This document shows positions 1 to 64,000 of a stretch of 64,000 nucleotides of DNA, piece by piece (position 1 is the stretch's first letter; every line of letters starts with the position of its first letter). The notes below the pieces were generated by a model that was not told where the DNA came from, searched no databases, and worked only from the letters and a program-made list of their open reading frames with translations. A program made the position numbers and the translations under genes. The DNA lies in the NCBI RefSeq assembly GCF_009711165.2, contig NZ_WMID02000025.1, positions 1-64,000 of the forward strand, read 5' to 3'. Source of the DNA: Flavobacterium sp. MC2016-06. GTDB lineage: Bacteria; Bacteroidota; Bacteroidia; Flavobacteriales; Flavobacteriaceae.

Positions 1-84
1 TTGAAACTTGAAACTTGAAACTTGAAACTTGAAACTTGAAACTTGAAACTTGAAACTTGAAACTTGAAACTTGAAACTTGAAAC
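1..84. repeat. Tandem heptamer repeat (TTGAAAC)12
   Basis: Twelve perfect copies of the 7-bp unit TTGAAAC fill positions 1-84 and probably continue upstream of the window. The array ends 8 bp before the rsmG stop codon, so it lies at the 3' side of that gene. The same unit recurs in short, imperfect form next to clpX (47896 onward) and between clpP and tig (48757-48825). The unit is far too short for a CRISPR repeat and there are no spacers. Perfect copies suggest recent slippage growth. Confidence 0.95.
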
Positions 85-92
85 AAAAAAAT

Positions 93-722
93 CTAAGCTT
101 TAAACTTCAAAGGTAAATGCACCACTTTTTTAGTCTCAAAAAATTCATCCTCAAAAATAGTAGACAAATCATATAAAGAAGCATTCGGAAAATCTTTCAA
201 TTCTTCTGCCAAATCACCACCTTTAAGATACAAAATTCCATTTTTTAAAGCGTGTTTATGTTGTTTTTTGATTTTATCCTTTATCCAAGAAACAAAATCA
301 GGCATATTCGTTACAGCACGACTTACAATAAAGTCAAAATCACCTTTTGCATTTTCAGCACGCAATTGTTCTGCTTTTACATTTTTCAATTCCAAAGCAT
401 CAACAACACCTTGAACTACTTTTATTTTTTTGGCTATAACATCAATCAAATAAAAACGAGTTTCTGGAAAAAGTATTGCTAACGGAATTCCAGGAAATCC
501 ACCACCGGTTCCAACATCTAAAACAGTTGTTCCTGGCTCAAACTTCATGACTTTAGCTATTCCAAGCGAATGTAAAACGTGTTTTGTATATAAGGCATCA
601 ATGTCTTTTCTTGAAATAACATTGATTTTTTCATTCCAATCGTGATATAAAAAATCTAATTTTTGAAATTGTTCGATTTGAATCTCGGTCAAATCAGGAA
701 AATATTTCAGAATCTCATCCAT
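93..722 (-). CDS. rsmG: 16S rRNA (guanine-N7)-methyltransferase RsmG (GidB)
   Basis: This SAM-dependent enzyme methylates N7 of G527 (E. coli numbering) in the 530 loop of 16S rRNA. The 209-residue protein has the usual family length. The Rossmann SAM-binding motif LDVGTGGGFPGIP is at residues 68-80, and a FIVSRAV segment typical of RsmG is at about 131-137. The start codon at 722 is the only sensible one, because it opens the conserved N-terminal helix. It is transcribed away from the desaturase gene, with a 107-bp divergent region between them. Loss of RsmG is known in other bacteria to give low-level streptomycin resistance; nothing here suggests inactivation. Family assignment is confident. 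Confidence 0.95.
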   Translation of the reverse strand: MDEILKYFPDLTEIQIEQFQKLDFLYHDWNEKINVISRKDIDALYTKHVLHSLGIAKVMKFEPGTTVLDVGTGGGFPGIPLAILFPETRFYLIDVIAKKIKVVQGVVDALELKNVKAEQLRAENAKGDFDFIVSRAVTNMPDFVSWIKDKIKKQHKHALKNGILYLKGGDLAEELKDFPNASLYDLSTIFEDEFFETKKVVHLPLKFKA

Positions 723-738
723 TGCTATAAATTTTTAA

Positions 739-746
739 CAAAAGTA
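739..746 (-). promoter_or_regulatory. Candidate -7 box for rsmG
   Basis: On the minus strand TACTTTTG matches the Bacteroidota -7 consensus TAnnTTTG and lies 17 bp before the rsmG start. No well-placed -33 TTG is seen; the nearest gives a gap of about 26 bp. The call rests on the box alone. Confidence 0.35.
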
Positions 747-777
747 CTACTTTACTATTGAAATATTTAACTCAATT

Positions 778-810
778 TTGCAAATTGAAAATTTATAATA
801 ATTACCTTTG
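778..810 (+). promoter_or_regulatory. Predicted promoter of the desaturase gene
   Basis: TACCTTTG at 803-810 matches the Bacteroidota -7 box TAnnTTTG. A TTTG whose TTG is at 778-780 lies 22 bp upstream, a fair -33 element. The start codon follows at 830, leaving a short leader of about 15 nt. Confidence 0.55.
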
Positions 811-829
811 AAAACTATTTAAATTAATT

Positions 830-1927
830 ATGAATAACACTGCGCCAACATTTGCTAAGCAAGACAATCTGAAGTTTTTCAGAACACTTAATTCTCGGGT
901 AAACAATTACTTCAAAGAGAATAACATTCAGAAAACTGGAAACTGGAAGCTGCACCTTAAAGCTGTTATTCTGTTTGCTGTTTTCCTGACTCCTTATTTT
1001 TTAATTCTAACATTAAACATGCCTTTTTGGGCACAATTGTTACTAAATATTCTTATGGGTGTCGGAATGGCCGGAATCGGAATGAATGTAATGCACGACG
1101 GAAATCACGGATCTTACTCTTCTAAGTCTTGGATTAACAAGATTATGGGCGGAAGTATTTACGTATTAGCTGGAAATGTTCACAATTGGCAAGTACAACA
1201 TAATGTTTTACACCACACTTATACTAACATTCACGGTCACGATGAAGATCTAGATGCAGGAAGAATTATTCGTTTTACTCAAAACGCAGAATGGCACCGT
1301 TTTCATAAATTCCAACACTACTATTCTTTCTTTTTATACGGGTTATTGACTTTTAATTGGGCTTTAACAACCGATTTCAAGCAAATGAAAAACTATCTGA
1401 AAAGAAAATTATCTTACGGAACGCCTCAAAATCCAACTAAATTATGGACTGTTTTGGTGATTACAAAAATCATTTATGTTTTAATCTGGATTGTAATTCC
1501 AATTCTTTTAAATGTAGCTTGGTGGAAAGTTCTTGTTGGCTTTTTTGTAATGCATTATACAGCAGGATTAATTTTGAGTATTGTTTTTCAATTGGCGCAC
1601 GTAGTAGAAGAAACTTCAAATCCTGTCCCAAATGAAAATGGCGAAATCGAAAATACCTGGGCAATTCATCAATTGTATACAACGGCAAATTTTGCTCCAA
1701 AAAACAAAATAATCAACTGGTTTACAGGTGGATTAAATCACCAGATTGAACATCATATTTTCCCAAATATCAGTCATATTCACTATGGTAAAATTGCTGA
1801 AATCGTAAAACAGACTGCAAAAGAATGCAACTTACCTTATTATGAATTCAAAACCATGACAGGTGCTGTTATTGCACATTACAAGCATTTAAAAGATCTT
1901 GGAATGAAACCAGAATTATCTGTTTAA
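830..1927 (+). CDS. Membrane fatty acid (acyl-lipid/acyl-CoA) desaturase
   Basis: This is an integral-membrane di-iron enzyme that inserts a double bond into acyl chains using O2 and an electron donor. All three histidine boxes are present: HDGNH at residues 89-93, HNVLHH at 124-129 and HQIEHH at 304-309. The third box in the HQIEHH form is typical of the front-end (delta-6-like) desaturase group, but no cytochrome b5 domain is fused. Two hydrophobic hairpins, near residues 43-85 and 215-260, would anchor it in the inner membrane. A predicted promoter lies directly upstream. The likely role is membrane fluidity or unsaturated fatty acid synthesis. Regioselectivity cannot be read from sequence, and the Q in the third box does not prove delta-6 activity. 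Confidence 0.9.
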   Translation: MNNTAPTFAKQDNLKFFRTLNSRVNNYFKENNIQKTGNWKLHLKAVILFAVFLTPYFLILTLNMPFWAQLLLNILMGVGMAGIGMNVMHDGNHGSYSSKSWINKIMGGSIYVLAGNVHNWQVQHNVLHHTYTNIHGHDEDLDAGRIIRFTQNAEWHRFHKFQHYYSFFLYGLLTFNWALTTDFKQMKNYLKRKLSYGTPQNPTKLWTVLVITKIIYVLIWIVIPILLNVAWWKVLVGFFVMHYTAGLILSIVFQLAHVVEETSNPVPNENGEIENTWAIHQLYTTANFAPKNKIINWFTGGLNHQIEHHIFPNISHIHYGKIAEIVKQTAKECNLPYYEFKTMTGAVIAHYKHLKDLGMKPELSV

Positions 1928-1999
1928 AAACTAAAAAAAATCTATTAATAATAACCTCCTTAATTAAAGTTGAAATTAAGGACATTCAAAATTTTTATA

Positions 2000-3190
2000 A
2001 TGAATCATATTCTTTCGGACAGAATTAACAACTTAGCGACTTCACAAACATTAGCAATGGCTGCTTTAGCTCGCGAATTAAAAGCACAAGGAAAAGACAT
2101 TATCAGTTTAAGTTTAGGTGAGCCTGACTTTAATACACCAGACTTTATCAAAGAAGCTGTAAAAAAAGCAGTTGATGAAAATTATAGCACATATTCTCCA
2201 GTTGAAGGTTATTTAGAATTGAGAGAAGCAATTTGCAGAAAATTCAAAAGAGACAATAATTTAGAGTACAAACCAACTCAAATCGTAGTTTCTACAGGAG
2301 CAAAACAATCTTTATACAACATTGCACAAGTAATGTTAAACGATGGTGACGAGGTTATTTTGCCTGCACCTTACTGGGTTTCTTACTTCGAAATCGTAAA
2401 ACTTTCTGGAGGAGTTCCGGTTGAAGTTCCAACGTCTGTAGAAACTGATTTCAAAATGACACCTGAGCAATTAGAGGCAGCAATCACACCAAAAACAAAA
2501 ATGATGTGGTTCAGTTCTCCTTGTAATCCTTCTGGATCTGTTTACAGCAGAGAAGAATTAACAGCGCTTGCAAAAGTTTTAGAAAAACACCCAAATATAT
2601 ATGTAGTTTCAGATGAGATTTATGAGCACATCAATTTCTCAGGAACTTTCTGCAGTATCGGTTCAATTCCTGGAATGTTAGAAAGAACAATTACTGTAAA
2701 CGGAGTTGCAAAAGCATTTGCAATGACAGGATACAGAATTGGTTACATTGGCGCTCCGGAATTTATTGCAAAAGCGTGTACAAAAATTCAAGGGCAAGTA
2801 ACTTCAGGAGCAAACTCTGTAGCACAACGCGCTACAATTACAGCAGTAGATGCAGATCCAAGTGTATTAAATCACATGGTACAAGCATTCCATACCCGTA
2901 GAGATTTAGTTGTTGGATTATTAAAAGAAATTCCAGGAGTAAAAATCAATGTTCCAGAAGGAGCATTTTACGTTTTCCCAGACGTTTCTTCTTTCTTCGG
3001 AAAAACTTTAAAAGGAACTGAAATTAAAGATGCAAATGATTTATCAATGTATCTTTTAGGAGAAGCTAACGTTGCAACAGTAACTGGTGATGCATTCGGA
3101 AATCCGAACTGTATCCGTTTTTCTTACGCAACAAGCGACGATATCTTAAAAGAAGCATTACGCAGAATCAAAGAAGCTTTAGCTGCTTAA
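2000..3190 (+). CDS. Pyridoxal-phosphate aminotransferase, class I (aspartate aminotransferase type)
   Basis: This fold-type I PLP enzyme probably transfers the amino group between aspartate and 2-oxoglutarate. I chose the ATG at 2000 (396 residues) over an in-frame TTG at 1970, because family members begin at the LSDRINNLATSQT segment. The SPCNPSG motif is at about residues 173-179, the PLP-contacting SDEIY at 204-208, and the Schiff-base lysine in NGVAKAFAMTGYRIGY at about 238. The length matches subgroup I-gamma bacterial aspartate aminotransferases, some of which also use prephenate or aromatic substrates. It is monocistronic, bounded by the desaturase upstream and a strong terminator at 3214-3246. 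Exact substrate preference is inferred. Confidence 0.88.
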   Translation: MNHILSDRINNLATSQTLAMAALARELKAQGKDIISLSLGEPDFNTPDFIKEAVKKAVDENYSTYSPVEGYLELREAICRKFKRDNNLEYKPTQIVVSTGAKQSLYNIAQVMLNDGDEVILPAPYWVSYFEIVKLSGGVPVEVPTSVETDFKMTPEQLEAAITPKTKMMWFSSPCNPSGSVYSREELTALAKVLEKHPNIYVVSDEIYEHINFSGTFCSIGSIPGMLERTITVNGVAKAFAMTGYRIGYIGAPEFIAKACTKIQGQVTSGANSVAQRATITAVDADPSVLNHMVQAFHTRRDLVVGLLKEIPGVKINVPEGAFYVFPDVSSFFGKTLKGTEIKDANDLSMYLLGEANVATVTGDAFGNPNCIRFSYATSDDILKEALRRIKEALAA

Positions 3191-3213
3191 TCAAGATTCA
3201 AATTTATATAAAC

Positions 3214-3246
3214 GAAGCCTCAGGAATTTTCTTGAGGCTTTTTTTT
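3214..3246 (+). terminator. Rho-independent terminator after the aminotransferase
   Basis: A GCCTCA / TGAGGC hairpin with a short loop is followed by eight T residues, 24 bp after the aminotransferase stop codon. Confidence 0.85.
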
Positions 3247-3247
3247 A

Positions 3248-3271
3248 TGGCGTGGCCTTCGGCGGGCTCAA
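3248..3271 (-). repeat. Decayed 3' fragment of the intergenic structured element
   Basis: Read on the minus strand, this stretch has GAGCCCG, a GGCC-type mini hairpin and a CACGCC end. It resembles the 3' part of the element at 6246-6333 and 41520-41608 (ATAGCCCGACCC, hairpin, CAYGCCC). The 5' two thirds are missing. It is read as a truncated relic; the similarity is short, so confidence is modest. Confidence 0.4.
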
Positions 3272-3291
3272 TGTCATTAAGTTAAGCTATT

Positions 3292-3367
3292 TTTTCACGC
3301 AGATTTCGCAGATTTGGCAGATTTTTTTATTCCAATTCCGCTAAAATCTGCGAAATCTGCGTGAAAA
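3292..3367. repeat. Perfect 24-bp inverted repeat, CACGCAGATTTCGCAGAT family
   Basis: The arms 3292-3315 and 3344-3367 are exact inverted copies around a 28-bp centre. Each arm is built from the repeated word CGCAGATTT. Related but degenerate copies occur at 6519-6562 and 10712-10808. Together with the terminator and the relic element it fills most of the 300-bp gap 3191-3490. I see no gene in that gap. Confidence 0.9.
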
Positions 3368-3490
3368 TTAAATTATAGTTTTACAAAATTCCCATTCTAC
3401 AATATTATAAATAACACGTAAAATTCTGTAAAACAAAATACTACATAAAATTACAACTTTGTATTATTAATAATTTTAAAAATTATAGTC

Positions 3491-3949
3491 ATGATACATA
3501 CCGATCAAACAACCGAGGAAACTGTAAGCACTTTAAACGGATTAATTTCAATTCTTGAAGACGGAAAACTAGGATATACAAATGCAGCCGAGCATGTAGA
3601 AAACCTAAACATCAAAGCCGATTTTATAGAGTATGCACGCGAACGTGCTTTATTTATTGTAGAAATACAAGATGAGATCAACAAATTAGGAAAATCTACT
3701 GATACTTCTGGCGGAGGTCCATTAGGAACTTTACACCGCACTTGGATTGATATTAAATCTTCGTTTACTGGTGGAGATACCGAAGCCATTATCAATGCTT
3801 GTGTAACAGGAGAAGAAGCTGCTATTGAAAAATACAAAAAAGCATTAGAAGAAAACCATCTTGAGTATAATCAAGTCGCTATTGTTTCAAGACAATTGGA
3901 TAATATTGTAAATACTTTATCACAAATTAAAATGAAAAAATCGTCTTAA
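3491..3949 (+). CDS. PA2169/DUF2383 family four-helix-bundle protein
   Basis: This 152-residue soluble protein is predicted to be almost all helix and has no signal peptide. The N-terminal ETVSTLNGLISILEDGKLGY and the ERALFIVEIQDEINKLG segment match the PA2169-type, ferritin-like DUF2383 family. The glycine-rich link STDTSGGGPLGTLHRTW, residues 74-90, is also characteristic. No biochemical role is established for the family; related proteins are often stress-induced, and that is the only hint. It is flanked on both sides by terminators or repeats, so it is probably a single-gene transcript. The start at 3491 is the first ATG and fits the family. Confidence 0.75.
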   Translation: MIHTDQTTEETVSTLNGLISILEDGKLGYTNAAEHVENLNIKADFIEYARERALFIVEIQDEINKLGKSTDTSGGGPLGTLHRTWIDIKSSFTGGDTEAIINACVTGEEAAIEKYKKALEENHLEYNQVAIVSRQLDNIVNTLSQIKMKKSS

Positions 3950-3970
3950 TTGTTTAGACAATTTTTCCTC

Positions 3971-4008
3971 AAAAAACCACTTCTTTTATTAAAAAGAAGT
4001 GGTTTTTT
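3971..4008 (+). terminator. Rho-independent terminator after the PA2169-like gene
   Basis: AAAACCACTTCTTTT pairs with AAAAGAAGTGGTTTT and is followed by a T-rich run, 22 bp after the stop codon. Confidence 0.85.
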
Positions 4009-4212
4009 CTTTTATCAAAATAAAAAACATTTACCGCTCTCGATCATATTAACCAACTCAAGCTAAATAATTATTTGCAATCACATTTATCATCATTCCA
4101 TATTAAGTTAACAATTTCAAAAAAATCGCTTCAATACTAGCAAACTCAAATAATTTATTAGACCTTTGCACACTTTTTTCCGTGAATACCACAAAAGCCT
4201 AAAGTTCTAAAA

Positions 4213-6081
4213 ATGAAGAAGAAGATTGAAATATTAGCTCCAGCTAAAGATTTAATTGGTGGAATCGCTGCCATAAATAGTGGCGCCGATGCCGTTTATA
4301 TTGGTGCACCATTATATGGAGCACGTTCTAATGCTACAAACTCAATTGAAGATGTTGCAGCATTAGTAAAATATGCGCATTTATTTAACGCTCAGATTTT
4401 TGTAGTAATCAATACCATTTTATACGACAACGAATTAGAAACGTGTCGCGCAATGATTTGGGAATTATACAATATTGGTGTCGATGCCTTAATCATTCAA
4501 GACATGGCGATTATGGAAATGGACTTACCTCCTATCGTACTTCACGCCAGCACACAAGCCAATAATCGTGATGCCGATAAAATCAAATTCCTTAAAGATG
4601 CCGGAATCAAACGTGTCGTTTTAGCGCGCGAATTAAACTTGCATCAAATTAAAACAATCTACGATCACGCAGATGTTGAATTAGAATTTTTCGTTACAGG
4701 TGCATTATGTGTATCATTTAGCGGAAACTGTTATATGAGTGTCGCTAACGGAGAAAGAAGTGCAAACCGTGGTTCTTGTGCCCAAAACTGTCGTTTACCT
4801 TATAACTTAATAGACGGAAACGGAGAAACTTTAATCAAAAACAGTCACTTACTTTCTATTAAAGATTTTGATGTTTCAGATCAAATTCCAAATCTGGTTG
4901 AAGCAGGAATTGTTTCTTTTAAAATTGAAGGACGTCTAAAAGACATCGTTTATGTAAAAAACAACGTTTCTTACTTACGCCAAAAATTAGATACTTTCTT
5001 AGAAGGAAGTGATAAATACACCAAAGCTTCTTCTGGAAAATGTACTTATACTTTTGATTCTGCTCTCGATAAAAGTTTCAATCGCGGTTACACAGACTAT
5101 TTTGTAAACGAAAGACACAGTTCAATTGGTTCTTGGGAAAGTCCAAAATCAAAAGGACAATATATTGGTAAATTAATAAAAACCGTTGGAAACGCTTACG
5201 AAATTGAAAACGGCGAATTATTAAACAATGGTGACGGACTTTGTTTCATCAACGAAAATAATGAAGCAGAAGGAATTTACGTCAACAAAGCCGAAAATGG
5301 TTTGGCTTATCCTAACGTTTTAAAAGAAATCAAAGACGGTACTTTTATTTATAGAAATAACGATGCCGCTTTCATTAAAATTGTAGAAAGAGAAGACAGT
5401 GCGGTACGTAAAATCAGTACCACTTTATTATTGACCGAAAACGAAAATGGTTTCGAATTAATCGCCACAGACGAAGACGGAAACGTAAGTACTGTGAATT
5501 TAGTTCATCCAAAAGAACAAACTAAAAACAACGAATCTATCGCAGAAAACTTTAAAACCAATTTGGCAAAAACTGGTTTTACTCCTTATACTGCAGACGA
5601 AATTGATGTAGTATTTTCTCAAAATTGGTTCTTACCTATTTCAAAAATCAATGAAATGAGAAGAACAGTTTTCGAGCAATTATCAGAAATTCGTTTAGCA
5701 AATTACAAACGTGAAGAACACCAAATGGTAAAAACTTCGCATCCTTATCCTGAAACGAAATTAGATTTCATGTACAATGTTGCCAACAAAACGGCTCGTA
5801 AATTCTACGAACGTCACGGCGTTACCGAAATCGAAAAAGCATTCGAATTACAATGGGATCCAGGAAAATCTCGTGTAATGACAACCAAATATTGCATCAA
5901 ATACGAATTAAAAAAATGTCCGATACACCAAAAAGACATTGTTGGTGTAAAAGTAAAAGAACCATTAGTACTAAAACAAGGCGAATTAGAATACAAACTA
6001 AAATTCAACTGTAAACCTTGTGAAATGGAAATTTGGGAAAAAGATGCCGAATTTGAAATTGAAGAAGATCATTTTCATTAA
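4213..6081 (+). CDS. U32 family (collagenase-like) protein, RlhA/TrhP type
   Basis: The family is named after a collagenase-like peptidase, but characterised bacterial members RlhA (YdcP) and TrhP (YegQ) make 5-hydroxycytidine in 23S rRNA and 5-hydroxyuridine in tRNA from a prephenate-derived donor. The 622-residue length, with a long C-terminal half, is closer to RlhA than to TrhP. The U32 core includes VLHASTQANNRD near residues 109-120 and the four cysteines C166, C173, C189 and C193, a likely metal or Fe-S site. A second cysteine set sits at the C-terminus (KKCPIHQKD and NCKPCEM). No signal peptide is present, which fits a cytoplasmic RNA-modifying enzyme. Which RNA it acts on is inference. 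Confidence 0.8.
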   Translation: MKKKIEILAPAKDLIGGIAAINSGADAVYIGAPLYGARSNATNSIEDVAALVKYAHLFNAQIFVVINTILYDNELETCRAMIWELYNIGVDALIIQDMAIMEMDLPPIVLHASTQANNRDADKIKFLKDAGIKRVVLARELNLHQIKTIYDHADVELEFFVTGALCVSFSGNCYMSVANGERSANRGSCAQNCRLPYNLIDGNGETLIKNSHLLSIKDFDVSDQIPNLVEAGIVSFKIEGRLKDIVYVKNNVSYLRQKLDTFLEGSDKYTKASSGKCTYTFDSALDKSFNRGYTDYFVNERHSSIGSWESPKSKGQYIGKLIKTVGNAYEIENGELLNNGDGLCFINENNEAEGIYVNKAENGLAYPNVLKEIKDGTFIYRNNDAAFIKIVEREDSAVRKISTTLLLTENENGFELIATDEDGNVSTVNLVHPKEQTKNNESIAENFKTNLAKTGFTPYTADEIDVVFSQNWFLPISKINEMRRTVFEQLSEIRLANYKREEHQMVKTSHPYPETKLDFMYNVANKTARKFYERHGVTEIEKAFELQWDPGKSRVMTTKYCIKYELKKCPIHQKDIVGVKVKEPLVLKQGELEYKLKFNCKPCEMEIWEKDAEFEIEEDHFH

Positions 6082-6091
6082 AAACACAAAA

Positions 6092-6123
6092 CCGATACAA
6101 ATTAGTATCGGTTTTTTTTATTC
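6092..6123 (+). terminator. Terminator after the U32 gene
   Basis: ACCGATAC and GTATCGGT flank a short AAATTA loop and are followed by seven or more T residues, about 10 bp after the stop codon. Confidence 0.8.
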
Positions 6124-6145
6124 CAACATAAATCATTTAAACGAT

Positions 6146-6209
6146 TGTCATCCTGAGCGAAGTCGAAGGATTATCGCGAAAAAAGGCTTCGACTTCGCTC
6201 AGCCTGACA
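6146..6209. repeat. TGTCATCCTGAG-type palindrome, copy 1
   Basis: The left arm starts TGTCATCCTGAGCGAAGTCG and the right arm is its near-exact complement ending CAGCCTGACA. Three further palindromes with the same outer words (TGTCATyyyGAG) occur at 6386-6488, 14504-14619 and 41666-41751. No ORF is associated. It may be a REP-like or MITE-like element. Confidence 0.85.
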
Positions 6210-6245
6210 CCAACTTTTACTTAAAAAATATTACCTTTTTATTTT

Positions 6246-6333
6246 GGGCGTGACCACAAGGGTCGGGCTATCCGTTACAAGTCCTCGCACTTCCTTCGTC
6301 AGGCTGTGGGCTTTCCACTTCTATCCCTCACGC
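6246..6333 (-). ncRNA. Structured intergenic element, copy B (candidate ncRNA)
   Basis: Read on the minus strand from 6333 to 6246, it starts GCGTGAGGGATAGAAGTGG and ends GGTCACGCCC. The outer GCGTGA and TCACGC can pair as a closing stem. Inside are the blocks GAGGGATAGAAGTGGAAA and AACGGATAGCCCGACCC, also found in the copy at 41520-41608. The two loops between and after these blocks differ in sequence between copies but can still fold. The transcribed strand is unknown, so strand here follows the conserved-block orientation. It lies between palindrome copies 1 and 2. A comparison with the Flavo-1 motif in Rfam is the obvious identity test. Confidence 0.55.
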
Positions 6334-6385
6334 AAATCGTAAAATGAGAACTATTTCGTTTATAATTACACTTGCATTCCACAAT

Positions 6386-6488
6386 TTTGTCATTTCGAGG
6401 AACGAGAAATCGCACTAGAATCTCTGTTGTAAAATCCTCAATCTTTGTCGAATCTCGTGTGCGATTTCTCGTTCCTCGAAATGACAAA
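6386..6488. repeat. TGTCATTTCGAG-type palindrome, copy 2
   Basis: Long inverted arms begin TTTGTCATTTCGAGGAACG and end with the exact complement. The arms extend about 30 bp into a GCGATTTCTCG stem, with a 40-bp centre. Short apparent ORFs crossing this region (for example 6299-6487) arise from the palindrome and are not genes. The rest of the 6082-6605 gap holds the terminator, copy 1, the structured element and a degenerate CGCAGATTT-family remnant at about 6519-6562. Confidence 0.9.
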
Positions 6489-6605
6489 CTATATGGTTAC
6501 TGAACATAAAAATTAATTTCACGATAAATTAAATCTGCCAAATCTCCAAAATCAGCGTGGGAATAAATTCCATTTTTTTATCTTTACTCACCAAACTAAA
6601 TTTAA

Positions 6606-7085
6606 ATGGAATCTAAAAACAATATTACCAAATATTCAATTATTGCAGGTATTTTAGTTTGCTCTTTTTTTCCAATTTTAATCTTTTCAGAAAGTTTTTT
6701 TGCCGATTTATGCAACCTAATATGTGATTTCGGTATATCCTGGAGTCCAATATTTTGGGGGATTTTATTTCCGGTATTTATCATTTTTATATTCTGGAAA
6801 ACCGCAAAAAAAATCAGTTTCTCATTAAACGAAATAACATACTTTAAAGCTTGCTCTCAATTTTCTTTTGGAGTAAGTTTAAAAATAACTATAGCCTTAT
6901 TCACAATTTATATAATCGGATTATTTGTAAATGGCATATCTGTTGTACTACATTCACAGCTTTATCATACGATTGCATTTTCAATAAAATTGATTTTATG
7001 CCTATCATTTTTATTAATGATTCTAACTTTTATAAGTAGTTTAATAATTATAAAAGCAAGCCAAAAAACTCCACCTTTAAATTAA
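6606..7085 (+). CDS. Hypothetical four-helix membrane protein
   Basis: This 159-residue protein is not recognised. Four hydrophobic stretches lie at about residues 9-28, 46-65, 88-112 and 121-150, pointing to an inner-membrane protein with little soluble part. It begins at an ATG preceded by TATCTTTA, one base off the -7 consensus, and ends 5 bp before purT, so the two may be co-transcribed. Codon use is AT-rich like its neighbours. No catalytic motif is visible and no function is proposed. The uninterrupted frame and tight spacing to purT favour a real gene. Confidence 0.6.
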
Positions 7086-7090
7086 ACAAA

Positions 7091-8251
7091 ATGAAAATAC
7101 TACTTCTCGGTTCAGGCGAATTAGGAAAAGAATTCACAATAGCCGCACAAAGAATCGGACAAACTATAATTGCTGTTGACAGTTACGAAAATGCACCGGC
7201 AATGCAAGTTGCTCACGGTTTTGAAGTTATCAATATGCTCGACGGCGATGCTTTAGACAGAATTGTAGCCAAACATAAACCAGATTTTATTGTTCCCGAA
7301 ATAGAAGCCATTCGCACCGAACGTTTTTACGATTACGAAAAACAAGGCATAACAGTTGTTCCTTCAGCGAAAGCAGCAAACTTTACCATGAACCGTAAAG
7401 CCATTCGTGATTTAGCGTCAAAAGAATTAGGCTTAAAAACAGCCAAATATCAATACGCAACTTCGGCCGAAGAATTGCAAAAAGCCGTTCAGGAAGTTGG
7501 AATTCCGTGTGTTGTAAAGCCGTTAATGTCTTCTTCTGGAAAAGGACAATCGACAATCAAAAATCAAGAAGATATCCTTAAAGCCTGGGAATATGCTGTT
7601 GCAGGTTCACGCGGTGACGTTATCGAAGTTATTGTAGAAGCTTTTGTAAATTTTAATTCAGAAATTACCCTTCTTACGATTACTCAAAATAATAACCCAA
7701 CACTTTTTTGCGCTCCAATTGGCCACAGACAAGAACGTGGCGATTATCAAGAAAGCTGGCAGCCTGCAAAAGTTTCAGACAAAGATTTATATGAAGCACA
7801 AGATATGGCTGAAAAAATTACCGAAGCGCTTGGCGGAGCAGGACTTTTTGGTGTTGAATTTTTCTTAACAGACGAAGGGGTTTATTTCTCTGAACTTTCT
7901 CCACGTCCGCACGATACCGGAATGGTAACTTTGGCAGGAACGCAGAATTTTAACGAATTCGAATTGCATTTACGCGCTATTTTAAGTCTTCCAATTTTCG
8001 AAATTACTTTAGAAAAAGCGGGCGCAAGTGCCGTAATTTTAGCTTCAGAAAATTCAGAAAACCCAACCTTTACTGGAATCGAAAAAGTCGCATCTTTACC
8101 TAAAACAGATTTCAGAATTTTTGGAAAACCAACTTCAAGACCTTATCGCAGAATGGGCGTTGTTTTAAGTCATGATTCACTTGCAACTCCTATTGAAGAA
8201 ATTGTAGAACGTGCCAAAGCAACTTCAAAATTAATAACCGTAAATTCTTAA
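7091..8251 (+). CDS. purT: Formate-dependent phosphoribosylglycinamide formyltransferase (GAR transformylase 2)
   Basis: PurT makes formyl-GAR, the third step of purine synthesis, from GAR, formate and ATP, without a folate cofactor. The 386-residue length is normal. The N-terminal pre-ATP-grasp fold opens with [18 protein letters not shown]. The ATP-grasp lysine region [19 protein letters not shown] is at about residues 137-155, and the metal-binding [25 protein letters not shown] at about 255-280. It is followed at 3 bp by a DUF6370 gene, suggesting one transcript 7091-9159. PurT usually backs up the folate-dependent PurN, so the cell can use free formate. Confidence 0.95.
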
Positions 8252-8254
8252 ATA

Positions 8255-8584
8255 ATGAAAAAATTAGTATTTCTAGTATTGCTTTTTGCAGGCATTACAA
8301 TGCAGGCACAAGACAAAAAACAAAACAGCAAAAAGATAGAAACTCCTCAAATCGTTGAAGCATCATGCGGAGAATGTCAATTTGGAATGAAAGGAAAAAG
8401 CTGTGATTTAGCCGTTCGCATTGACGGAAAATCCTATTTTGTAGACGGAACAACGATTCACGATCACGGTGATGCACATGCCGAAGACGGATTTTGTAAT
8501 GCTGTTAGAAAAGCTTCTGTTACTGGAGAAATTGTTGGAGATCGATTTAAAGCGACTTCATTTACTTTAATTGCAGCAAAATAA
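8255..8584 (+). CDS. DUF6370-like secreted Cys/His protein
   Basis: This 109-residue protein has a signal peptide (residues 1-19, ending MQAQ). After it come C38, C41, C50 and C81, with histidines at 69, 71 and 75, within ASCGECQFGMKGKSCDLAV and HDHGDAHAEDGFC. The pattern suggests metal binding or a disulphide-stabilised periplasmic domain, and it matches the DUF6370 family as I know it. No function has been assigned to the family. The stop codon overlaps the start of the Crp/Fnr gene by one base (TAATG), so translation of the two is probably coupled. Confidence 0.7.
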   Translation: MKKLVFLVLLFAGITMQAQDKKQNSKKIETPQIVEASCGECQFGMKGKSCDLAVRIDGKSYFVDGTTIHDHGDAHAEDGFCNAVRKASVTGEIVGDRFKATSFTLIAAK

Positions 8585-9159
8585 TGGCATTGATTCTTGA
8601 CAACATTGCCAAACACGTTTCGCTGACTCCAGAAGAACAGGCACTATTTTTATCTAAATTAGAAACCAATACATACAAAGCCAAAACCATTTTATTGAAT
8701 GCCGGTGAAGTTTGTAAACATTCGTATTTTGTAAATTCTGGAATTTTACGAAGTTTCAATATCAACGATAATATTGTCGAACATGTACTTTCTTTTGCTT
8801 GCGAAGGCTGGTGGATGAGCGACATGTACAGCTTTTTTTCTCAAAAACCTGGACAGCTTTTTATAGAAGTTTTGGAAGAAGCCGAAATCGTTTCATTATC
8901 AAAAGAAAACCAAGAGCAATTGTATCTTGAAATTCCAAAATTGGAACGCTTTTTTAGAATCCTAATTGAGAATTCTTTAGTTGCTAATCAACAAAGATTA
9001 ATGGATAATTTGAGTTTACCCGCAGAAGAACGCTTTGAGAAATTTTCTAAAAAATATGGAACTTTGATTCATAAAGTTCCTCAAAAACAAATTGCTTCAT
9101 TTATAGGCGTTACACCTGAATTTTTCAGCAAAATGAAAGCCCGACTTTTAAAGAAATAG
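8584..9159 (+). CDS. Crp/Fnr family transcriptional regulator
   Basis: The 191-residue protein has an N-terminal cyclic-nucleotide-binding-like beta barrel (about residues 20-115) and a C-terminal winged helix with KQIASFIGVTPEFFSKMKARL at about 165-185. No cysteine cluster for an Fe-S centre is present, so it is not a classical Fnr. It resembles the many Bacteroidota Crp paralogues that lack defined ligands. Its start overlaps the preceding DUF6370 stop by one base. Crp/Fnr proteins bind TTGAT-N4-ATCAA-like palindromes. Such a site (TTAAY-CTAG-RTTAA) lies upstream of the pirin and YceI genes 6 kb away, which makes this protein one candidate regulator. Confidence 0.85.
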   Translation: MALILDNIAKHVSLTPEEQALFLSKLETNTYKAKTILLNAGEVCKHSYFVNSGILRSFNINDNIVEHVLSFACEGWWMSDMYSFFSQKPGQLFIEVLEEAEIVSLSKENQEQLYLEIPKLERFFRILIENSLVANQQRLMDNLSLPAEERFEKFSKKYGTLIHKVPQKQIASFIGVTPEFFSKMKARLLKK

Positions 9160-9163
9160 TTTT

Positions 9164-9324
9164 TTTGCCACAGATTAAAAGGATTAAATAGATTAAAAAA
9201 AGTTGCCACGAATTTCACAAATTTCCACAAATTAGATAGGCTCAATAATTGAATTAAAATTTGTGAAAATTTGTGAAATTCGTGGCAAAAAAAAATCATT
9301 TTAACCCTTTTAATCTGTGGCAAA
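9164..9324. repeat. Nested palindrome TTTGCCACAGATTAAAAGG / GTTGCCACGAATTTCACAAAT
   Basis: The outer arms (9164-9185 and 9303-9324) read TTTGCCACAGATTAAAAGG and its complement. An inner pair (about 9203-9233 and 9258-9288) reads TTGCCACGAATTTCACAAAT and its complement. Both arms start with the word TGCCAC. The element sits between the Crp/Fnr gene and aceA, which converge. No ORF is credible inside it. Confidence 0.9.
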
Positions 9325-9331
9325 TAACAAA

Positions 9332-9364
9332 ACACGGTTCGCAATAAACCGTGTGTTTTTTTTA
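9332..9364. terminator. Hairpin between crp-like gene and aceA
   Basis: ACACGGTT-CGCAATA-AACCGTGT is a strong stem followed by T residues on the plus strand and a weaker T-rich run on the minus strand. It probably ends transcription from both sides. Confidence 0.7.
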
Positions 9365-9368
9365 TAAA

Positions 9369-10649
9369 TTAAAATTGCTCAACCTCGGTAGAATGCTCCA
9401 TCGCAGTAATGGTAGACTTTCCAATCATAACGGTATTTTGTACCGCATCAAAATAAGAAGTTCCAACAAAAGCTTGATGTTTTACGGCTCTGAATCCTTT
9501 TTGCTGTAAAGCAAATTCTCTTTCCTGAAGTTCAGAATAACCAGCCATTCCGCGTTCTTTATACGCTCTAGACAGTTCAAACATACTTGTGTTTAAAGCA
9601 TGGAATCCTGCCAAAGTAATGAACTGGAATTTATAACCCATTGCAGCCAAATCTTCTCTAAACGTTTCCATTTCTGCAACAGATAATTTCGCTGCCCAGT
9701 TAAAAGAAGGCGAACAATTGTACGCCAACATTTTATCTGGAAATTCTTTTCTCATCGCATCGGCAAACTTTTTAGCATAAACCAAATCCGGATTACTCGT
9801 TTCCATCCAAATTAAATCTGCGTATGGCGCGTAGCTCAAACCTCTTGCAATTCCCTGCTCGATTCCGCTGTTTACGTAGAAAAAACCTTCGTTAGTTTTT
9901 TCACCCGTAATAAATTTAGCATCACGCGGATCTGCGTCACTTGTTAATAAATTAGCCGCATCAGCATCTGTACGTGCTACAATAAGTGTTGGAACGCCCA
10001 TAACGTCTGCTGCTAAACGAGCTGCAATTAGTTTATTAATTGCTTCTTGAGTTGGTACCAAAACCTTTCCGCCAAGATGCCCGCATTTTTTAGCAGAACT
10101 CAATTGATCTTCAAAATGAACTCCAGAAGCTCCCGCTTCAATCATCGATTTCATTAGTTCGAAAGCGTTTAGATTTCCTCCAAAACCTGCTTCTGCATCC
10201 GCCACAATTGGCACTAAATAATCTTTTTTATCTTCCACTTCATTTACTACCTGAATCTGATCAGCTCTCAACAAAGCACTATTAATTTTTTTCACAACCA
10301 TTGGCACACTATTTACGGGGTAAAGCGATTGATCAGGATACATTTCACCTGCCAAATTTGCATCGGCAGCAACTTGCCAACCGCTCAAATAAATTGCTTC
10401 TAAACCCGCATCCACTTCCTGAATGGCTTGATTTCCTGTTAAAGCCCCCAATCCAGCTACATAATCCTGACTTTTTAACTTTCTCCATAATTTTTGCGCT
10501 CCCATTTTGGCAATAGAGTACTCAATTTGATAAGAACCTTGAAGCGTAACTACTTCTGTGGCAGTATAAGGACGTTCAACACCTTTCCATCTCGGGTTCG
10601 TAATCCAATCGTTAATCAATTCCTGAATTCTGTCTTCTGTTGTTTTCAT
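9369..10649 (-). CDS. aceA: Isocitrate lyase
   Basis: AceA splits isocitrate to glyoxylate and succinate, the first step of the glyoxylate shunt. The 426-residue length is that of the short bacterial form. The catalytic signature KKCGH is at residues 187-191 with the active-site cysteine C189, and DADAGFGG is replaced by DAEAGFGG at 151-158. It is the second gene after aceB on the minus strand, separated by 162 bp that hold a CGCAGATTT-family repeat. The start ATG at 10649 gives the normal N-terminus [20 protein letters not shown]. Likely induced on acetate or fatty acids by the divergent RamB-like regulator; that is inferred from position. Confidence 0.96.
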
Positions 10650-10711
10650 AAATGTTATAGTTAAGTTGGTTAGTAAGCAATAAGTTTTCAGTCGCAGCTT
10701 TACTTGTATAA

Positions 10712-10808
10712 TTAAATCTGCGAAAATTTCTATAATCTCATTTTATCTGCCAAATCAGCTAAATCTGCGTGAAAATTTTTAGCACGCAGATCTTGCAGAT
10801 TAAGCGGA
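10712..10808. repeat. Degenerate CGCAGATTT-family repeat between aceB and aceA
   Basis: The stretch contains AAATCTGCG, AAATCTGCGTG and CACGCAGATCTTGCAGATT; the last two can form a 10-bp hairpin around 10762-10792. It is related to the perfect palindrome at 3292-3367. Lying between two genes of one pathway, it might act as an mRNA hairpin that sets the ratio of aceB to aceA transcript; this is inference. Confidence 0.65.
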
Positions 10809-10811
10809 TTT

Positions 10812-12413
10812 TTATAAATATTTATAGCATGGAATTGTCAAGAAATCAACAAAATCAGTATTTACGACTAATCTTTCCAATACTTTTTCAGCTAAAGGAA
10901 ATTGACGTTTTTCGTAATTTTCTTCACCCAATTCCGTTTTTAATTTATTGAATTCGTCTAAAGCCAATTCGTGATAATACGCCAGGTTTAACTGTTTTCC
11001 ATTATCCAAAACCACTTTATTCTGAAGCCATTGCCACAATTGCGATCTCGAAATCTCGGCGGTTGCAGCATCTTCCATCAAATTATGTAAAGCGGCCGCT
11101 CCTTGTCCATTCAGCCACGAAGCCAAATAGAGCACCCCAACATTGATATTTTTTCGAACACCATTTTCAGTAATGATTCCAATTGGTGGTTCAATTAGAT
11201 CTGCTTCTGTAATTTTGCGGTATTCTCTTTTGATATGAATTTGATTTGGAGTTGGCATTCCAGCATCAAAAATATTTTTGGCTAACGAAACCAAATCTGG
11301 GTGCGCGACCCAAGTTCCGTCGTGACCGTTTCGCACTTCACGTTCTTTATCGGTTTTTACTTTCGCGAAAGCGGCAGCATTTGCTTCTTCATTATTCTTA
11401 ATCGGAATCTGCGCTGCCATTCCGCCGATTGCATGAATTCCTCTTTTATGACATCTCTGAATTACCAAATTGGAATAGGCATTCATAAAAGGCGAAGTCA
11501 TATTTACCTGATCGCGATCTGGAACAATGTATTTGGGATTCTTGCGGAACTTTTTGATGTAAGAGAAAATATAATCCCAGCGTCCACAGTTTAATCCAAC
11601 AATATGTTCTTTCAATTCGTAGATAATTTCATCCAACTGAAAACTCGCTGTTATCGTTTCAATAAGCACCGTAACTTTAATTGTTCCTCGAGATAATTTC
11701 AAATAATCCTCGGTAAAATCAATTACAGTGTTCCACCAGCGCGCTTCTAAATAATGTTCCAATTTTGGAATATAGAAATACGGACCCGAATTGTTTTCCA
11801 ACAGTTTTTTATGATTGTGAAAAACATACAACCCAAAATCTACCAAAGAACCCGAAACCATTTCACCTTCAACCAAAATGTGTTTTTCTAAAAGATGTAA
11901 ACCTCTTGGTCGAACAATCAGCGTCGCGATTTTTTCATTTAATTGATAGGTTTTATTTTTAGCAGTATCCGTTAGTGAAATTGTTTTATTAACTGCATCT
12001 ATTAAATTAACTTGACCGTCCATTAAATTTTGCCAAGTTGGAGACGTACTATCTTCAAAATCGGCCATAAAAGTTTTTGCACCAGAATTCAAGGCGTTGA
12101 TAATCATTTTACGATCAACCGGTCCAGTAATTTCAACTCTTCTGTCTAGCAAATCTTTTGGAGTTTCAGCAGCTGTCCAATTACTTTCTCTGACGTTTTT
12201 GGCTTCTGGCGGAAAAACGGGCATAATTCCTTGATCAAAACCGACTTGCTTTTGCTCACGCTGTAACAACAACAATTTTCGTTGTGAATCAAATTTTTTG
12301 TGCAATTCTGTTATAAAAGCAATTGCATCATCTGTCCAAATAGTTGGATAAGAAAGGTTCTTTTCGGCTAAAAATTCCATTGCCGTTTCGGTAATCTCTA
12401 ATTGGTTTTTCAT
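10812..12413 (-). CDS. aceB: Malate synthase A
   Basis: AceB condenses glyoxylate with acetyl-CoA to malate, completing the glyoxylate shunt. At 533 residues it has the length of the A isoform, without the extra domain of malate synthase G. Typical segments include FMADFEDSTSPTWQN (about residues 115-130), the TIM-barrel motif LNCGRWDYIFSYIKKFR with its metal and substrate contacts, and NGHDGTWVAHPDL. It is the first gene of an aceB-aceA unit and is divergent from the RamB-like regulator across 209 bp. That arrangement is common for shunt genes and predicts direct control. Confidence 0.96.
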   Translation of the reverse strand: MKNQLEITETAMEFLAEKNLSYPTIWTDDAIAFITELHKKFDSQRKLLLLQREQKQVGFDQGIMPVFPPEAKNVRESNWTAAETPKDLLDRRVEITGPVDRKMIINALNSGAKTFMADFEDSTSPTWQNLMDGQVNLIDAVNKTISLTDTAKNKTYQLNEKIATLIVRPRGLHLLEKHILVEGEMVSGSLVDFGLYVFHNHKKLLENNSGPYFYIPKLEHYLEARWWNTVIDFTEDYLKLSRGTIKVTVLIETITASFQLDEIIYELKEHIVGLNCGRWDYIFSYIKKFRKNPKYIVPDRDQVNMTSPFMNAYSNLVIQRCHKRGIHAIGGMAAQIPIKNNEEANAAAFAKVKTDKEREVRNGHDGTWVAHPDLVSLAKNIFDAGMPTPNQIHIKREYRKITEADLIEPPIGIITENGVRKNINVGVLYLASWLNGQGAAALHNLMEDAATAEISRSQLWQWLQNKVVLDNGKQLNLAYYHELALDEFNKLKTELGEENYEKRQFPLAEKVLERLVVNTDFVDFLTIPCYKYL

Positions 12414-12553
12414 AACTGCAGTTTTGTTTTTTATTAATCAAATAGGCTGTTATTTTTTAGCAATCTCTACCTTTCAAAAAAATACAGCAATTAACTATTT
12501 GACAGCTAATAAGTTTTACACTACAATGTTAGGAAAAAGTTTTTTACAAAACA

Positions 12554-12567
12554 AGCGAACGTTCGCT
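12554..12567. promoter_or_regulatory. Palindromic operator candidate between aceB and its regulator
   Basis: AGCGAACGTTCGCT is a perfect 14-bp palindrome in the 209-bp region between aceB and the XRE regulator. It lies just upstream of the regulator's predicted -33 element and about 140 bp from the aceB start. It is GC-richer than the AT-rich surroundings. The guess is an operator for the RamB-like protein; no second copy near aceB was found. Confidence 0.5.
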
Positions 12568-12586
12568 AAATATTTAAAATATTTTT

Positions 12587-12617
12587 TTGGCGATTGTTTT
12601 ATTATTATTTATATTTG
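12587..12617 (+). promoter_or_regulatory. Predicted promoter of the RamB-like regulator
   Basis: TTG at 12587-12589 and TATATTTG at 12610-12617 are spaced by 20 bp, matching the Bacteroidota consensus. The -7 box ends only 5 bp before the ATG at 12623. The transcript would therefore be leaderless or nearly so if this start is right. Confidence 0.55.
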
Positions 12618-12622
12618 ATATT

Positions 12623-14104
12623 ATGGATATCGAAAAAGACTACATCAAGCTGATTTTTGGGCTAAAACTCAAGCAAGTCCGCACCCAAAAGAACCTTTCT
12701 CTTTTTGGCTTAGCCAAATTGACGAATCTTTCAAAATCGTATTTGAACGAAATTGAAAAGGGAAAAAAATATCCAAAAACAGATAAAATTTTACTTTTAT
12801 GCGAACATTTGGACGTTCCTTACGACCAAATGGTGTCTTTAAAACTTGATAACAACCTCGCTCCGATTGGTGAAATTTTAAAATCTGGTATTTTAAAAGA
12901 GATTCCGTTAGAGCTTTTTGGCATTCAGGAATCAGATTTAATTGACATTATTGCGAATGCGCCGGCGAAAGTCAATGCCTTTATCAGTACCATAATTGAG
13001 ATTGCACAGCATTATAATTTAAGCAGAGAAAGTTTCTTTTTGGCCGCTTTACGTTCTTACCAGGAAGCGCACAGTAATTATTTTGAAGATTTAGAAAATA
13101 AGGTAATTGCATTTTCGAAATCTTTTCAGATTAATTTAGATTCTAAAATAAGTGTTGAAGAATTGGAAGCGATTCTTAAAGAAGAATACGAATACACTAT
13201 AAAAGAAATTGCTTTTACTGACCAAGAAGCTTTGGGCGATTTGCGTTCGATTTATGTTCCGAAAAGCAAAACATTATTGCTTTCTACAGAAATTGATGAT
13301 CCTCAGAAAGCTTTTATTTTAGCCAAAGAAATTGCTTATAATTATCTAAAAATATCGGACCGATTACTGACTTTTAGCTGGATTAAATTTGAAAATTTTG
13401 ACCAGGTTTTACATAATTTTTACGCTTCTTATTTCGCGGGAGCGTTATTATTACCCAGACAATTGGTTGTAGACAAAATCAATTTATTCTTGAATAACGA
13501 ACAGCCAAAACCAGAAGAGTTTGTGGCGTTAATTGAAAGCTTTGAAGTTTCGCCTGAATCATTTTATCAGCGATTGACCAATTTACTACCGAAAGATTTT
13601 CATCTAAAGAACTTATTCTTTTTGAGATTATCACATCAAATTGGTTCTGATGTTTATCAAATAAAAAAAGAATTACACATTACAAATCAACAGGAACCGC
13701 ACGCGAACGAAACCAACGAACATTATTGCAGAAGATGGGTTTCGGTAAAAACAATTGATGAAGCCATCAAACAAAACAAACCGCATTTTTTTGATGCGCA
13801 AATCTCGAGTTACGCCAATAGCGGAAACGAATATTTAGTTTTTTCATCGGCAACAAAAGATCCTTTTGTGCACAATAATATTCGTAGTATTTCGGTTGGA
13901 ATTTTGATTAATCCAACGATGAAAAAGAAATTCAAATTTATTGAAGGAAAACCTTTAGTGAAAAGAATTGTTGGAGTTACTTGCGAAACTTGCGCTGTAA
14001 AGGATTGTTTAGAAAGAGCTGTTCCGCCAATTGAACTGGAAAAAAAGAAACGCCACGAAAATACAGATGCCGTTGTACAACAATATATAAATCAATTTAG
14101 TTGA
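12623..14104 (+). CDS. XRE-family regulator of the short-chain acyl-CoA (RamB/MccR) type
   Basis: I chose the ATG at 12623 (493 residues) because upstream in-frame codons add a hydrophobic tail that does not belong to the family. Residues about 15-65 form a Cro/C1-type helix-turn-helix (LFGLAKLTNLSKSYLNEIEKG). The middle resembles an IrrE/ImmA-like domain, and the C-terminus carries GVTCETCAVKDCLERAVPP, the cysteine motif of DUF2083. RamB in Corynebacterium regulates aceA and aceB, and MccR-type relatives respond to acyl-CoA. Location divergent to aceB-aceA supports a shunt regulator here. The HEXXH peptidase motif is not seen, so it is probably not proteolytic. Confidence 0.85.
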   Translation: MDIEKDYIKLIFGLKLKQVRTQKNLSLFGLAKLTNLSKSYLNEIEKGKKYPKTDKILLLCEHLDVPYDQMVSLKLDNNLAPIGEILKSGILKEIPLELFGIQESDLIDIIANAPAKVNAFISTIIEIAQHYNLSRESFFLAALRSYQEAHSNYFEDLENKVIAFSKSFQINLDSKISVEELEAILKEEYEYTIKEIAFTDQEALGDLRSIYVPKSKTLLLSTEIDDPQKAFILAKEIAYNYLKISDRLLTFSWIKFENFDQVLHNFYASYFAGALLLPRQLVVDKINLFLNNEQPKPEEFVALIESFEVSPESFYQRLTNLLPKDFHLKNLFFLRLSHQIGSDVYQIKKELHITNQQEPHANETNEHYCRRWVSVKTIDEAIKQNKPHFFDAQISSYANSGNEYLVFSSATKDPFVHNNIRSISVGILINPTMKKKFKFIEGKPLVKRIVGVTCETCAVKDCLERAVPPIELEKKKRHENTDAVVQQYINQFS

Positions 14105-14106
14105 TC

Positions 14107-14466
14107 ATGAAATATTTAACCTTAATAATCACCCTTTTCTTCATTAACTACAGCCAGAAAACTGATAAACTTAACGGTCGTTATTCTTATTTGGTAGAAG
14201 AAGACAATGTCTATGTACAAAAAGACAAAATTACTTTTAAAGACAGTATTTTCGTTTTTGACAATAAGTTTATGCCTAAAGGAAAAATTTCTTATGGCAA
14301 TACAATTCTATTAGATCATTTTATAAATCGAGATTTAATTATAAGCATTTCTAAAGATCAAATTGAAAAAGACACTATTCCTTTTTCCATGCATGACAAG
14401 ACAAATCCAGCTATGAATTATCTTGATGTAGTGGTTGGAAAAGGAAAACTTATTAAAATAAAGTAA
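14107..14466 (+). CDS. Small hypothetical exported protein
   Basis: The ATG at 14107 (119 residues) follows the regulator stop by 2 bp and is preferred over a TTG at 14101. A hydrophobic N-terminus (MKYLTLIITLFFINYSQ) suggests a signal peptide without a lipobox cysteine. The rest is a lysine- and aspartate-rich beta-type sequence, with no recognised domain. The tight spacing indicates co-transcription with the RamB-like regulator, but there is no functional link I can support. It has no obvious relation to the shunt. Confidence 0.6.
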   Translation: MKYLTLIITLFFINYSQKTDKLNGRYSYLVEEDNVYVQKDKITFKDSIFVFDNKFMPKGKISYGNTILLDHFINRDLIISISKDQIEKDTIPFSMHDKTNPAMNYLDVVVGKGKLIKIK

Positions 14467-14503
14467 TTGATTCAAATCCTTTTCTTTTTTAAGTAGTTTT
14501 CAA

Positions 14504-14619
14504 CACAATCTTGTCATCCTGAGGAACGAAGGATCTTCATAAGAAACTAACACAAAGTAATTCTTAGATTGTCGAGCTACTAGCGAAGATCCTTCGTTCC
14601 TCAGGATGACAAGATTGTG
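14504..14619. repeat. TGTCATCCTGAG-type palindrome, copy 3 (35-bp perfect arms)
   Basis: The arms 14504-14538 and 14585-14619 are perfectly complementary over 35 bp around a 46-bp centre. The arms contain TTGTCATCCTGAGGAACG. This is the longest perfect palindrome in the window, and such exact arms suggest recent origin or gene conversion. The rest of the 14467-14797 gap holds low-complexity repeats at about 14640-14720 (CTTTGAACC and CTCAGAACC words) and the pirin promoter. Confidence 0.95.
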
Positions 14620-14639
14620 GTTACTTTAAAGTTAAAAAA

Positions 14640-14720
14640 CTTTGAACCTTTGCCTCTTTGCACCTTTGAACCAATAACAAAAACCTTAGCAACTTAGCAA
14701 CTCAGAACCTCAGAACCTTT
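14640..14720. repeat. Short-period direct repeats (CTTTGMACC, ACTTAGCA, CTCAGAACC)
   Basis: The stretch is made of imperfect repeats such as TTTGAACC, TTTGCACC, AACTTAGC and CTCAGAACC with periods of 7 to 10 bp. It has no coding potential. It lies between palindrome copy 3 and the pirin operator. Confidence 0.6.
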
Positions 14721-14724
14721 TTTC

Positions 14725-14769
14725 TTAACCTAGATTAAGTGCTTTACGTTGACCTTGATAGTATCTTTG
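14725..14769 (+). promoter_or_regulatory. FNR-like operator and -7 box of the pirin gene
   Basis: TTAACCTAGATTAA at 14725-14738 is a near palindrome of the form TTRAY-N4-RTYAA and is followed by GTGCTTTACG. The -7 box TATCTTTG is at 14762-14769, 37 bp from the operator start. There is no -33 TTTG; the palindrome occupies that place. The same layout is found before the YceI gene. If the -7 box spans -11 to -4, the palindrome is centred near -41.5, the class II activator position of Crp/Fnr proteins. Confidence 0.7.
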
Positions 14770-14797
14770 TACTATAAAAATAACAAAAGACATCATC

Positions 14798-15514
14798 ATG
14801 GAAAATATAGTATTACATAAAGCAGAAACAAGAGGAAATGCAAATCACGGATGGCTAAATGCTTATCACAGTTTTAGTTTTGCAAGCTGGTACAATCCAG
14901 ATAGAATTCAGTTTGGAGCACTTCGTGTTTTAAACGACGATACAATTGCAGGCGGAATGGGTTTTGGAACGCATCCACATGATAATATGGAAATTATTAC
15001 AATTCCGTTGGAAGGTGATTTAGCACACAAAGACAGCATGGGAAATACTGAAATCATCAAAAATGGTGATATTCAGGTTATGAGTGCAGGAACAGGAGTA
15101 CAACATAGTGAGTTTAATCCAAATGCAGATCAGCAAACCAAACTATTTCAAATTTGGTTATTTCCAAACAAACGAAATGTAGAGCCACGTTACCAACAAA
15201 TTACTTTGGATGTAGCCGACAGACATAACAAACTTTCTCAAATTTTATCTCCGAATGCAGACGATGCTGGAGTTTGGATTCATCAAGACGCTTGGTTTCA
15301 TATGGCTAATTTTGATGCCGGAATTGCAACCGAATATCAATTGAAAAAAGAAGGAAATGGTGTTTACGCTATCATTCTAAAAGGTAATGTAACAATCAAC
15401 GGGCAGGAATTAAATACTCGTGATGCAATGGGAATCTCAGATTTTGAAACTTTAAATATAAAAGCAAATACTGATGCTGAATTTCTTTTAATGGAAGTTC
15501 CTATGAATTATTAA
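14798..15514 (+). CDS. Pirin family protein
   Basis: Pirins are bicupin metalloproteins; several bacterial ones (YhaK, YhhW) have quercetinase or redox-linked activity. The N-terminal cupin contains the metal ligands in FGTHPHDNMEIITIPLEG at about residues 54-72 and VMSAGTGVQHSEFNP near 93-108. The 238-residue length is that of the YhaK-like group. It lies in a stress-type cluster with a YjdI-like Fe-S protein and a YceI protein. Its promoter shares an unusual operator with the YceI gene, so the two are probably co-regulated. The catalytic substrate is not known. Confidence 0.9.
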   Translation: MENIVLHKAETRGNANHGWLNAYHSFSFASWYNPDRIQFGALRVLNDDTIAGGMGFGTHPHDNMEIITIPLEGDLAHKDSMGNTEIIKNGDIQVMSAGTGVQHSEFNPNADQQTKLFQIWLFPNKRNVEPRYQQITLDVADRHNKLSQILSPNADDAGVWIHQDAWFHMANFDAGIATEYQLKKEGNGVYAIILKGNVTINGQELNTRDAMGISDFETLNIKANTDAEFLLMEVPMNY

Positions 15515-15641
15515 TTCTAAACAATACAACACAACTATTTTTTACTTAAAAGGTAATATTTTGAATTTCAATTTATTACCTTTTATTTTTTGCTTAAATT
15601 TTCTAAAAACCCAAAAAGAAAGTTTAAATTTATAAAACAAA

Positions 15642-15655
15642 TTAACCCAGCTTAA
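15642..15655 (+). promoter_or_regulatory. Weak FNR-like half-site pair upstream of the YjdI-like gene
   Basis: TTAACCCAGCTTAA resembles the TTAAYCTAGRTTAA operators of the neighbouring pirin and YceI genes with two changes. It sits only 15 bp before the start codon, and no TAnnTTTG follows it. It may be a degenerate or repressive site, or chance. Confidence 0.3.
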
Positions 15656-15670
15656 ATCAAAATTTCAACC

Positions 15671-15901
15671 ATGAATCCTAATGACCTTATAAAAGAATAT
15701 ACTAATGGTGAAGTTACCATCGTATGGCAATCTGGAAAATGCATTCATTCTGCCAATTGCGTAAAAAATAATCCTGATGTTTTTCATCCTAAAGAAAAAC
15801 CTTGGATATTACCAGAGAACTCAACTTCTAAAAAAATCATAGAAACTGTAAACAAATGCCCATCGGGAGCGTTGACTTTTTATATGAATAATAAAAACTA
15901 G
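15671..15901 (+). CDS. YjdI-like (4Fe-4S) mono-cluster protein
   Basis: The 76-residue protein has the YjdI/DUF1271 pattern: GKCIHSANCVKNNPDVF with two cysteines in the first half, and NKCPSGAL near the C-terminus. These cysteines probably hold one Fe-S cluster. No signal peptide is present, so it is cytoplasmic. It lies between the pirin and YceI genes, which suggests a role in a redox or electrophile response, but the function of YjdI proteins is not established. The ORF is short, but its motif spacing is convincing. Confidence 0.85.
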   Translation: MNPNDLIKEYTNGEVTIVWQSGKCIHSANCVKNNPDVFHPKEKPWILPENSTSKKIIETVNKCPSGALTFYMNNKN

Positions 15902-15952
15902 TTCTTCAGCTTTGCTCATTATAACACAAAAAAAACATTCCATTTTCATTTC

Positions 15953-15997
15953 TTAATCTAGGTTAAGTGCCTTTCGATTACTGTGGCCGTACCTTTG
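15953..15997 (+). promoter_or_regulatory. FNR-like operator and -7 box of the yceI gene
   Basis: TTAATCTAGGTTAA at 15953-15966 is the exact reverse complement of the pirin-gene palindrome, followed by GTGCCTTTCG. The -7 box TACCTTTG is at 15990-15997. The distance from operator start to -7 box (37 bp) is identical to that at the pirin gene. Over the 24-bp block, 20 positions are identical in the two promoters. Confidence 0.7.
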
Positions 15998-16043
15998 ACC
16001 TATCAAAATGAAATTATTATAATTAATTAAAAAACATAAAATT

Positions 16044-16577
16044 ATGGCAACTACAAAATGGTCAATTGACCCAACACATTCAGAAATTGGTTTTAAAGTT
16101 AAACACATGATGTTTACAAATGTTTCAGGGAAATTTGGAACTTACGATGCAATAATTACTGCAGAAGGAAATGATTTCGAAAACGCAGATATTCAATTTT
16201 CTGGTGATATCGCTTCTATCGATACAGCAAATGCAGACAGAGACGGTCACTTAAGAAGTGCTGATTTCTTTGATGCTGAAAGCAATCCAAAATTAACATT
16301 CAAATCTACATCTTTCAAAAAAATTGATGATGGTGATTATGAAATCACTGGAGATTTAAACATTAAGGGAGTTTCAAAATCAGTAACATTCCCAGTTGAC
16401 TTTAGCGGTATCATGACTGATCCATGGGGAAATACAAAAGTAGGTTTAAGCATAGAAGGAAAAATCAATCGTAAAGATTGGGGATTAAACTGGAACTCTG
16501 CTCTTGAAACTGGAGGAGTTTTAGTTGGAGAAGAAGTTAAATTAAATATTGAATTGCAATTTGCAAAACAAGCTTAA
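16044..16577 (+). CDS. YceI family lipocalin-like protein
   Basis: YceI proteins form an extended beta barrel that binds polyisoprenoid or other amphiphilic ligands. The 177-residue protein opens with TKWSIDPTHSEIGFKVKHMM and ends with the usual KLNIELQFAKQ strand. There is no signal peptide, unlike E. coli YceI, so this is the cytoplasmic form common in Bacteroidota. Its promoter shares an operator with the pirin gene. A strong terminator follows, separating it from the convergent AraC gene. The ligand is unknown. Confidence 0.92.
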   Translation: MATTKWSIDPTHSEIGFKVKHMMFTNVSGKFGTYDAIITAEGNDFENADIQFSGDIASIDTANADRDGHLRSADFFDAESNPKLTFKSTSFKKIDDGDYEITGDLNIKGVSKSVTFPVDFSGIMTDPWGNTKVGLSIEGKINRKDWGLNWNSALETGGVLVGEEVKLNIELQFAKQA

Positions 16578-16610
16578 TTCTATACAATTTAGGTTTTAAT
16601 TTGGTTGGTT

Positions 16611-16658
16611 AAAAGCCCCTGCACTTTCTAAGAGTGCAGGGGCTTTGTTTTTTTTTTT
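16611..16658 (+). terminator. Terminator after yceI
   Basis: AAAGCCCCTGCACT and AGTGCAGGGGCTTT form a long stem with a 6-base loop, followed by a run of T residues. Confidence 0.95.
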
Positions 16659-16672
16659 GAGTTTGCCACGAA

Positions 16673-17539
16673 TTACCGCACACTAACATTCCGAAAGTCA
16701 GTTGGCGACATTCCAGTTTGTTTTTTAAAAACTCTCGAGAAATACGAGTAATCTTCGTATCCAACGGCATAAGCAACTTCGTTTACCGCTAATTGCTTAT
16801 CGATTAACATTCTTTTTATTTCGAGAATAACGCGATCCATAATAACTTCGGTTGCTGTTTTTTGCAATATTTCGTTGCAAATTCTATTTAAATGTTTCAA
16901 TGTGATATGCAATTGATCTGCATAAAAAGAAGGTAATTTTTGAGTTTTAAAATGTTCTTCTAAAAGCATTTCAAAAGCGCTGATCTTTATATTATACGAA
17001 TGCGTTTGATGCGAATATGTTTCGCCATATTTGCGAGCAATTTCGATATGAATACAATCTAATAAGTTGAGCATTTTATCCAATTGTAATTTATTATTCT
17101 GACTATTTTCCTGAATTAATAAATTAAAATAAGGCAGGATTTTTGACTGTTCCTCCGATTCAAAAACTACTTCAGGTCTATTCAAAATAGAATGATAAAA
17201 ATTATAATCGGTGATTGTTTTTTGTCCGAAATACAAGTTGTAAAGTTCCTGCGAAAAAATAATTACAAAACCTTCAATGTCTTCAGACAAACTCCAATGA
17301 TGCATTTGTCCGGGTTGTAAAACGAATAAACTTCCTTTATTAATCTCGAAACGATCAAAATCAATTTCGTGAATTCCAGAACCATTCGTAAAAAAAACCA
17401 TTAAATAAGAATCATGTCGGTGCGGTTCTTCGACAAAACTGTGGCTTTTTAAATGTTCCTTGAAAGTATTCACATAAAAATCGCGGTGAACATCGTTACA
17501 ACTAAAATTCTGAACACTATAAATGGGATATTTTTTCAT
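16673..17539 (-). CDS. AraC family transcriptional regulator
   Basis: The 288-residue protein has an N-terminal cupin-type sensor domain (about residues 20-110, with HRHDSYLMVFFTNGSG) and a C-terminal AraC double helix-turn-helix (about 185-285). The second helix reads VNEVAYAVGYEDYSYFSRVFKKQTGMSP, the standard signature. It converges on the yceI gene and is divergent from a DUF983 gene. Its target is not evident; the pirin/yceI operator is a palindrome and does not look like an AraC site. Small-molecule sensing through the cupin is expected from family knowledge. Confidence 0.92.
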   Translation of the reverse strand: MKKYPIYSVQNFSCNDVHRDFYVNTFKEHLKSHSFVEEPHRHDSYLMVFFTNGSGIHEIDFDRFEINKGSLFVLQPGQMHHWSLSEDIEGFVIIFSQELYNLYFGQKTITDYNFYHSILNRPEVVFESEEQSKILPYFNLLIQENSQNNKLQLDKMLNLLDCIHIEIARKYGETYSHQTHSYNIKISAFEMLLEEHFKTQKLPSFYADQLHITLKHLNRICNEILQKTATEVIMDRVILEIKRMLIDKQLAVNEVAYAVGYEDYSYFSRVFKKQTGMSPTDFRNVSVR

Positions 17540-17604
17540 AACAAATGTCTTTATTGTGCTATAATAGGCGAAGATATAAAAAAGACTTTTATTGACCTCT
17601 TATT

Positions 17605-17612
17605 TAACTTTG
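17605..17612 (+). promoter_or_regulatory. Candidate -7 box for the DUF983 gene
   Basis: TAACTTTG matches TAnnTTTG and lies 23 bp before the DUF983 ATG. A proper -33 TTTG is not evident. Confidence 0.4.
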
Positions 17613-17635
17613 TATAAATAAAAAACAACAAAATC

Positions 17636-17998
17636 ATGTCAAGCACATTAACTCATATTTTAAAAAACGAATGTCCTGTTTGTCACACTGGAAAAGTTTT
17701 TACAGACAAAAATATTTTTCTAAATTTCAGCTTTCCAAAAATGAATGAATACTGTAGTCATTGTAATTACAAATTCCAAAAAGAACCTGGTTATTTTTTT
17801 GGAGCGATGTATGTAAATTACGGATTAACAGTCGCTCAAGGAATTGCAACGTATTGTATTGCACAGTTTTTCTTTGAAACAAATTTTGATTTAAGAATCA
17901 TTCCGATTATTGCTGTGGTTATTACTTTACTAACTCCTTTTAATCTTAGATTTTCAAGATTAGCATGGATTTATATGTTTAAGGATTATACGAGCTAA
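17636..17998 (+). CDS. DUF983 family membrane protein
   Basis: The 120-residue protein begins with a zinc-ribbon-like cysteine pair (NECPVCHTGKVF) and a second pair (YCSHCNYKF) at about residues 39-47. Two transmembrane helices follow at about 60-80 and 84-103. This is the DUF983 layout. Members often sit near heme or respiratory genes, but none is nearby here. No function is known. It is followed by fabD after 72 bp and may share its transcript. Confidence 0.85.
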   Translation: MSSTLTHILKNECPVCHTGKVFTDKNIFLNFSFPKMNEYCSHCNYKFQKEPGYFFGAMYVNYGLTVAQGIATYCIAQFFFETNFDLRIIPIIAVVITLLTPFNLRFSRLAWIYMFKDYTS

Positions 17999-18070
17999 AA
18001 AAATGTTATTTTTGCTTTTTAATTGAAACTAATTTTCAATTCCAAAAAAAGTAAAAATCAAATTAGACAA

Positions 18071-18946
18071 ATGAAAGCATACGTATTTCCAGGTCAAGGT
18101 GCACAATTCACAGGAATGGGTAAAGACCTATATGAAACATCGGCTTTAGCCAAAGAATTATTCGAAAAAGCTAATGAAATTTTAGGTTTTAGAATTACAG
18201 ATATCATGTTTGAAGGTACTGCCGAAGAACTAAAAGAAACTAAAGTTACGCAGCCAGCCGTTTTTTTACACTCGGTTATTTTAGCTAAAACTTTAGGTGA
18301 GGATTTTAAACCAGAAATGGTTGCAGGACATTCTTTAGGAGAATTCTCTGCATTGGTTGCTAATGGAACTTTGTCTTTTGAAGATGGATTAAAATTGGTT
18401 TCTCAACGTGCTTTAGCAATGCAAAAAGCTTGCGAAATTACACCATCCACAATGGCTGCCGTTTTAGGTTTAGCTGATAATATTGTTGAAGAAGTTTGCG
18501 CTTCTATTGATGGTGTTGTGGTTGCTGCAAATTACAACTGTCCTGGACAATTGGTAATTTCTGGAGAAACTACTGCTGTTGAAAAAGCTTGCGAAGCAAT
18601 GAAAGCTGCCGGAGCAAAACGTGCATTAATTTTACCTGTTGGAGGAGCTTTTCACTCACCAATGATGGAACCAGCAAGAGAAGAATTAGCTGCCGCAATT
18701 GAAGCAACTACATTCGCAACTCCTATTTGCCCAGTTTATCAAAACGTTACAGCAAGCGCTGTTTCTGATGCAAATGAAATTAAAAAGAACTTAATTATTC
18801 AGTTGACTGCTCCTGTAAAATGGACTCAATCTGTACAGCAAATGATCGCTGACGGCGCTACTTTGTTTACTGAAGTTGGTCCAGGAAAAGTTTTAGCTGG
18901 ATTGATTAACAAAATCGATAAAGAAGCTGTTACTGCGAATGCTTAA
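18071..18946 (+). CDS. fabD: Malonyl-CoA:acyl carrier protein transacylase
   Basis: FabD loads malonyl groups onto ACP to feed fatty acid elongation. The ATG at 18071 (291 residues) is chosen over an upstream ATG at 18023 because family proteins start at KAYVFPGQGAQFTGMG. The catalytic serine is S88 in GHSLGE, and its partner histidine is H195 in GGAFHSPMM. The arrangement is complete and of normal length. A terminator follows. It is not in a fab cluster here, which is common in flavobacteria. Confidence 0.97.
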   Translation: MKAYVFPGQGAQFTGMGKDLYETSALAKELFEKANEILGFRITDIMFEGTAEELKETKVTQPAVFLHSVILAKTLGEDFKPEMVAGHSLGEFSALVANGTLSFEDGLKLVSQRALAMQKACEITPSTMAAVLGLADNIVEEVCASIDGVVVAANYNCPGQLVISGETTAVEKACEAMKAAGAKRALILPVGGAFHSPMMEPAREELAAAIEATTFATPICPVYQNVTASAVSDANEIKKNLIIQLTAPVKWTQSVQQMIADGATLFTEVGPGKVLAGLINKIDKEAVTANA

Positions 18947-18987
18947 TTTTTAGTATTTAGTCGCAGTTTTTAGTTTTCAGATTTATA

Positions 18988-19027
18988 AAAAATCCCAAAT
19001 TATCAATTGATGATTTGGGATTTTTTT
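18988..19027 (+). terminator. Terminator after fabD
   Basis: AAATCCCAAATTATC pairs imperfectly with GATGATTTGGGATTT and is followed by T residues, 42 bp after the stop. Confidence 0.8.
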
Positions 19028-19032
19028 GAATT

Positions 19033-19062
19033 ATAAAAAAAGACGCACGGCAGTGCGTCTTT
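19033..19062 (-). terminator. Terminator after galE
   Basis: On the minus strand AGACGCAC-TGCC-GTGCGTCT is followed by seven T residues, 20 bp beyond the galE stop. Confidence 0.9.
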
Positions 19063-19081
19063 ATATGTATGCGTTACATTA

Positions 19082-20095
19082 TTACGAGCGTATTTTTTGC
19101 TCCCATTTCCAGGCGCTTGCCATTGCTTCGTCTAATGTTAATTGTGCTTTCCAGCCCAAAACATCATTTGCTTTATCTGTATTTGCATACGCTTCGGTGA
19201 TATCACCTTCACGGCGCGGCATAATTTTATAAGGCAATTTTTTATTGCTTACTTTTTCAAAACTATTGATTACTTCAAGAACCGAACTTCCTTTTCCTGT
19301 TCCTAAATTAAAAGTTTCTACTTTAGCTAAATTCTTTTTATTAAACAAACGCTGTAATGCAATAACGTGTGCTTTTGCTAAATCTACTACGTGAATGTAA
19401 TCACGAACTGCTGTTCCGTCTGGCGTTGGATAATCATTTCCAAAAACAGATAATTCAGCGCGCAATCCTACTCCAGTCTGCGTAATAAACGGTACTAAAT
19501 TCTGCGGAACTCCAATTGGCAATTCTCCAATTTCTGTTGAAGCATGAGCTCCAACTGGGTTAAAATAACGCAACAAAATAGCACTGATATTGGTTACTTT
19601 GGCAGTGTCTGTAATAATTTCTTCTCCAATTTGTTTTGTATTTCCATAAGGAGACATTGCTGCCTGAACTGGAGCGTCTTCTGTAATTGGCATTTTTTCG
19701 GCTTGACCGTAAACTGTACAAGATGAGCTGAAAATAAAACTTGCCTCAGCTTTTTCCTGTAATTGCTGCAACAAATACACTAAAGTACCAATGTTGTTTT
19801 CGTAATACAATAAAGGTTGCTCAACACTTTCTCCAACTGCTTTTGATGCTGCAAAATGAATAACTCCAGTAACATCGTTATGTTTTTTAAAGAAATCCTG
19901 AACTGCTGTTTTTTCTCTTAAATCGATTTTTTCAAACAGTGGTAATTTTCCTGTAATTTTCTCAATTCCTTTTAAAACAGTTTCCGAAGAATTAGAAAGA
20001 TCATCAATTATAACAACTTCAAAGCCTTCATTTTGCAATTCGACTACGGTATGCGAACCGATAAATCCTAATCCTCCTGTTACTAATACTTTCAT
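19082..20095 (-). CDS. galE: UDP-glucose 4-epimerase
   Basis: GalE interconverts UDP-glucose and UDP-galactose with bound NAD. The 337-residue protein has the NAD motif GGLGFIGSH at residues 7-15 and the catalytic YxxxK (Y150, K154) after the SSSCTVYG strand. It is an extended SDR of normal length. It is the last of three minus-strand genes with a DegT aminotransferase and an NTF2-like protein, and waaA is divergent. The neighbours suggest supply of nucleotide sugars for surface polysaccharide, besides galactose use. Confidence 0.95.
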   Translation of the reverse strand: MKVLVTGGLGFIGSHTVVELQNEGFEVVIIDDLSNSSETVLKGIEKITGKLPLFEKIDLREKTAVQDFFKKHNDVTGVIHFAASKAVGESVEQPLLYYENNIGTLVYLLQQLQEKAEASFIFSSSCTVYGQAEKMPITEDAPVQAAMSPYGNTKQIGEEIITDTAKVTNISAILLRYFNPVGAHASTEIGELPIGVPQNLVPFITQTGVGLRAELSVFGNDYPTPDGTAVRDYIHVVDLAKAHVIALQRLFNKKNLAKVETFNLGTGKGSSVLEVINSFEKVSNKKLPYKIMPRREGDITEAYANTDKANDVLGWKAQLTLDEAMASAWKWEQKIRS

Positions 20096-20111
20096 ATTGT
20101 GGTTATTTTTT

Positions 20112-20546
20112 TTATGTCGTTAATTTATAAGCTTGTCTCGCAATAAGCACCCAATTGTTCTTTTGCTTTTGCCAAACCAGCATTATTCCTATTTTAATAT
20201 CTTTATCAATGCCGCCATCTTTAGTGTGCGCTGCCAAAACATGTCTAACTATTGCGGTATCATTGTTAACAGTAATGGTCTGGTCTTGAAAATCTATAGT
20301 TACAAAATCAGATTTCCCGCTGACAATTCCGTCTATAAATTCGGCTTGATTTTGAAAAACACCATTAGAATGAACATAAGTCAATTTATCAGAAGTTAAA
20401 TCTTTCAATTTATTTCCGTCGGCATCAATCATTGCCAGACGCAAAGTTTCGACACGATTACTGATTGCTTTTTCTTCTTTCGAATTTGTCTTTTGAGCAA
20501 AAAGCGAAAACTGAAAAAGAAATATTAAAACATAAAGACCTTTCAT
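20112..20546 (-). CDS. Secreted NTF2-like (DUF4440) protein
   Basis: The 144-residue protein begins with a signal peptide (MKGLYVLIFLFQFSLFAQ). The remainder fits the cone-shaped NTF2/DUF4440 fold, with TLRLAMIDADGNKLKDLTSDKLTYVHSNG and a final NNWVLIARQAY strand. Such domains bind small ligands or act as enzymes; no catalytic residue set is clear here. It lies 2 bp downstream of the aminotransferase stop and 16 bp before galE, so the three are one transcript. The reason for its place in a sugar operon is unknown. Confidence 0.8.
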   Translation of the reverse strand: MKGLYVLIFLFQFSLFAQKTNSKEEKAISNRVETLRLAMIDADGNKLKDLTSDKLTYVHSNGVFQNQAEFIDGIVSGKSDFVTIDFQDQTITVNNDTAIVRHVLAAHTKDGGIDKDIKIGIMLVWQKQKNNWVLIARQAYKLTT

Positions 20547-20548
20547 CT

Positions 20549-21682
20549 TTATTTACTTAAAAACTCTAAAACAGAATCTGTAATAAATTTAATCTGCTCA
20601 TCATCCAATTCGGTATGCATTGGTAAAGCAATTACTTCTTGCACCAATTGATTGGTTACTGGAAACTGCTCTTCTTTATAACGAACATCTACATACGCTT
20701 TTTGTGAATGCAGCGGAATTGGATAATAAATCGCGCAAGGAATTGCTTTATCTAATAAATGCTGCATTAATCCATTACGATCTGCATCAACAATTCTTAA
20801 AACGTATTGATGAAAAACGTGATCGTTTTCATTTGCATTAAATTCTGGTGTAATAATATTTTTATTACCTGCAAAAGCTGCATTATATTTTGATGCTGCT
20901 CTACGACGTGCTTTATTATACTCGTCTAATAAAGGTAATTTTGCATTTAAAACTCCTGCTTGAATACTGTCTAAACGAGAATTTACACCAACAACATCAT
21001 GATGGTAACGCTCATACATTCCGTGGTTTACAATGCCGCGGATAATGTGAGCCAATTTATCATCGTTTGTAAAAATTGCTCCTCCATCTCCATAACATCC
21101 TAAGTTTTTAGAAGGAAAGAATGAAGTTGCAGCCACATGACCAATTACTCCTACTTTGCTTTTTACTCCAGATTTAGAAATATAATCTGCTCCAATTGCT
21201 TGTGCGTTATCTTCAATTACATAAAGATTATGCTCTGCTGCAATTTCCATAATAGCATCCATATTAGCCGCGCGGCCAAATAAATGTACCGGAACAATTG
21301 CTTTAGTTTTTGGTGTAATTGCTTTTTTAATTGCTTCGATATCAATGTTCATATTTGTTATATCAACATCAACCAAAACAGGTGTTAACTGCAATAATGC
21401 AATTACCTCAACAGTAGCAGCAAAAGTAAAATCAGCAGTAATAACTTCGTCTCCAGGTTTTAGATCTAATCCCATCATTGCGATTTGCAATGCATCTGTA
21501 CCGTTTGCACAAGGAATTACGTGTTTTGCTCCTAGATAATCTTCAAGATTTTTTTGAAACTGATGAACCAAAGGTCCGTTTATATAAGTATTTGTATCTA
21601 AAACCTCTTGAATTGAAGCATCAACCGTTGTTTTTATTTTTTCGTATTGACTCTTTAGGTCAACCATTTGAATTTTTTTCAT
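20549..21682 (-). CDS. DegT/DnrJ/EryC1/StrS family sugar aminotransferase
   Basis: These PLP enzymes transaminate keto-sugar nucleotides for LPS, capsule or glycoprotein sugars. The 377-residue protein has ANGTDALQIAMMGL at about 59-72, the aspartate in VIEDNAQAIGA near 155-165, and the Schiff-base lysine K192 in SFFPSKNLGCYGDGG. It heads an operon with an NTF2-like protein and galE. With waaA divergent, an envelope glycan role is likely. The exact sugar (for example an amino-deoxyhexose) cannot be told from sequence. Confidence 0.92.
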   Translation of the reverse strand: MKKIQMVDLKSQYEKIKTTVDASIQEVLDTNTYINGPLVHQFQKNLEDYLGAKHVIPCANGTDALQIAMMGLDLKPGDEVITADFTFAATVEVIALLQLTPVLVDVDITNMNIDIEAIKKAITPKTKAIVPVHLFGRAANMDAIMEIAAEHNLYVIEDNAQAIGADYISKSGVKSKVGVIGHVAATSFFPSKNLGCYGDGGAIFTNDDKLAHIIRGIVNHGMYERYHHDVVGVNSRLDSIQAGVLNAKLPLLDEYNKARRRAASKYNAAFAGNKNIITPEFNANENDHVFHQYVLRIVDADRNGLMQHLLDKAIPCAIYYPIPLHSQKAYVDVRYKEEQFPVTNQLVQEVIALPMHTELDDEQIKFITDSVLEFLSK

Positions 21683-21819
21683 TTTTCAATATTTGTTTTA
21701 AAATAAAGATTTGACTTTAAAGCCTAATCTTTAAAAGGAGGAACAAAAATAGTTATTTAATGACTTTAAACCAATGAAAATAATCGAAAGAAGCGTAATT
21801 TAGCCGCAAAAATTAACAG

Positions 21820-23058
21820 ATGCTTTTTTTATACAATTTAGTCATTTCTATTGCTGGGTTTTTTCTGAAAATCATAGCGCTTTTTAGTCCGAAAATTAAG
21901 CTTTTTGTAGAAGGCCGAAAAAATGTTTTCGCTATTCTAGAAGAAAAAATAAAACCAACCGATAAAACCATTTGGTTTCACTCTGCTTCTCTTGGCGAAT
22001 ACGAACAAGGGCTTCCTGTTATTGAAAAAATAAAAGAAAAATATCCTTCTCATAAAATAATTATTACGTTTTTCTCGCCTTCCGGCTACGAAGTCCGCAA
22101 AAACAATAATGTTGCAGATGTTACTATTTACCTGCCTTTGGATACTAAAAGCAATGCTGAGCGATTTTTTAAATTAGCACATCCCGAATTGGCTTTTTTC
22201 ATTAAATATGAATTCTGGCTTAATTACTTAAAAGAACTAGAATCGAACAAAATTCCAACGTATTTGATTTCTGGAATCTTTAGAGACAATCAGATGTTTT
22301 TTAAATGGTATGGCGGTTTTTACAGAAAAGCGCTTGAAGCTTTTACGTATTTCTTTGTGCAGAATGAAAAATCTAAAGAAAAAATTGAAGGAATCGGATT
22401 TCATAATGTAATTGTTTCTGGTGACACTCGTTTTGACCGCGTAAATGCTATTTTGGAACGAGACAATAGACTTGATTTTATTGAAGAATTTAAAAACAAT
22501 AAACCTACGATAGTTATAGGAAGTTCATGGCCAAAAGACGAAGCTCTTTTAGCCAACTATATCAATCAAGCTTCTGATGATGTAAAGTTTATCATTGCAC
22601 CTCATAACATCAAAGCCGATCAAATAGCAAATCTGAAAGCACAGCTTAAAAAACCAACTCTATTATTTTCAGAAAAAGAAAATACAGCTTTAGCAAACTA
22701 CAATGTCTTTATAATCGACACTGTAGGTTTGCTGACTAAAATTTACAGCTACGGAACTATTGCTTATGTTGGCGGCGGTTTTGGAAACCCTGGGATTCAC
22801 AATATTTTAGAACCCGCAACATTTGGAATTCCTATTTTGATTGGTCCAAACTTTTCTAATTTTGCCGAAGCTGTTTTATTGGTCGAACTTGGCGGCTGTA
22901 TCTCTATTTCTAATTACGATGAGTTGAAACAAAATTTTGATCGCTTATTGACAGATGAAAATTTCTTTAGAGAAAAAAGCCAAATCTGCAAATCGTATAT
23001 TCAAGAACATAAAGGCGCTGCAGAACGCATCATGAAAATCGTTTCAAAAGCTATTTAA
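21820..23058 (+). CDS. waaA: 3-deoxy-D-manno-octulosonic acid (Kdo) transferase
   Basis: WaaA transfers Kdo to lipid A precursor, the first step of LPS core assembly, at the inner membrane. The 412-residue protein has an N-terminal hydrophobic anchor (residues 1-22) and two Rossmann domains. Recognisable motifs are IWFHSASLGEYEQGLPVIE, SGDTRFDRV and VGGGFGNPGIHNILEPATFG, the donor-binding region near 315-335. Length and motifs fit monofunctional or bifunctional forms; which applies is not evident. It is divergent from the aminotransferase operon with a 137-bp shared control region. Confidence 0.93.
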   Translation: MLFLYNLVISIAGFFLKIIALFSPKIKLFVEGRKNVFAILEEKIKPTDKTIWFHSASLGEYEQGLPVIEKIKEKYPSHKIIITFFSPSGYEVRKNNNVADVTIYLPLDTKSNAERFFKLAHPELAFFIKYEFWLNYLKELESNKIPTYLISGIFRDNQMFFKWYGGFYRKALEAFTYFFVQNEKSKEKIEGIGFHNVIVSGDTRFDRVNAILERDNRLDFIEEFKNNKPTIVIGSSWPKDEALLANYINQASDDVKFIIAPHNIKADQIANLKAQLKKPTLLFSEKENTALANYNVFIIDTVGLLTKIYSYGTIAYVGGGFGNPGIHNILEPATFGIPILIGPNFSNFAEAVLLVELGGCISISNYDELKQNFDRLLTDENFFREKSQICKSYIQEHKGAAERIMKIVSKAI

Positions 23059-23398
23059 AACACAAACAAGAGAGACCTGACATCGTTTTTTCTCTAAAAA
23101 GCGCTTAAACGAGCTTATTTTGAGTTTTAAAGCTTATTTAATAATCAACAAAACACAGAATAAACTGCAAGTAAAAGAACCAAACAACCTATTCTCTTGT
23201 AGAATATTCAATGAAAAATAATTTAGACAAAAAATAAGATAATATAACATTTTTTTAGTATTTTGGCATATTCTTTGATGAATAAGATAATCGTGAGCGA
23301 TGAAAATATTTTAAAAAAAAAATAAAAAAATATTTTACATATTAAAAAATTTATATCTTTGCCACGAATTAATAATTAACCTTTTATAATAAAGTAAG
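23059..23398. other. 340-bp intergenic region upstream of the VDSAAA lipoprotein
   Basis: Very AT-rich. It holds the promoter at 23354-23361 and no other clear element. A GCGCTTAAACGAGC-like imperfect dyad at about 23100 is too weak to call a terminator. I see no ORF or structured RNA here. Confidence 0.6.
23354..23361 (+). promoter_or_regulatory. -7 box of the VDSAAA lipoprotein gene
   Basis: TATCTTTG matches the Bacteroidota -7 consensus exactly and lies 37 bp before the ATG. No typical -33 TTTG is at the expected distance; the region is AT-rich. Confidence 0.55.
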
Positions 23399-23623
23399 AT
23401 GAAAAAAGTATTTTTAAGTTTAGCTGTTGTTGCTGTTTTAACTGTTGTATCTTGTAAAAAAGCTGACGCTGCAGCTACTGAAGCTGTAGATTCTACTGCT
23501 GTTGCTGTTGATTCTGCTGCTGCTGTAGTTGATTCTGCTGCTGCAACTGTTGATTCTGCTGCTGTGAAAGTTGACTCTGCTGCTGCAAAAGTTGAAGAGG
23601 CTGCTGCTCCTGCTAAAAAGTAA
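23399..23623 (+). CDS. Small repetitive Ala/Val/Asp/Ser lipoprotein
   Basis: The 74-residue precursor has a lipoprotein signal (VVSC, acylated C19). The mature part is four to five imperfect repeats of VDSAAAxV (residues about 30-65), then EEAAAPAKK. The repeat pattern predicts a helical or extended low-complexity rod on the outer or inner membrane. Coding DNA is correspondingly repetitive (GTTGATTCTGCTGC units), so length may vary between strains. A strong -7 box and terminator give it its own transcript. No family function is known. Confidence 0.75.
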   Translation: MKKVFLSLAVVAVLTVVSCKKADAAATEAVDSTAVAVDSAAAVVDSAAATVDSAAVKVDSAAAKVEEAAAPAKK

Positions 23624-23644
23624 TTCTAAATTACTCAAAAAATT

Positions 23645-23673
23645 AAAAAGCTATCTTTTAGATAGCTTTTTTT
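23645..23673 (+). terminator. Terminator after the VDSAAA lipoprotein
   Basis: AAAAGCTATCT-TTT-AGATAGCTTTT with a following T tract. Confidence 0.9.
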
Positions 23674-23706
23674 TATGCTTTATATTTAAATTTAAGCATA
23701 GCTCTA

Positions 23707-23743
23707 AAAAAATGCGTTTTGAAATTCTCAAAACGCATTTTTT
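23707..23743 (-). terminator. Terminator after the DUF1508-like gene
   Basis: AAAATGCGTTTTGA and TCAAAACGCATTTT form a stem with a short loop. On the minus strand a T run follows. It lies just beyond the 23747 stop. Confidence 0.85.
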
Positions 23744-23746
23744 TAT

Positions 23747-24121
23747 TTACTCTGCAGCTTCTTCCGCAACTTCCTCATCTCCAAAAATTGACTCACTAGA
23801 CGCAAAATCCAAAATCTCAGCCCTCGAAGCATAAGTGACAATTTCTTTGATTCCTTTTTGCAAAAGCAATTCTGTTGTGTATTTACGACTTATTGCAAAC
23901 TGAAGCTCGCCAAGCATCAATTTAAAGAAATACTTTCCGCCAGAACCTTTAAATCGCAAAAATCTAGCTTGATCTATATTCACCTTAAACTTCTCAATAT
24001 CCTCCTCGCACTCAAACTTCAATTCATAACTTAAACTAGTAAATATCACTTTTCCTTTTCTAGAAGTAAAAACAAATTTATACTCATCATTAAATCTTTT
24101 ACTAATTACAAAAGCACCCAT
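23747..24121 (-). CDS. DUF1508/YegP-like small protein
   Basis: The 124-residue acidic-tailed protein begins MGAFVISKRFNDEYKFVFTS, which resembles the YegP/DUF1508 beta-alpha repeat. A second half-repeat may be present in FFKLMLGELQFAISRKYTTE. An assignment to a PUR-type nucleic-acid-binding family was considered but fits less well. It has no signal peptide. AATCTAAA repeats lie directly upstream of the start codon, a feature shared with the DUF2797 and GH3 genes. Function is unknown. Confidence 0.6.
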   Translation of the reverse strand: MGAFVISKRFNDEYKFVFTSRKGKVIFTSLSYELKFECEEDIEKFKVNIDQARFLRFKGSGGKYFFKLMLGELQFAISRKYTTELLLQKGIKEIVTYASRAEILDFASSESIFGDEEVAEEAAE

Positions 24122-24158
24122 TTAAATTTTAGATTTTAGATTGTTGATTTTAGATTAC
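24122..24158 (-). repeat. AATCTAAA-type repeat abutting the DUF1508-like start codon
   Basis: On the minus strand the leader reads as repeated AATCTAAAATC words ending within a few bases of the ATG. The 21-bp segment 24138-24158 matches 39661-39681, upstream of the DUF2797 gene, at 20 of 21 positions. A related duplicate lies at about 24172-24195. Confidence 0.8.
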
Positions 24159-24269
24159 CGCCTTAAGATTTTAGACTTTAGATTGTTGATTTTAGTTTTA
24201 TTAAAAACCTTAAAATAGAAATAAAAAACATTTTGCAGTTTTCTATTTTTCAACATGACTTTAGACAAT

Positions 24270-24300
24270 AAAAAAAGCCTCTTCAAAAAGAAGAGGCTTT
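24270..24300 (-). terminator. Terminator of the tRNA transcript
   Basis: AAAGCCTCTTC and GAAGAGGCTTT form a strong stem. On the minus strand it is followed by seven T residues, just beyond the tRNA-Leu 3' end. Confidence 0.93.
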
Positions 24301-24302
24301 AG

Positions 24303-24388
24303 TACTCAGAGCGGGACTTGAACCCGCACGAACATTGCTGTTCACTGGATTTTAAGTCCAGCGTGTCTACCAATTTCACCATCCGAGC
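24303..24388 (-). tRNA. tRNA-Leu (anticodon TAA)
   Basis: The 86-nt gene has the acceptor stem GCTCGGA / TCTGAGT with G-U pairs and discriminator A. The anticodon loop ACTTAAAAT carries TAA, and the long variable arm between anticodon and T arms (about 12 nt) is typical of leucine. The T arm has GGTTCAAGTCC. CCA is not encoded. It is the second gene after tRNA-Gly in one transcript. Confidence 0.96.
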
Positions 24389-24402
24389 ATTATATGGTTT
24401 TG

Positions 24403-24475
24403 AGCGAAAAACGGGGCTCGAACCCGCGACCTCGACCTTGGCAAGGTCGCGCTCTACCAACTGAGCTATTTTCGC
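24403..24475 (-). tRNA. tRNA-Gly (anticodon GCC)
   Basis: The 73-nt gene has the acceptor GCGAAAA / TTTTCGC and discriminator T. The D arm is AGCTCAGTTGGTAGAGC, and the anticodon loop CTTGCCAAG carries GCC. The T loop GGTTCGAGCCC is normal. CCA is not encoded. It precedes tRNA-Leu by 14 bp and shares its promoter and terminator. Confidence 0.96.
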
Positions 24476-24528
24476 GTTTCAAATTTTTGCAAGAACCACA
24501 ACACATCACTTGTTCTGTATTGCGAGTG

Positions 24529-24558
24529 CAAATTTAGGACATTTATTCAATTACACAA
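24529..24558 (-). promoter_or_regulatory. Promoter of the tRNA-Gly/tRNA-Leu unit
   Basis: On the minus strand TTG (24558-24556) and TAAATTTG (24536-24529) are separated by 19 bp, an excellent Bacteroidota promoter. The tRNA-Gly gene begins at 24475, giving a 5' leader of about 50 nt to be removed by RNase P. Confidence 0.75.
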
Positions 24559-24625
24559 GCCTTTTTTGAAAAAAAAATTCACTTATTTTATAACCTTCTG
24601 ATAACCTAAACTTTAAACTTGAAAA

Positions 24626-27232
24626 TTATTTTCGATTTAACATCCTTTTAATCTCATTAAGTTTCATCAACGCTTCAACTGGTGTGATCGCATTTATATC
24701 AAGACTTAAGATCTCTTCTTTTATCTCTTCCAACAATGGATCGTCTAAATTAAAGAAGCTCATTTGCATCTCTTCATTCTCAGATTTGATTCCATTTAAG
24801 GCATCGCTAGAATGATTTTTTTCTAATTTCTTTAATAATTTCTGTGCTTTCAAAATTACGATTTGAGGCATTCCTGCCATTTTCGCCACATGAATACCAA
24901 AACTATGCGCACTTCCTCCTTTTACAAGCTTTCTGATAAAAAGCACCGTATCTTTTAATTCTTTTACCGCAACATTATAATTTTGAATTCTTGGTAATGA
25001 TTCTGTCATTTCATTTAATTCATGATAATGCGTCGCAAATAAAGTTTTTGATCTTGACGGATGTTCATGTAAAAACTCGGCAATAGCCCAAGCAATAGAA
25101 ATTCCATCGTAAGTACTCGTTCCTCTACCAATTTCATCTAGCAATACTAAACTGCGATCTGATATATTATTCAAAATAGAAGCTGTTTCATTCATCTCTA
25201 CCATAAATGTAGATTCTCCCATCGAAATATTATCTGAAGCTCCTACTCTAGTAAAGATTTTATCAACGATTCCCATTCTAACACTATCTGCAGGAACAAA
25301 ACTTCCCATTTGAGCCAATAACACAATTAAAGCCGTTTGTCTCAAAATAGCCGACTTACCAGACATGTTTGGTCCAGTAATCATAATAAGCTGCTGTGTT
25401 TCTCTATCTAAGAAAACATCATTAGCTATATAAGGAGTTCCAACAGGTAATTGTTTTTCAATTACAGGATGTCTTCCGTTTTTAATATCCAATTCAAAAG
25501 TCTCATCAATTTCCGGACAAACATATTGATTCTCTATTGCCAATTGTGTAAATGAGCACAAACAATCTAATTGTGCCACTAAAAACGCGTTCATTTGAAC
25601 TGGCTTAATATAAGTCGAAATCCAAGCTACTAATTGCTCAAAAAGATCGGTTTCTATTTTATGAATTTTTTCCTCAGCGCCTAATATCTTTGTTTCGTAT
25701 TCTTTTAATTCTTCGGTAATATAACGTTCTGCACTTACCAAAGTTTGTTTACGAATCCATTCTGTTGGCACTTTATCTTTATGTGTATTTCGCACTTCAA
25801 TATAATATCCGAAAACATTATTGAATGAAATTTTTAGAGAAGAAATTCCTGTTAGCTCTGATTCTCTTTTCTCAATTCCTTCTAAGTATTCTTTTCCAGA
25901 AGTAGAAATAGCTCTTAAATCATCTAGTTCTTCACTGATTCCTTTTGCAATAGCATTTCCTTTTGCAATCGCAACGGGCGCATCTTGATTTAAGGTCGTT
26001 TTAATTTTCTCTCTCAATAAATCGCAGGCATGCAGACTGTCTCCAATTACTTTTACTGCTTCTTGCGGACTTTCTAGCGCCAGCGTTTTTATTGGAATAA
26101 TCGCATCTAAAGATTCTTTTAAATAAATAATCTCACGAGGTGAAATTTTCCCTGTTGCAATTTTAGAAATCAAACGCTCTAAATCTGAAATTTGTTTGAT
26201 TTGATATTGAATATTCTGTAAAACTTCTTGATTGGCTTTTAAATACGAAACCACTTCATGACGTCCTTTTATTTTATTACTGTCTTTTAAAGGAAGCGCC
26301 AGCCAGCGTTTTAACAAACGCCCTCCCATTGGCGAAAGCGTTCTGTCTATTACATCTAATAGTGTTACTGCATTTGGATTGTAACTGTGATACAATTCTA
26401 GGTTTCTAATCGTAAAACGATCCATCCAAACATAAGCATCTTCTGCTATACGCTGAATTGCAGTGATATGCTGTACACGATTGTGCTGTGTTTCTGATAA
26501 ATAATATAAAATTGCTCCAGAAGCAATAATTCCTTCTTTTAATTCTTCAACACCAAAACCTTTTAATGAAGCTGTTTGAAAATGTTTGGTTAAAGTTTCT
26601 AAGGCGTAATCTTCTTTATAGATCCAGTCTTCTAGATAAAAGCTATGAAAATCCTCTCCAAAAGCGTTTTTAAAATCACCTTTATTGTTTTTTGGAACTA
26701 AAATCTCACTTGGATTAAAGTTCTGTAATAATTTATCAATGTATTCTGCATTTCCTTGAGCAGCTAAAAATTCTCCGGTAGAAACATCCAAAAAGGAAAC
26801 TCCTATATTATTTTTTGCAAAATAAACAGATGCTAAAAAGTTATTTGTTTTTGACTGTAAAACCTCATCATTTAAAGAAACTCCAGGAGTTACAAGTTCT
26901 GTAACGCCTCGTTTTACGATAGTCTTAGTCATTTTTGGATCTTCAAGCTGATCGCAGATCGCTACACGAAGTCCCGCTTTTACTAATTTTGGCAGATAAG
27001 TATTAATAGAATGATGAGGAAAACCAGCCAAAGCTGTTTCAGTTTCAGAACCTGCACCACGTTTTGTCAAGGTTATACCAAGGATTTTAGAAGCTCTAAC
27101 AGCATCTTCTCCAAAGGTTTCATAGAAATCTCCTACTCTGAAAAGCAGACATGCATCAGGATATTTTCTCTTGATTTCGTTATACTGTTTCATTAAAGGT
27201 GTTTCTTTCACCACTTTCTCTTTCGCTGCCAA
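24626..27232 (-). CDS. mutS: DNA mismatch repair protein MutS
   Basis: MutS recognises mismatches and starts repair. The 868-residue protein has the mismatch-reading FYE motif (residues 36-38 in [12 protein letters not shown]), the clamp and lever domains, and a C-terminal ABC ATPase. Walker A GPNMSGKS is at about 620-627 and Walker [17 protein letters not shown] near 695-710. QMSFF at about 823-827 looks like a beta-clamp binding motif, comparable to QMSLL in E. coli. The sequence is full length and intact. It is alone on the minus strand, upstream of the tRNA pair. Confidence 0.97.
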
Positions 27233-27354
27233 ATTATTGTGTTTTAAATGAAAAATTTATGACAGCGAATTTATAATATTTTGAAGGAATAACGAAGGCT
27301 TCAAAAATTAAAATATTTTAAGATTTTTTTAAGTCGGTGTATAAGATTTTTACA

Positions 27355-27362
27355 TAGATTTG
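27355..27362 (+). promoter_or_regulatory. -7 box of the DUF1573 gene
   Basis: TAGATTTG matches TAnnTTTG and lies 28 bp before the ATG at 27391. The -33 element is not clear. Confidence 0.5.
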
Positions 27363-27390
27363 TTCATAATTAAAACAAAGAATCTTAAAG

Positions 27391-27819
27391 ATGAAAAAAA
27401 TAATTTTATTCGCTATGCTAGCTGTAGCTGGAATTACAGCTTCTAACGCTCAAAGTACAAAAAAAGGAACTGCTAAAGTTGCTAAAATTGAAGGAGCTGG
27501 AATGACTTTTGAAACTGAAACTATTGATTACGGAACTATCGCGCACAACGCTGATGGAAAACGTGAGTTTGTTTTCGTTAACAACGGAACTAAGCCATTA
27601 ATCATTACAAACACGCAAGGTTCTTGCGGATGTACTGTTCCTACAACACCAAAAGAGCCAATCGCTCCAGGTGCTAAAGGTATTATTGGTGTAAAATATG
27701 CTACTGACAGAGTTGGTGCTTTTACAAAAACTGTAACTGTTACTTCTAATGCTGAAGGGCAACCAACAAAAGTACTTACTATTAAAGGTACAGTTTTACC
27801 AGATCCAGTAAAAAGCTAA
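27391..27819 (+). CDS. DUF1573 exported immunoglobulin-like protein
   Basis: The 142-residue protein has a signal peptide (MKKIILFAMLAVAGITASNAQ). It then has one DUF1573 domain with ETIDYGTIAHNADGKREFVF and SCGCTVPTTPKEPIAPG, where the two cysteines of CGC are family-typical. Such domains take an Ig-like (ASH/MSP-like) fold and are abundant in Bacteroidota periplasm or surface proteins. No specific role is known. A strong terminator follows at once. Confidence 0.88.
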   Translation: MKKIILFAMLAVAGITASNAQSTKKGTAKVAKIEGAGMTFETETIDYGTIAHNADGKREFVFVNNGTKPLIITNTQGSCGCTVPTTPKEPIAPGAKGIIGVKYATDRVGAFTKTVTVTSNAEGQPTKVLTIKGTVLPDPVKS

Positions 27820-27841
27820 TCTGAAAACAGCAAAATAATTA

Positions 27842-27873
27842 AAAAAGCTTCCTTAACTTTGGAAGCTTTTTTT
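27842..27873 (+). terminator. Terminator after the DUF1573 gene
   Basis: AAGCTTCC-TTAACTTT-GGAAGCTT with a T tract. Confidence 0.93.
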
Positions 27874-27893
27874 ATGACCTCAATTCAAAACAA

Positions 27894-28430
27894 ATGAGAA
27901 AACTTGAAAATAGTGAACTAGACCGCAAATCGATAGAAGATTTTAAGAAATCTGAAAAAACACCGCTGATTTTAGTATTAGACGATATTCGCAGCTTACA
28001 TAATATTGGCTCTGTGTTTAGAACTGCTGATGCTTTTTTGGTAGAAAAAATAATCTTGTGCGGTATTACAGCTACTCCTCCTAATAAAGAAATTCATAAA
28101 ACAGCTTTAGGCGCAACCGAAACTGTTACTTGGGAACATCATGAAAATGTTTTGGAAGTTATTGAAAATCTAAAAAAAGAAAACGTACTAACTCTTGCTA
28201 TTGAACAAGTTGAAAGTGCGATTTTTCTTCAAGATTTTAAAGTCCAAAAAGATCAAAAATATGCATTGGTTTTTGGTAATGAAGTTTATGGCGTAGCACA
28301 GGAAGCTGTTGCTATCTGTGACGGATGTATTGAAATTCCTCAGCTTGGAACTAAACACTCTTTAAACATTGCTGTAAGCGCAGGAATTGTCGTTTGGGAC
28401 CTGTTTCAAAAATTAAACTGGCCTAAATAG
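27894..28430 (+). CDS. TrmH-family (SpoU) RNA 2'-O-methyltransferase
   Basis: This SPOUT-class enzyme methylates ribose 2'-OH on tRNA or rRNA. The 178-residue length is short, close to the bare catalytic domain. The family motifs are present: LDDIRSLHNIGSVFRTADAF (motif 1, about residues 24-43), ALVFGNEVYGVAQEAV (motif 2, about 123-138), and EIPQLGTKHSLNIAVSAGIV (motif 3, about 146-165), where the trefoil knot forms. No N-terminal RNA-binding domain is fused. The substrate cannot be named; TrmH-like tRNA Gm18 or TrmL-like wobble-position activity are both possible. Confidence 0.88.
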   Translation: MRKLENSELDRKSIEDFKKSEKTPLILVLDDIRSLHNIGSVFRTADAFLVEKIILCGITATPPNKEIHKTALGATETVTWEHHENVLEVIENLKKENVLTLAIEQVESAIFLQDFKVQKDQKYALVFGNEVYGVAQEAVAICDGCIEIPQLGTKHSLNIAVSAGIVVWDLFQKLNWPK

Positions 28431-28472
28431 AAAATTCTTTTTTTATTATTAATTAATTGATATTTTTATAAA

Positions 28473-30671
28473 ATGAAAAATATCAATTTACTAACAATAA
28501 CCATTTTATTTTTTGTTTTAAATTTTAATTTATCTTATGCAGAGGCAAAAATTAAAATTTTTAACAGAAGCACTGCCATCATCACAAAAGATACGCTATT
28601 AACAGCAAAAAAAAATAAAACCAAAAAAAACGCAGCGATTACGCCTCCAGTTCTTACTGCTGTTGGAGATCAATTGTATTGCCCACTAACAACCATTAAT
28701 GTTGTACAAAATTTTACAATTACTCATGATCCTGCAGAACTAGGAACACAAGCTGCTTATATTCAGATTTCATCTGGCTACTCAAATGGCTTTGATAATT
28801 TAGTACTTTCAAACCCAGCAGCACACCCAACAATTACTACCAGCTGGGATGCTACTGCGGGGAAATTAAAACTTTCAAGTCCAACAACAGGAACAGATGT
28901 TGCTTATTCTGATCTCGAAAGTGCCATAAAAGATGTTGTGTTTTCAAATTCTTCAGCAACGGCTTCTGGAACTAGAACTTTTTCTATTACGATTGGTCAA
29001 GCTAATTATTTACCTTCTACAGGACATTATTATTTATTTGTTCCTAATATCGGAATAACTTGGTCTGCTGCAAAAGCGGCTGCAGAAGCAAGTACCTATT
29101 ATGGCCTTCAGGGGTATTTAGCCACTATATTATCAGCTGATGAAGCTAAATTAATTGGCGAGCAAGCATCTGGAACGGGATGGATTGGCGGAAGCGATGC
29201 CGAAACCGAAGGTATTTGGAAATGGGTTACGGGCCCAGAAGCTGGAACTATCTTTTGGAATGGAGGCGTAAATGGCTCAACCCCAAATTACGCTTTTTGG
29301 AATAACGGCGAACCTAATAATCAAGGAGGAAATGAAAACTATGCACATATTACGCAGCCTGGAGTCGGCATAAAAGGTTCTTGGAATGATTTATCAAATA
29401 CTGGCTCGTTAGTTTCTGGTGATAATTATCAGCCAAAAGGATATGTGGTAGAATATGGCGGAATGCCGGGCGAGCTTCCTTTAAATATTGCGACAAGCTC
29501 CAAAATTACGATTCCCGTAATTACCAGCGTGCTTACTCCAAATCCAATTTGTGATTCAGGAAGTTTTACCATAAATGCAACAGCTACAACTGGTGCAACA
29601 ATAAGCTGGTATGATGCTGCTGTTGGCGGAAATTTATTAGCAACAGGAAATACATATACTACACCTACAATAAACACAACAACTACTTATTATGTTGATG
29701 CAGGCTGTCAGACTAATAGAAGATCGGTTGTGGCAACAATCAACAAAACACCCGATAATCCAACTACAACTGCTGCAACAGTTACTAGATGCGGTGCAGG
29801 AACGGTAACACTTCAAGCGAGTTCTGATGTTGGTACTATTAATTGGTTTACAACTGCTACTGGAGGAACAAGCGTTTATACGGGCAGTAATTTTACAACT
29901 CCATCAATTGCAGCAAATACAACCTATTATGCCGAAGCATCAAACAACGGCTGTACTAATATTAATCGTATTGCTGTAAATATCATTATTTATACACCGC
30001 CGGTGGTTACTGACCAAACTGTTATTTTATGTCAATCGCACACAATACTATTAGATGCCGGAATTAGCGGTATGACTTATTTATGGTCTACTAATGCTAC
30101 TACTCAAACTATAGTAGTTAATGCTGGCGGCACTTACACTGTTGTTGTTACAAATCCTGGCCCTGGAAATTGCAGCAGCACTAAAACTATTGTTGTTGAT
30201 GAGCACTTAAAACCAGAAATAGATAAAATTGACATTGAAGGTACAAGAGCAATAATTTACCCTGTTAAAGCTCAAGATTATTTTGAATATTCTGTAGACG
30301 GAACAAATTTTCAGGATTCTAATATCTTTTATGATGTTCCCGGCGGTTTACAAACTGCTTATATACGTGAGAAAAATGGCTGTGATCAAACTGCAAAACA
30401 ATTTGTAGTACTTTCTTTTCCTGCTTTTTTCACTCCAAACAATGATTCTTATAATGACGTTTGGGAAGTAACGGGAATGGAAAATTTCCCTCAGGCAGAA
30501 GTTACTATTTTTGACAGATACGGAAAATTGATTGCACAGCTAAATGCTTCTAAAATGAGCTGGGACGGAACTTTAGACAGAACGCCTCTACCCGCTTCTG
30601 ATTATTGGTACGCCTTAAAAGTTGACAATACAAGACCTATTTTGAGAGGGCATTTTTCTCTTAAAAGATAA
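28473..30671 (+). CDS. Secreted C-type-lectin-like protein with T9SS type B sorting domain
   Basis: The 732-residue protein starts with a signal peptide (residues 1-24). A C-type lectin fold lies at about 190-340, with WIGGSDAETEGIWKWVTGP and FWNNGEPNNQGGNENYAHI, where EPN is a mannose-type calcium site. Two Ig-like CxxC repeats follow (about 350-500), then a PKD-like segment. The C-terminus FFTPNNDSYNDVWEV through RGHFSLK (about 648-732) is the gliding-motility-associated type B sorting domain of the type IX secretion system. It is therefore exported through T9SS and probably attached to the cell surface. Its binding target is not known; carbohydrate is the natural guess. Confidence 0.93.
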   Translation: MKNINLLTITILFFVLNFNLSYAEAKIKIFNRSTAIITKDTLLTAKKNKTKKNAAITPPVLTAVGDQLYCPLTTINVVQNFTITHDPAELGTQAAYIQISSGYSNGFDNLVLSNPAAHPTITTSWDATAGKLKLSSPTTGTDVAYSDLESAIKDVVFSNSSATASGTRTFSITIGQANYLPSTGHYYLFVPNIGITWSAAKAAAEASTYYGLQGYLATILSADEAKLIGEQASGTGWIGGSDAETEGIWKWVTGPEAGTIFWNGGVNGSTPNYAFWNNGEPNNQGGNENYAHITQPGVGIKGSWNDLSNTGSLVSGDNYQPKGYVVEYGGMPGELPLNIATSSKITIPVITSVLTPNPICDSGSFTINATATTGATISWYDAAVGGNLLATGNTYTTPTINTTTTYYVDAGCQTNRRSVVATINKTPDNPTTTAATVTRCGAGTVTLQASSDVGTINWFTTATGGTSVYTGSNFTTPSIAANTTYYAEASNNGCTNINRIAVNIIIYTPPVVTDQTVILCQSHTILLDAGISGMTYLWSTNATTQTIVVNAGGTYTVVVTNPGPGNCSSTKTIVVDEHLKPEIDKIDIEGTRAIIYPVKAQDYFEYSVDGTNFQDSNIFYDVPGGLQTAYIREKNGCDQTAKQFVVLSFPAFFTPNNDSYNDVWEVTGMENFPQAEVTIFDRYGKLIAQLNASKMSWDGTLDRTPLPASDYWYALKVDNTRPILRGHFSLKR

Positions 30672-30681
30672 TTTTTTAATT

Positions 30682-30781
30682 AGAGAATGTGGCAATTTGA
30701 TAATTAGATAATGCCTTAGAAAAGTCTTAAAAATTCTCTAATCATCTCATTATCAAATTGACTCATTAACTAATTATCACA
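30682..30781. repeat. AATTAGATAATG / TTATCAAATTGA-type intergenic repeats
   Basis: The gap between the lectin gene and folK is filled by inverted, near-repeated words such as CAATTTGATAATTAGATAATG and CATTATCAAATTG. The 18-bp segment 30751-30768 recurs at 57855-57872 upstream of nadK with one change. No ORF or terminator with a T run is clear. Confidence 0.7.
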
Positions 30782-31915
30782 TTAACTAATTTTCTTCTGT
30801 ATTTCGTTTAAAATAAAAAGGTAGTCTTCGTGTTTTTTCACAAAATCGCGATCAGAAACGTCTATGATTAAAACATTCAAATCGGTTTGAGATTTTATAT
30901 ATTCTAAGTAACCGTTATTAATTTTTTCTAAATAAGCAGCTTCAATATTCTGCTCGTAAGTTCGACCTCGTTTTTTTATATTTTGAAGTAAACGATCGGT
31001 ATTTTGATACAAATAAATATACAAATCGGGTTTTGGCATTTCTTTGTAAATGATATCGAATAAATTTCGGTACAAACGATATTCATCTTCGGCAAGTGTA
31101 ATTTTAGCAAAAATCAGCGATTTAAAAATATGATAATCGGCTACGATAAAATCTTTAAACAAATCAAACTGTGCTAAATCATCTGACAACTGCTGATAAC
31201 GATCTGCTAAAAATGACATTTCTAACGGAAAAGCATATCGATTTTGATCTTTATAAAACTTTGGCAAAAATGGATTATCTGCAAATCGTTCTAAAACGGT
31301 TTTGGCATTAAAATCTTCTGCAATCTTATGTACGAGAGTCGTTTTTCCGGCTCCAATATTGCCTTCAAAAGAAATATAATTAAATTTCTCCAGCGGAATT
31401 TCCTGCAGCGGATTCTTCAAATTCTGAACCACAGTACAAACGCTGTCGTCTGGTGAAACAGCTATTAATTCTGAGATCGTTTTTTGAAAAACAGGATGTT
31501 TCCAGTCTAGTTTTAAATCCTGCAATGGCAATAAAACAAAATTTCTATGCTGCATTAAAGGATGCGGCACTTGTAATTTCTCCGATTCGATAATTTCATT
31601 ATCAAAAAAAATTACATCTACATCAATAATTCTAGATTGATATCCTTGCTGTTCTGAACGAATTCGACCTAATTGTTTTTCGACTTTTAAAACCTGATTG
31701 AGTATTTTTTGTGCCGATGAATTGGTGTGTAAAACTAGTGCGCAATTATAAAAAGCATCACTCTCAAAACCCCAAGCGGGTGTTTCGTATAGTTTAGAGA
31801 CCTTAATAACGGTTCCCACTTCCTGATGTATCAATTCGATACAACTTTCGATGTTTGCCAGTCTATTTCCCTGGTTACTGCCTATAGATAAAACGACTTG
31901 ATGCTGTGATTTCAT
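30782..31915 (-). CDS. folK: Fusion: 6-hydroxymethyl-dihydropterin pyrophosphokinase (FolK) + deoxynucleoside kinase
   Basis: I chose the ATG at 31915 (377 residues); the upstream extension lacks homology to the fold. Residues 1-160 are HPPK, the folate-pathway enzyme: SIGSNQGNR near 10-18, ETPAWGFESDAFYN at 44-57, and the metal site RIIDVDVIFFD at 95-105. Residues about 178-377 are a dNK-type kinase: P-loop EGNIGAGKT at 184-192, ERFADNPFLPKF at 209-220, then DRYQQLSDDL and a lid with KKRGRTYEQ. Such fusions are known in Bacteroidota; the linked roles are folate synthesis and thymidine or purine deoxynucleoside salvage. The dNK substrate is not determined. Confidence 0.9.
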   Translation of the reverse strand: MKSQHQVVLSIGSNQGNRLANIESCIELIHQEVGTVIKVSKLYETPAWGFESDAFYNCALVLHTNSSAQKILNQVLKVEKQLGRIRSEQQGYQSRIIDVDVIFFDNEIIESEKLQVPHPLMQHRNFVLLPLQDLKLDWKHPVFQKTISELIAVSPDDSVCTVVQNLKNPLQEIPLEKFNYISFEGNIGAGKTTLVHKIAEDFNAKTVLERFADNPFLPKFYKDQNRYAFPLEMSFLADRYQQLSDDLAQFDLFKDFIVADYHIFKSLIFAKITLAEDEYRLYRNLFDIIYKEMPKPDLYIYLYQNTDRLLQNIKKRGRTYEQNIEAAYLEKINNGYLEYIKSQTDLNVLIIDVSDRDFVKKHEDYLFILNEIQKKIS

Positions 31916-32055
31916 AATTAATTGCAAATTAACTAAAACTATTTTATAATTAACCAATATATTTGTGAAACGGCTCTTGTTATCGATTGAAAATTTGAGT
32001 CCGAAAATTTGTAACATATTAGCCTTTTTCGCTACTTATTAAAAAAAATATACTT

Positions 32056-33813
32056 ATGAAGTTTTTAGGAAATGTAATTGCCACGGTAATTGGTATTTTT
32101 GTATTTATTATGCTTTTCTTTTTTGGAGTAATCCTTATCGGAGCTATTTTTGGAGGAGATGATACAGTCTCTGTTAAATCTGATTCTGTTATCGAATTGG
32201 ATTTAAAAAATATCAAAAATGATTATGCTGGAAAATACAAAGATCCGTGGGTAACTGTTTTTTCAGACAAAAAAGCGATTGGTTTAGTTGATGTTATTAA
32301 TGCTATTGAAGCTGCAAAAACAGATGAAAAGATAAAAGGAATTTCTATCTTAAACGATCAATCTTCTTTAGGATTGGCACAATATAAAGATTTGAGAAAT
32401 GCTCTAGAAAGCTTTAAAAAATCAGGAAAATTTGTTTGGGCATATGCCAACACATATTCTCAAAAAGAATATTATTTAAATTCTGTTGCCAATACGGTTT
32501 ACTTAAATCCTGCGGGAGATTTAGACTTTAAAGGACTTTCGTCTGAAGTAATGTTCTTTAAAGATTTTCAAGATAAATCTGGCGTTAAAATGGAAGTAAT
32601 TCGCCACGGAAAATACAAAAGCGCAGTTGAGCCCTTTTTAGAAAATAAAATGAGCGATGCTAATAGAGAACAAATGACGGCTCTTTTAAACTCTATCTGG
32701 ACAACTGTTTCTAACGATATTTCAAAAAGTAGAAATATTCCTCTTGCTAAGTTAAACGAAATCGCCGACGGCTTGCTTGCGAGAACTCCAGAAATGGCAA
32801 AAGCACAGCATTTGGTAGACATTGTAGCGTATGAAGATGTTTATCATAATGCTATTAAAAAAGCTTTGAAAGTTTCTGATGATGAAGATTATAATAAAAT
32901 CTCTATTTCAGATTATACACAAAATAATGTCACAACTGCTTCAACCAATACGGCAAGCGATCAAATTGCTATTATTTACGCTCAAGGCGAAATTGACGGC
33001 GGTGAAGGTGATGTTACTGTAATTGGCGAAGGTTCGATGCGTCGTTCGTTGCAAGAAGCCCGCAAAAATGATGATGTAAAAGCAATTGTTCTTAGAATTG
33101 ACAGCCCAGGCGGAAGCGCACTGACTTCTGATTTGATTTGGAGAGAAATTGAAATTACTAAAAAAGTAAAACCTGTTGTAGTCTCTATGGGTAACTACGC
33201 AGCTTCTGGCGGTTATTATATTGCTTGTAATGCTGACAAAATATTTGCAGAAAACAATACCATTACGGGTTCTATTGGGGTTTTTGGTATACTTCCAAAC
33301 TTTAGTCCATTGGCTAATAAATTAGGAATTAATACTGAGCAGGTAAAAACGCATAGTAATGCTGCTAACTACAGTCCATTTGTGCCAATTGACGAAAAAT
33401 TTAAGGCCTTTACTTTAGAAGGTGTTGAAAGTATTTACAACACTTTTGTAACGCATGTGGCTCAAGGCCGAAAAATGACTTTTGCGCAAGTAGATGCTAT
33501 TGCTCAAGGAAGAGTTTGGTCTGGATCTGAAGCTATAAAAATTGGATTGGTAGATAAAATTGGCGGACTGAATGATGCAATTGCCGAGGCTGCTAAAATT
33601 GCCAAAGTAAAAACATACAGCACACAAAATTATCCTGAATACGAAAAAACATTTAACGATCTTCTTTCTGGACTGCCTTTTGCGCAATCTAAAGAAGCTT
33701 TTATCAAAGAAGAAATCGGCGAAGAAAACTATCTGCTTATTGAGCAGGTAAAAAAATTCCAGAAACAAAGAGGCGTTCAAGCAATAATGCCATTTGGTAT
33801 CAACATTCAATAA
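32056..33813 (+). CDS. sppA: Signal peptide peptidase SppA, 67K type
   Basis: SppA degrades leftover signal peptides in the inner membrane. The 585-residue protein has one N-terminal membrane helix (residues 8-32) and two tandem ClpP-like domains. The catalytic lysine is K188 in HGKYKSAVEPF, and the nucleophile is S384 in NYAASGGYY, matching the E. coli long form in which the dyad spans both domains. The second domain is well conserved (LRIDSPGGSAL, ITGSIGVFG). Divergent from folK. The hydrolase gene follows by 12 bp, so they may be co-transcribed. Confidence 0.94.
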   Translation: MKFLGNVIATVIGIFVFIMLFFFGVILIGAIFGGDDTVSVKSDSVIELDLKNIKNDYAGKYKDPWVTVFSDKKAIGLVDVINAIEAAKTDEKIKGISILNDQSSLGLAQYKDLRNALESFKKSGKFVWAYANTYSQKEYYLNSVANTVYLNPAGDLDFKGLSSEVMFFKDFQDKSGVKMEVIRHGKYKSAVEPFLENKMSDANREQMTALLNSIWTTVSNDISKSRNIPLAKLNEIADGLLARTPEMAKAQHLVDIVAYEDVYHNAIKKALKVSDDEDYNKISISDYTQNNVTTASTNTASDQIAIIYAQGEIDGGEGDVTVIGEGSMRRSLQEARKNDDVKAIVLRIDSPGGSALTSDLIWREIEITKKVKPVVVSMGNYAASGGYYIACNADKIFAENNTITGSIGVFGILPNFSPLANKLGINTEQVKTHSNAANYSPFVPIDEKFKAFTLEGVESIYNTFVTHVAQGRKMTFAQVDAIAQGRVWSGSEAIKIGLVDKIGGLNDAIAEAAKIAKVKTYSTQNYPEYEKTFNDLLSGLPFAQSKEAFIKEEIGEENYLLIEQVKKFQKQRGVQAIMPFGINIQ

Positions 33814-33825
33814 TTCTATTAGAAA

Positions 33826-34773
33826 ATGAATAAAATAATCCTTCTTCTAACGGTTCTATTCTTAAGCTTAGTAAATGCTCAAGACAAAAAAGAACTGACC
33901 TATAAAGAATCTCCAATCATTTTAAAGATTAATACAGATCAGCTTTTTGGAACTTTGACAACTCCAGATTTAATCAAAAAATATCCTGTTGCTTTGATTA
34001 TTGCAGGCTCGGGGCCAACGGATAGAAATGGAAACAATCCGATGATGAAAAACAACTCGTTGAAAATGCTTGCCGAAGCTTTAGCAAAAAATGGAATTGC
34101 TTCGTTACGTTTTGACAAAAGAGGAATTGCCGAGAGTAAAGCTTCTGCAATAACTGAATCTAGTTTGGTTTTTGAAAATTACACAGAAGACGCCAAAAGC
34201 TGGATTAATTTATTGAAACAGGATAAACGTTTCTCTAAAGTAATTATTATCGGACATAGCGAAGGTTCTTTAATTGGAATGATTGCAGCTGCAAAAGCAG
34301 ACAAGTTTATTTCTATTGCAGGAGCAGGAGATTCGGCAGATAAGATTCTAAAAACACAAATCGGGGCTAAATCGATGAAACAGCTTGACGATATGACTTT
34401 CCCTATTATTGATAGTTTGAAGAACGGAAATACAGTAAAAAAAGTTGACCCAATGCTTAATTCTCTTTTTAGACCAAGTGTACAGCCGTATTTAATTTCT
34501 TGGTTTAAATACAATCCTCAAACAGAAATTAAGAAACTAACGATTCCTATTTTAATCTTGCAGGGAAACAACGATTTGCAGGTAACAGTACAAGATGCCG
34601 AGAATTTAGCTAAAGCAAATAAAAACACAGAACTGCTGATAGTTGATAAAATGAATCATATCATGAAAATTATTGATGGTGATAAACAAGCCAATATAGA
34701 TAGTTATAGTAATGAAACGCTGCCTATTTCTGAAACACTAACTAATAAAATTGTTTCATTTATCCAGAAATAA
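33826..34773 (+). CDS. Exported alpha/beta hydrolase
   Basis: The 315-residue protein has a signal peptide (MNKIILLLTVLFLSLVNAQ). It has an alpha/beta hydrolase core with an oxyanion region IIAGSGPTDRNGN near 58-70 and the nucleophile elbow GHSEGSLIG (serine about 144). A histidine near the C-terminus (KMNHIMK) and an aspartate in QGNNDLQVTV complete a plausible triad. The GHSEG elbow and this N-terminal layout resemble serine-aminopeptidase/acyl-hydrolase S33-type lineages of Bacteroidota. The substrate is not known. It follows sppA at 12 bp. Confidence 0.85.
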   Translation: MNKIILLLTVLFLSLVNAQDKKELTYKESPIILKINTDQLFGTLTTPDLIKKYPVALIIAGSGPTDRNGNNPMMKNNSLKMLAEALAKNGIASLRFDKRGIAESKASAITESSLVFENYTEDAKSWINLLKQDKRFSKVIIIGHSEGSLIGMIAAAKADKFISIAGAGDSADKILKTQIGAKSMKQLDDMTFPIIDSLKNGNTVKKVDPMLNSLFRPSVQPYLISWFKYNPQTEIKKLTIPILILQGNNDLQVTVQDAENLAKANKNTELLIVDKMNHIMKIIDGDKQANIDSYSNETLPISETLTNKIVSFIQK

Positions 34774-34790
34774 CAATAAAAACAAAAGCT

Positions 34791-34826
34791 AATCCGTTTG
34801 AATATAAGGTCAAACGGATTTTTTGT
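34791..34826 (+). terminator. Terminator after the exported hydrolase
   Basis: AATCCGTTTG-AATATAAGGT-CAAACGGATT followed by T residues. Confidence 0.93.
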
Positions 34827-34895
34827 TTTAACAAGTGTTGTAAAATTCTTACTTTTTTTAAGAAAACTTTATCTGGAAACTCATCTAAAAAAAAC

Positions 34896-34903
34896 TATTT
34901 TTG
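34896..34903 (+). promoter_or_regulatory. -7 box of the AsmA-like gene
   Basis: TATTTTTG matches TAnnTTTG; the ATG follows 41 bp later. A clear -33 TTTG is not seen. Confidence 0.45.
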
Positions 34904-34943
34904 CACGAGTTGATTTTAACGTTAAACCCTCAAATCAAATTAT

Positions 34944-37559
34944 ATGTTAAAGAAAATTTTAAAAATAACGGCTATTGTACTGGTAGTAATAGTTGCTTCT
35001 TTATTTGCCATTCCTTATTTTTTTAAGGATCAAATTAAAGCTAAAATTGCCGATGCCATTAACGAAAGTGTTGATGCCAAAGTAAGTTTTGCAGATGCTG
35101 ATATAAGTTTATTCAAAAACTTTCCGAATGCGACAGTTGGAATAGAGAAATTGGTTATCATAAACAAAGCTCCTTTTGAAGGTGATACTTTGGTTTCTTT
35201 GGGCGAATTGAATTTAAAAATGAGCATTAAAGAGCTTTTTAAAGGAAAAGACGAACCTTTAAATATTCAAGGAATCAGCTCTCAAAATGGTGTGATCAAT
35301 ATTATTTTTAATAAAGATGGTGTTGGTAACTTTGATATTGCATTAAAAGATAAAGAGAAAACGGAAAAAGAGGAAGCAAGCAAACCGCTTTCGTTAAAAA
35401 TTCAAAGTTATAAAATCGAAAATTTTACTTTTAGATATATCGATCAAGGTTCAAAAATTAAAATGGTTATTGATAGTTTAAATCACGAAGGAACGGGAGA
35501 TTTTACCAATTCTAAATTGGATTTAACAACAAAATCTACAGCTAAAGTTTCTTTGGACATGGATAAAATCAATTATATGAAAAATGTATCCTTGACTTTG
35601 GATGCTGTTTTGGGAATTGATTTAGATAAGAGTAAATATACTTTTAAAGAGAACAAAGCTTTAATTAACCAATTGCCTTTAGAGTTTGACGGGTTTATTC
35701 AAATGGTTGAAGCTGGACAGATTTACGACTTGAAATTTAAAACTCCAACTTCATCGTTTACCAACTTTCTTGGGTTAATTCCATCGGCTTATGCTTCTGG
35801 TTTAGACGGTGTAAAAACAACTGGAGATTTTACTATAAATGGTTTTGCAAAAGGCGAATTGACAGATAAGACGGTTCCTAAATTTAATATTGCAATTGCT
35901 TCAAACAATGCTTCCTTTCAATATCCAAACCTTCCAAAATCAGTTCAGAATATTGTAATTGATACTAAAATTATAAATGAAACAGGAATCTTAAATGACA
36001 CCTACGTTAATTTAGATAAACTTTCGTTTAGAATAGATCAAGATGTTTTTAGCGCTAAAGCAAATATTAAAAATATTACAGTAAACCCAATTGTAGATGC
36101 TGCATTAAAAGGAACTGTTAATTTAGCCAATCTTTCAAAAGCATATCCTATTAAATTAGACAAACCTTTGGCTGGTATTTTAAAAGCTGATGTAACGACT
36201 AATTTTGATATGGCTTCTGTTGAAAAAAGCCAGTATCAAAACATTAAAAATGCTGGTACAATGAGTTTATCTGGATTTAAATATACAGATGAAAACAATA
36301 AGTCTATGAACATCAGCACGGCTTTAGTGCAGTTTAACACTAGTACAATAAACTTAAAACAATTTGATGCTACTACAGGAAAAAGCGACATAAGCATTAA
36401 TGGCGTTTTAGAGAATTTCTATGGTTTCATGTTTAAAAAACAAGAGCTGAAAGGGAATTTTAATATGAGCTCTAAGCTATTGGCTGTTGATGATTTTATG
36501 ACTTCTGGCGAACCTGCAACAACGACTAAAACAGAAACTGAAACTAAAACAGCTGCTAAACCAGCTGAGGCAATGAAAATTCCTGCGTTCTTAAATTGTA
36601 CTTTAAACGCAAAAGCAACAACTGTTTTATATGACAATTTAAAACTACAGGATGTTTCTGGAAAACTGATTATTAAAGATGAAAAAGCAACTTTGGAAAA
36701 CTTTAAAACCTCTATTTTTGGTGGTTCTATTGGATTAACTGGTACAGTTTCTACTAAAGAAAAAGTTCCTACTTTTAATATGAATTTAGGTTTTAACCAA
36801 GTTGATATTGCACAAACTTTTACGCAGTTAGACATGATGAAAAAAATTGCTCCGCTGGCAGGAATCATCAATGGTAAATTAAATTCGACTATAAAATTGA
36901 ATGGAAATTTAGATGCTAAAGAATTGACTCCAGATTTAAAATCTATTTCAGGAGATTTATTAGGTCAATTGCTTTCGACTACTGTAAATGCTAAAAATTC
37001 TACACTTTTAAATTCTTTAAGTTCTAATGTGAAGTTTCTTGACATGAGTAAATTAAACTTAAATGATTTAAAAATGGCTTTGACTTTTGAAGATGGAAAA
37101 GTAAATGTAAAACCATTCGACATTAAATATCAAGATATTAAAGCTACAATTGGCGGAACGCATGGTTTTGACCAAACAATGAATTATAACATTAAGTTTG
37201 ATGTTCCTGCAAAATATTTAGGAAGTGATGCCAATGCATTGATTGCAAAATTATCTCCTGCAGATGCTGCTAAACTAGATAATATTCCGATAAATGCAAT
37301 TGTTACAGGTAACTTTTCTAATCCAAAAATTTCTACAGATATGAAAAGTGCTGTGAGTAGTTTAACAACTCAATTAGTAAATCAGCAAAAAGAAAAATTA
37401 ACTCAAAAAGGTACTTCTGCACTTACTGATTTGATTAATAAAAATACAAAAGCTAAAGACACAACTAAGGCTGCTGCAACTGAAAAAGAAAAAAATACGC
37501 AAGACGTAGTTAAAAAAGGAAGTGACTTATTGAATGGTTTATTTAAGAAGAAAAACTAA
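34944..37559 (+). CDS. AsmA family protein (bridge-like lipid transport type)
   Basis: The 871-residue protein has one N-terminal membrane helix (residues 7-26, followed by a DQIKAKIADAINE start of the AsmA domain) and a long beta-rich periplasmic body. It has an AsmA C-terminal segment with LNGNLDAKELTPDLKSISG. The tail is a lysine/threonine-rich KAKDTTKAAATEKEK stretch. AsmA-like proteins such as TamB and YhdP bridge inner and outer membrane for phospholipid movement. This is inferred for the family here, not shown. A bidirectional terminator follows at 37581. Confidence 0.88.
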   Translation: MLKKILKITAIVLVVIVASLFAIPYFFKDQIKAKIADAINESVDAKVSFADADISLFKNFPNATVGIEKLVIINKAPFEGDTLVSLGELNLKMSIKELFKGKDEPLNIQGISSQNGVINIIFNKDGVGNFDIALKDKEKTEKEEASKPLSLKIQSYKIENFTFRYIDQGSKIKMVIDSLNHEGTGDFTNSKLDLTTKSTAKVSLDMDKINYMKNVSLTLDAVLGIDLDKSKYTFKENKALINQLPLEFDGFIQMVEAGQIYDLKFKTPTSSFTNFLGLIPSAYASGLDGVKTTGDFTINGFAKGELTDKTVPKFNIAIASNNASFQYPNLPKSVQNIVIDTKIINETGILNDTYVNLDKLSFRIDQDVFSAKANIKNITVNPIVDAALKGTVNLANLSKAYPIKLDKPLAGILKADVTTNFDMASVEKSQYQNIKNAGTMSLSGFKYTDENNKSMNISTALVQFNTSTINLKQFDATTGKSDISINGVLENFYGFMFKKQELKGNFNMSSKLLAVDDFMTSGEPATTTKTETETKTAAKPAEAMKIPAFLNCTLNAKATTVLYDNLKLQDVSGKLIIKDEKATLENFKTSIFGGSIGLTGTVSTKEKVPTFNMNLGFNQVDIAQTFTQLDMMKKIAPLAGIINGKLNSTIKLNGNLDAKELTPDLKSISGDLLGQLLSTTVNAKNSTLLNSLSSNVKFLDMSKLNLNDLKMALTFEDGKVNVKPFDIKYQDIKATIGGTHGFDQTMNYNIKFDVPAKYLGSDANALIAKLSPADAAKLDNIPINAIVTGNFSNPKISTDMKSAVSSLTTQLVNQQKEKLTQKGTSALTDLINKNTKAKDTTKAAATEKEKNTQDVVKKGSDLLNGLFKKKN

Positions 37560-37580
37560 ACATAGTATTAAAAAAAATAA

Positions 37581-37617
37581 AAATCCTGTTCTACTATTTT
37601 TAGAACAGGATTTTTTA
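37581..37617. terminator. Bidirectional terminator between the AsmA-like and GT9 genes
   Basis: AATCCTGTTCT and AGAACAGGATT form a stem with a T-rich loop, with T or A runs on both sides, so it can stop both converging transcripts. Confidence 0.9.
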
Positions 37618-37636
37618 TTTATAAGAATATATTAGC

Positions 37637-38689
37637 TTATAAATTGCCTTTATTTAAAATAGCGCTTATTGCTTTTATAAAATCTGGAACTGTTAATACA
37701 TTTGTATCTAAACCAATGCTATTATTACCATAAGGTTCATATTTTTTGATATTAGAACCAGAAAACAAACCAACTGTTGGTGCTTTTGAAGCGCTGGACA
37801 AATGCATAATACCACTGTCTGCTCCAATAAAAACAGTAGTGTTTGCCAAAACTGAACCTATCTCTCGAACGTCTTTACTATAAAAAGAAGGCGCTGCAAA
37901 ATTAATCTGCGATACATTTTCTACAGGTAAAACTTCTATAATATTGTAGTCTTGATATTCTTCTTTTAAAGCGGCATAAAATTCTTCCCACCAAGAAACA
38001 CAATAACATTTTTCACCTGTTGCAAAAGTAAAAATGGCAATTGTTTTTTTCTTTTCGTCTATAATTTTATTGAGAATATTTTTGCCGTTAGTGATCTCTT
38101 TTTGAGACAATTTTAAATCTAAAAGAGCAACTGGCTCTTTATTTTCTAGACCTACTTGCGCTAGAAAATATCTAAAATTATAAACCGGGTATTTGGCTAT
38201 ATGCTCGTAGTCGTCATGTTCTAGTTGAACATTTTCTGGTAAATCGCCAAAGAATTTATACTTGGCTCTAGAGAACTGGACAGCTAAACGTCCAGAAGAA
38301 GAATTTTGGTCGACATTGATCACCAGATCGTATTTACCCTTTCTTATTAAAGTCCAAACTTTCAAATACTTAATTAATTCTTTGAATGGTCTTTTGGGTA
38401 AATGAATTATTTTGTCAACGTTCTCATAGTTTTCAAAAACAATTGGGGCTAAGGTACCTTTTACAAACAAATCGATTTTACAATCCGGAAATGTCGCTGT
38501 AACTTCTTGAACAAGCGGTGTAATTAGAAGCAGATTTCCTAATCGTTTATTTGGCCTGCTGATTAAAACTTTTTTTATTTTAGTTTTATCAATCGGGCCT
38601 CCTTTATTGATACCCGAGTTACCCATGTTTTTAGTCAAATTGCGCATTAAACTACGCCTGACGACATTAATTTTCTTTAAAATACTCAT
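37637..38689 (-). CDS. Glycosyltransferase family 9 (heptosyltransferase-like)
   Basis: The 350-residue protein has the GT9 layout. An N-terminal Rossmann domain (ISRPNKRLGNLLLITPLVQ at about residues 44-62) is followed by a C-terminal nucleotide-sugar domain with FIGADSGIMHLSSASKAP at about 291-308. It lacks a signal peptide and membrane helix and would act on LPS core at the cytoplasmic face of the inner membrane. In the E. coli family the donor is ADP-heptose; this genome may use another sugar. It is alone on the minus strand. Confidence 0.9.
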   Translation of the reverse strand: MSILKKINVVRRSLMRNLTKNMGNSGINKGGPIDKTKIKKVLISRPNKRLGNLLLITPLVQEVTATFPDCKIDLFVKGTLAPIVFENYENVDKIIHLPKRPFKELIKYLKVWTLIRKGKYDLVINVDQNSSSGRLAVQFSRAKYKFFGDLPENVQLEHDDYEHIAKYPVYNFRYFLAQVGLENKEPVALLDLKLSQKEITNGKNILNKIIDEKKKTIAIFTFATGEKCYCVSWWEEFYAALKEEYQDYNIIEVLPVENVSQINFAAPSFYSKDVREIGSVLANTTVFIGADSGIMHLSSASKAPTVGLFSGSNIKKYEPYGNNSIGLDTNVLTVPDFIKAISAILNKGNL

Positions 38690-38857
38690 TTTTGGCTTTT
38701 GGTTTTTGTTTTATTAGAATGACTTAGAAAATCATATAGCTTCAAAAATATTAAAGCTAAAATTATCTATCAACTAATTAACACAAAAACCTCCGAAAAA
38801 TTGCAAATTTTACATTAAAATTACATTAAATTAAAATTTCCTTTTAGATCAAACACT

Positions 38858-39652
38858 CTACATATTGATATTTACCACATATCCTTCTGAACCTCTAACA
38901 TTAAAGACGGTTCCGTTTTCAAAAATTAAATACTGCCCTTTTATTCCAGTTAGTTTTCCAGAGAAAGATGGTGTTTTGTCTAAATTTAAACTCGCAATTT
39001 TTGCTGGATATTGTAAAACAGGATACTGTAACTCGTATAAATCATTTTTCTGACTATAAAAATATTCCTTGGCTTCATCAGGAATTAAACCTTCTACTTT
39101 GGCTTTTTCAGCAATCAGATCAAAAGTTGTACTGGTGTTCTGAAGCATTTTTCTCCAATTTGTTTTATCTGTATAATGCTCTTTTAAGGCAACCTCGGTA
39201 ATTCCAGCTAAATAACGATTTGGAACCTCAACAATAGCAATTGCTTGATCTGCTCCTTGATCTATCCATCGTGTTGGTACTTGTGTTTTACGGGTTACAC
39301 CTACTTTTATTTCACTTGATATTGCCAAATAAACGATATGAGGCTGTAATTGTGCTTTTTGCTCATACTCTAAATCACGATCTGCAATTCCTAAATGTGC
39401 AGTACTCAATTCTGGACGCATAATCCAATCGCCTACGGCTGGGCTAGAATAAAAACAATCATAGCAAAAACCTTGTCTGTATATTTTCTTCTTTTTATGA
39501 CAATTTAAACATTGGTAGCCTACAAAATTGATTTCAATTTCTTTATTCAACAATTGATTCATGCTTAAAAAACTGTCTTCGAAAACCAAATAATATTGAA
39601 TTGGATTTCCCATTTCTGTCTGCATTTTTGTAAGGACTCCTTGATATGTCAT
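38858..39652 (-). CDS. DUF2797 protein with zinc-ribbon-like motif
   Basis: The 264-residue protein carries CLNCHKKKKIYRQGFCYDC at about residues 48-66, a four-cysteine zinc site. It also has the DUF2797 core HIVYLAISSEIKVGVTRKTQ with a RWIDQGA segment. No membrane segment or signal peptide. AATCTAAA-type repeats abut its start codon, as with two other genes in the window. The biochemical role of DUF2797 is not established; nucleic acid binding is possible, since the core resembles a GIY-YIG-like fold. Confidence 0.8.
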   Translation of the reverse strand: MTYQGVLTKMQTEMGNPIQYYLVFEDSFLSMNQLLNKEIEINFVGYQCLNCHKKKKIYRQGFCYDCFYSSPAVGDWIMRPELSTAHLGIADRDLEYEQKAQLQPHIVYLAISSEIKVGVTRKTQVPTRWIDQGADQAIAIVEVPNRYLAGITEVALKEHYTDKTNWRKMLQNTSTTFDLIAEKAKVEGLIPDEAKEYFYSQKNDLYELQYPVLQYPAKIASLNLDKTPSFSGKLTGIKGQYLIFENGTVFNVRGSEGYVVNINM

Positions 39653-39681
39653 GTGATTATAGATTGCTGATTTTAGATTAC
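39653..39681 (-). repeat. AATCTAAA-type repeat abutting the DUF2797 start codon
   Basis: The minus-strand leader is an AATCTAAAATC-type repeat ending about 8 bp before the ATG. Positions 39661-39681 match 24138-24158 at 20 of 21 positions. Confidence 0.8.
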
Positions 39682-39837
39682 TTCTTTAGTGCTGATTTAA
39701 TTTATGGAGTGGAATTTTAAATTGTAATCTTTTCCGTAAATAAATTATATTTTACAAAAAAACACTATTTTTGATACAACGACAAAGTTAGTATTTGTAT
39801 ATCGATATTCAAATTTTAAATTTCTTGCTTTTGCGCT

Positions 39838-39866
39838 AAATCTAAAATCTAAAATCTAAAATTTTC
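39838..39866 (+). repeat. AATCTAAA tandem repeat abutting the GH3 start codon
   Basis: AAATCTAA words occur about three times in tandem and end within a few bases of the GH3 ATG. This is the third gene start in the window with such a flank. The remainder of 39682-39837 holds no clear element. Confidence 0.8.
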
Positions 39867-41378
39867 ATGCCCCTATCAATAATCAATTCGTTTGCTTCAT
39901 GGGTCCTTAAACAAAGGATACACCAAATAGAACTCTTTCTAAAATATCCTAATGAAGTACAAGAAGAATTACTGCACAATTTATTGACGGCCTCTGAAAA
40001 TACGGTTATAGGCAGACAATATGAATTTTCGACTATAAACTCTTATCAAACTTTTACCGAAAGAGTGCCTATTGCAACTTACGAAGAGTTACAGCCATTG
40101 ATCGAACGCACGCGTCAAGGCGAACAAAACGTTTTTTGGGAAACTCCTATAAAATGGTTTGCTAAATCGAGCGGTACAACTAATGCCAAAAGTAAATTTA
40201 TCCCCGTAAGTAGTGAGGCTCTAGAAGACTGCCACTATAAAGGAAGTAAAGATTTGCTTTGTTTGTATTTGAACAACAATGAAGATTCTGAATTGTTTTT
40301 GGGGAAAAGTCTTCGCTTAGGTGGAAGTTCTCAGATTTATGAAAACAACAATACTTTTTTTGGAGATTTATCGGCTATATTAATTGAAAACATGCCTATT
40401 TGGGCTGAATTCAGCAGTACACCAAGCAGTAAAACATCGCTGATGAGCGAATGGGAAACTAAAATGGCGGCGATTATTAATGAAACGAAAAATGAAAATG
40501 TAACTAGTTTTGCAGGAGTTCCTTCTTGGATGCTGGTTTTAATGAATAAGGTTTTAGAAAATACGGGCAAAGGAAACCTTTTAGAAATCTGGCCGAACCT
40601 TGAAGTTTATTTTCATGGTGGCGTAAGTTTTTCGCCTTATAAAGAACAGTACAAGAAAATACTGCCTAGTAAAGATTTCAAATACTACGAAATATACAAT
40701 GCTTCTGAAGGCTTTTTTGCGATTCAGGATTTAAATAATTCGAGTGATTTATTGTTAATGCTGGATTATGGCATTTTTTACGAATTTATCTCTATGGATA
40801 CTTTTGGCAGTCCAAATCAGAAAGTGATTCGTCTTGCTGATGTTGAATTGAATAAAAACTATGCGATTGTTATTACCACAAATTCTGGTTTATGGAGATA
40901 TATGATTGGTGATACGGTTCGTTTTACGTCTTTAAATCCGTATAGAATTAGAGTTACCGGAAGAACCAAACATCATATCAATGTATTTGGAGAAGAATTA
41001 ATGGTAGAAAACACCGATCAAGCTATTGCAAAAGCCTGTCAGCTTACAGAAACTGAAGTGATTGATTATACGGTTGCTCCGATCTTTATGCAGGACAAAG
41101 AAAAAGGCGCTCACGAATGGATGATTGAGTTTAAGAAAAAACCAGCTGATGTTGGTCTTTTCCAGAAAGTTTTGGATGAAACTTTACAGACTTTAAATTC
41201 TGATTACGAAGCTAAACGTTACAACAATATGACTTTGAATCCGCTTGTAATTAATATCGCACGCGAAAACTTATTTTACGATTGGCTTAAAGAAAGAGAT
41301 AAACTGGGCGGACAACATAAGATTCCGAGACTTTCTAATCAGAGAGATTATTTGGAGCAGTTGAAAGGAATGTCTTAA
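39867..41378 (+). CDS. GH3 auxin-responsive-promoter family protein (acyl-adenylate type)
   Basis: The 503-residue protein is full length for the GH3 family. It has the ATP-binding KSSGTTNAKSKFIPVS at about residues 98-113, YNASEGFF near 276, and a C-terminal domain with VTGRTKHHINVFGEELM (about 370-386), where adenylating enzymes place the catalytic loop. Plant GH3s conjugate amino acids to jasmonate or auxin, and bacterial members are common in Bacteroidota but lack tested substrates. The first start ATG follows an AATCTAAA repeat. A terminator follows at 41394. Base composition matches its neighbours, so recent acquisition is not indicated. Confidence 0.88.
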   Translation: MPLSIINSFASWVLKQRIHQIELFLKYPNEVQEELLHNLLTASENTVIGRQYEFSTINSYQTFTERVPIATYEELQPLIERTRQGEQNVFWETPIKWFAKSSGTTNAKSKFIPVSSEALEDCHYKGSKDLLCLYLNNNEDSELFLGKSLRLGGSSQIYENNNTFFGDLSAILIENMPIWAEFSSTPSSKTSLMSEWETKMAAIINETKNENVTSFAGVPSWMLVLMNKVLENTGKGNLLEIWPNLEVYFHGGVSFSPYKEQYKKILPSKDFKYYEIYNASEGFFAIQDLNNSSDLLLMLDYGIFYEFISMDTFGSPNQKVIRLADVELNKNYAIVITTNSGLWRYMIGDTVRFTSLNPYRIRVTGRTKHHINVFGEELMVENTDQAIAKACQLTETEVIDYTVAPIFMQDKEKGAHEWMIEFKKKPADVGLFQKVLDETLQTLNSDYEAKRYNNMTLNPLVINIARENLFYDWLKERDKLGGQHKIPRLSNQRDYLEQLKGMS

Positions 41379-41393
41379 ATACAACATTATAGG

Positions 41394-41423
41394 AAAGCCT
41401 TAGTTTTGAACTAAGGCTTTTTT
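41394..41423 (+). terminator. Terminator after the GH3 gene
   Basis: AAAGCCTTAG-TTTTGAA-CTAAGGCTTT with T run. Confidence 0.93.
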
Positions 41424-41519
41424 ATGCTTTTTTGTCAATTTCGACGAAAGGAGAAATTGATCCTATTTTATTTTTTTAGAGTTACTTGTGTAATTTTCAA
41501 ACGCTAATTCCACTAAGTC

Positions 41520-41608
41520 GCATGAGGGATAGAAGTGGAAATCCTTTTTGTTTTTTCTTTAAAAACAAAAAGATTGAAACGGATAGCCCGACCCGGAGGG
41601 ACATGCCC
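41520..41608 (+). ncRNA. Structured intergenic element, copy A (candidate ncRNA)
   Basis: It starts GCATGAGGGATAGAAGTGG and ends GGGACATGCCC. GCATG (41520-41524) and CATGC (41602-41606) form the closing stem. GCGTG/CACGC replaces it in the copy at 6246-6333, a compensatory A-T to G-C change. Inside, GAGGGATAGAAGTGGAAA and AACGGATAGCCCGACCC are shared. The loop between them forms a 12-bp perfect hairpin here (CTTTTTGTTTTT / AAAAACAAAAAG). The last hairpin is CCC-GGA-GGG, GACC-CTTGT-GGTC in copy B. It lies between the GH3 terminator and the serB terminator, so it needs its own promoter to be made as RNA; none was clearly found. Confidence 0.6.
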
Positions 41609-41615
41609 ATAAAAA

Positions 41616-41645
41616 AACCTTAGCTTTTATTGAAAAACTAAGGTT
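41616..41645 (-). terminator. Terminator after serB
   Basis: On the minus strand AACCTTAG and CTAAGGTT pair around a T/A-rich loop and are followed by seven T residues. Palindrome copy 4 lies between this and the serB stop, so the palindrome is part of the serB mRNA. Confidence 0.8.
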
Positions 41646-41665
41646 CTTAATGTTTTATTTTGACT

Positions 41666-41751
41666 GTCTTTGCGAGGAACGAAGCAATCACACATGCTAA
41701 ATCATTCTTGTGTCTTATCGTTAGCGTGATTGCTTCGTTCCTCGAAATGAC
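41666..41751. repeat. TGTC-GAGGAACG-type palindrome, copy 4
   Basis: Arms GTCTTTGCGAGGAACGAAGC and complement (ending ATTGCTTCGTTCCTCGAAATGAC) enclose a 30-bp centre. It is in the 3' UTR of serB. The outer words relate it to copies 1 to 3. The rest of the 41379-41760 gap holds the GH3 terminator, copy A of the structured element, and the serB terminator. Confidence 0.9.
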
Positions 41752-41760
41752 AAACTAGAT

Positions 41761-42990
41761 TTACATCATATCGATATATCTGTCGTGATATCCTAAAAGA
41801 TACAAAACACCATCTAAGCCTAAACTAGAAATAGAGGTTGCAGCGTTTTCTTTTACTTTTGGTTTTGCGTGAAAAGCGATTCCTAAACCGGCTAAATTCA
41901 GCATTGGTAAATCGTTTGCTCCATCTCCAACAGCAATGGTTTGATTGATGTGAATGCCTTCTTTTTCGGCAATAGCTTTTAATAATTCTGCTTTCTTTTG
42001 TCCGTCAACAATTTCACCTAAATATTTACCTGTCAATTTACCGTCTTTTATTTCTAATTGATTGGCATGAACGTAATCGATTCCTAGTTCTTTCTGCAGA
42101 TATTCTCCAAAATAAGTAAAACCTCCAGATAAGATTGCGGTTTTATATCCGTAATATTTTAAAGCTTTCATCAAACGACGAGCGCCTTTTGTTATTGGTA
42201 AATTTATAGCAACATTTTGCAGAACATCTTCGCTTAAGCCTTCTAACAACGCCATACGCTGTTTAAAACTTTCATTAAAATCAATTTCGCCATTCATTGC
42301 AGATTCTGTAATGGCTCTTACTTGTGCTCCTACGCCATTTAATTCTGCCAATTCGTCAATTACCTCGGTTTGGATTAAAGTCGAATCCATATCAAAACAA
42401 ACTAAACGTCTGTTTCTTCTATAAATATTATCTTCCTGGAAAGAAATATCTACGTTTAATGTTCTTGAAATTTCCATAAAACTTGCCGTCATGACAATTT
42501 TATTTACGATTTCGCCAGTTACTGATAATTGTATACAAGAACGCGGATATTCTTCTTTTTCTACTATTGAAGTTCTTCCTGTTAATCTTATAATAGAGTC
42601 GATATTTAAATTTTGATCGGACATTATTTTAGTCACTGCTGCCAATTGTGAAGCTGCCAGCTGTTCGCCTAAAATGTTGATAATGTAACGTTGTTTTGAT
42701 TGTGATTTTACCCACTTTTCGTAATCGTCGATAGAAATTGGCGTAAATTTTACTTTAATTTCTAATTCGTATGCTTTAAACAATAAATCTTTTAAAACGG
42801 GTCCTGAAGTAGAACCGGCTTTTATTTCAAACAAAATCCCTAAAGATAATGTATCATGAATATCTGCTTGGCCTATATCTAAAATAACAGCATCATAAGC
42901 AGCCAAAACTGATGTTAGACCTGCTGTAACTCCTATTTTATCGTGTCCTGAAACTTTTAATAAAATAATTTCTTTATCTTCTGTTGTCAT
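41761..42990 (-). CDS. serB: Phosphoserine phosphatase with N-terminal ACT domains
   Basis: SerB hydrolyses phosphoserine, the last step of serine synthesis. The ATG at 42990 (409 residues) is chosen; the upstream frame adds an unrelated tail. Two ACT-like domains span about residues 8-90 and 103-185, and the HAD phosphatase follows. HAD motif I is DMDSTL (D200 and D202), motif II is SGGF, and motif III is DGANDLPML. The ACT domains probably sense serine. It is alone on the minus strand with a terminator. Confidence 0.94.
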   Translation of the reverse strand: MTTEDKEIILLKVSGHDKIGVTAGLTSVLAAYDAVILDIGQADIHDTLSLGILFEIKAGSTSGPVLKDLLFKAYELEIKVKFTPISIDDYEKWVKSQSKQRYIINILGEQLAASQLAAVTKIMSDQNLNIDSIIRLTGRTSIVEKEEYPRSCIQLSVTGEIVNKIVMTASFMEISRTLNVDISFQEDNIYRRNRRLVCFDMDSTLIQTEVIDELAELNGVGAQVRAITESAMNGEIDFNESFKQRMALLEGLSEDVLQNVAINLPITKGARRLMKALKYYGYKTAILSGGFTYFGEYLQKELGIDYVHANQLEIKDGKLTGKYLGEIVDGQKKAELLKAIAEKEGIHINQTIAVGDGANDLPMLNLAGLGIAFHAKPKVKENAATSISSLGLDGVLYLLGYHDRYIDMM

Positions 42991-43171
42991 TTTATCTGAA
43001 TTGATTTTGAAAGCGACAAAAATCGACAATCTATTGTTTATAAAAAAGAATATCCTTTGTTTTTTTAAACACAAAAAGCACTATTTAATGTGCTTTTTGG
43101 AATTAATTTAACATTAATCTTAGTGTATTAAAATAATATAACTTTAGATCGTTATAAATTAAAACTGTGAT

Positions 43172-43609
43172 TTATTTATTCGGCTCTTTTTCGTCAAAAT
43201 TAACCATCCAGCTTACATTAAATTTATCTTTAAACATTCCGAAATAAGCACCCCAGAAAGTTTTATTCATCGCCATATAAATGGTTCCGCCAGCCGAAAG
43301 TCCGTTGAAGATTCTATCTGCTTCGGCTTGACTTTCTACATTGATTGAAATTGAAAAATTTCCTCCAAAAGTTACATCGCCTGATTGTTCGTTACTGTCA
43401 CTTCCCATCAAAATTGTATTTCCAATTGGAAGCGAAACGTGCATAACTCTGTTTGCATCTTTTTCTGATACTGATGCACAACCTTCTTCTACGGGCATAT
43501 CTTTAAATTTTCCGATGTATGGAAATTCACCTCCAAAAACGGATTTGTAAAATAGAAATGCTTCTTCGCAATTTCCATTAAAAATTAAATAAGGATTTAC
43601 TGTTGTCAT
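43172..43609 (-). CDS. PhnB-like VOC superfamily protein
   Basis: The 145-residue protein has the PhnB pattern MTTVNPYLIFNGNCEEAFLF plus EFPYIGKFKDMPVEEG. The vicinal-oxygen-chelate fold and pseudo-repeat are expected. Metal ligands are not certain. It is the last of five tandem minus-strand genes (43172-45420). The cluster is opposite a GlxA-like regulator. The biological role of this PhnB type is unknown. Confidence 0.85.
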   Translation of the reverse strand: MTTVNPYLIFNGNCEEAFLFYKSVFGGEFPYIGKFKDMPVEEGCASVSEKDANRVMHVSLPIGNTILMGSDSNEQSGDVTFGGNFSISINVESQAEADRIFNGLSAGGTIYMAMNKTFWGAYFGMFKDKFNVSWMVNFDEKEPNK

Positions 43610-43691
43610 ATTTTTTTTTATTAATTGTTGCTTATTGATATCTTCTAACTAATGGTCTGAAATGTCAAGTCTATTCTCTTTCTTCTATTTT

Positions 43692-44129
43692 CTAATTCTC
43701 AGACAATTCTTTAATTACTTCTAATGCTTTGGGAAAAGTATCTTTAAAGTAATCATTATATTTTTCATCGATGTCCATCTGTGTAGTCAAAACAATAAAT
43801 TCGTCATCTGGAGTTAATCTATAGGTTTCCATTGAACCGCTCCATTTTTCTGTTTCGGCATTTAGCGGTACTTCTTTAAAATTTTCAAGTTCTCCCATAT
43901 GCTTAAAAGCCATATATTCATTTGGAATTTTCTTTTCGATTATACTATTCATCCCTCTTCCATCTGGAGAAATAAAATGTATTTTATCGCCTTCATTCCA
44001 GTTGCTTTCTGCATAGCTTCCTTCGCAAAAAACGTTTACCCATTTTCTATAGTTTTTATCATCCCATAAAACAGACCAGACTTTTTCTTTTGAAGCTTTA
44101 ATTCTGATTGTAAATTCTAACGTTTCCAT
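43692..44129 (-). CDS. SRPBCC (AHSA1-type) domain protein
   Basis: The 145-residue protein has an N-terminal TLEFTIRIKASKEKVWSVLW strand, typical of Bet v1/SRPBCC folds that hold a hydrophobic cavity. A WSGSMETYRLTPDDEFI region is consistent with a ligand-binding groove. It lies 7 bp downstream of a VOC gene, so they share a transcript. The ligand is unknown. Confidence 0.85.
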   Translation of the reverse strand: METLEFTIRIKASKEKVWSVLWDDKNYRKWVNVFCEGSYAESNWNEGDKIHFISPDGRGMNSIIEKKIPNEYMAFKHMGELENFKEVPLNAETEKWSGSMETYRLTPDDEFIVLTTQMDIDEKYNDYFKDTFPKALEVIKELSEN

Positions 44130-44136
44130 AAATTAA

Positions 44137-44547
44137 TTATTGAGGCAGTTTGCTAAAGTCCATAAATAAAACATTCCAGCGATGACCGTCTAAATCTGCA
44201 AAACCGCATCCATACATCCACCCCTGGCTTTCTGCTGGAGCAGAAAAAACATTTCCGCCAGCTTTTGCCACTTTTTTTGCTATTTCGTCAACATCTTCTT
44301 TGCTTTCTGCATCAATCGAAATCAAAACTTCTGATCCTGATTGTGTGTCTACAATATTATTTTGTGTAAAACCAGCAAATAATGATTCTTCAAAAAGCAT
44401 TACTACAAAATGTCCTTCGCCTACAACCATACACGTAGAACTTGGTGTATCGTGCTGTTCATTAAAAGAAAAACCTATCTCCCAGAAAAAGTCTTTCGCT
44501 TTTGCCACGTCTTTTACGGGCAGATTCAACCAAATTTGTTTCGTCAT
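44137..44547 (-). CDS. VOC superfamily (glyoxalase-like) protein
   Basis: The 136-residue protein begins MTKQIWLNLPVKDVAKAKDF and has the VOC pseudo-repeat with CGFADLDGHRWNVLFMD at the C-terminus. His and Glu residues (VGEGHFVVM, DGHRWNVLF) may bind a metal. It lies between two SRPBCC genes. It resembles bleomycin-resistance-like and extradiol-type VOC proteins, but no specific function can be given. Confidence 0.85.
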   Translation of the reverse strand: MTKQIWLNLPVKDVAKAKDFFWEIGFSFNEQHDTPSSTCMVVGEGHFVVMLFEESLFAGFTQNNIVDTQSGSEVLISIDAESKEDVDEIAKKVAKAGGNVFSAPAESQGWMYGCGFADLDGHRWNVLFMDFSKLPQ

Positions 44548-44575
44548 TTTCTATTTTTTTTGATTTTTTGCTTTG

Positions 44576-44977
44576 TTATTTTTCAACATATTGTTTGAAG
44601 TTATCCAAAATAGCCTGCCAGCCTCCACGTTGCATTTCTTCTGGATTTTGAGTTTCGGGATCAAAACTTTCAATTATTTCTACTCCGTCTGGTGTTTCTT
44701 TAAAAGTAATTTCGACTTTTCTTCCATCACCCATTAAGTAGCTAATAGCTTCATTTTGTTTTACCAAAGTATATTCTCCCCCAAAATCAAAACTCATACT
44801 GCCATCTTTTGCAGCCATTGTCGATTTGAATTTCCCTCCTTCTCTTACATCATTTTCTGCATATGGCGTATGCCAGTCTGGCGACGCAAAACTCCATTTT
44901 GTAATATGTTCAGGTTGTGTCCAAAACTCCCAAACTTTATTTATTGATGCATTAACTTTTGTTTGTACTGTTATCAT
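44576..44977 (-). CDS. SRPBCC (AHSA1-type) protein, tandem paralogue 2
   Basis: The 133-residue protein begins MITVQTKVNASINKVWEFWT and is a clear paralogue of the gene at 45010-45420 (matching PEHI, W, AENDV and GGKFK). The SRPBCC fold with a hydrophobic cavity is expected. It is part of the five-gene minus-strand cluster. It arose by local duplication and may have a different ligand from its paralogue. Confidence 0.87.
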   Translation of the reverse strand: MITVQTKVNASINKVWEFWTQPEHITKWSFASPDWHTPYAENDVREGGKFKSTMAAKDGSMSFDFGGEYTLVKQNEAISYLMGDGRKVEITFKETPDGVEIIESFDPETQNPEEMQRGGWQAILDNFKQYVEK

Positions 44978-45009
44978 TACTATCTTTTTTTAATTGACTT
45001 TATGTTTAT

Positions 45010-45420
45010 TTATTTTTTGAAACTTTCGACATATTGTTTAAATTTATCAATAACTGCCTGACACCATTCTTCCTGCATACTTTCTGGGTTTCCAGATTCA
45101 GGTTGAAATACTTCTGAAATTCTAACGGCATCACCTAGTTCTTCAAAATGAATACTTCCTATTCTGTTATCTACAAGTTTATATTCTATTAGTAAAAGCT
45201 TTTCGACTTTTGTATAAAATCCTTCAAAATCAAAACTCAAACTTTTATCTTTTGTAATCATTGAATATTTGAATTTCCCTCCAACCTTTAAATCATTTTC
45301 TGCTTGTGAAGTATACCAATTTAACGAAGGCGTATTCCATTCTACAATATGTTCTGGTAATGTCCAGAATTCCCAAATTTTATTTATTGATGCCTGAATT
45401 TCTGTCTGTACCTTTATCAT
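45010..45420 (-). CDS. SRPBCC (AHSA1-type) protein, tandem paralogue 1
   Basis: The 136-residue protein begins MIKVQTEIQASINKIWEFWT and is the first gene of the five-gene VOC/SRPBCC cluster. It resembles its downstream neighbour 44576-44977 over its whole length. AHSA1-like SRPBCC proteins are small-molecule binding or chaperone-activator proteins. The divergent GlxA-type regulator 45609-46574 is the likely controller of the cluster. Confidence 0.87.
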   Translation of the reverse strand: MIKVQTEIQASINKIWEFWTLPEHIVEWNTPSLNWYTSQAENDLKVGGKFKYSMITKDKSLSFDFEGFYTKVEKLLLIEYKLVDNRIGSIHFEELGDAVRISEVFQPESGNPESMQEEWCQAVIDKFKQYVESFKK

Positions 45421-45569
45421 ATTATATAGTAGTGTTTGTTTCTAAAAACTTGTAATAATGTAATTTAGTATTTATAAAATTACAAATTATTTAAAACAAA
45501 TTTAATTTTTTAAATAATCTCCATTATGACATTAAAAGTCATTTTTAGGGTCATATAAGACAAATTATC

Positions 45570-45577
45570 TATTTTTG
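45570..45577 (+). promoter_or_regulatory. -7 box of the GlxA-like regulator gene
   Basis: TATTTTTG matches TAnnTTTG; the ATG follows at 45609. Spacing of the -33 is not certain. Confidence 0.45.
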
Positions 45578-45608
45578 TAAGGAATCATTCTCTAAAAAAA
45601 CCAAAGAT

Positions 45609-46574
45609 ATGAGCAAGAAAATAGGTTTAATCGTGCCATACGATTATAAATTATTAAGTATAGCTGCTATTTTAGAAGTTTTTGAAACGGCTAACAAACT
45701 TCATAAAGGAGCTGAAAAACCTTTTGAGATTATGATTTTTCAATCGGCAGAACAAATGGATCAAGAAAATTTATTTGGTTATAAAGTGAATGTTATTGAA
45801 ACTCAAAATATAGATTTAGAACTCATTTTGATTCCTGCTTTTACGACAGATAATATGAGTGAAATGATTCTGAAAAATAAAGTTTTTATTCCGTGGTTAA
45901 AGAAACAGCATCAATCTGGCGCCGAATTGGCAAGTTTTTGTACTGGTGCGTTTTTATTTGCGGCTTCGGGTTTACTCAACGAAAAACTGGCTACAACTCA
46001 TGTTGATGCCTGCAGTGCTTTTACTAAAGCTTTTCCGTTGGTGAAATTAAAATCGGAAGAAACTTTAACGGCTGATGGAAGTTTGTATACCAGCGGAGGT
46101 TCTACCTCAACTTTTCATTTATTGATTCTTTTGATTCAGAAATATTGCGGGAACGAAATTGCGGTACAAATTGCAAAGATCTTCTCGATTGATTTAAACC
46201 GCTATAAACAAAGTTATTTCAGCACTTTTAGACCGAATCATTTACACAATGATAATTTGGTTGCGATGCTGCAGCAAAAAATTGAAAATCAATACAGCAC
46301 AATAGGAAAATTAGAAGAGATAACTAAAGATATTCCGACCAGCGCCAGAAACATGACGCGAAGATTTAAGCAGGTTACAGGAATTCCTCCTATTGAATAT
46401 TTACAAAATATAAGGGTTGAAAGTTCTAAAAAATACTTGGAGCAAACGCAACTTTCGATTTCTGAAATTATCGAAAAAACGGGTTATAATGATCCAAAAG
46501 CATTTAGAAAAATATTCTACAAAATGGTTGGCATGAAACCTATTGAATATCGTGAGAAGTTTAGGGTGCAGTAA
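45609..46574 (+). CDS. GlxA family AraC-type transcriptional regulator (DJ-1/PfpI domain)
   Basis: The 321-residue protein fuses a DJ-1/PfpI domain (residues 1-195), with the nucleophile-elbow cysteine C111 in ASFCTGAFLF, to an AraC helix-turn-helix (about 220-318). The second helix pair is QLSISEIIEKTGYNDPKAFRKIF. Such regulators control nearby catabolic or stress operons. It is divergent from the VOC/SRPBCC cluster across 188 bp and is its best candidate regulator. Whether the cysteine is reactive or only structural is not known. Confidence 0.9.
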   Translation: MSKKIGLIVPYDYKLLSIAAILEVFETANKLHKGAEKPFEIMIFQSAEQMDQENLFGYKVNVIETQNIDLELILIPAFTTDNMSEMILKNKVFIPWLKKQHQSGAELASFCTGAFLFAASGLLNEKLATTHVDACSAFTKAFPLVKLKSEETLTADGSLYTSGGSTSTFHLLILLIQKYCGNEIAVQIAKIFSIDLNRYKQSYFSTFRPNHLHNDNLVAMLQQKIENQYSTIGKLEEITKDIPTSARNMTRRFKQVTGIPPIEYLQNIRVESSKKYLEQTQLSISEIIEKTGYNDPKAFRKIFYKMVGMKPIEYREKFRVQ

Positions 46575-46617
46575 AATGCATTTTTTTCTAGACTCTCCAA
46601 ATCTTAACTTTAGCTTC

Positions 46618-46650
46618 AAAAAAAAAACCGCCTCTTAATAGAGACGGCTT
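46618..46650 (-). terminator. Terminator after clpX
   Basis: On the minus strand CCGTCTC and GAGGCGG (one G-T pair) form a stem followed by a T run, 13 bp beyond the clpX stop. Confidence 0.9.
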
Positions 46651-46662
46651 ATTCCTTTTATT

Positions 46663-47895
46663 TTAAGAAGCAATTTCCATTCGCTTCAATAAATTTTTAT
46701 TTAAGGTATGTTCTGCATAATCTCTATCGATTGTCAGAACTTTATCGTCAGAACTTGGTAGTTCGTACATCGCATCTGTTAAGATTGCTTCGCATAACGA
46801 ACGTAGTCCACGAGCTCCTAATTTGTATTCTAATGCTTTATCTACAATAAAGTCTAATGCTTCGTCTGTAATTGTAAACTCAACCTCATCCATTAAAAAT
46901 AATTTCTGATATTGTTTTACTAAAGCATTTTTAGGCTGTGTCAAAATTGCACGCAAAGTTTCTCTATCAAGAGGATCCATGTGTGTAAGAACTGGCAGAC
47001 GGCCAATAATTTCAGGAATCAATCCGAAGTCTTTAATATCTTTCGGGATGATGTATTGCAATAAATTGTCTTTATCTATATTATCTACATTTTTAGAAGT
47101 AGAGTATCCAACTGCCTGACGGTTTAAACGTTTAGAAATAATACGTTCTACTCCATCAAAAGCACCGCCGGCAATAAACAAGATATTTTGTGTATTTACC
47201 TCAACAAATTTCTGGTCTGGATGTTTACGTCCTCCTTTTGGTGGCACGTTTACAACTGTTCCTTCTAATAATTTTAATAATGCCTGCTGTACACCTTCTC
47301 CAGAAACGTCACGTGTTATTGATGGATTATCGCTCTTACGGGCAATTTTATCAATTTCGTCAATAAATACGATTCCTCTTTCGGCTTTAGACACATCATA
47401 ATCGGCTGCTTGAAGCAAACGTGTCAAAATACTTTCTACATCTTCTCCAACATAACCAGCTTCTGTTAATACAGTTGCATCAACAATTGCTAAAGGAACG
47501 TCTAACATTTTTGCAATAGTTTTTGCCACCAATGTTTTTCCAGTTCCGGTTTGACCAACCATAATGATGTTACTTTTTTCGATCTCTACTTCATCGTCTA
47601 ACTGCTGTTGCATTAAACGTTTGTAGTGATTGTAAACTGCAACCGACATTACTTTTTTGGTTTGGTCTTGACCAATTACATATTGATCTAAAAAAGCCCT
47701 AATTTCTTTTGGTTTCTTTAAAATTAAGTCACCTACTAATTTTGCGCTTCCGCTTGATTTTAATTCTTCTAATACAATTCCGTGCGCCTGCTCGATACAC
47801 TTATCACAGATATGTGCATTGATGCCCGCAATTAATAAATTAGTTTCTGGCTTTTTTCTTCCACAAAACGAACATTCTAATACTACTTTCGCCAT
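46663..47895 (-). CDS. clpX: ATP-dependent Clp protease ATP-binding subunit ClpX
   Basis: ClpX unfolds proteins and feeds them to ClpP. The 410-residue protein has the zinc-binding domain with C8, C11, C30 and C33, Walker A GQTGTGKT at 114-121, and Walker [11 protein letters not shown] near 179-188. A sensor 2 region LGARGLRS is near 361-368. It is the last gene of the tig-clpP-clpX order. The leader before its ATG contains TTGAAAC-type repeats. Confidence 0.97.
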
Positions 47896-47970
47896 TTCTT
47901 ATGTTTCAAGTTTCAAGTTTCAGATTCTAAGTTAGCAATTGCATCTTAAAATCTGAAACTTTAAACTAAT
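47896..47970. repeat. TTGAAAC/TTTCAAG-type repeat between clpX and clpP
   Basis: Three GTTTCAA-type words lie directly upstream of the clpX start, and a partially complementary AATCTGAAACTTTAAA lies near the clpP stop. The unit is the same heptamer as the array at 1-84. The region is too short for other elements. Confidence 0.7.
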
Positions 47971-47972
47971 TT

Positions 47973-48647
47973 TTATCCTCTTCTCAACACTTCATCAATC
48001 ATTCCATATTCTTTAGCTTCGTCTGCGATCATCCAATAATCGCGCTCACTGTCTTTGTGCACTTTATCAAAAGTTTGTCCTGAATGTTGTGAAATGATGT
48101 TGTATAATTCATCTTTCAATTTCAACATTTCACGTAAGTTGATTTCCATATCTGTAGCAACTCCTTGCGCTCCTCCAGATGGCTGGTGAATCATTACTCT
48201 TGAATGTGGTAAAGCAGAACGTTTTCCTGCTGCACCTGCACACAATAAAACGGCTCCCATAGAAGCTGCCATTCCTGTACAAATTGTTGCAACATCTGGT
48301 TTGATGTATTGCATGGTGTCATAAATTCCTAATCCTGCGTAAACGCTTCCTCCTGGAGAATTTAAATAAATTTGAATATCTTTTGATGCATCAGCACTTT
48401 CTAAGAAAAGTAATTGTGCTTGAACGATATTTGCGATTTGATCGTCGATACCAGTTCCTAAAAAGATAATTCTGTCCATCATTAATCTTGAGAAAACATC
48501 TAGTTGAGAAATATTCAACTGACGCTCTTCGATAATATATGGAGTCATATTAGTTGGGTTCATTGCAGCTATGATTTTATCATAGTACATTGCATTAACT
48601 CCTTGGTGCTTTGTAGCAAATTTTTTAAATTCTTTACCGTAGTTCAT
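47973..48647 (-). CDS. clpP: ATP-dependent Clp protease proteolytic subunit
   Basis: The 224-residue serine peptidase has the catalytic serine S129 in GMAASMGA and histidine H154 in VMIHQPSGG; a third catalytic residue (Asp) is expected downstream. The N-terminal extension of about 30 residues before TPYIIEERQ is longer than in E. coli and may be processed off. It lies between clpX and tig, and the spacing suggests the set is co-regulated. Confidence 0.97.
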   Translation of the reverse strand: MNYGKEFKKFATKHQGVNAMYYDKIIAAMNPTNMTPYIIEERQLNISQLDVFSRLMMDRIIFLGTGIDDQIANIVQAQLLFLESADASKDIQIYLNSPGGSVYAGLGIYDTMQYIKPDVATICTGMAASMGAVLLCAGAAGKRSALPHSRVMIHQPSGGAQGVATDMEINLREMLKLKDELYNIISQHSGQTFDKVHKDSERDYWMIADEAKEYGMIDEVLRRG

Positions 48648-48756
48648 ATGTATCTGTTCTAAGTTTAAGTTTATATGATGTATATTTTAGATTTACCGCA
48701 AAGGTCATACCTTTTTCCAAATAGTGTCAATATGTCGCCTTTTCTCTCAAAATGTC

Positions 48757-48825
48757 TGAAATTTGAAGTTTCAGGTTTCAAGTTTAATGTTCCAAACAAC
48801 AACTTGAAACCTGAAACTTGAAACA
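48757..48825. repeat. Inverted TTTCAAG/TTGAAAC-type repeat between clpP and tig
   Basis: The words GAAGTTTCAGGTTTCAAGTT and AACTTGAAACCTGAAACTTG are inverted copies around a short AT-rich centre. The heptamer matches the array at 1-84 and the clpX leader. Confidence 0.85.
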
Positions 48826-48865
48826 AAAAAAAGAGCGTCAAAAGAAAAAAAATCTATTGACGCTC
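48822..48865 (-). terminator. Terminator after tig
   Basis: GAGCGTCAA and TTGACGCTC form a stem with a 15-base loop. On the minus strand a T run follows, so tig is terminated before clpP and the three genes are not one uninterrupted transcript. Confidence 0.85.
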
Positions 48866-48888
48866 AAATATACTTATTTTTTCAGAAT

Positions 48889-50211
48889 TTATTCTCCGTA
48901 AGACGCAGCAATAAATTCATCGTAAGTTACTTCTTTAGTTGTTGGATTTGCTTTTTCTTTAAACAACTCTAACAATTTTTCAGCTACAACTTGCTCAGAA
49001 AGTCTTTTTACTTCTTCTTGGTTAGATAAAACTCTAGCCACGATTGCTTGAACTTCTTCGTCAGTTGGGTTTGTTTGACCAAATTGAGCCATTTGTTGTT
49101 TGATCGCTTTTGTTGTAAAAGCTTTCAAATCTTCAAATGTAATTTGGATATTACTTTGAGCCATTGCTTTTCCTTCAATTAATTGAAAACGTAATCCTTT
49201 TTCAGATCTTGCGTATTCAACTTCAGCTTCTTCTTCAGAAAGTTTTTTCTCTCCAACAGTTTGTAACCATTTTTTAAGGAAAGCTGCTGGTAAATCAAAT
49301 TTTGTACTTTCGATCAAGAAATCTTGAACGTCTAACAATAATTTTTGATCTGCTTGCTGTGCAAATTGAGATTCAGCATCTTCTTTAATTTTAGCTTTTA
49401 AATCTTCTAAAGAAGCTACTTTTCCTTCACCAAAAAGTTTATCAAATAAATCTTGGTTTAATTCTGCCAATTCTGCTCCGTTAATAGCTTCGATAGTAAA
49501 GTTTACTTCGATGTCTAAACCGTGAACGTCATCATGACCCACTTTTAGGTAATCCATTAATTGGTGATCGTCTTCAAATAAACCTTTTGTGCTTACTGCA
49601 ACAACATCACCAACTTTTTTACCGATGAATTTATCTCCAGCTTTTTTGTTGAATGTAGATACAGAAATTGTAGTTGTATTGTTGATACCGTTTTCTTCGT
49701 TTGAGAAAGTTCCAGTTAAATCAGAATCTGCAACAACTTTATCTTGAGGAATTGCTTTTCCGAATTGTTTTTGGATACGCTCTACTTGACCGTCGATTAA
49801 TTTATCATCAGCAGTAACGATATATTTTACGATATTGTTTTTAGCTTCTAAATCAATTTCGAAGTTTGGCACTAAACCAATTTCGTACTCAAAAGTTAAT
49901 TCTTCTGCATCCCAATCAAAGCTTTCGTTTACTTTAGCAAGAGGAGTTCCTAAAAGGTTTAATCTTTCAGATTGAACGAAACGCTCCAAAGCCAAATCAA
50001 CTACTTTTTGAATTTCTTCTTGCTTAATTGCTTTTCCGTATTGTTTTTCAACAAGGTCTTTAGGTACTTGTCCTTTTCTAAAACCTTTAACAGTTGCCAA
50101 AGGCATTTTTTCGTTTATTCTTTTTTGCACTTGACCTTTGTAATCCATGTGAACAACGTTCATTACAATTGTCTCATTAACTGCGTCTATTGCTATTCTT
50201 TTAATATCCAT
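48889..50211 (-). CDS. tig: Trigger factor (ribosome-associated chaperone)
   Basis: Trigger factor binds the ribosome exit and shields nascent chains. The 440-residue length is normal. The ribosome-binding signature GFRKGQVP is at residues 43-50. A middle FKBP-like prolyl isomerase region (about 150-240) is diverged, as often in Bacteroidota, and the C-terminal chaperone arms follow. It is the first gene of the tig-clpP-clpX set. Confidence 0.95.
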   Translation of the reverse strand: MDIKRIAIDAVNETIVMNVVHMDYKGQVQKRINEKMPLATVKGFRKGQVPKDLVEKQYGKAIKQEEIQKVVDLALERFVQSERLNLLGTPLAKVNESFDWDAEELTFEYEIGLVPNFEIDLEAKNNIVKYIVTADDKLIDGQVERIQKQFGKAIPQDKVVADSDLTGTFSNEENGINNTTTISVSTFNKKAGDKFIGKKVGDVVAVSTKGLFEDDHQLMDYLKVGHDDVHGLDIEVNFTIEAINGAELAELNQDLFDKLFGEGKVASLEDLKAKIKEDAESQFAQQADQKLLLDVQDFLIESTKFDLPAAFLKKWLQTVGEKKLSEEEAEVEYARSEKGLRFQLIEGKAMAQSNIQITFEDLKAFTTKAIKQQMAQFGQTNPTDEEVQAIVARVLSNQEEVKRLSEQVVAEKLLELFKEKANPTTKEVTYDEFIAASYGE

Positions 50212-50327
50212 CTTCTTCTTTAATTTACATAATAAAATTGGGTTGCAAAATTATAAAATTTTTGCAACCCAACCAAGTTTTTAACCTATTGTATTTGAAG
50301 CCGTTTTTATCCCGCTTTTCTCTCAAT

Positions 50328-50672
50328 TTATTTGTCGTCTCCAACTATTTTATAAGTGATAGATTGCAGAACAGACAATATGATACTAAAAATTAATGCT
50401 GTCCAGAATGAATCAACCTTAAAACCTCCGACAATATTAGTGCACAGCAAAATAATAATTGCATTAATAACCAATAAAAACAGTCCCAATGTTATAATTG
50501 TTACTGGAAATGTAAGGATTACCAATATTGGTTTTATAAAAAGATTTAGTAACCCCAAGACTACTGCAACAATTACAGCTGTGGTAAAACTGGTAACAAC
50601 AACTCCTGGTAAAAAGTGAGCAATTAGTAAAACTAAGCCTGCAGTAACAAGAAGTCTGAGTAATAAATTCAT
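50328..50672 (-). CDS. Phage-holin-4-2/YvlD-like membrane protein
   Basis: The 114-residue protein has four predicted membrane helices (about 5-24, 30-48, 52-80 and 88-108), consistent with the Phage_holin_4_2 / YvlD family. The name is historical; no phage gene is nearby. YvlD-type proteins in Bacillus are linked to envelope stress. Start and length fit the family. Confidence 0.85.
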   Translation of the reverse strand: MNLLLRLLVTAGLVLLIAHFLPGVVVTSFTTAVIVAVVLGLLNLFIKPILVILTFPVTIITLGLFLLVINAIIILLCTNIVGGFKVDSFWTALIFSIILSVLQSITYKIVGDDK

Positions 50673-50725
50673 ATCGGTTTCTTTTAAAGTTTTAATAAAA
50701 GTACTAAATTTTTTATCAAAAATAA

Positions 50726-51490
50726 TTACTCTTTTAAAAACGCTGTTGTCAATTCAAAAAACATTTTAGGGTTTTCGGCATGAAGCCAATGTCCTGCATC
50801 TGGAATGGTTTCGAGCTTTGTATTTGGAAAATGTTTCAAAATAACATCCATATCTGAATCTTGAATATATCCCGAATTACCTCCTCTGATAAACAATGTT
50901 GGCTTATCAAAAACCAAATCGTCTGCCAGCGGTTTCCCAATTGCGTCTAAATTATTATTAAAGGCTGACAAATTAAATCTAAAGGCTAATTGTCCTGGTT
51001 CCTGCCAATAAAGGTTTTTCATTAAAAACTGACGTGTTCCAAAATCCGGCACATATTTCGTCATAATGGCTTCAACATCATTTCTGCTTGGTTTTACAGA
51101 AAAATCAACTGCATTTAATCCTGCCAAAATATCCTCATGATGCTGTTTGTAAAATCTCGGACCAATATCGGCCACAATTAATTTATCTACAATTTCTGAA
51201 TGTGACGTTGCAAAAAGCATCGCTACTTTTCCTCCCATTGAATGTCCTAGAATGTCAATTTTATTTAATTGATTGGCCTGACAATATTCGAATACATCCT
51301 GCACCATTACTTCATAACTCCATTCATCTGAATGAAAACTACGCCCATGATTTCTTAAATCTAAAATATGAACCTGAAATCCTGCTTCTACATATTGTGT
51401 GGCAAGTGTTTTCCAGTTGTCAGACATTCCAAGAAAACCATGCATAATAACGAAAGGTTTTCCTTCGCCTTCTATTTTTGAATATAACAT
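50726..51490 (-). CDS. Alpha/beta fold hydrolase (YbfF-like esterase)
   Basis: The 254-residue protein is a compact alpha/beta hydrolase. The oxyanion segment is PFVIMHGFLGMSDNWKTLA at about residues 12-30, the nucleophile elbow is GHSMGG (serine about 94), and the C-terminal histidine is in DAGHWLHAE. It has no signal peptide and resembles YbfF-like thioesterases/esterases. Substrate is unknown; short-chain acyl esters are likely. Confidence 0.88.
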   Translation of the reverse strand: MLYSKIEGEGKPFVIMHGFLGMSDNWKTLATQYVEAGFQVHILDLRNHGRSFHSDEWSYEVMVQDVFEYCQANQLNKIDILGHSMGGKVAMLFATSHSEIVDKLIVADIGPRFYKQHHEDILAGLNAVDFSVKPSRNDVEAIMTKYVPDFGTRQFLMKNLYWQEPGQLAFRFNLSAFNNNLDAIGKPLADDLVFDKPTLFIRGGNSGYIQDSDMDVILKHFPNTKLETIPDAGHWLHAENPKMFFELTTAFLKE

Positions 51491-51698
51491 TTAGTAATAA
51501 GTTTAAGATCTTGCACAAAGATAAAAAACTTTATCAAGTTGAAAATGAAAGAAAACTTTCGTTTTTTCATTAACCTCTTTAATACAAAAAAGTTTACAGT
51601 TTTACGTTTTTCCGTAAAAAATAATGGATTCTAAAAAGTAATTTCGCCCCAAAATCAAAGCAACAATTTGATTTAATCCATTAATTAAATACCACATC

Positions 51699-53048
51699 AT
51701 GATTAAAAAATTCCTTTTATTATCATTAGTTGTATCACAACTAACAATTTCTTGTTCAAGTGACGAAACTGTACCAGAAACAGAACAAACATTAGCAGAA
51801 CAAGTTGCAAATCTTGTTAAACAACCTTATTCTAAACTAACTCCTACAGAGCAAAAAGTAAAACTAGAAGCAGAAGCCAATGATATGTTAGTTCAATTAG
51901 ATAAATCTAAAACTTCTGGAGCTATTGAGGCTTTAGAAAACTTAACTAGGTTATTAGATCTTAATTCTGTTGATATTTTTAGTGGGAAAAATGACAATAA
52001 AATTGAAGACATCATAAATACTGCTGGCGTTTATGGTGTTTATACATGGAATAATACTCAAAAAATCTGGGTTAAAACAGCTTCTACAACTGAATTAAAA
52101 TTTGTTTTCCCTGCTAAAAAATCTCAAACGGCAAACAATGCTTCTTTTTCGTCTAAAGCTGTGGCTTCTGATATAAAAGTAAAACTTATAGATACTTACG
52201 GAAATTGGTCATACAATCAGCAAACTCAACAATATGAGCAAAGTCCATCTGTAAACGATTATTTCTTTTTACCAACATCTGCAGATGCTGTATTGACAAT
52301 TGATAACACGCAGGCGGCTACTTTTACTCAAACTGCTAAATATGCTAACGGAAAAGAAGTTCCTAATGAGTTTGCTTACAAAATGACATTAATTGATGGT
52401 TATGCTTGGGAAATGAGCGAAACAAAAGCTACTGAAAACACTGCAAAAGCTTCGCTTACTTTTAACGGTAAAAACTTAATTGAATTTAACGCTGGAAGTA
52501 CTGCACAAATTGATGCTTTAATTGACAATGACGAACTTGTTCAATACAGAGGAAAAGCGAATGGTTTATTTAAATTGATGGATAATTTTATTATTGTTGC
52601 AGACATGGATTTAGCTACTGAAGCTGCCGATGAAATTGCTTTAGAAAAAACATTGCCAAGTTCTAATTATGATACTAAAACATATTATTCTGACATGAGT
52701 GTATACAATCTTAAATACTCTCAAGGTACTGCAGTAAATTTTAACAAGAATATGAAATTAATTTTAGTGTCTAAAAAAGATGGAACTAAAATAGCTGACA
52801 TTGTTGTACATTCTGAGAAATCTGAATCTTATGCATACCATCAAAAATGGGTAGTTGACGCTACTGCAACTAATGGAGGTTATTGGACTTATGACTCAAA
52901 TGGAACTGCAACTGTTGATTATTACGATGAAGTATATTACTTAAAATTCAGTGATAATACAGAGGTAGAAATGAGTGCTTACTTCTCTGAAGGATTTACA
53001 AATTTCGAAACTAAATTTGAAGATTTCATCACAGCTTTTGAAAAATAA
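51699..53048 (+). CDS. Hypothetical lipoprotein
   Basis: The 449-residue protein has a lipoprotein signal with C19 in TISCSS. The mature region is not recognised. It contains TAASTT-like linkers, an ASFSSKAVASDIK stretch and a C-terminal acidic helix. A terminator follows at 53069. The nearby DUF4249 and TonB receptor genes, in the opposite direction, could form an outer-membrane uptake context, but this link is only positional. Confidence 0.65.
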   Translation: MIKKFLLLSLVVSQLTISCSSDETVPETEQTLAEQVANLVKQPYSKLTPTEQKVKLEAEANDMLVQLDKSKTSGAIEALENLTRLLDLNSVDIFSGKNDNKIEDIINTAGVYGVYTWNNTQKIWVKTASTTELKFVFPAKKSQTANNASFSSKAVASDIKVKLIDTYGNWSYNQQTQQYEQSPSVNDYFFLPTSADAVLTIDNTQAATFTQTAKYANGKEVPNEFAYKMTLIDGYAWEMSETKATENTAKASLTFNGKNLIEFNAGSTAQIDALIDNDELVQYRGKANGLFKLMDNFIIVADMDLATEAADEIALEKTLPSSNYDTKTYYSDMSVYNLKYSQGTAVNFNKNMKLILVSKKDGTKIADIVVHSEKSESYAYHQKWVVDATATNGGYWTYDSNGTATVDYYDEVYYLKFSDNTEVEMSAYFSEGFTNFETKFEDFITAFEK

Positions 53049-53068
53049 CAGCTTATAAAATTTTACTT

Positions 53069-53107
53069 AAAGCCGATTTGAATATTTCAAATCGGCTTTA
53101 TTTTTTT
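53069..53107. terminator. Terminator overlapping the DUF4249 stop
   Basis: AAAGCCGATTTG-AATATTT-CAAATCGGCTTT is followed by T residues on the plus strand. It overlaps the last codons of the convergent DUF4249 gene, so the two genes share a compact 3' end. Confidence 0.85.
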
Positions 53108-53952
53108 GGTGGTGTTTTTACAATTAAAGTACTTTGCCCATACCCAGCCCAAATACCAATTCCACCGTTTATATTCGATTTTAAACTTGTATTGGATGGA
53201 TAAATTGGATTTTTGCTGTTAACGATTTCATTTTGCCAGCTGTTCCAAAAATCTAAAGCATCTTTGTTTTGAGTTCTCAATTTCACATAAATTAAATCTC
53301 CATCGACAAAATAAGGTGTGAATTTTGTTTTAGGAAAAAGTATAATTCCTCTATTTATTTGTATAGAAACAGCTGCTTCTTTAAAATTTTTATCGTCTAA
53401 ATTTCCATAAAATGCAGGAACAAAAATAGGCTCTTCACCATCAATTTTTGTCGCAATTTGATAGTAGTTTTTCTCGTTTAGCGGATCATCAAATTTCACA
53501 AATAAATAACCGATCGTGTCGGCCGGATTCTTTTTAATATATTCTGCACTTTTAAGTTCGACGGTTTTTGGAATTATTGTTTTGGCTTCAATCACTCTAT
53601 TTAGATATTCAATTTTTAACGAATATTCTTTTCCAGCTTCACCTTTTAAAGTTGATCCGAAATATACAAATGGAGGAACTCTATTTTTATCATTTTTAAC
53701 TCTTAAAACTTCAGATGTCTGACCATCAGAAATTGTAATTTTTGCTGAACGAATGGCATGATCTAAAACATTGGTCGAATCGATAACATCTGTAACCGGA
53801 ATACTGCTCGACAATAAAACTTGTGCAAAGTCTCCTTCTTCTATCCATCCTTCTACAACAATTTTTGACTCAAGACTTTTTTGTGTACTAAAATCATCAT
53901 TAGAACAACTAATTATGGTTAGAGCGAAAAGAAATAAAATATATTTTTTCAT
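53098..53952 (-). CDS. DUF4249 family lipoprotein
   Basis: The 284-residue protein has a lipoprotein signal (C16 in ISCSNDD). Family-typical SKIVVEGWIEEGDFAQVLLS follows at about 28-47, and a C-terminal GGIGIWAGYGQ is near 262-272. DUF4249 proteins are coupled to TonB receptors in Bacteroidota and may act as surface partners, although the mechanism is unknown. It starts 4 bp after the TonB receptor stop, so they are one transcript. Confidence 0.9.
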   Translation of the reverse strand: MKKYILFLFALTIISCSNDDFSTQKSLESKIVVEGWIEEGDFAQVLLSSSIPVTDVIDSTNVLDHAIRSAKITISDGQTSEVLRVKNDKNRVPPFVYFGSTLKGEAGKEYSLKIEYLNRVIEAKTIIPKTVELKSAEYIKKNPADTIGYLFVKFDDPLNEKNYYQIATKIDGEEPIFVPAFYGNLDDKNFKEAAVSIQINRGIILFPKTKFTPYFVDGDLIYVKLRTQNKDALDFWNSWQNEIVNSKNPIYPSNTSLKSNINGGIGIWAGYGQSTLIVKTPPKK

Positions 53953-53955
53953 CTG

Positions 53956-56238
53956 TTAAAATTTAAATCTCCAGCTTATTGAAGGTAATATTCGATACAA
54001 AACCTTTTTTTCCTGTTTTACAACAACACTGTTTTTATCTTTATCAACTTGAACATCCAACACTACATATATAGGATTTTCAAGATTGAAAGTATTGTAA
54101 ACCGAAAAATTCAGCGCACTTTCTTTTTTATTCGTTTTTACAAAAAAGTAATTTGCAGATAAATCCGTACGTATATAATTTGGCATTTGTGCATTATTAT
54201 ATGCTGTATATTCTTTGACAGGATTATTATTGATAAAATACCACGAAGTCGGCATTGTAAAACGGTTCCCCGAACTAAATATCTGCGTTACGCCAAAATT
54301 CCATTTTGCATTTAAATCATACATTCCAACCAATGAAAGATTATGACGTCTGTCGTATTTTGCAAAATAAGTATTTCCGTTATTCAGTTCATCAAAATTT
54401 CGATCAGACCAGCTCAATGTATAACTCAGCCAGCCCGTAAATTTGCCGTTATTTTTTCGAAGCATCATTTCAAGACCATACGCTTTTCCTTTCCCAACTA
54501 ATAAATCATTTTTCAACGTTGTAGTCTCATTAAACTGAGTTACTCCATAAGGATATTCCAATAAATCTTTCATCAAACGATAAAATCCTCCAAAAGACGA
54601 AACTAAATTCTTTGAGATATTCTGATTTGAACCAATAGAAAATTCATCAGACGACTGTGGTTTTATTCCGTCTGAACTTGCAATCCAAAAATCAGTCGGA
54701 ATTCCAACACTCGAAGTCGTTATCATACTCAAATATTGGTATTGTTTATTATACGAACCGTAAAAAGAATATTTTTCATTGGCTATATAATTCAACAAAA
54801 CACGAGGCTGAAAATGCAGATAAGAATCCGATTTTGATCCCGCAGTATAATAGTTAATTCGAAGACCAATTTCGGCATTTAGATAATCCGTCAACTTTGG
54901 TTTAATAGTAGTAAAAACAGCCACCTCATTGGCATTAATATTACTGTTTTGAGAACCATTATTAGTATCTGTCAGATTTTCGACATTAACTTTTTGAGGT
55001 TGTAAATCATGATATACATATTGAAAACCAGACTCAAAAGGAATATTTTTAATTGAATAACGAACAGCATTATTAAATCCAAAATCTTTAACATAAGACG
55101 AAACTCCAAACTGAATTGTAGCTTGCTCCATTCTTAAATCATTAGAATATTGGCTAAAATAAATAGCGTTTGACATGTTTACTTTAGGCGAAAATATAGT
55201 AATCAAAGCTGGAGAAACAGTAAAATTACTCCACTTTAAACTGGTATGTAATGCTAGATTACCATCTTTAATTTTTAACTCGTCGGCACTGGCAAACGCA
55301 TCAATAGAAAGCAGATTTTTTTTAGAAATTTGAGAAACAAAAGTCATATTTCCGTCAGAGAAACCATATTTCATATCCTGAACATCACTGTTTTCTGAAC
55401 CCGAACGCAATAATGGCGCAATGATTTCGTCAATATATGTTTTTCTTCCTGAGATATAAAAACCTGATTTTTGAGTAATTGGAACAGCTAAAGTTAATTG
55501 GGAAGCTAAAATTCCAACATTTCCTTGAATCTCAAATTCTGAAGGTATTTTTTTATTAGGAATTAATAATGTCGTCGAACTTAATCTTCCTCCATATTTT
55601 GCATTCGAACTTGATTTATCAAATTCTACTTCTTTAATATGATCGGTATTATAAAAAGGGAAAACACCTAATAAATGAGACATTCCATAAATTGGCGTTC
55701 CATTGTATAATATTGCATTATGCCCCGGATCTCCTCCTCTAACGTATAAATATCCATTGGCATCACCAGAATTCTGCACGCCCGGAGTAAGTTGTAGTAA
55801 TTTAATAATATCTGTTGTCCCGAGTACGGTTGGTACAGCTGATAATTCTTTTAAATTGAAGGATAATTTACCGCCCGATAAAGTTGTAATGCCTTTTTTT
55901 TTATCATTTGATATAACGACTTCTTTTAAGAGTGAAATATCTTTTACTAAAACAATAGAAATTAATGTATCTTTTAAGCAGTCAAAAGATATATTTTTCT
56001 CTAGATAACCTAATTGATTAACAACGATTTTAAGGTTCCCCAAAGGAATTTTTTCTAAAAAATTACCAAGAGTATCGGTTATCGCGTAATGTTGAAAATT
56101 ATCTGCTGCAAAAGAAATATTTGCTCCAACTAAATTTTCATTTTCAGAAGATTTTATATGTCCAGCAATAGTTGCTTTTGATTGCGCAAATACACCAGAC
56201 AAACAGAATAAAAAAACGAAAGTAATTATTTTCAACAC
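53956..56238 (-). CDS. TonB-dependent outer membrane receptor with carboxypeptidase-like N-terminal domain
   Basis: The 760-residue protein has a signal peptide (residues 1-18, ending FAQ). A carboxypeptidase-regulatory-like domain lies at about 22-100. The plug has the Bacteroidota pattern LLQLTPGVQNSGDANGYLYVRGGDPGHNAILYN (about 150-180). A 22-strand barrel ends in RILPSISWRFKF, the final aromatic residue needed for BAM insertion. With DUF4249 downstream rather than SusD, it is of the DUF4249-partnered class, whose substrate is unknown (metal, peptide or iron complexes are possible). The start at 56238 gives an intact plug. Confidence 0.93.
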   Translation of the reverse strand: MLKIITFVFLFCLSGVFAQSKATIAGHIKSSENENLVGANISFAADNFQHYAITDTLGNFLEKIPLGNLKIVVNQLGYLEKNISFDCLKDTLISIVLVKDISLLKEVVISNDKKKGITTLSGGKLSFNLKELSAVPTVLGTTDIIKLLQLTPGVQNSGDANGYLYVRGGDPGHNAILYNGTPIYGMSHLLGVFPFYNTDHIKEVEFDKSSSNAKYGGRLSSTTLLIPNKKIPSEFEIQGNVGILASQLTLAVPITQKSGFYISGRKTYIDEIIAPLLRSGSENSDVQDMKYGFSDGNMTFVSQISKKNLLSIDAFASADELKIKDGNLALHTSLKWSNFTVSPALITIFSPKVNMSNAIYFSQYSNDLRMEQATIQFGVSSYVKDFGFNNAVRYSIKNIPFESGFQYVYHDLQPQKVNVENLTDTNNGSQNSNINANEVAVFTTIKPKLTDYLNAEIGLRINYYTAGSKSDSYLHFQPRVLLNYIANEKYSFYGSYNKQYQYLSMITTSSVGIPTDFWIASSDGIKPQSSDEFSIGSNQNISKNLVSSFGGFYRLMKDLLEYPYGVTQFNETTTLKNDLLVGKGKAYGLEMMLRKNNGKFTGWLSYTLSWSDRNFDELNNGNTYFAKYDRRHNLSLVGMYDLNAKWNFGVTQIFSSGNRFTMPTSWYFINNNPVKEYTAYNNAQMPNYIRTDLSANYFFVKTNKKESALNFSVYNTFNLENPIYVVLDVQVDKDKNSVVVKQEKKVLYRILPSISWRFKF

Positions 56239-56315
56239 TAGATTTTAATAAGAAAAGTGCGAAAATAAACAATTATAACCCAATTACATTAGGTTATAAT
56301 TGTTTTAATTGTAAC

Positions 56316-57029
56316 TTATTTTAATTTTTGCAGATACATATTTACAACATTGTCTAATCCAAGATAAATAGCTTCTGAAATTAAGGCATGACCAATAGAA
56401 ACTTCTAATAAACCCGGGATATTTTGTTTAAAAAACTGAATGTTATCTAAACTCAAATCATGTCCTGCGTTGATACCCAAACCTAATTCGTTTGCCAATT
56501 CTGCGGCTTTAACATAAGAATCAATTCCGTTTTTATTTCCTAAATCATATTCATGCGCAAAAGCTTCAGTATACAATTCAATTCTTTCTGTTCCTGTTTT
56601 TTTAGCACCTTCAATCATTTCTAAAACTGGATCAACAAAAATGGAAGTTCTAATTCCGTTACGTTGAAATTCTTGAATAACTTCTGTCAAATAAGACTCG
56701 TTTTTTATGGTATCCCAACCAGCAGAAGATGTAATTGCTCCAATTGCATCTGGAACAAGTGTTACCTGAGTTGGTTTGCATTCTAAAACCAAATCAATAA
56801 AATTATGCTGCGGATTTCCTTCAATATTATATTCGGTATGTACAATTGCTTTTAAATCTCTTGCATCTTGATAACGTATGTGGCGCTCGTCTGGGCGCGG
56901 GTGAATCGTGATTCCCTGACCTCCAAAATTCTGAATATCTGCCGCTACTTTTAGTAAATTAGGAACATTTCCGCCGCGGGCATTTCGCAGCGTTGCAATT
57001 TTATTGATATTTACACTTAACTTTGTCAT
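56316..57029 (-). CDS. pdxJ: Pyridoxine 5'-phosphate synthase
   Basis: PdxJ condenses 1-deoxyxylulose 5-phosphate with 3-amino-2-oxopropyl phosphate to make pyridoxine 5'-phosphate. The 237-residue TIM barrel has TIHPRPDERHIRYQD near 40-54, LVPDAIGAITSSAGW and the C-terminal LGLGINAGHDLSLDN (about 190-205). It is alone on the minus strand, divergent from the CBS gene. Length and motifs fit exactly. Confidence 0.95.
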   Translation of the reverse strand: MTKLSVNINKIATLRNARGGNVPNLLKVAADIQNFGGQGITIHPRPDERHIRYQDARDLKAIVHTEYNIEGNPQHNFIDLVLECKPTQVTLVPDAIGAITSSAGWDTIKNESYLTEVIQEFQRNGIRTSIFVDPVLEMIEGAKKTGTERIELYTEAFAHEYDLGNKNGIDSYVKAAELANELGLGINAGHDLSLDNIQFFKQNIPGLLEVSIGHALISEAIYLGLDNVVNMYLQKLK

Positions 57030-57145
57030 ATAAATAGATAATTAATTCTAGTAACACTATATTTGTTACGACAAAAATACAAAGTAAAACGCAGCAGTTT
57101 TTGGTATTTTTTGATTATTTTGCATAAAATATCTTCAGTAGACCT

Positions 57146-57805
57146 ATGACAGAAATTACAAACTATATCACCAATGATTTTAGAGCGATTGACAGCCAGG
57201 AAACGATTGCGTCTGTTCAGGACTTTTTTGCTGACTTGAATTTTTCTCATTTCCCTGTTTTAGAAGATGGAATTTTTATTGGAAGTATTGCTTCTGATGA
57301 TGTTGAAACTTTTGACACTGACAAAAAGGCGATCGATTACAAATATGCTTTGGAACGTTTTTTTGCTCGCAAATCAATGATTTGGCTGGATGTTTTAGAG
57401 GTTTTTGCAAAAAACCATACCAATACAATCCCAATTCTTGACGAGAATAATCAATACGTTGGTTATTACGAAATGGAAGACATTATGAAATTCTTTCAGG
57501 AAACTCCATTTTTAAAAGAACAAGGTGGTATCATAATTATTCAAAAAGGACTTTTAGACTATTCTATGAGCGAGGTAACTCAGATTGTAGAAAGTAATAA
57601 CGGCAAAATTTTAGGCTGTTTTGTTTCTGAAGCTGATTTAGAAAATGTACAAATCACAGTAAAAATTGGTTTAGGTGCCATGAATGAAATTATTCAGACT
57701 TATAGAAGATATGGTTACGAAATCATTTCAGAACATCAAGAGGATACTTATATTAACAGCCTGAAAGAACGTTCAGATTATTTAGACAAATATCTTAATA
57801 TATAA
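57146..57805 (+). CDS. CBS-domain protein
   Basis: The 219-residue protein has two CBS motifs at about residues 18-55 and 78-118, which bind adenylates in many families. The C-terminal half (PFLKEQGGIIIIQKGLLDYSMSEVT) resembles the ACT-like domain of AcuB-type proteins. No transporter or enzyme domain is attached. It precedes nadK by 90 bp, and this conserved neighbour pair suggests an energy-sensing role, but nothing is proven. Confidence 0.85.
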   Translation: MTEITNYITNDFRAIDSQETIASVQDFFADLNFSHFPVLEDGIFIGSIASDDVETFDTDKKAIDYKYALERFFARKSMIWLDVLEVFAKNHTNTIPILDENNQYVGYYEMEDIMKFFQETPFLKEQGGIIIIQKGLLDYSMSEVTQIVESNNGKILGCFVSEADLENVQITVKIGLGAMNEIIQTYRRYGYEIISEHQEDTYINSLKERSDYLDKYLNI

Positions 57806-57895
57806 ATTAGAAAATTGGTCAATGAGAAAATTAGAAAATTATCTCGACCAATAATTATCAAATTGACCCATTTTCTCATTATCTAATTAAACAGA
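57806..57895. repeat. AATTAGAAAATT-type inverted repeat before nadK
   Basis: The 90-bp gap is made of the words AATTAGAAAATTGG, ATGAGAAAATTAG and TTATCAAATTGACCCATT, which can fold on itself. The last 18 bp segment (57855-57872) repeats at 30751-30768. It reaches to within 4 bp of the nadK ATG. Confidence 0.75.
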
Positions 57896-58783
57896 ATGAA
57901 AGTAGCCATTTACGGACAGTATTATCAAAACAGTACAGAACCTATTATTAAAGATATTTTTGTGTTTTTCAAAACCAACAATGTCGAAATGGTAATCGAA
58001 GAAAACTTTCTAAAAATGCTTTATGAAAAACAGATCATTAACAAAGAGTATCAAACTTTTTCGTCAAGCAATTCTTTAGATGATAGTTTTGAAATGTTGA
58101 TTAGTATTGGCGGTGACGGAACTATTTTAAGATCAGCAACTTTGGTTCGTAATTCTGGAGTTCCAATTTTAGGAATCAATGCAGGAAGATTGGGTTTTCT
58201 AGCTGCAGTACCAAAAGAAAGTATTGATAGTTTTTTACAGTTTATTATTGACAAAACCTACACCATATCTGAAAGAACATTGTTAAGCATAAGCTGCGAT
58301 CCTAAAAATGATGCTATTACAGAAGATTTAAATTTTGCAATGAATGAGGTTACAGTAAGCAGAAAAGACACTACGTCTATGATTACAGTTGATACTTATT
58401 TAAATAATGAATATTTAAACTCATATTGGGCAGATGGCTTAATTATTTCAACACCAACTGGCTCTACAGGATATTCCTTAAGCTGTGGTGGACCAATATT
58501 AACACCAAATGTCGAAAGTTTAGTAATTACACCTATTGCCCCTCATAATTTAAACGCCAGACCACTTGTAATTCCTGATAATACCGAAATTAAACTTCGC
58601 GTTTCTGGTAGAGAAGATCAATATTTGGTTTCTTTAGACTCTAGAATTACCTCAGTGAAAAATGAATCAGTTCTAAGTATTAGAAAAACTGACTTTAAAA
58701 TAAAAATGGTAGAGATTCCAAGTGAAACTTTTCTAAAAACCTTAAGAAAGAAATTGCTTTGGGGAGAAGATAAAAGAAATTAG
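57896..58783 (+). CDS. nadK: NAD kinase
   Basis: NadK makes NADP from NAD. The 295-residue protein has the GGDGT motif at residues 72-76 (SIGGDGTILRSATL), NAGRLGFLA near 95-103, and the substrate region SYWADGLIISTPTGSTGYSLSCGGP near 177-200. Length and motif order fit bacterial NAD kinases. It is preceded by repeat-rich DNA and followed by DUF6089, with 172 bp between. Confidence 0.96.
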   Translation: MKVAIYGQYYQNSTEPIIKDIFVFFKTNNVEMVIEENFLKMLYEKQIINKEYQTFSSSNSLDDSFEMLISIGGDGTILRSATLVRNSGVPILGINAGRLGFLAAVPKESIDSFLQFIIDKTYTISERTLLSISCDPKNDAITEDLNFAMNEVTVSRKDTTSMITVDTYLNNEYLNSYWADGLIISTPTGSTGYSLSCGGPILTPNVESLVITPIAPHNLNARPLVIPDNTEIKLRVSGREDQYLVSLDSRITSVKNESVLSIRKTDFKIKMVEIPSETFLKTLRKKLLWGEDKRN

Positions 58784-58908
58784 GCTTTTTTCTGATTCAT
58801 CTCCATACGATATACTCCCTTTTCCCGTTCTGCTTGTAGTGAATCATCATTAAATGTCTCAAAATCATAATGTAAATTGAAAAAAAAGCACATTTATGTA
58901 AAGGAACG

Positions 58909-58937
58909 TTGATTCGTATTGATAATTATTATATTTG
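58909..58937 (+). promoter_or_regulatory. Promoter of the DUF6089-uppS-bamA unit
   Basis: TTG at 58909-58911 and TATATTTG at 58930-58937 are spaced by 18 bp, close to the Bacteroidota ideal. The ATG follows at 58956, giving a short leader. Confidence 0.65.
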
Positions 58938-58955
58938 CACGCAATTTTGAATTAA

Positions 58956-59645
58956 ATGAAGAAAATTTTTAATTTATTGTTATGTTTTTTTCCCTTTATT
59001 ACACTAAACGCTCAGATCAATGAGATTGGTGTTTTTCTTGGTGGAAGTAACTATGTAGGTGATGTTGGAAGTACAACTTATATCGCCCCAGAAAAACTGG
59101 CTTTTGGTATTTTGTATAAATGGAATAAAAGCCCGCGACACTCGTACCGTTTCTCTTATACACAATCTACAATCACAGCAAATGATTTAGATTCTAAGGA
59201 AACTGGTAGAAATAGAAGAGGTTACCGTTTTGACAATAATGTAAAAGAGCTTTCTGCTGGATTAGAATTCAACTTTTTTGATTTTAATCTTCATGATTAT
59301 CATCAAAAAATTACACCTTATGTATATTCGGGTTTGAGCTTTTTTATTTATGATGGATTATATCGTTATGACACAAGTCCGAACGTTATACAATCTGTAA
59401 ATTCAAATTCATTTGCTATACCTATTATATTAGGTATAAAATCTAACGTAACGCCAAATTTTGTTTTAGGACTTGAAGCTGGTGTACGATATAGTTTTAC
59501 AGATAATATTGATGGAAGTAACCCTAACACTAACAATCCAAACATTATGAAGTTTGGAAATTTAAATAATAATGACTGGTATGTGTTCTCGGGCATTACA
59601 TTAACGTACACCTTTGGACAGAAACCTTGCTATTGCGCAGAATAA
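58956..59645 (+). CDS. DUF6089 outer-membrane beta-barrel protein
   Basis: The 229-residue protein has a signal peptide (residues 1-19, ending LNAQ). An opening INEIGVFLGGSNYVGDVGST and a final GQKPCYCAE fit the DUF6089 family, predicted to form an eight-strand outer-membrane barrel. Its place before uppS and bamA is conserved in flavobacteria. It may assist BAM or LPS-related assembly, but no function has been shown. Confidence 0.88.
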   Translation: MKKIFNLLLCFFPFITLNAQINEIGVFLGGSNYVGDVGSTTYIAPEKLAFGILYKWNKSPRHSYRFSYTQSTITANDLDSKETGRNRRGYRFDNNVKELSAGLEFNFFDFNLHDYHQKITPYVYSGLSFFIYDGLYRYDTSPNVIQSVNSNSFAIPIILGIKSNVTPNFVLGLEAGVRYSFTDNIDGSNPNTNNPNIMKFGNLNNNDWYVFSGITLTYTFGQKPCYCAE

Positions 59646-59646
59646 A

Positions 59647-60387
59647 ATGAATTTACTAGACTCTATAGATCACACTAATTTACCCAAACATCTGGCCATT
59701 ATCATGGACGGTAATGGACGCTGGGCCAAACAACAAGGCTTTTTAAGAGCGTTTGGTCATGAAAACGGAACAAAATCTGTAAAAAACACTATTAAGACTT
59801 GTGCTAAACTTGGCATCGAGAACTTAACGCTGTATGCTTTTTCTACAGAAAACTGGAACCGTCCGAAATTAGAAGTCGAAGCATTAATGAAAATATTAAT
59901 CAATTCATTAAAAAAAGAGCTTGGTACCCTGCTAGAAAACAATATCAAACTTAATGCTATTGGTAATCTTCATAAACTGCCAAAATCAGCTCAAAAAGAA
60001 CTTTTTGACGTTATTGAGAAAACTAAAAATAATACCCGCCTTACTCTAACACTTGCTTTAAGTTACGGATCACGAGAAGAATTGGTAAATGCCGTGAGAA
60101 TCATCAGCGATAAAGTTAAAAATAATATAATTTCAATAGACAGTATTGACGATTCAATTATAAATGAGCATCTTTACACGCAAAATTTACCCGACGTAGA
60201 TTTATTAATAAGAACAAGTGGAGAACATAGAATAAGTAATTTTTTGCTGTGGCAGATTGCCTATGCAGAGCTATATTTTACTAATGTCTTATGGCCAGAC
60301 TTTAAAGACCAAGATTTATATGAGGCTATTATTAGTTATCAAAAAAGAGAACGTAGATTTGGAAAGACCAGTGAACAAATTAAATAA
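59647..60387 (+). CDS. uppS: Undecaprenyl-diphosphate synthase
   Basis: UppS elongates farnesyl diphosphate to the C55 carrier of peptidoglycan and polysaccharide. The ATG at 59647 (246 residues) is 1 bp after the DUF6089 stop and fits better than an ATG at 59614 inside it. Catalytic D21 is in AIIMDGNGRWAKQQG, LYAFSTENWNRPK follows, and RTSGEHRISNFLLWQIAYAE contacts the substrate. Tightly coupled to bamA, whose start lies at or just inside its 3' end. Confidence 0.96.
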   Translation: MNLLDSIDHTNLPKHLAIIMDGNGRWAKQQGFLRAFGHENGTKSVKNTIKTCAKLGIENLTLYAFSTENWNRPKLEVEALMKILINSLKKELGTLLENNIKLNAIGNLHKLPKSAQKELFDVIEKTKNNTRLTLTLALSYGSREELVNAVRIISDKVKNNIISIDSIDDSIINEHLYTQNLPDVDLLIRTSGEHRISNFLLWQIAYAELYFTNVLWPDFKDQDLYEAIISYQKRERRFGKTSEQIK

Positions 60388-60394
60388 TTTTTTA

Positions 60395-63067
60395 GTGTTG
60401 CAAAAAAGAATTCAAATAGCCCTTACCCTAATTCTTTTGGGTACTTTTTCACAAATAAAAGCTCAAGATAAACTTCCTTTTGATCAAGGAAAAAAATACA
60501 TTCTTGCTAAAGTCTCTGTTGTTGGTAAAATAAGCTTTAATGAACAAACCGTTGTTACATTCTCAGGCCTTCAAAAAGGACAGCAAATAACTGTTCCTGG
60601 TGAAGAAATAAGCAGCGCAATTAAAAAATTAGGTAAACTTGGCCTTTTTGACGAAATCTCATTTTATGTAAATAAAATTGAGAATGACAGTATTTATTTA
60701 GACTTAGATATTATTGAGCTTCCTAAACTAAATGAAGTCAAATTTGTTGGTATTAAGAAAAGTAAAGTCGAAGGATTAATCAAGGATAATGGTTTGACAA
60801 AAAACAAAATTGTCAACGAAAACTTGATCACGACTACCAAAAACTACATCGAAAATAAATATAAAAAAGAAGGTTTCTACAACACTAAAGTTACCATTAC
60901 AAATACGCCTGACACCATAAATGGACATCAGGTAAACATGCTTGTACGAGTAGATAAAGGTGAAAAAGTAAAAATCAGCAGTATTGATTTCATTGGAAAC
61001 AAACAACTTACAGACAGCCAATTAAGAAGTGCAATGAAAGACACAAAGCAAAAAAATGTGCTTCGTGTTTTAAAAGCTTCAAAATTCATTCCTGAAAAAT
61101 ACAAAACTGACTTAGAAAAAGTCATAGCAGCTTATAAAGAAAAAGGATATCGTGATGCCCGTATTATTTACGATTCTGTAACATACAACAAGCAGAAAAA
61201 GATGCTTGCTATTAAGATTAATCTAGAAGAAGGAAATAAATATTACTTTGGAAATATTAAATTCTTAGGAAACACTGTTTACTCAGATCAATTATTAAAC
61301 CGCTATTTAGGTATTAAAAAAGGTGAAACTTATAATGGTGTTTTGCTTGAAAAAAGAATTGCAGACAAAACAAAACCAGACGCAGAAGATATTACCAATT
61401 TATACCAAAACAATGGTTATTTATTCTCTAACATCAATGCTGTAGAGGTAAAAACGGTAAACGATACGATCGATTTTGAAATTAGAGTTACAGAAGGTCC
61501 TATCGCTTATTTCAACAAAATTACTGTTGTTGGAAATGACAAAACTAATGACCACGTTATTTATCGTGAGTTAAGAACTAAACCAGGTGAAAAATACAGC
61601 AAGGAACAACTTGTAAGAACTATTCGTGAGATTGGACAATTAGGTTTCTTTGATCCTGAAGCAATCGATCCTAAATTTAAAAATGTTGATGCAGCAGCTG
61701 GTACAGTTGATATTGAGTACAATGTTGTAGAAAAAGGATCTAGCCAAGTTGAGCTTCAAGGAGGTTATGGAGGCGGTGGTTTCATCGGAACTTTAGGATT
61801 ATCTTTTAACAACTTCTCTGCAAGAAAATTATTTGATAAAGAAGCTTACAAGCCTCTTCCTATGGGAGACGGACAGAAAGTAGCACTTCGTTTACAAGGA
61901 AGTACTTATTTCCAAACCTATAGTTTATCGTTCTCTGAGCCTTGGTTTGGAGGTAAAAAACCAGTACAATTTAGTTCATCACTTTCTTATAGTAAACAAT
62001 ATTTAAACAATTATATTACTAGAAGTGTTGACAAAAGCAAAAGTTTTAATATTTTTACAGTACAAGTAGGATTAGCGAAAAGATTAACAGTGCCGGATGA
62101 CTATTTTGTTCTTTCTCAATCTGTTAGCTACCAACATTATGACTTAAATAATTATAATACTGGTCTATTTACCTTTGGTAATGGAGCATCTAGAAACTTA
62201 GCTTATACTATTGGACTTTCAAGAAGTAATAAAGGGGTTAACCCAATATTCCCAACTTATGGTTCTGAGTTTAGTATCTCTGCAAAAGTTACACCTCCAT
62301 ATTCATTGTTTAATGGAATTAACTATGGTGACTTAAAGAATCAAAAAGAATACAAAACACAATACACAGGAACAAATACAACAGGTGCAGATGGTCAGCC
62401 GCTTAATACTGGTGACTATACAAAAGTTCAAACTGTAAACGGAACTTCTGGAACAGTAAGTGTTGGTTCTGACTATGCAAGTGCAGATACTGATGTAGGT
62501 AAAGTAGATCAAAAAAAATACAACTGGTTAGAATATTATAAAATTAAATTTAAAGGAGACTGGTATACTAAAATTTATGGTAAATTAGTTTTAAGAACAT
62601 TAACCGAATTTGGTTTCTTAGGAGCATATAATCAAGAGAGAGGCGTAATACCATTTGAACGTTTTTATCTAGGTGGAGACGGAATGGCAAATTACTCAAT
62701 GGATGGTAGAGAAACTATTCAGTTGAGAGGATATCCAAACAACTCTTTAACTCCGGTAAATGCTAGTGGGGAACAAATTGGAGCAACAATTTATAACAAG
62801 TTCTCTATGGAGCTTCGTTACCCGATAACATTAAAATCATCTGCGTCAATTTATGCCTTAACATTTTTAGAAGCAGGATCATCATATCCTACATTTAAAG
62901 ATTACAACCCGTTTGACTTAAACCGTTCAGCTGGTGCTGGTTTACGCGTATTTATGCCAGCGTTTGGATTATTAGGAATTGATTTTGGTTACGGTTTTGA
63001 TCCTCTTACAGGACAAACTAAACCAAATGGTTGGGAAACACATTTTATTATTGGACAACAATTTTAG
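60395..63067 (+). CDS. bamA: Outer membrane protein assembly factor BamA
   Basis: BamA inserts beta-barrel proteins into the outer membrane. I place the start at GTG 60395, which gives a clean signal peptide (QKRIQIALTLILLGTFSQIKAQ). GTG 60371 (overlapping uppS) and TTG 60398 are alternatives; the upstream reading frame to 60257 lies in uppS and is not part of the protein. Five POTRA domains (about residues 30-430) precede the surface-antigen barrel. The RGYP motif (QLRGYPNNSLTP) is near 780 and the last residue is phenylalanine. Upstream neighbours DUF6089 and uppS, and a Skp-like gene downstream, make an envelope-assembly cluster. Confidence 0.94.
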   Translation: MLQKRIQIALTLILLGTFSQIKAQDKLPFDQGKKYILAKVSVVGKISFNEQTVVTFSGLQKGQQITVPGEEISSAIKKLGKLGLFDEISFYVNKIENDSIYLDLDIIELPKLNEVKFVGIKKSKVEGLIKDNGLTKNKIVNENLITTTKNYIENKYKKEGFYNTKVTITNTPDTINGHQVNMLVRVDKGEKVKISSIDFIGNKQLTDSQLRSAMKDTKQKNVLRVLKASKFIPEKYKTDLEKVIAAYKEKGYRDARIIYDSVTYNKQKKMLAIKINLEEGNKYYFGNIKFLGNTVYSDQLLNRYLGIKKGETYNGVLLEKRIADKTKPDAEDITNLYQNNGYLFSNINAVEVKTVNDTIDFEIRVTEGPIAYFNKITVVGNDKTNDHVIYRELRTKPGEKYSKEQLVRTIREIGQLGFFDPEAIDPKFKNVDAAAGTVDIEYNVVEKGSSQVELQGGYGGGGFIGTLGLSFNNFSARKLFDKEAYKPLPMGDGQKVALRLQGSTYFQTYSLSFSEPWFGGKKPVQFSSSLSYSKQYLNNYITRSVDKSKSFNIFTVQVGLAKRLTVPDDYFVLSQSVSYQHYDLNNYNTGLFTFGNGASRNLAYTIGLSRSNKGVNPIFPTYGSEFSISAKVTPPYSLFNGINYGDLKNQKEYKTQYTGTNTTGADGQPLNTGDYTKVQTVNGTSGTVSVGSDYASADTDVGKVDQKKYNWLEYYKIKFKGDWYTKIYGKLVLRTLTEFGFLGAYNQERGVIPFERFYLGGDGMANYSMDGRETIQLRGYPNNSLTPVNASGEQIGATIYNKFSMELRYPITLKSSASIYALTFLEAGSSYPTFKDYNPFDLNRSAGAGLRVFMPAFGLLGIDFGYGFDPLTGQTKPNGWETHFIIGQQF

Positions 63068-63109
63068 AGAATCTGCGTTTGGTTAAAAATCATCAAATAA
63101 AGTTATGTT

Positions 63110-64000
63110 ATGAGAAAACAATATTTATTTATATTTTTAGCCCTGATTGTAGCACATACAAGTCAGGCTCAAGGTAAAACGACTAGGATTGGCTACATAG
63201 ATATGGAATATATCTTAGAAAATGTTTCTGATTATAAAGAAGCAAAATCACAATTAGAGTTAAAAGCTCAAAAATGGAAACAAGAAATTGAAGCCAAAAA
63301 AATAGAAATTAATACATTAAAGGAAAGTCTCAAAGCAGAAAAAGCTTTATTAACTAAAGAGTTAATCGATGAAAGAGAAACTGAGATAAAATTTCTAGAA
63401 GATGAAATGCTGGGGTACCAAGAAAAGCAATTTGGTGCAAATGGAAATTTGATGCGTCAAAAACAAGCTTTAGCAAAGCCAATTCAAGATCAGGTTTTTA
63501 CTGCCGTTCAAGATATTGCCGAAGCCAAGAATTATGATTTTGTTTTTGATAAATCATCAGATCTAACAATGCTTTTCAGCAACAAAAGATTTGATATTAG
63601 TGATCAAGTGTTACGTGTTTTAAACAGAACGGATAAACGCGAACAATTGACTAAAAAACAATTGAAAGATCAAGAAGTTAAAGAAAATCTTGAAAATGCA
63701 ATAGATGAGAATCCAGCAATGGCCGATCGACAAAAAGCACTAGACGATAAAAAAGCAGCTAGAGAAAAACTAATTGCCGATAGAAAACTAGAGCAAGAAG
63801 CTAAGAAAAAAGAATACGAAGACAGAAGAAATGCTATAGCAGCAGAAAGAGAAGCTAAAAAAAGTGGCACGGTTTCTGAAACAGCTAAAACAAGTAGTAC
63901 AACTGCCAAACCAGCGGCGACTGGAACAACAACTGGGACAACTGGAACTGATTCAACGGCAAAACCTGCTGCAGCGACTGGAACAGAAACAACAACTGAT
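63110..64000 (+). CDS. OmpH/Skp-like periplasmic chaperone, cut by window edge
   Basis: Partial: the frame runs open from 63110 to the window end with no stop. It has a signal peptide (MRKQYLFIFLALIVAHTSQA) and then TRIGYIDMEYILENVSDYK. The long charged coiled coil that follows (residues about 45-240) has repeated EAK/KKEYEDRRN words. The visible C-terminus becomes a low-complexity threonine/alanine/proline/lysine tail from about residue 255, longer than in E. coli Skp. Skp-like proteins hold unfolded outer-membrane proteins for BamA, in line with its position. The tail is likely unstructured and may vary in length. Confidence 0.88.
   Translation, partial: MRKQYLFIFLALIVAHTSQAQGKTTRIGYIDMEYILENVSDYKEAKSQLELKAQKWKQEIEAKKIEINTLKESLKAEKALLTKELIDERETEIKFLEDEMLGYQEKQFGANGNLMRQKQALAKPIQDQVFTAVQDIAEAKNYDFVFDKSSDLTMLFSNKRFDISDQVLRVLNRTDKREQLTKKQLKDQEVKENLENAIDENPAMADRQKALDDKKAAREKLIADRKLEQEAKKKEYEDRRNAIAAEREAKKSGTVSETAKTSSTTAKPAATGTTTGTTGTDSTAKPAAATGTETTTD

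Follow-up and report, generated by a model that had tools for sequence, protein, structure and literature searches.

Flavo-1, a dispersed chromosomal hairpin repeat of Bacteroidota that may act as one folded strand

Results

Two type II Flavo-1 copies in the window

The window, namely the whole stretch of 64,000 nucleotides analysed here, contains two copies of a structured non-coding element, copy A on the plus strand between a GH3-family gene and a convergent serB-like gene, and copy B on the minus strand beside a peptidase U32 gene. Both were scored with Rfam and with R1, a type II covariance model of 42 sequences in which the two window copies are included. The features are as follows.

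4213..6081, plus strand: peptidase U32 gene, its 3′ end facing copy B (Pfam PF01136)
6246..6334, minus strand: copy B, type II, with an apical domain of the GCCC...GAGGAC kind (Rfam and R1)
6333-6329 and 6252-6248, minus strand: outer stem of copy B, GCGTG and CACGC
6253..6263, minus strand: mini-hairpin ACC-CTTGT-GGT of copy B
39867..41378, plus strand: GH3-family gene upstream of copy A (Pfam PF03321)
41508..41514, plus strand: TTCCACT upstream of copy A, complementary to the core AGTGGAA, a possible alternative fold
41519..41608, plus strand: copy A, type II Flavo-1 element, three-way junction (Rfam and R1)
41520..41524, plus strand: 5′ side of the outer stem P0 of copy A, GCATG
41526..41543, plus strand: core 5′ arm of copy A, short helices parted by GAA and GGA purine internal loops
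41544..41571, plus strand: apical hairpin of copy A, replaceable as a block
41572..41589, plus strand: core 3′ arm of copy A
41592..41600, plus strand: mini-hairpin CCC-GGA-GGG in the junction of copy A
41602..41606, plus strand: 3′ side of the outer stem P0 of copy A, CATGC
41761..43074, minus strand: ACT + HAD phosphatase gene (serB-like), convergent with copy A (Pfam PF13740, PF12710)

The preliminary description had reported these two copies with the outer stems GCATG/CATGC and GCGTG/CACGC, and both points were borne out, as GAGGGATAGAAGTGGAAA occurs exactly at 41524-41541 (plus strand) and 6312-6329 (minus strand) and both stems were found as described. At up to 3 mismatches GAGGGATAGAAGTGGAAA has 3 matches against 0.02 expected, the third of which (34017, 3 mismatches) is inside a coding ORF with no Flavo-1 match there. 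Folded alone, copy A adopts the described fold, its mini-hairpin included, at −24.2 kcal/mol (z −2.19), compared with −19.5 kcal/mol (z −0.77) for the opposite strand, and GAA opposite GGA, and GGA opposite GAA, are placed between short helices, the arrangement of helices and purine internal loops that characterizes the Flavo-1 core. Copy B folds much like copy A, yet not beyond its shuffles (z −0.29), and therefore its structural support is comparative. The mini-hairpin GACC/GGTC described for copy B has to be shortened, because base 6252 is shared with the outer stem and only ACC/GGT remains if the outer stem forms.

The suggested identity with the Rfam motif Flavo-1 (RF01705) is confirmed in the Rfam search for copy A, which scores 70.4 bits at 41512-41597 against a gathering cut-off of 42, and falls short for copy B with 35.5 bits; by R1, in whose training set both were included, copy A reaches 87.7 bits at 41519-41608 and copy B 99.8 bits. 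In place of the Rfam 5′ junction, which has a conserved UAGCC and no outer three-way junction, both window copies carry GCRTG-AGGG and the mini-hairpin.

Pairing of TTCCACT with AGTGGAA (41508-41541) would compete with the main fold of copy A. TTCCACT is largely kept in orthologues of the serB-like locus, and the pairing is kept by wobble variants in some of these and broken in others. In addition, long inverted repeats of the 'TCGAGGAACGA...' kind adjoin both copies (41648-41768 and 6385-6491), where the Rfam miRNA matches are below cut-off and look spurious.

Two forms of Flavo-1 and their host range

Flavo-1 occurs in two forms, type I with the CTAGCC 5′ junction of the Rfam model, and type II, to which both window copies belong, with an outer stem and a mini-hairpin that make up a three-way junction outside that model. 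The preliminary count of two copies was incomplete, as the genome of the window has about 70-80 matches: 68 Rfam Flavo-1 matches at E ≤ 0.001, of which 58 are over the cut-off, and 45 R1 matches at E ≤ 0.01. Eleven R1 matches at E ≤ 1e-5 (five of 76-96 bits and six of 37-46 bits) are not in the Rfam list, a gap to which the pre-filter may contribute, since the Rfam search of this genome scored 150 of 1633 candidates.

Under stricter filters an Rfam match was found in 140 of 150 genomes of the genus and no Flavo-1 match in the other 10, four of which are single-contig; the copy number among congeners runs from 0 to 101 (a smaller sample, with the best 107 candidates per genome scored). At E ≤ 1e-4, R1 has a match in 48 of the 296 Bacteroidota genomes searched, which belong to 25 of 139 genera; 18 of the 48 genomes are from the same genus, 6 others from the family, 4 from the order, 14 from the class and 6 from other classes. 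An exact 18-base scan of named genomes found at least 117 loci, and the 3′ block is present as well in 106 of those listed; the 11 listed loci lacking it comprise chance matches in Priestia, Salirhabdus, Syntrophaceticus and other non-Bacteroidota, and also a few true copies that the pattern missed. Most of the titles listed, for 80 of the at least 117 loci, name Flavobacterium; Mariniflexile, Niabella, Psychroflexus, Breznakibacter, Chitinophagales and Bacteroidales are also represented.

Some copies of the host genome look rearranged. A CCCGATAGCTATCGGG-like palindrome is found inside 8 of the 68 copies, as if inserted into or replacing parts of a hairpin, in loops at L012, L027, L081, L084 and L091 and in arms or the junction at L086, L088 and L093; the window has none at up to 2 mismatches. 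The type II copies L077 and L078 have 210 bp in common at 96% identity, the match ending just past CACGCCCAAAAT, and a further repeat chain lies upstream of it. In one copy (L063) the apical loop is reversed, TAAAGA for TCTTTA, as if the tip had been flipped.

The family itself is already known, and type II, the link to rRNA operons and the block replacement described below appear to be new: type II, the rRNA link and tip replacement are not described in the accessible parts of the literature naming Flavo-1, subscription journals and preprints excluded, and within the same limits none of five sequence strings of the element was found in print.

Outer-stem covariation and the folding strand

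In a set of 118 type II copies, 26 have GCATG on the 5′ side, and the 3′ side is CATGC in 22 of these and CACGC in none (25 of the 26 copies represent one locus, that of the GH3 and serB-like genes); GCGTG goes with CACGC in 64 of 71 and with CATGC in 2 of 71, and among copies with other 5-mers the exact complement is present in 8 of 21 against 0.52 expected. When 71 distinct copies are aligned to R1, 93.5% of the cells pair, two-sided changes occur at 18 of 21 pairs, and the covariation score is 0.330 compared with 0.113 in shuffles and at most 0.064 with partners slid, in an alignment that is fitted to the model and leans towards the R1 structure; 47 copies have GC as the innermost pair of the outer stem, 22 have UA and 2 have AU. 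Across the phylum, the joint changes in the outer stem are evidence for a constrained fold. The covariance-model search that had been proposed at the outset thus returned many further copies with a strongly covarying outer stem, and the description of a structured non-coding element with covarying stems holds.

Mispairs were used to ask which strand folds, because folding of both strands would make G-T about as frequent as A-C. The observed ratio of G-T to A-C is 35 to 5, summed over three sets that overlap a little, namely type II (20:3, a set picked by the covariance model, which slightly favours G-U over A-C), the apical stems of the host genome (13:2) and the core (2:0); two further apical sets give 1:0 and 2:1. 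The raw A-C plus C-A count of type II was 72, of which 69 fall at two pairs whose register differs between apical classes and were set aside, and a pattern-based mispair count was not relied on, as its pattern was indifferent to A/G and to C/T at two partner positions. Thus one strand of Flavo-1 folds.

G-U pairs are scarce. They make up 20 of 1388 standard pairs in type II, 2 of 601 in the core (103 of 130 candidates parsed, mostly but not only type I, one G-C pair forced by the pattern being left out), and 13 of 457, 1 of 405 and 2 of 156 in three apical sets, the first of which is the apical stems of the host genome. The share is thus 0.2-2.8% in the Flavo-1 sets compared with 6.6% (16 of 243) in 12 tRNAs of the same DNA, where 12 of 13 were parsed and the best-pairing layout was chosen with G-U allowed. 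Such scarcity is odd for an RNA, although it could also result from the shortness of helices that lie between internal loops.

Tip replacement as a block

The clearest comparison is between L435 of genome G194 and L440 of genome G221, whose 60-nt flanks are 95% and 97% identical and whose core arms are 97% identical, and whose tips, 19 and 11 nt within a common stem base, are wholly different. Each tip is found elsewhere in the other genome, at one locus in one case and at four in the other, and among 15 loci per genome neither tip was seen a second time in the genome that carries it. The two genomes had also been considered as a collinear pair, which they are not. Copy A and its counterpart in genome G008 differ likewise, with a tip identity of 0.54 and arm identities of 1.00 and 0.94 (19 of 21 pairs parsed, arms located by pattern, which raises their identity), and the GH3/serB-like group has at least five unrelated tips. 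Of eight pairs in which both 60-nt flanks are at least 75% identical, six, mostly rRNA-upstream paralogues, keep the tip and two do not, the whole element being different in one of the latter. Over 65 non-independent pairs with both flanks in common, rRNA-upstream paralogues of one genome included, the mean identity is 0.85 for the arms (again raised by pattern location), 0.75 for the tip, and 0.66 and 0.70 for the flanks.

Since tips can be replaced as a block, which alters both sides of a stem at once, a two-sided change alone is no proof of stepwise selection on an RNA. Therefore, the stem difference between copies A and B, first taken as the mark of selection on pairing, was read too strongly in that form, and what stands is the constrained fold that the phylum-wide outer-stem covariation supports.

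Genomic placement, orientation and persistence

Orientation to the neighbouring genes is random. At the 57 of 68 host-genome loci where both neighbours were called (simple ORF calls), the arrangements are ++20, --13, -+12 and +-12, the element agrees or disagrees with either neighbour 32 to 25, and its orientation to the downstream neighbour is 18 versus 17 over 39 type II groups, one of which, a merged group of 10, is mixed in orientation and may join two places. Constant gene orientation, as expected of a cis-regulatory UTR, was thus found neither in the host genome nor in the type II groups. An apparent excess of type II 3′ ends facing gene 3′ ends (69 versus 32) disappeared, to 18 versus 17, once loci were merged by common neighbour. 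No replication-strand bias is seen in the single-contig genomes G010 (59 copies) and G063 (33 copies).

In 102 type I copies, neither a promoter nor a terminator was detected at a fixed position, although they may have a weak or displaced promoter. A TTCTTWTGAAAAC-like box lies upstream of part of both types, with no aligned partner motif farther up; it is present within 40 nt in 35 of 102 and 39 of 105 copies of the two types compared with 1-12 in farther windows, and this enrichment in both types suggests a discrete unit. A-tracts and terminator-like hairpins directly adjoin many of the type II copies.

Copies persist at common loci. In the GH3/serB-like interval, both gene ends could be placed in 25 of the 30 loci examined, and 19 of these, the window included, have the 5′ block on the same strand; three loci have an opposite-strand pattern match, two of them also among the counted loci. 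Downstream of the U32 gene the block is on the strand of copy B at 15 of 29 other loci, one of which (L169) is a divergent variant. Of the best-scoring copies of other genomes, 18 of 54 have more than 150 bp of sequence similar to a Flavo-1 locus of the host genome, and 21 of the 30 best copies of G008 have a flank in common with a host-genome copy, a few of these matches being short. Seven neighbour groups (25, 18, 10, 8, 5, 4 and 4) take in 74 of the 106 named type II loci, and the neighbours are unrelated in distant taxa (10 proteins examined).

Links to mobile DNA or tRNA genes were largely absent: a tRNA gene is present in only 2 of 60 loci, copy A has no blastn match in plasmid and phage collections, viral contigs yielded no match to one degenerate pattern for the type I core with its shorter arms, empty insertion sites were not seen, and no Flavo-1 5′ block lies within about 1.5 kb on either side of the 6 Y1_Tnp matches of the host genome. 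Among the latter are matches at G000:C30:4052-4396 and 46724-47069; two of the three have internal stop codons, and these matches are not beside Flavo-1.

A divergent copy upstream of rRNA operons

Five host-genome copies (L002, L012, L015, L020 and L067), all near contig ends, align over about 350-650 bp including flank. With this flank as query, many similar stretches were found in six single-contig genomes and 14 were taken as loci; the query also contained its own Flavo-1, and the matches fall in its operon-side part. Thirteen of the 14 (L375-L387, in other Flavobacterium genomes) contain a 16S gene, and 12 of these 13 have a type I Flavo-1 that passes the cut-off and lies 661-802 nt upstream of 16S, divergent in every case, although the 12 loci are not independent if rRNA operons are homogenized, as they may be. 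The exception, L384, has no Flavo-1 over the cut-off and a weak R1 match of 13.9 bits, and at L374 Flavo-1 is present with no 16S in the stretch examined. Between the element and 16S, the two sequences inspected have what we take to be three tandem TANNTTTG-like promoters.

Discussion

Based on these findings, we tentatively propose, with confidence somewhat below even, that Flavo-1 is a REP-like dispersed element that acts as folded single-stranded DNA, is served by a putative enzyme and exchanges its tips between copies. Namely, Flavo-1 would be a dispersed chromosomal hairpin repeat working as one folded strand, and that strand would most likely be DNA; a candidate trans-acting single-strand enzyme, either a nuclease, a transposase or a recombinase, may recognize the core and the junction; and the variable tip, presumably not contacted, could be swapped between copies by template switching or conversion, an exchange that may help to keep old copies intact. 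Such a REP-like single-stranded DNA would explain the dispersal, the copy-number swings, the indifference to transcription, the block replacement and the scarce G-U pairs. The further-reaching claim that Flavo-1 is a phylum-wide class of DNA hairpins and not an RNA family, which works as one folded strand and evolves by cassette swapping, so that its changes mimic covariation with hardly any G-U, is possible, though less likely than not. By itself the REP-like reading leaves the missing replication bias unexplained, as IS200/IS605-type movement predicts a lagging-strand bias. The searches for a Y1_Tnp gene beside a host-genome copy, for an empty site and for matches in plasmid, phage and viral sequences, all without a find, count against it as well, as do the tips kept in six of the eight pairs and the lack of a second copy of either L435/L440 tip among the 15 loci of its own genome. 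The arms are also better conserved than the flanks, as expected of a selected gene, and the scarcity of G-U may have its cause in the very short helices.

Only slightly less likely is that the copies are paralogous small RNAs or protein-binding RNAs, each copy being an RNA gene that acts in trans and is bound by a protein at its core and junction, in which case their genomic orientation would not matter. The excess of G-T over A-C on the folding strand in all five sets, 35 to 5 in the sum, also fits an RNA, as do the retention of the strand at common loci, the conservation of the core beyond the flanks, and the better folding of copy A on the element strand than on the opposite one; multicopy sRNA families also exist in Bacteroidota, as reported in the accessible text on FopS (PMC11697453), and the Weinberg 2010 table rates Flavo-1 as probably RNA and not cis-regulatory (PMC2864571). 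However, in the accessible account of a published transcriptome, which gives Flavo-1 no known function, many matches are outside transcribed regions and sense and antisense occur without distinction (PMC9723704), and neither the lack of a conserved promoter or terminator nor a copy number of 0-101 within one genus is what such RNA genes would lead one to expect. The small or protein-binding RNA that the preliminary description had considered is therefore not established by these data, given in addition the random gene orientation, and its structured character is what stands. The same transcriptome, as far as its accessible text goes, has several 5′ transcribed regions that coincide with Flavo-1 (PMC9723704), and copy A lies 3′ of the GH3 gene beside a terminator-like hairpin, as a cis-regulatory RNA in the UTRs of neighbouring genes might; yet the orientation is random and the neighbours in distant taxa are unrelated, which largely refutes this role and makes it very improbable.

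Improbable too, if slightly less so, is a chromosome-level insulator or protein-loading site of which the rRNA-upstream copies are the functional core and all others are dispersed. The regular divergent placement at 12 of 13 16S loci in six single-contig genomes and the many type II copies that abut A-tracts and terminator-like hairpins argue for it, whereas the flanks of the operons may have been homogenized together, one 16S locus (L384) is without a copy, and some congeners are without any Flavo-1 match. We therefore keep, tentatively, to the folded single-stranded DNA element. Since 2010 Flavo-1 has figured as a probable RNA with no function assigned, and type II, the place upstream of rRNA operons and the tip replacement make it testable. 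If the exchange of tips between copies is true, the covariation that usually serves to prove a functional RNA can arise by DNA-level copying between repeats, and the scarcity of G-U may help to tell the one from the other.

Compared with known systems, Flavo-1 resembles the REP elements and their RAYT partners in being a dispersed intergenic hairpin repeat of many copies, in both orientations and chromosomal. However, REP elements are 20-40 bp long and tagged by GTAG or CGTC, according to the accessible text of PMC3733652, whereas Flavo-1 measures about 90-120 bp, no such tag stands out in the flanks of 102 profiled type I copies, and no Y1_Tnp gene of the host genome adjoins a Flavo-1 copy. 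The FopS sRNAs of Bacteroides are likewise a multicopy non-coding family of Bacteroidota, with 14 members that are mostly intergenic; their described single-stranded 5′ seed, Rho-independent terminator and canonical promoters (PMC11697453, accessible text) have no counterpart found for Flavo-1. With the Rfam Flavo-1 RNA (RF01705), the core fold and sequence are the same, and copy A is over the cut-off, whereas type II differs by its outer stem, its mini-hairpin, a 5′ junction without CTAGCC and a wider host range in the samples used here. Although no Y1 transposase was found beside the copies (6 matches in the host genome), as would be the case for IS200/IS605, a further likeness is to the ends of these elements and to the attC sites of integrons, which work as a single folded strand of DNA whose stems hold mismatches and whose tip varies, and it is in these three respects that Flavo-1, as proposed here, can be compared with them.
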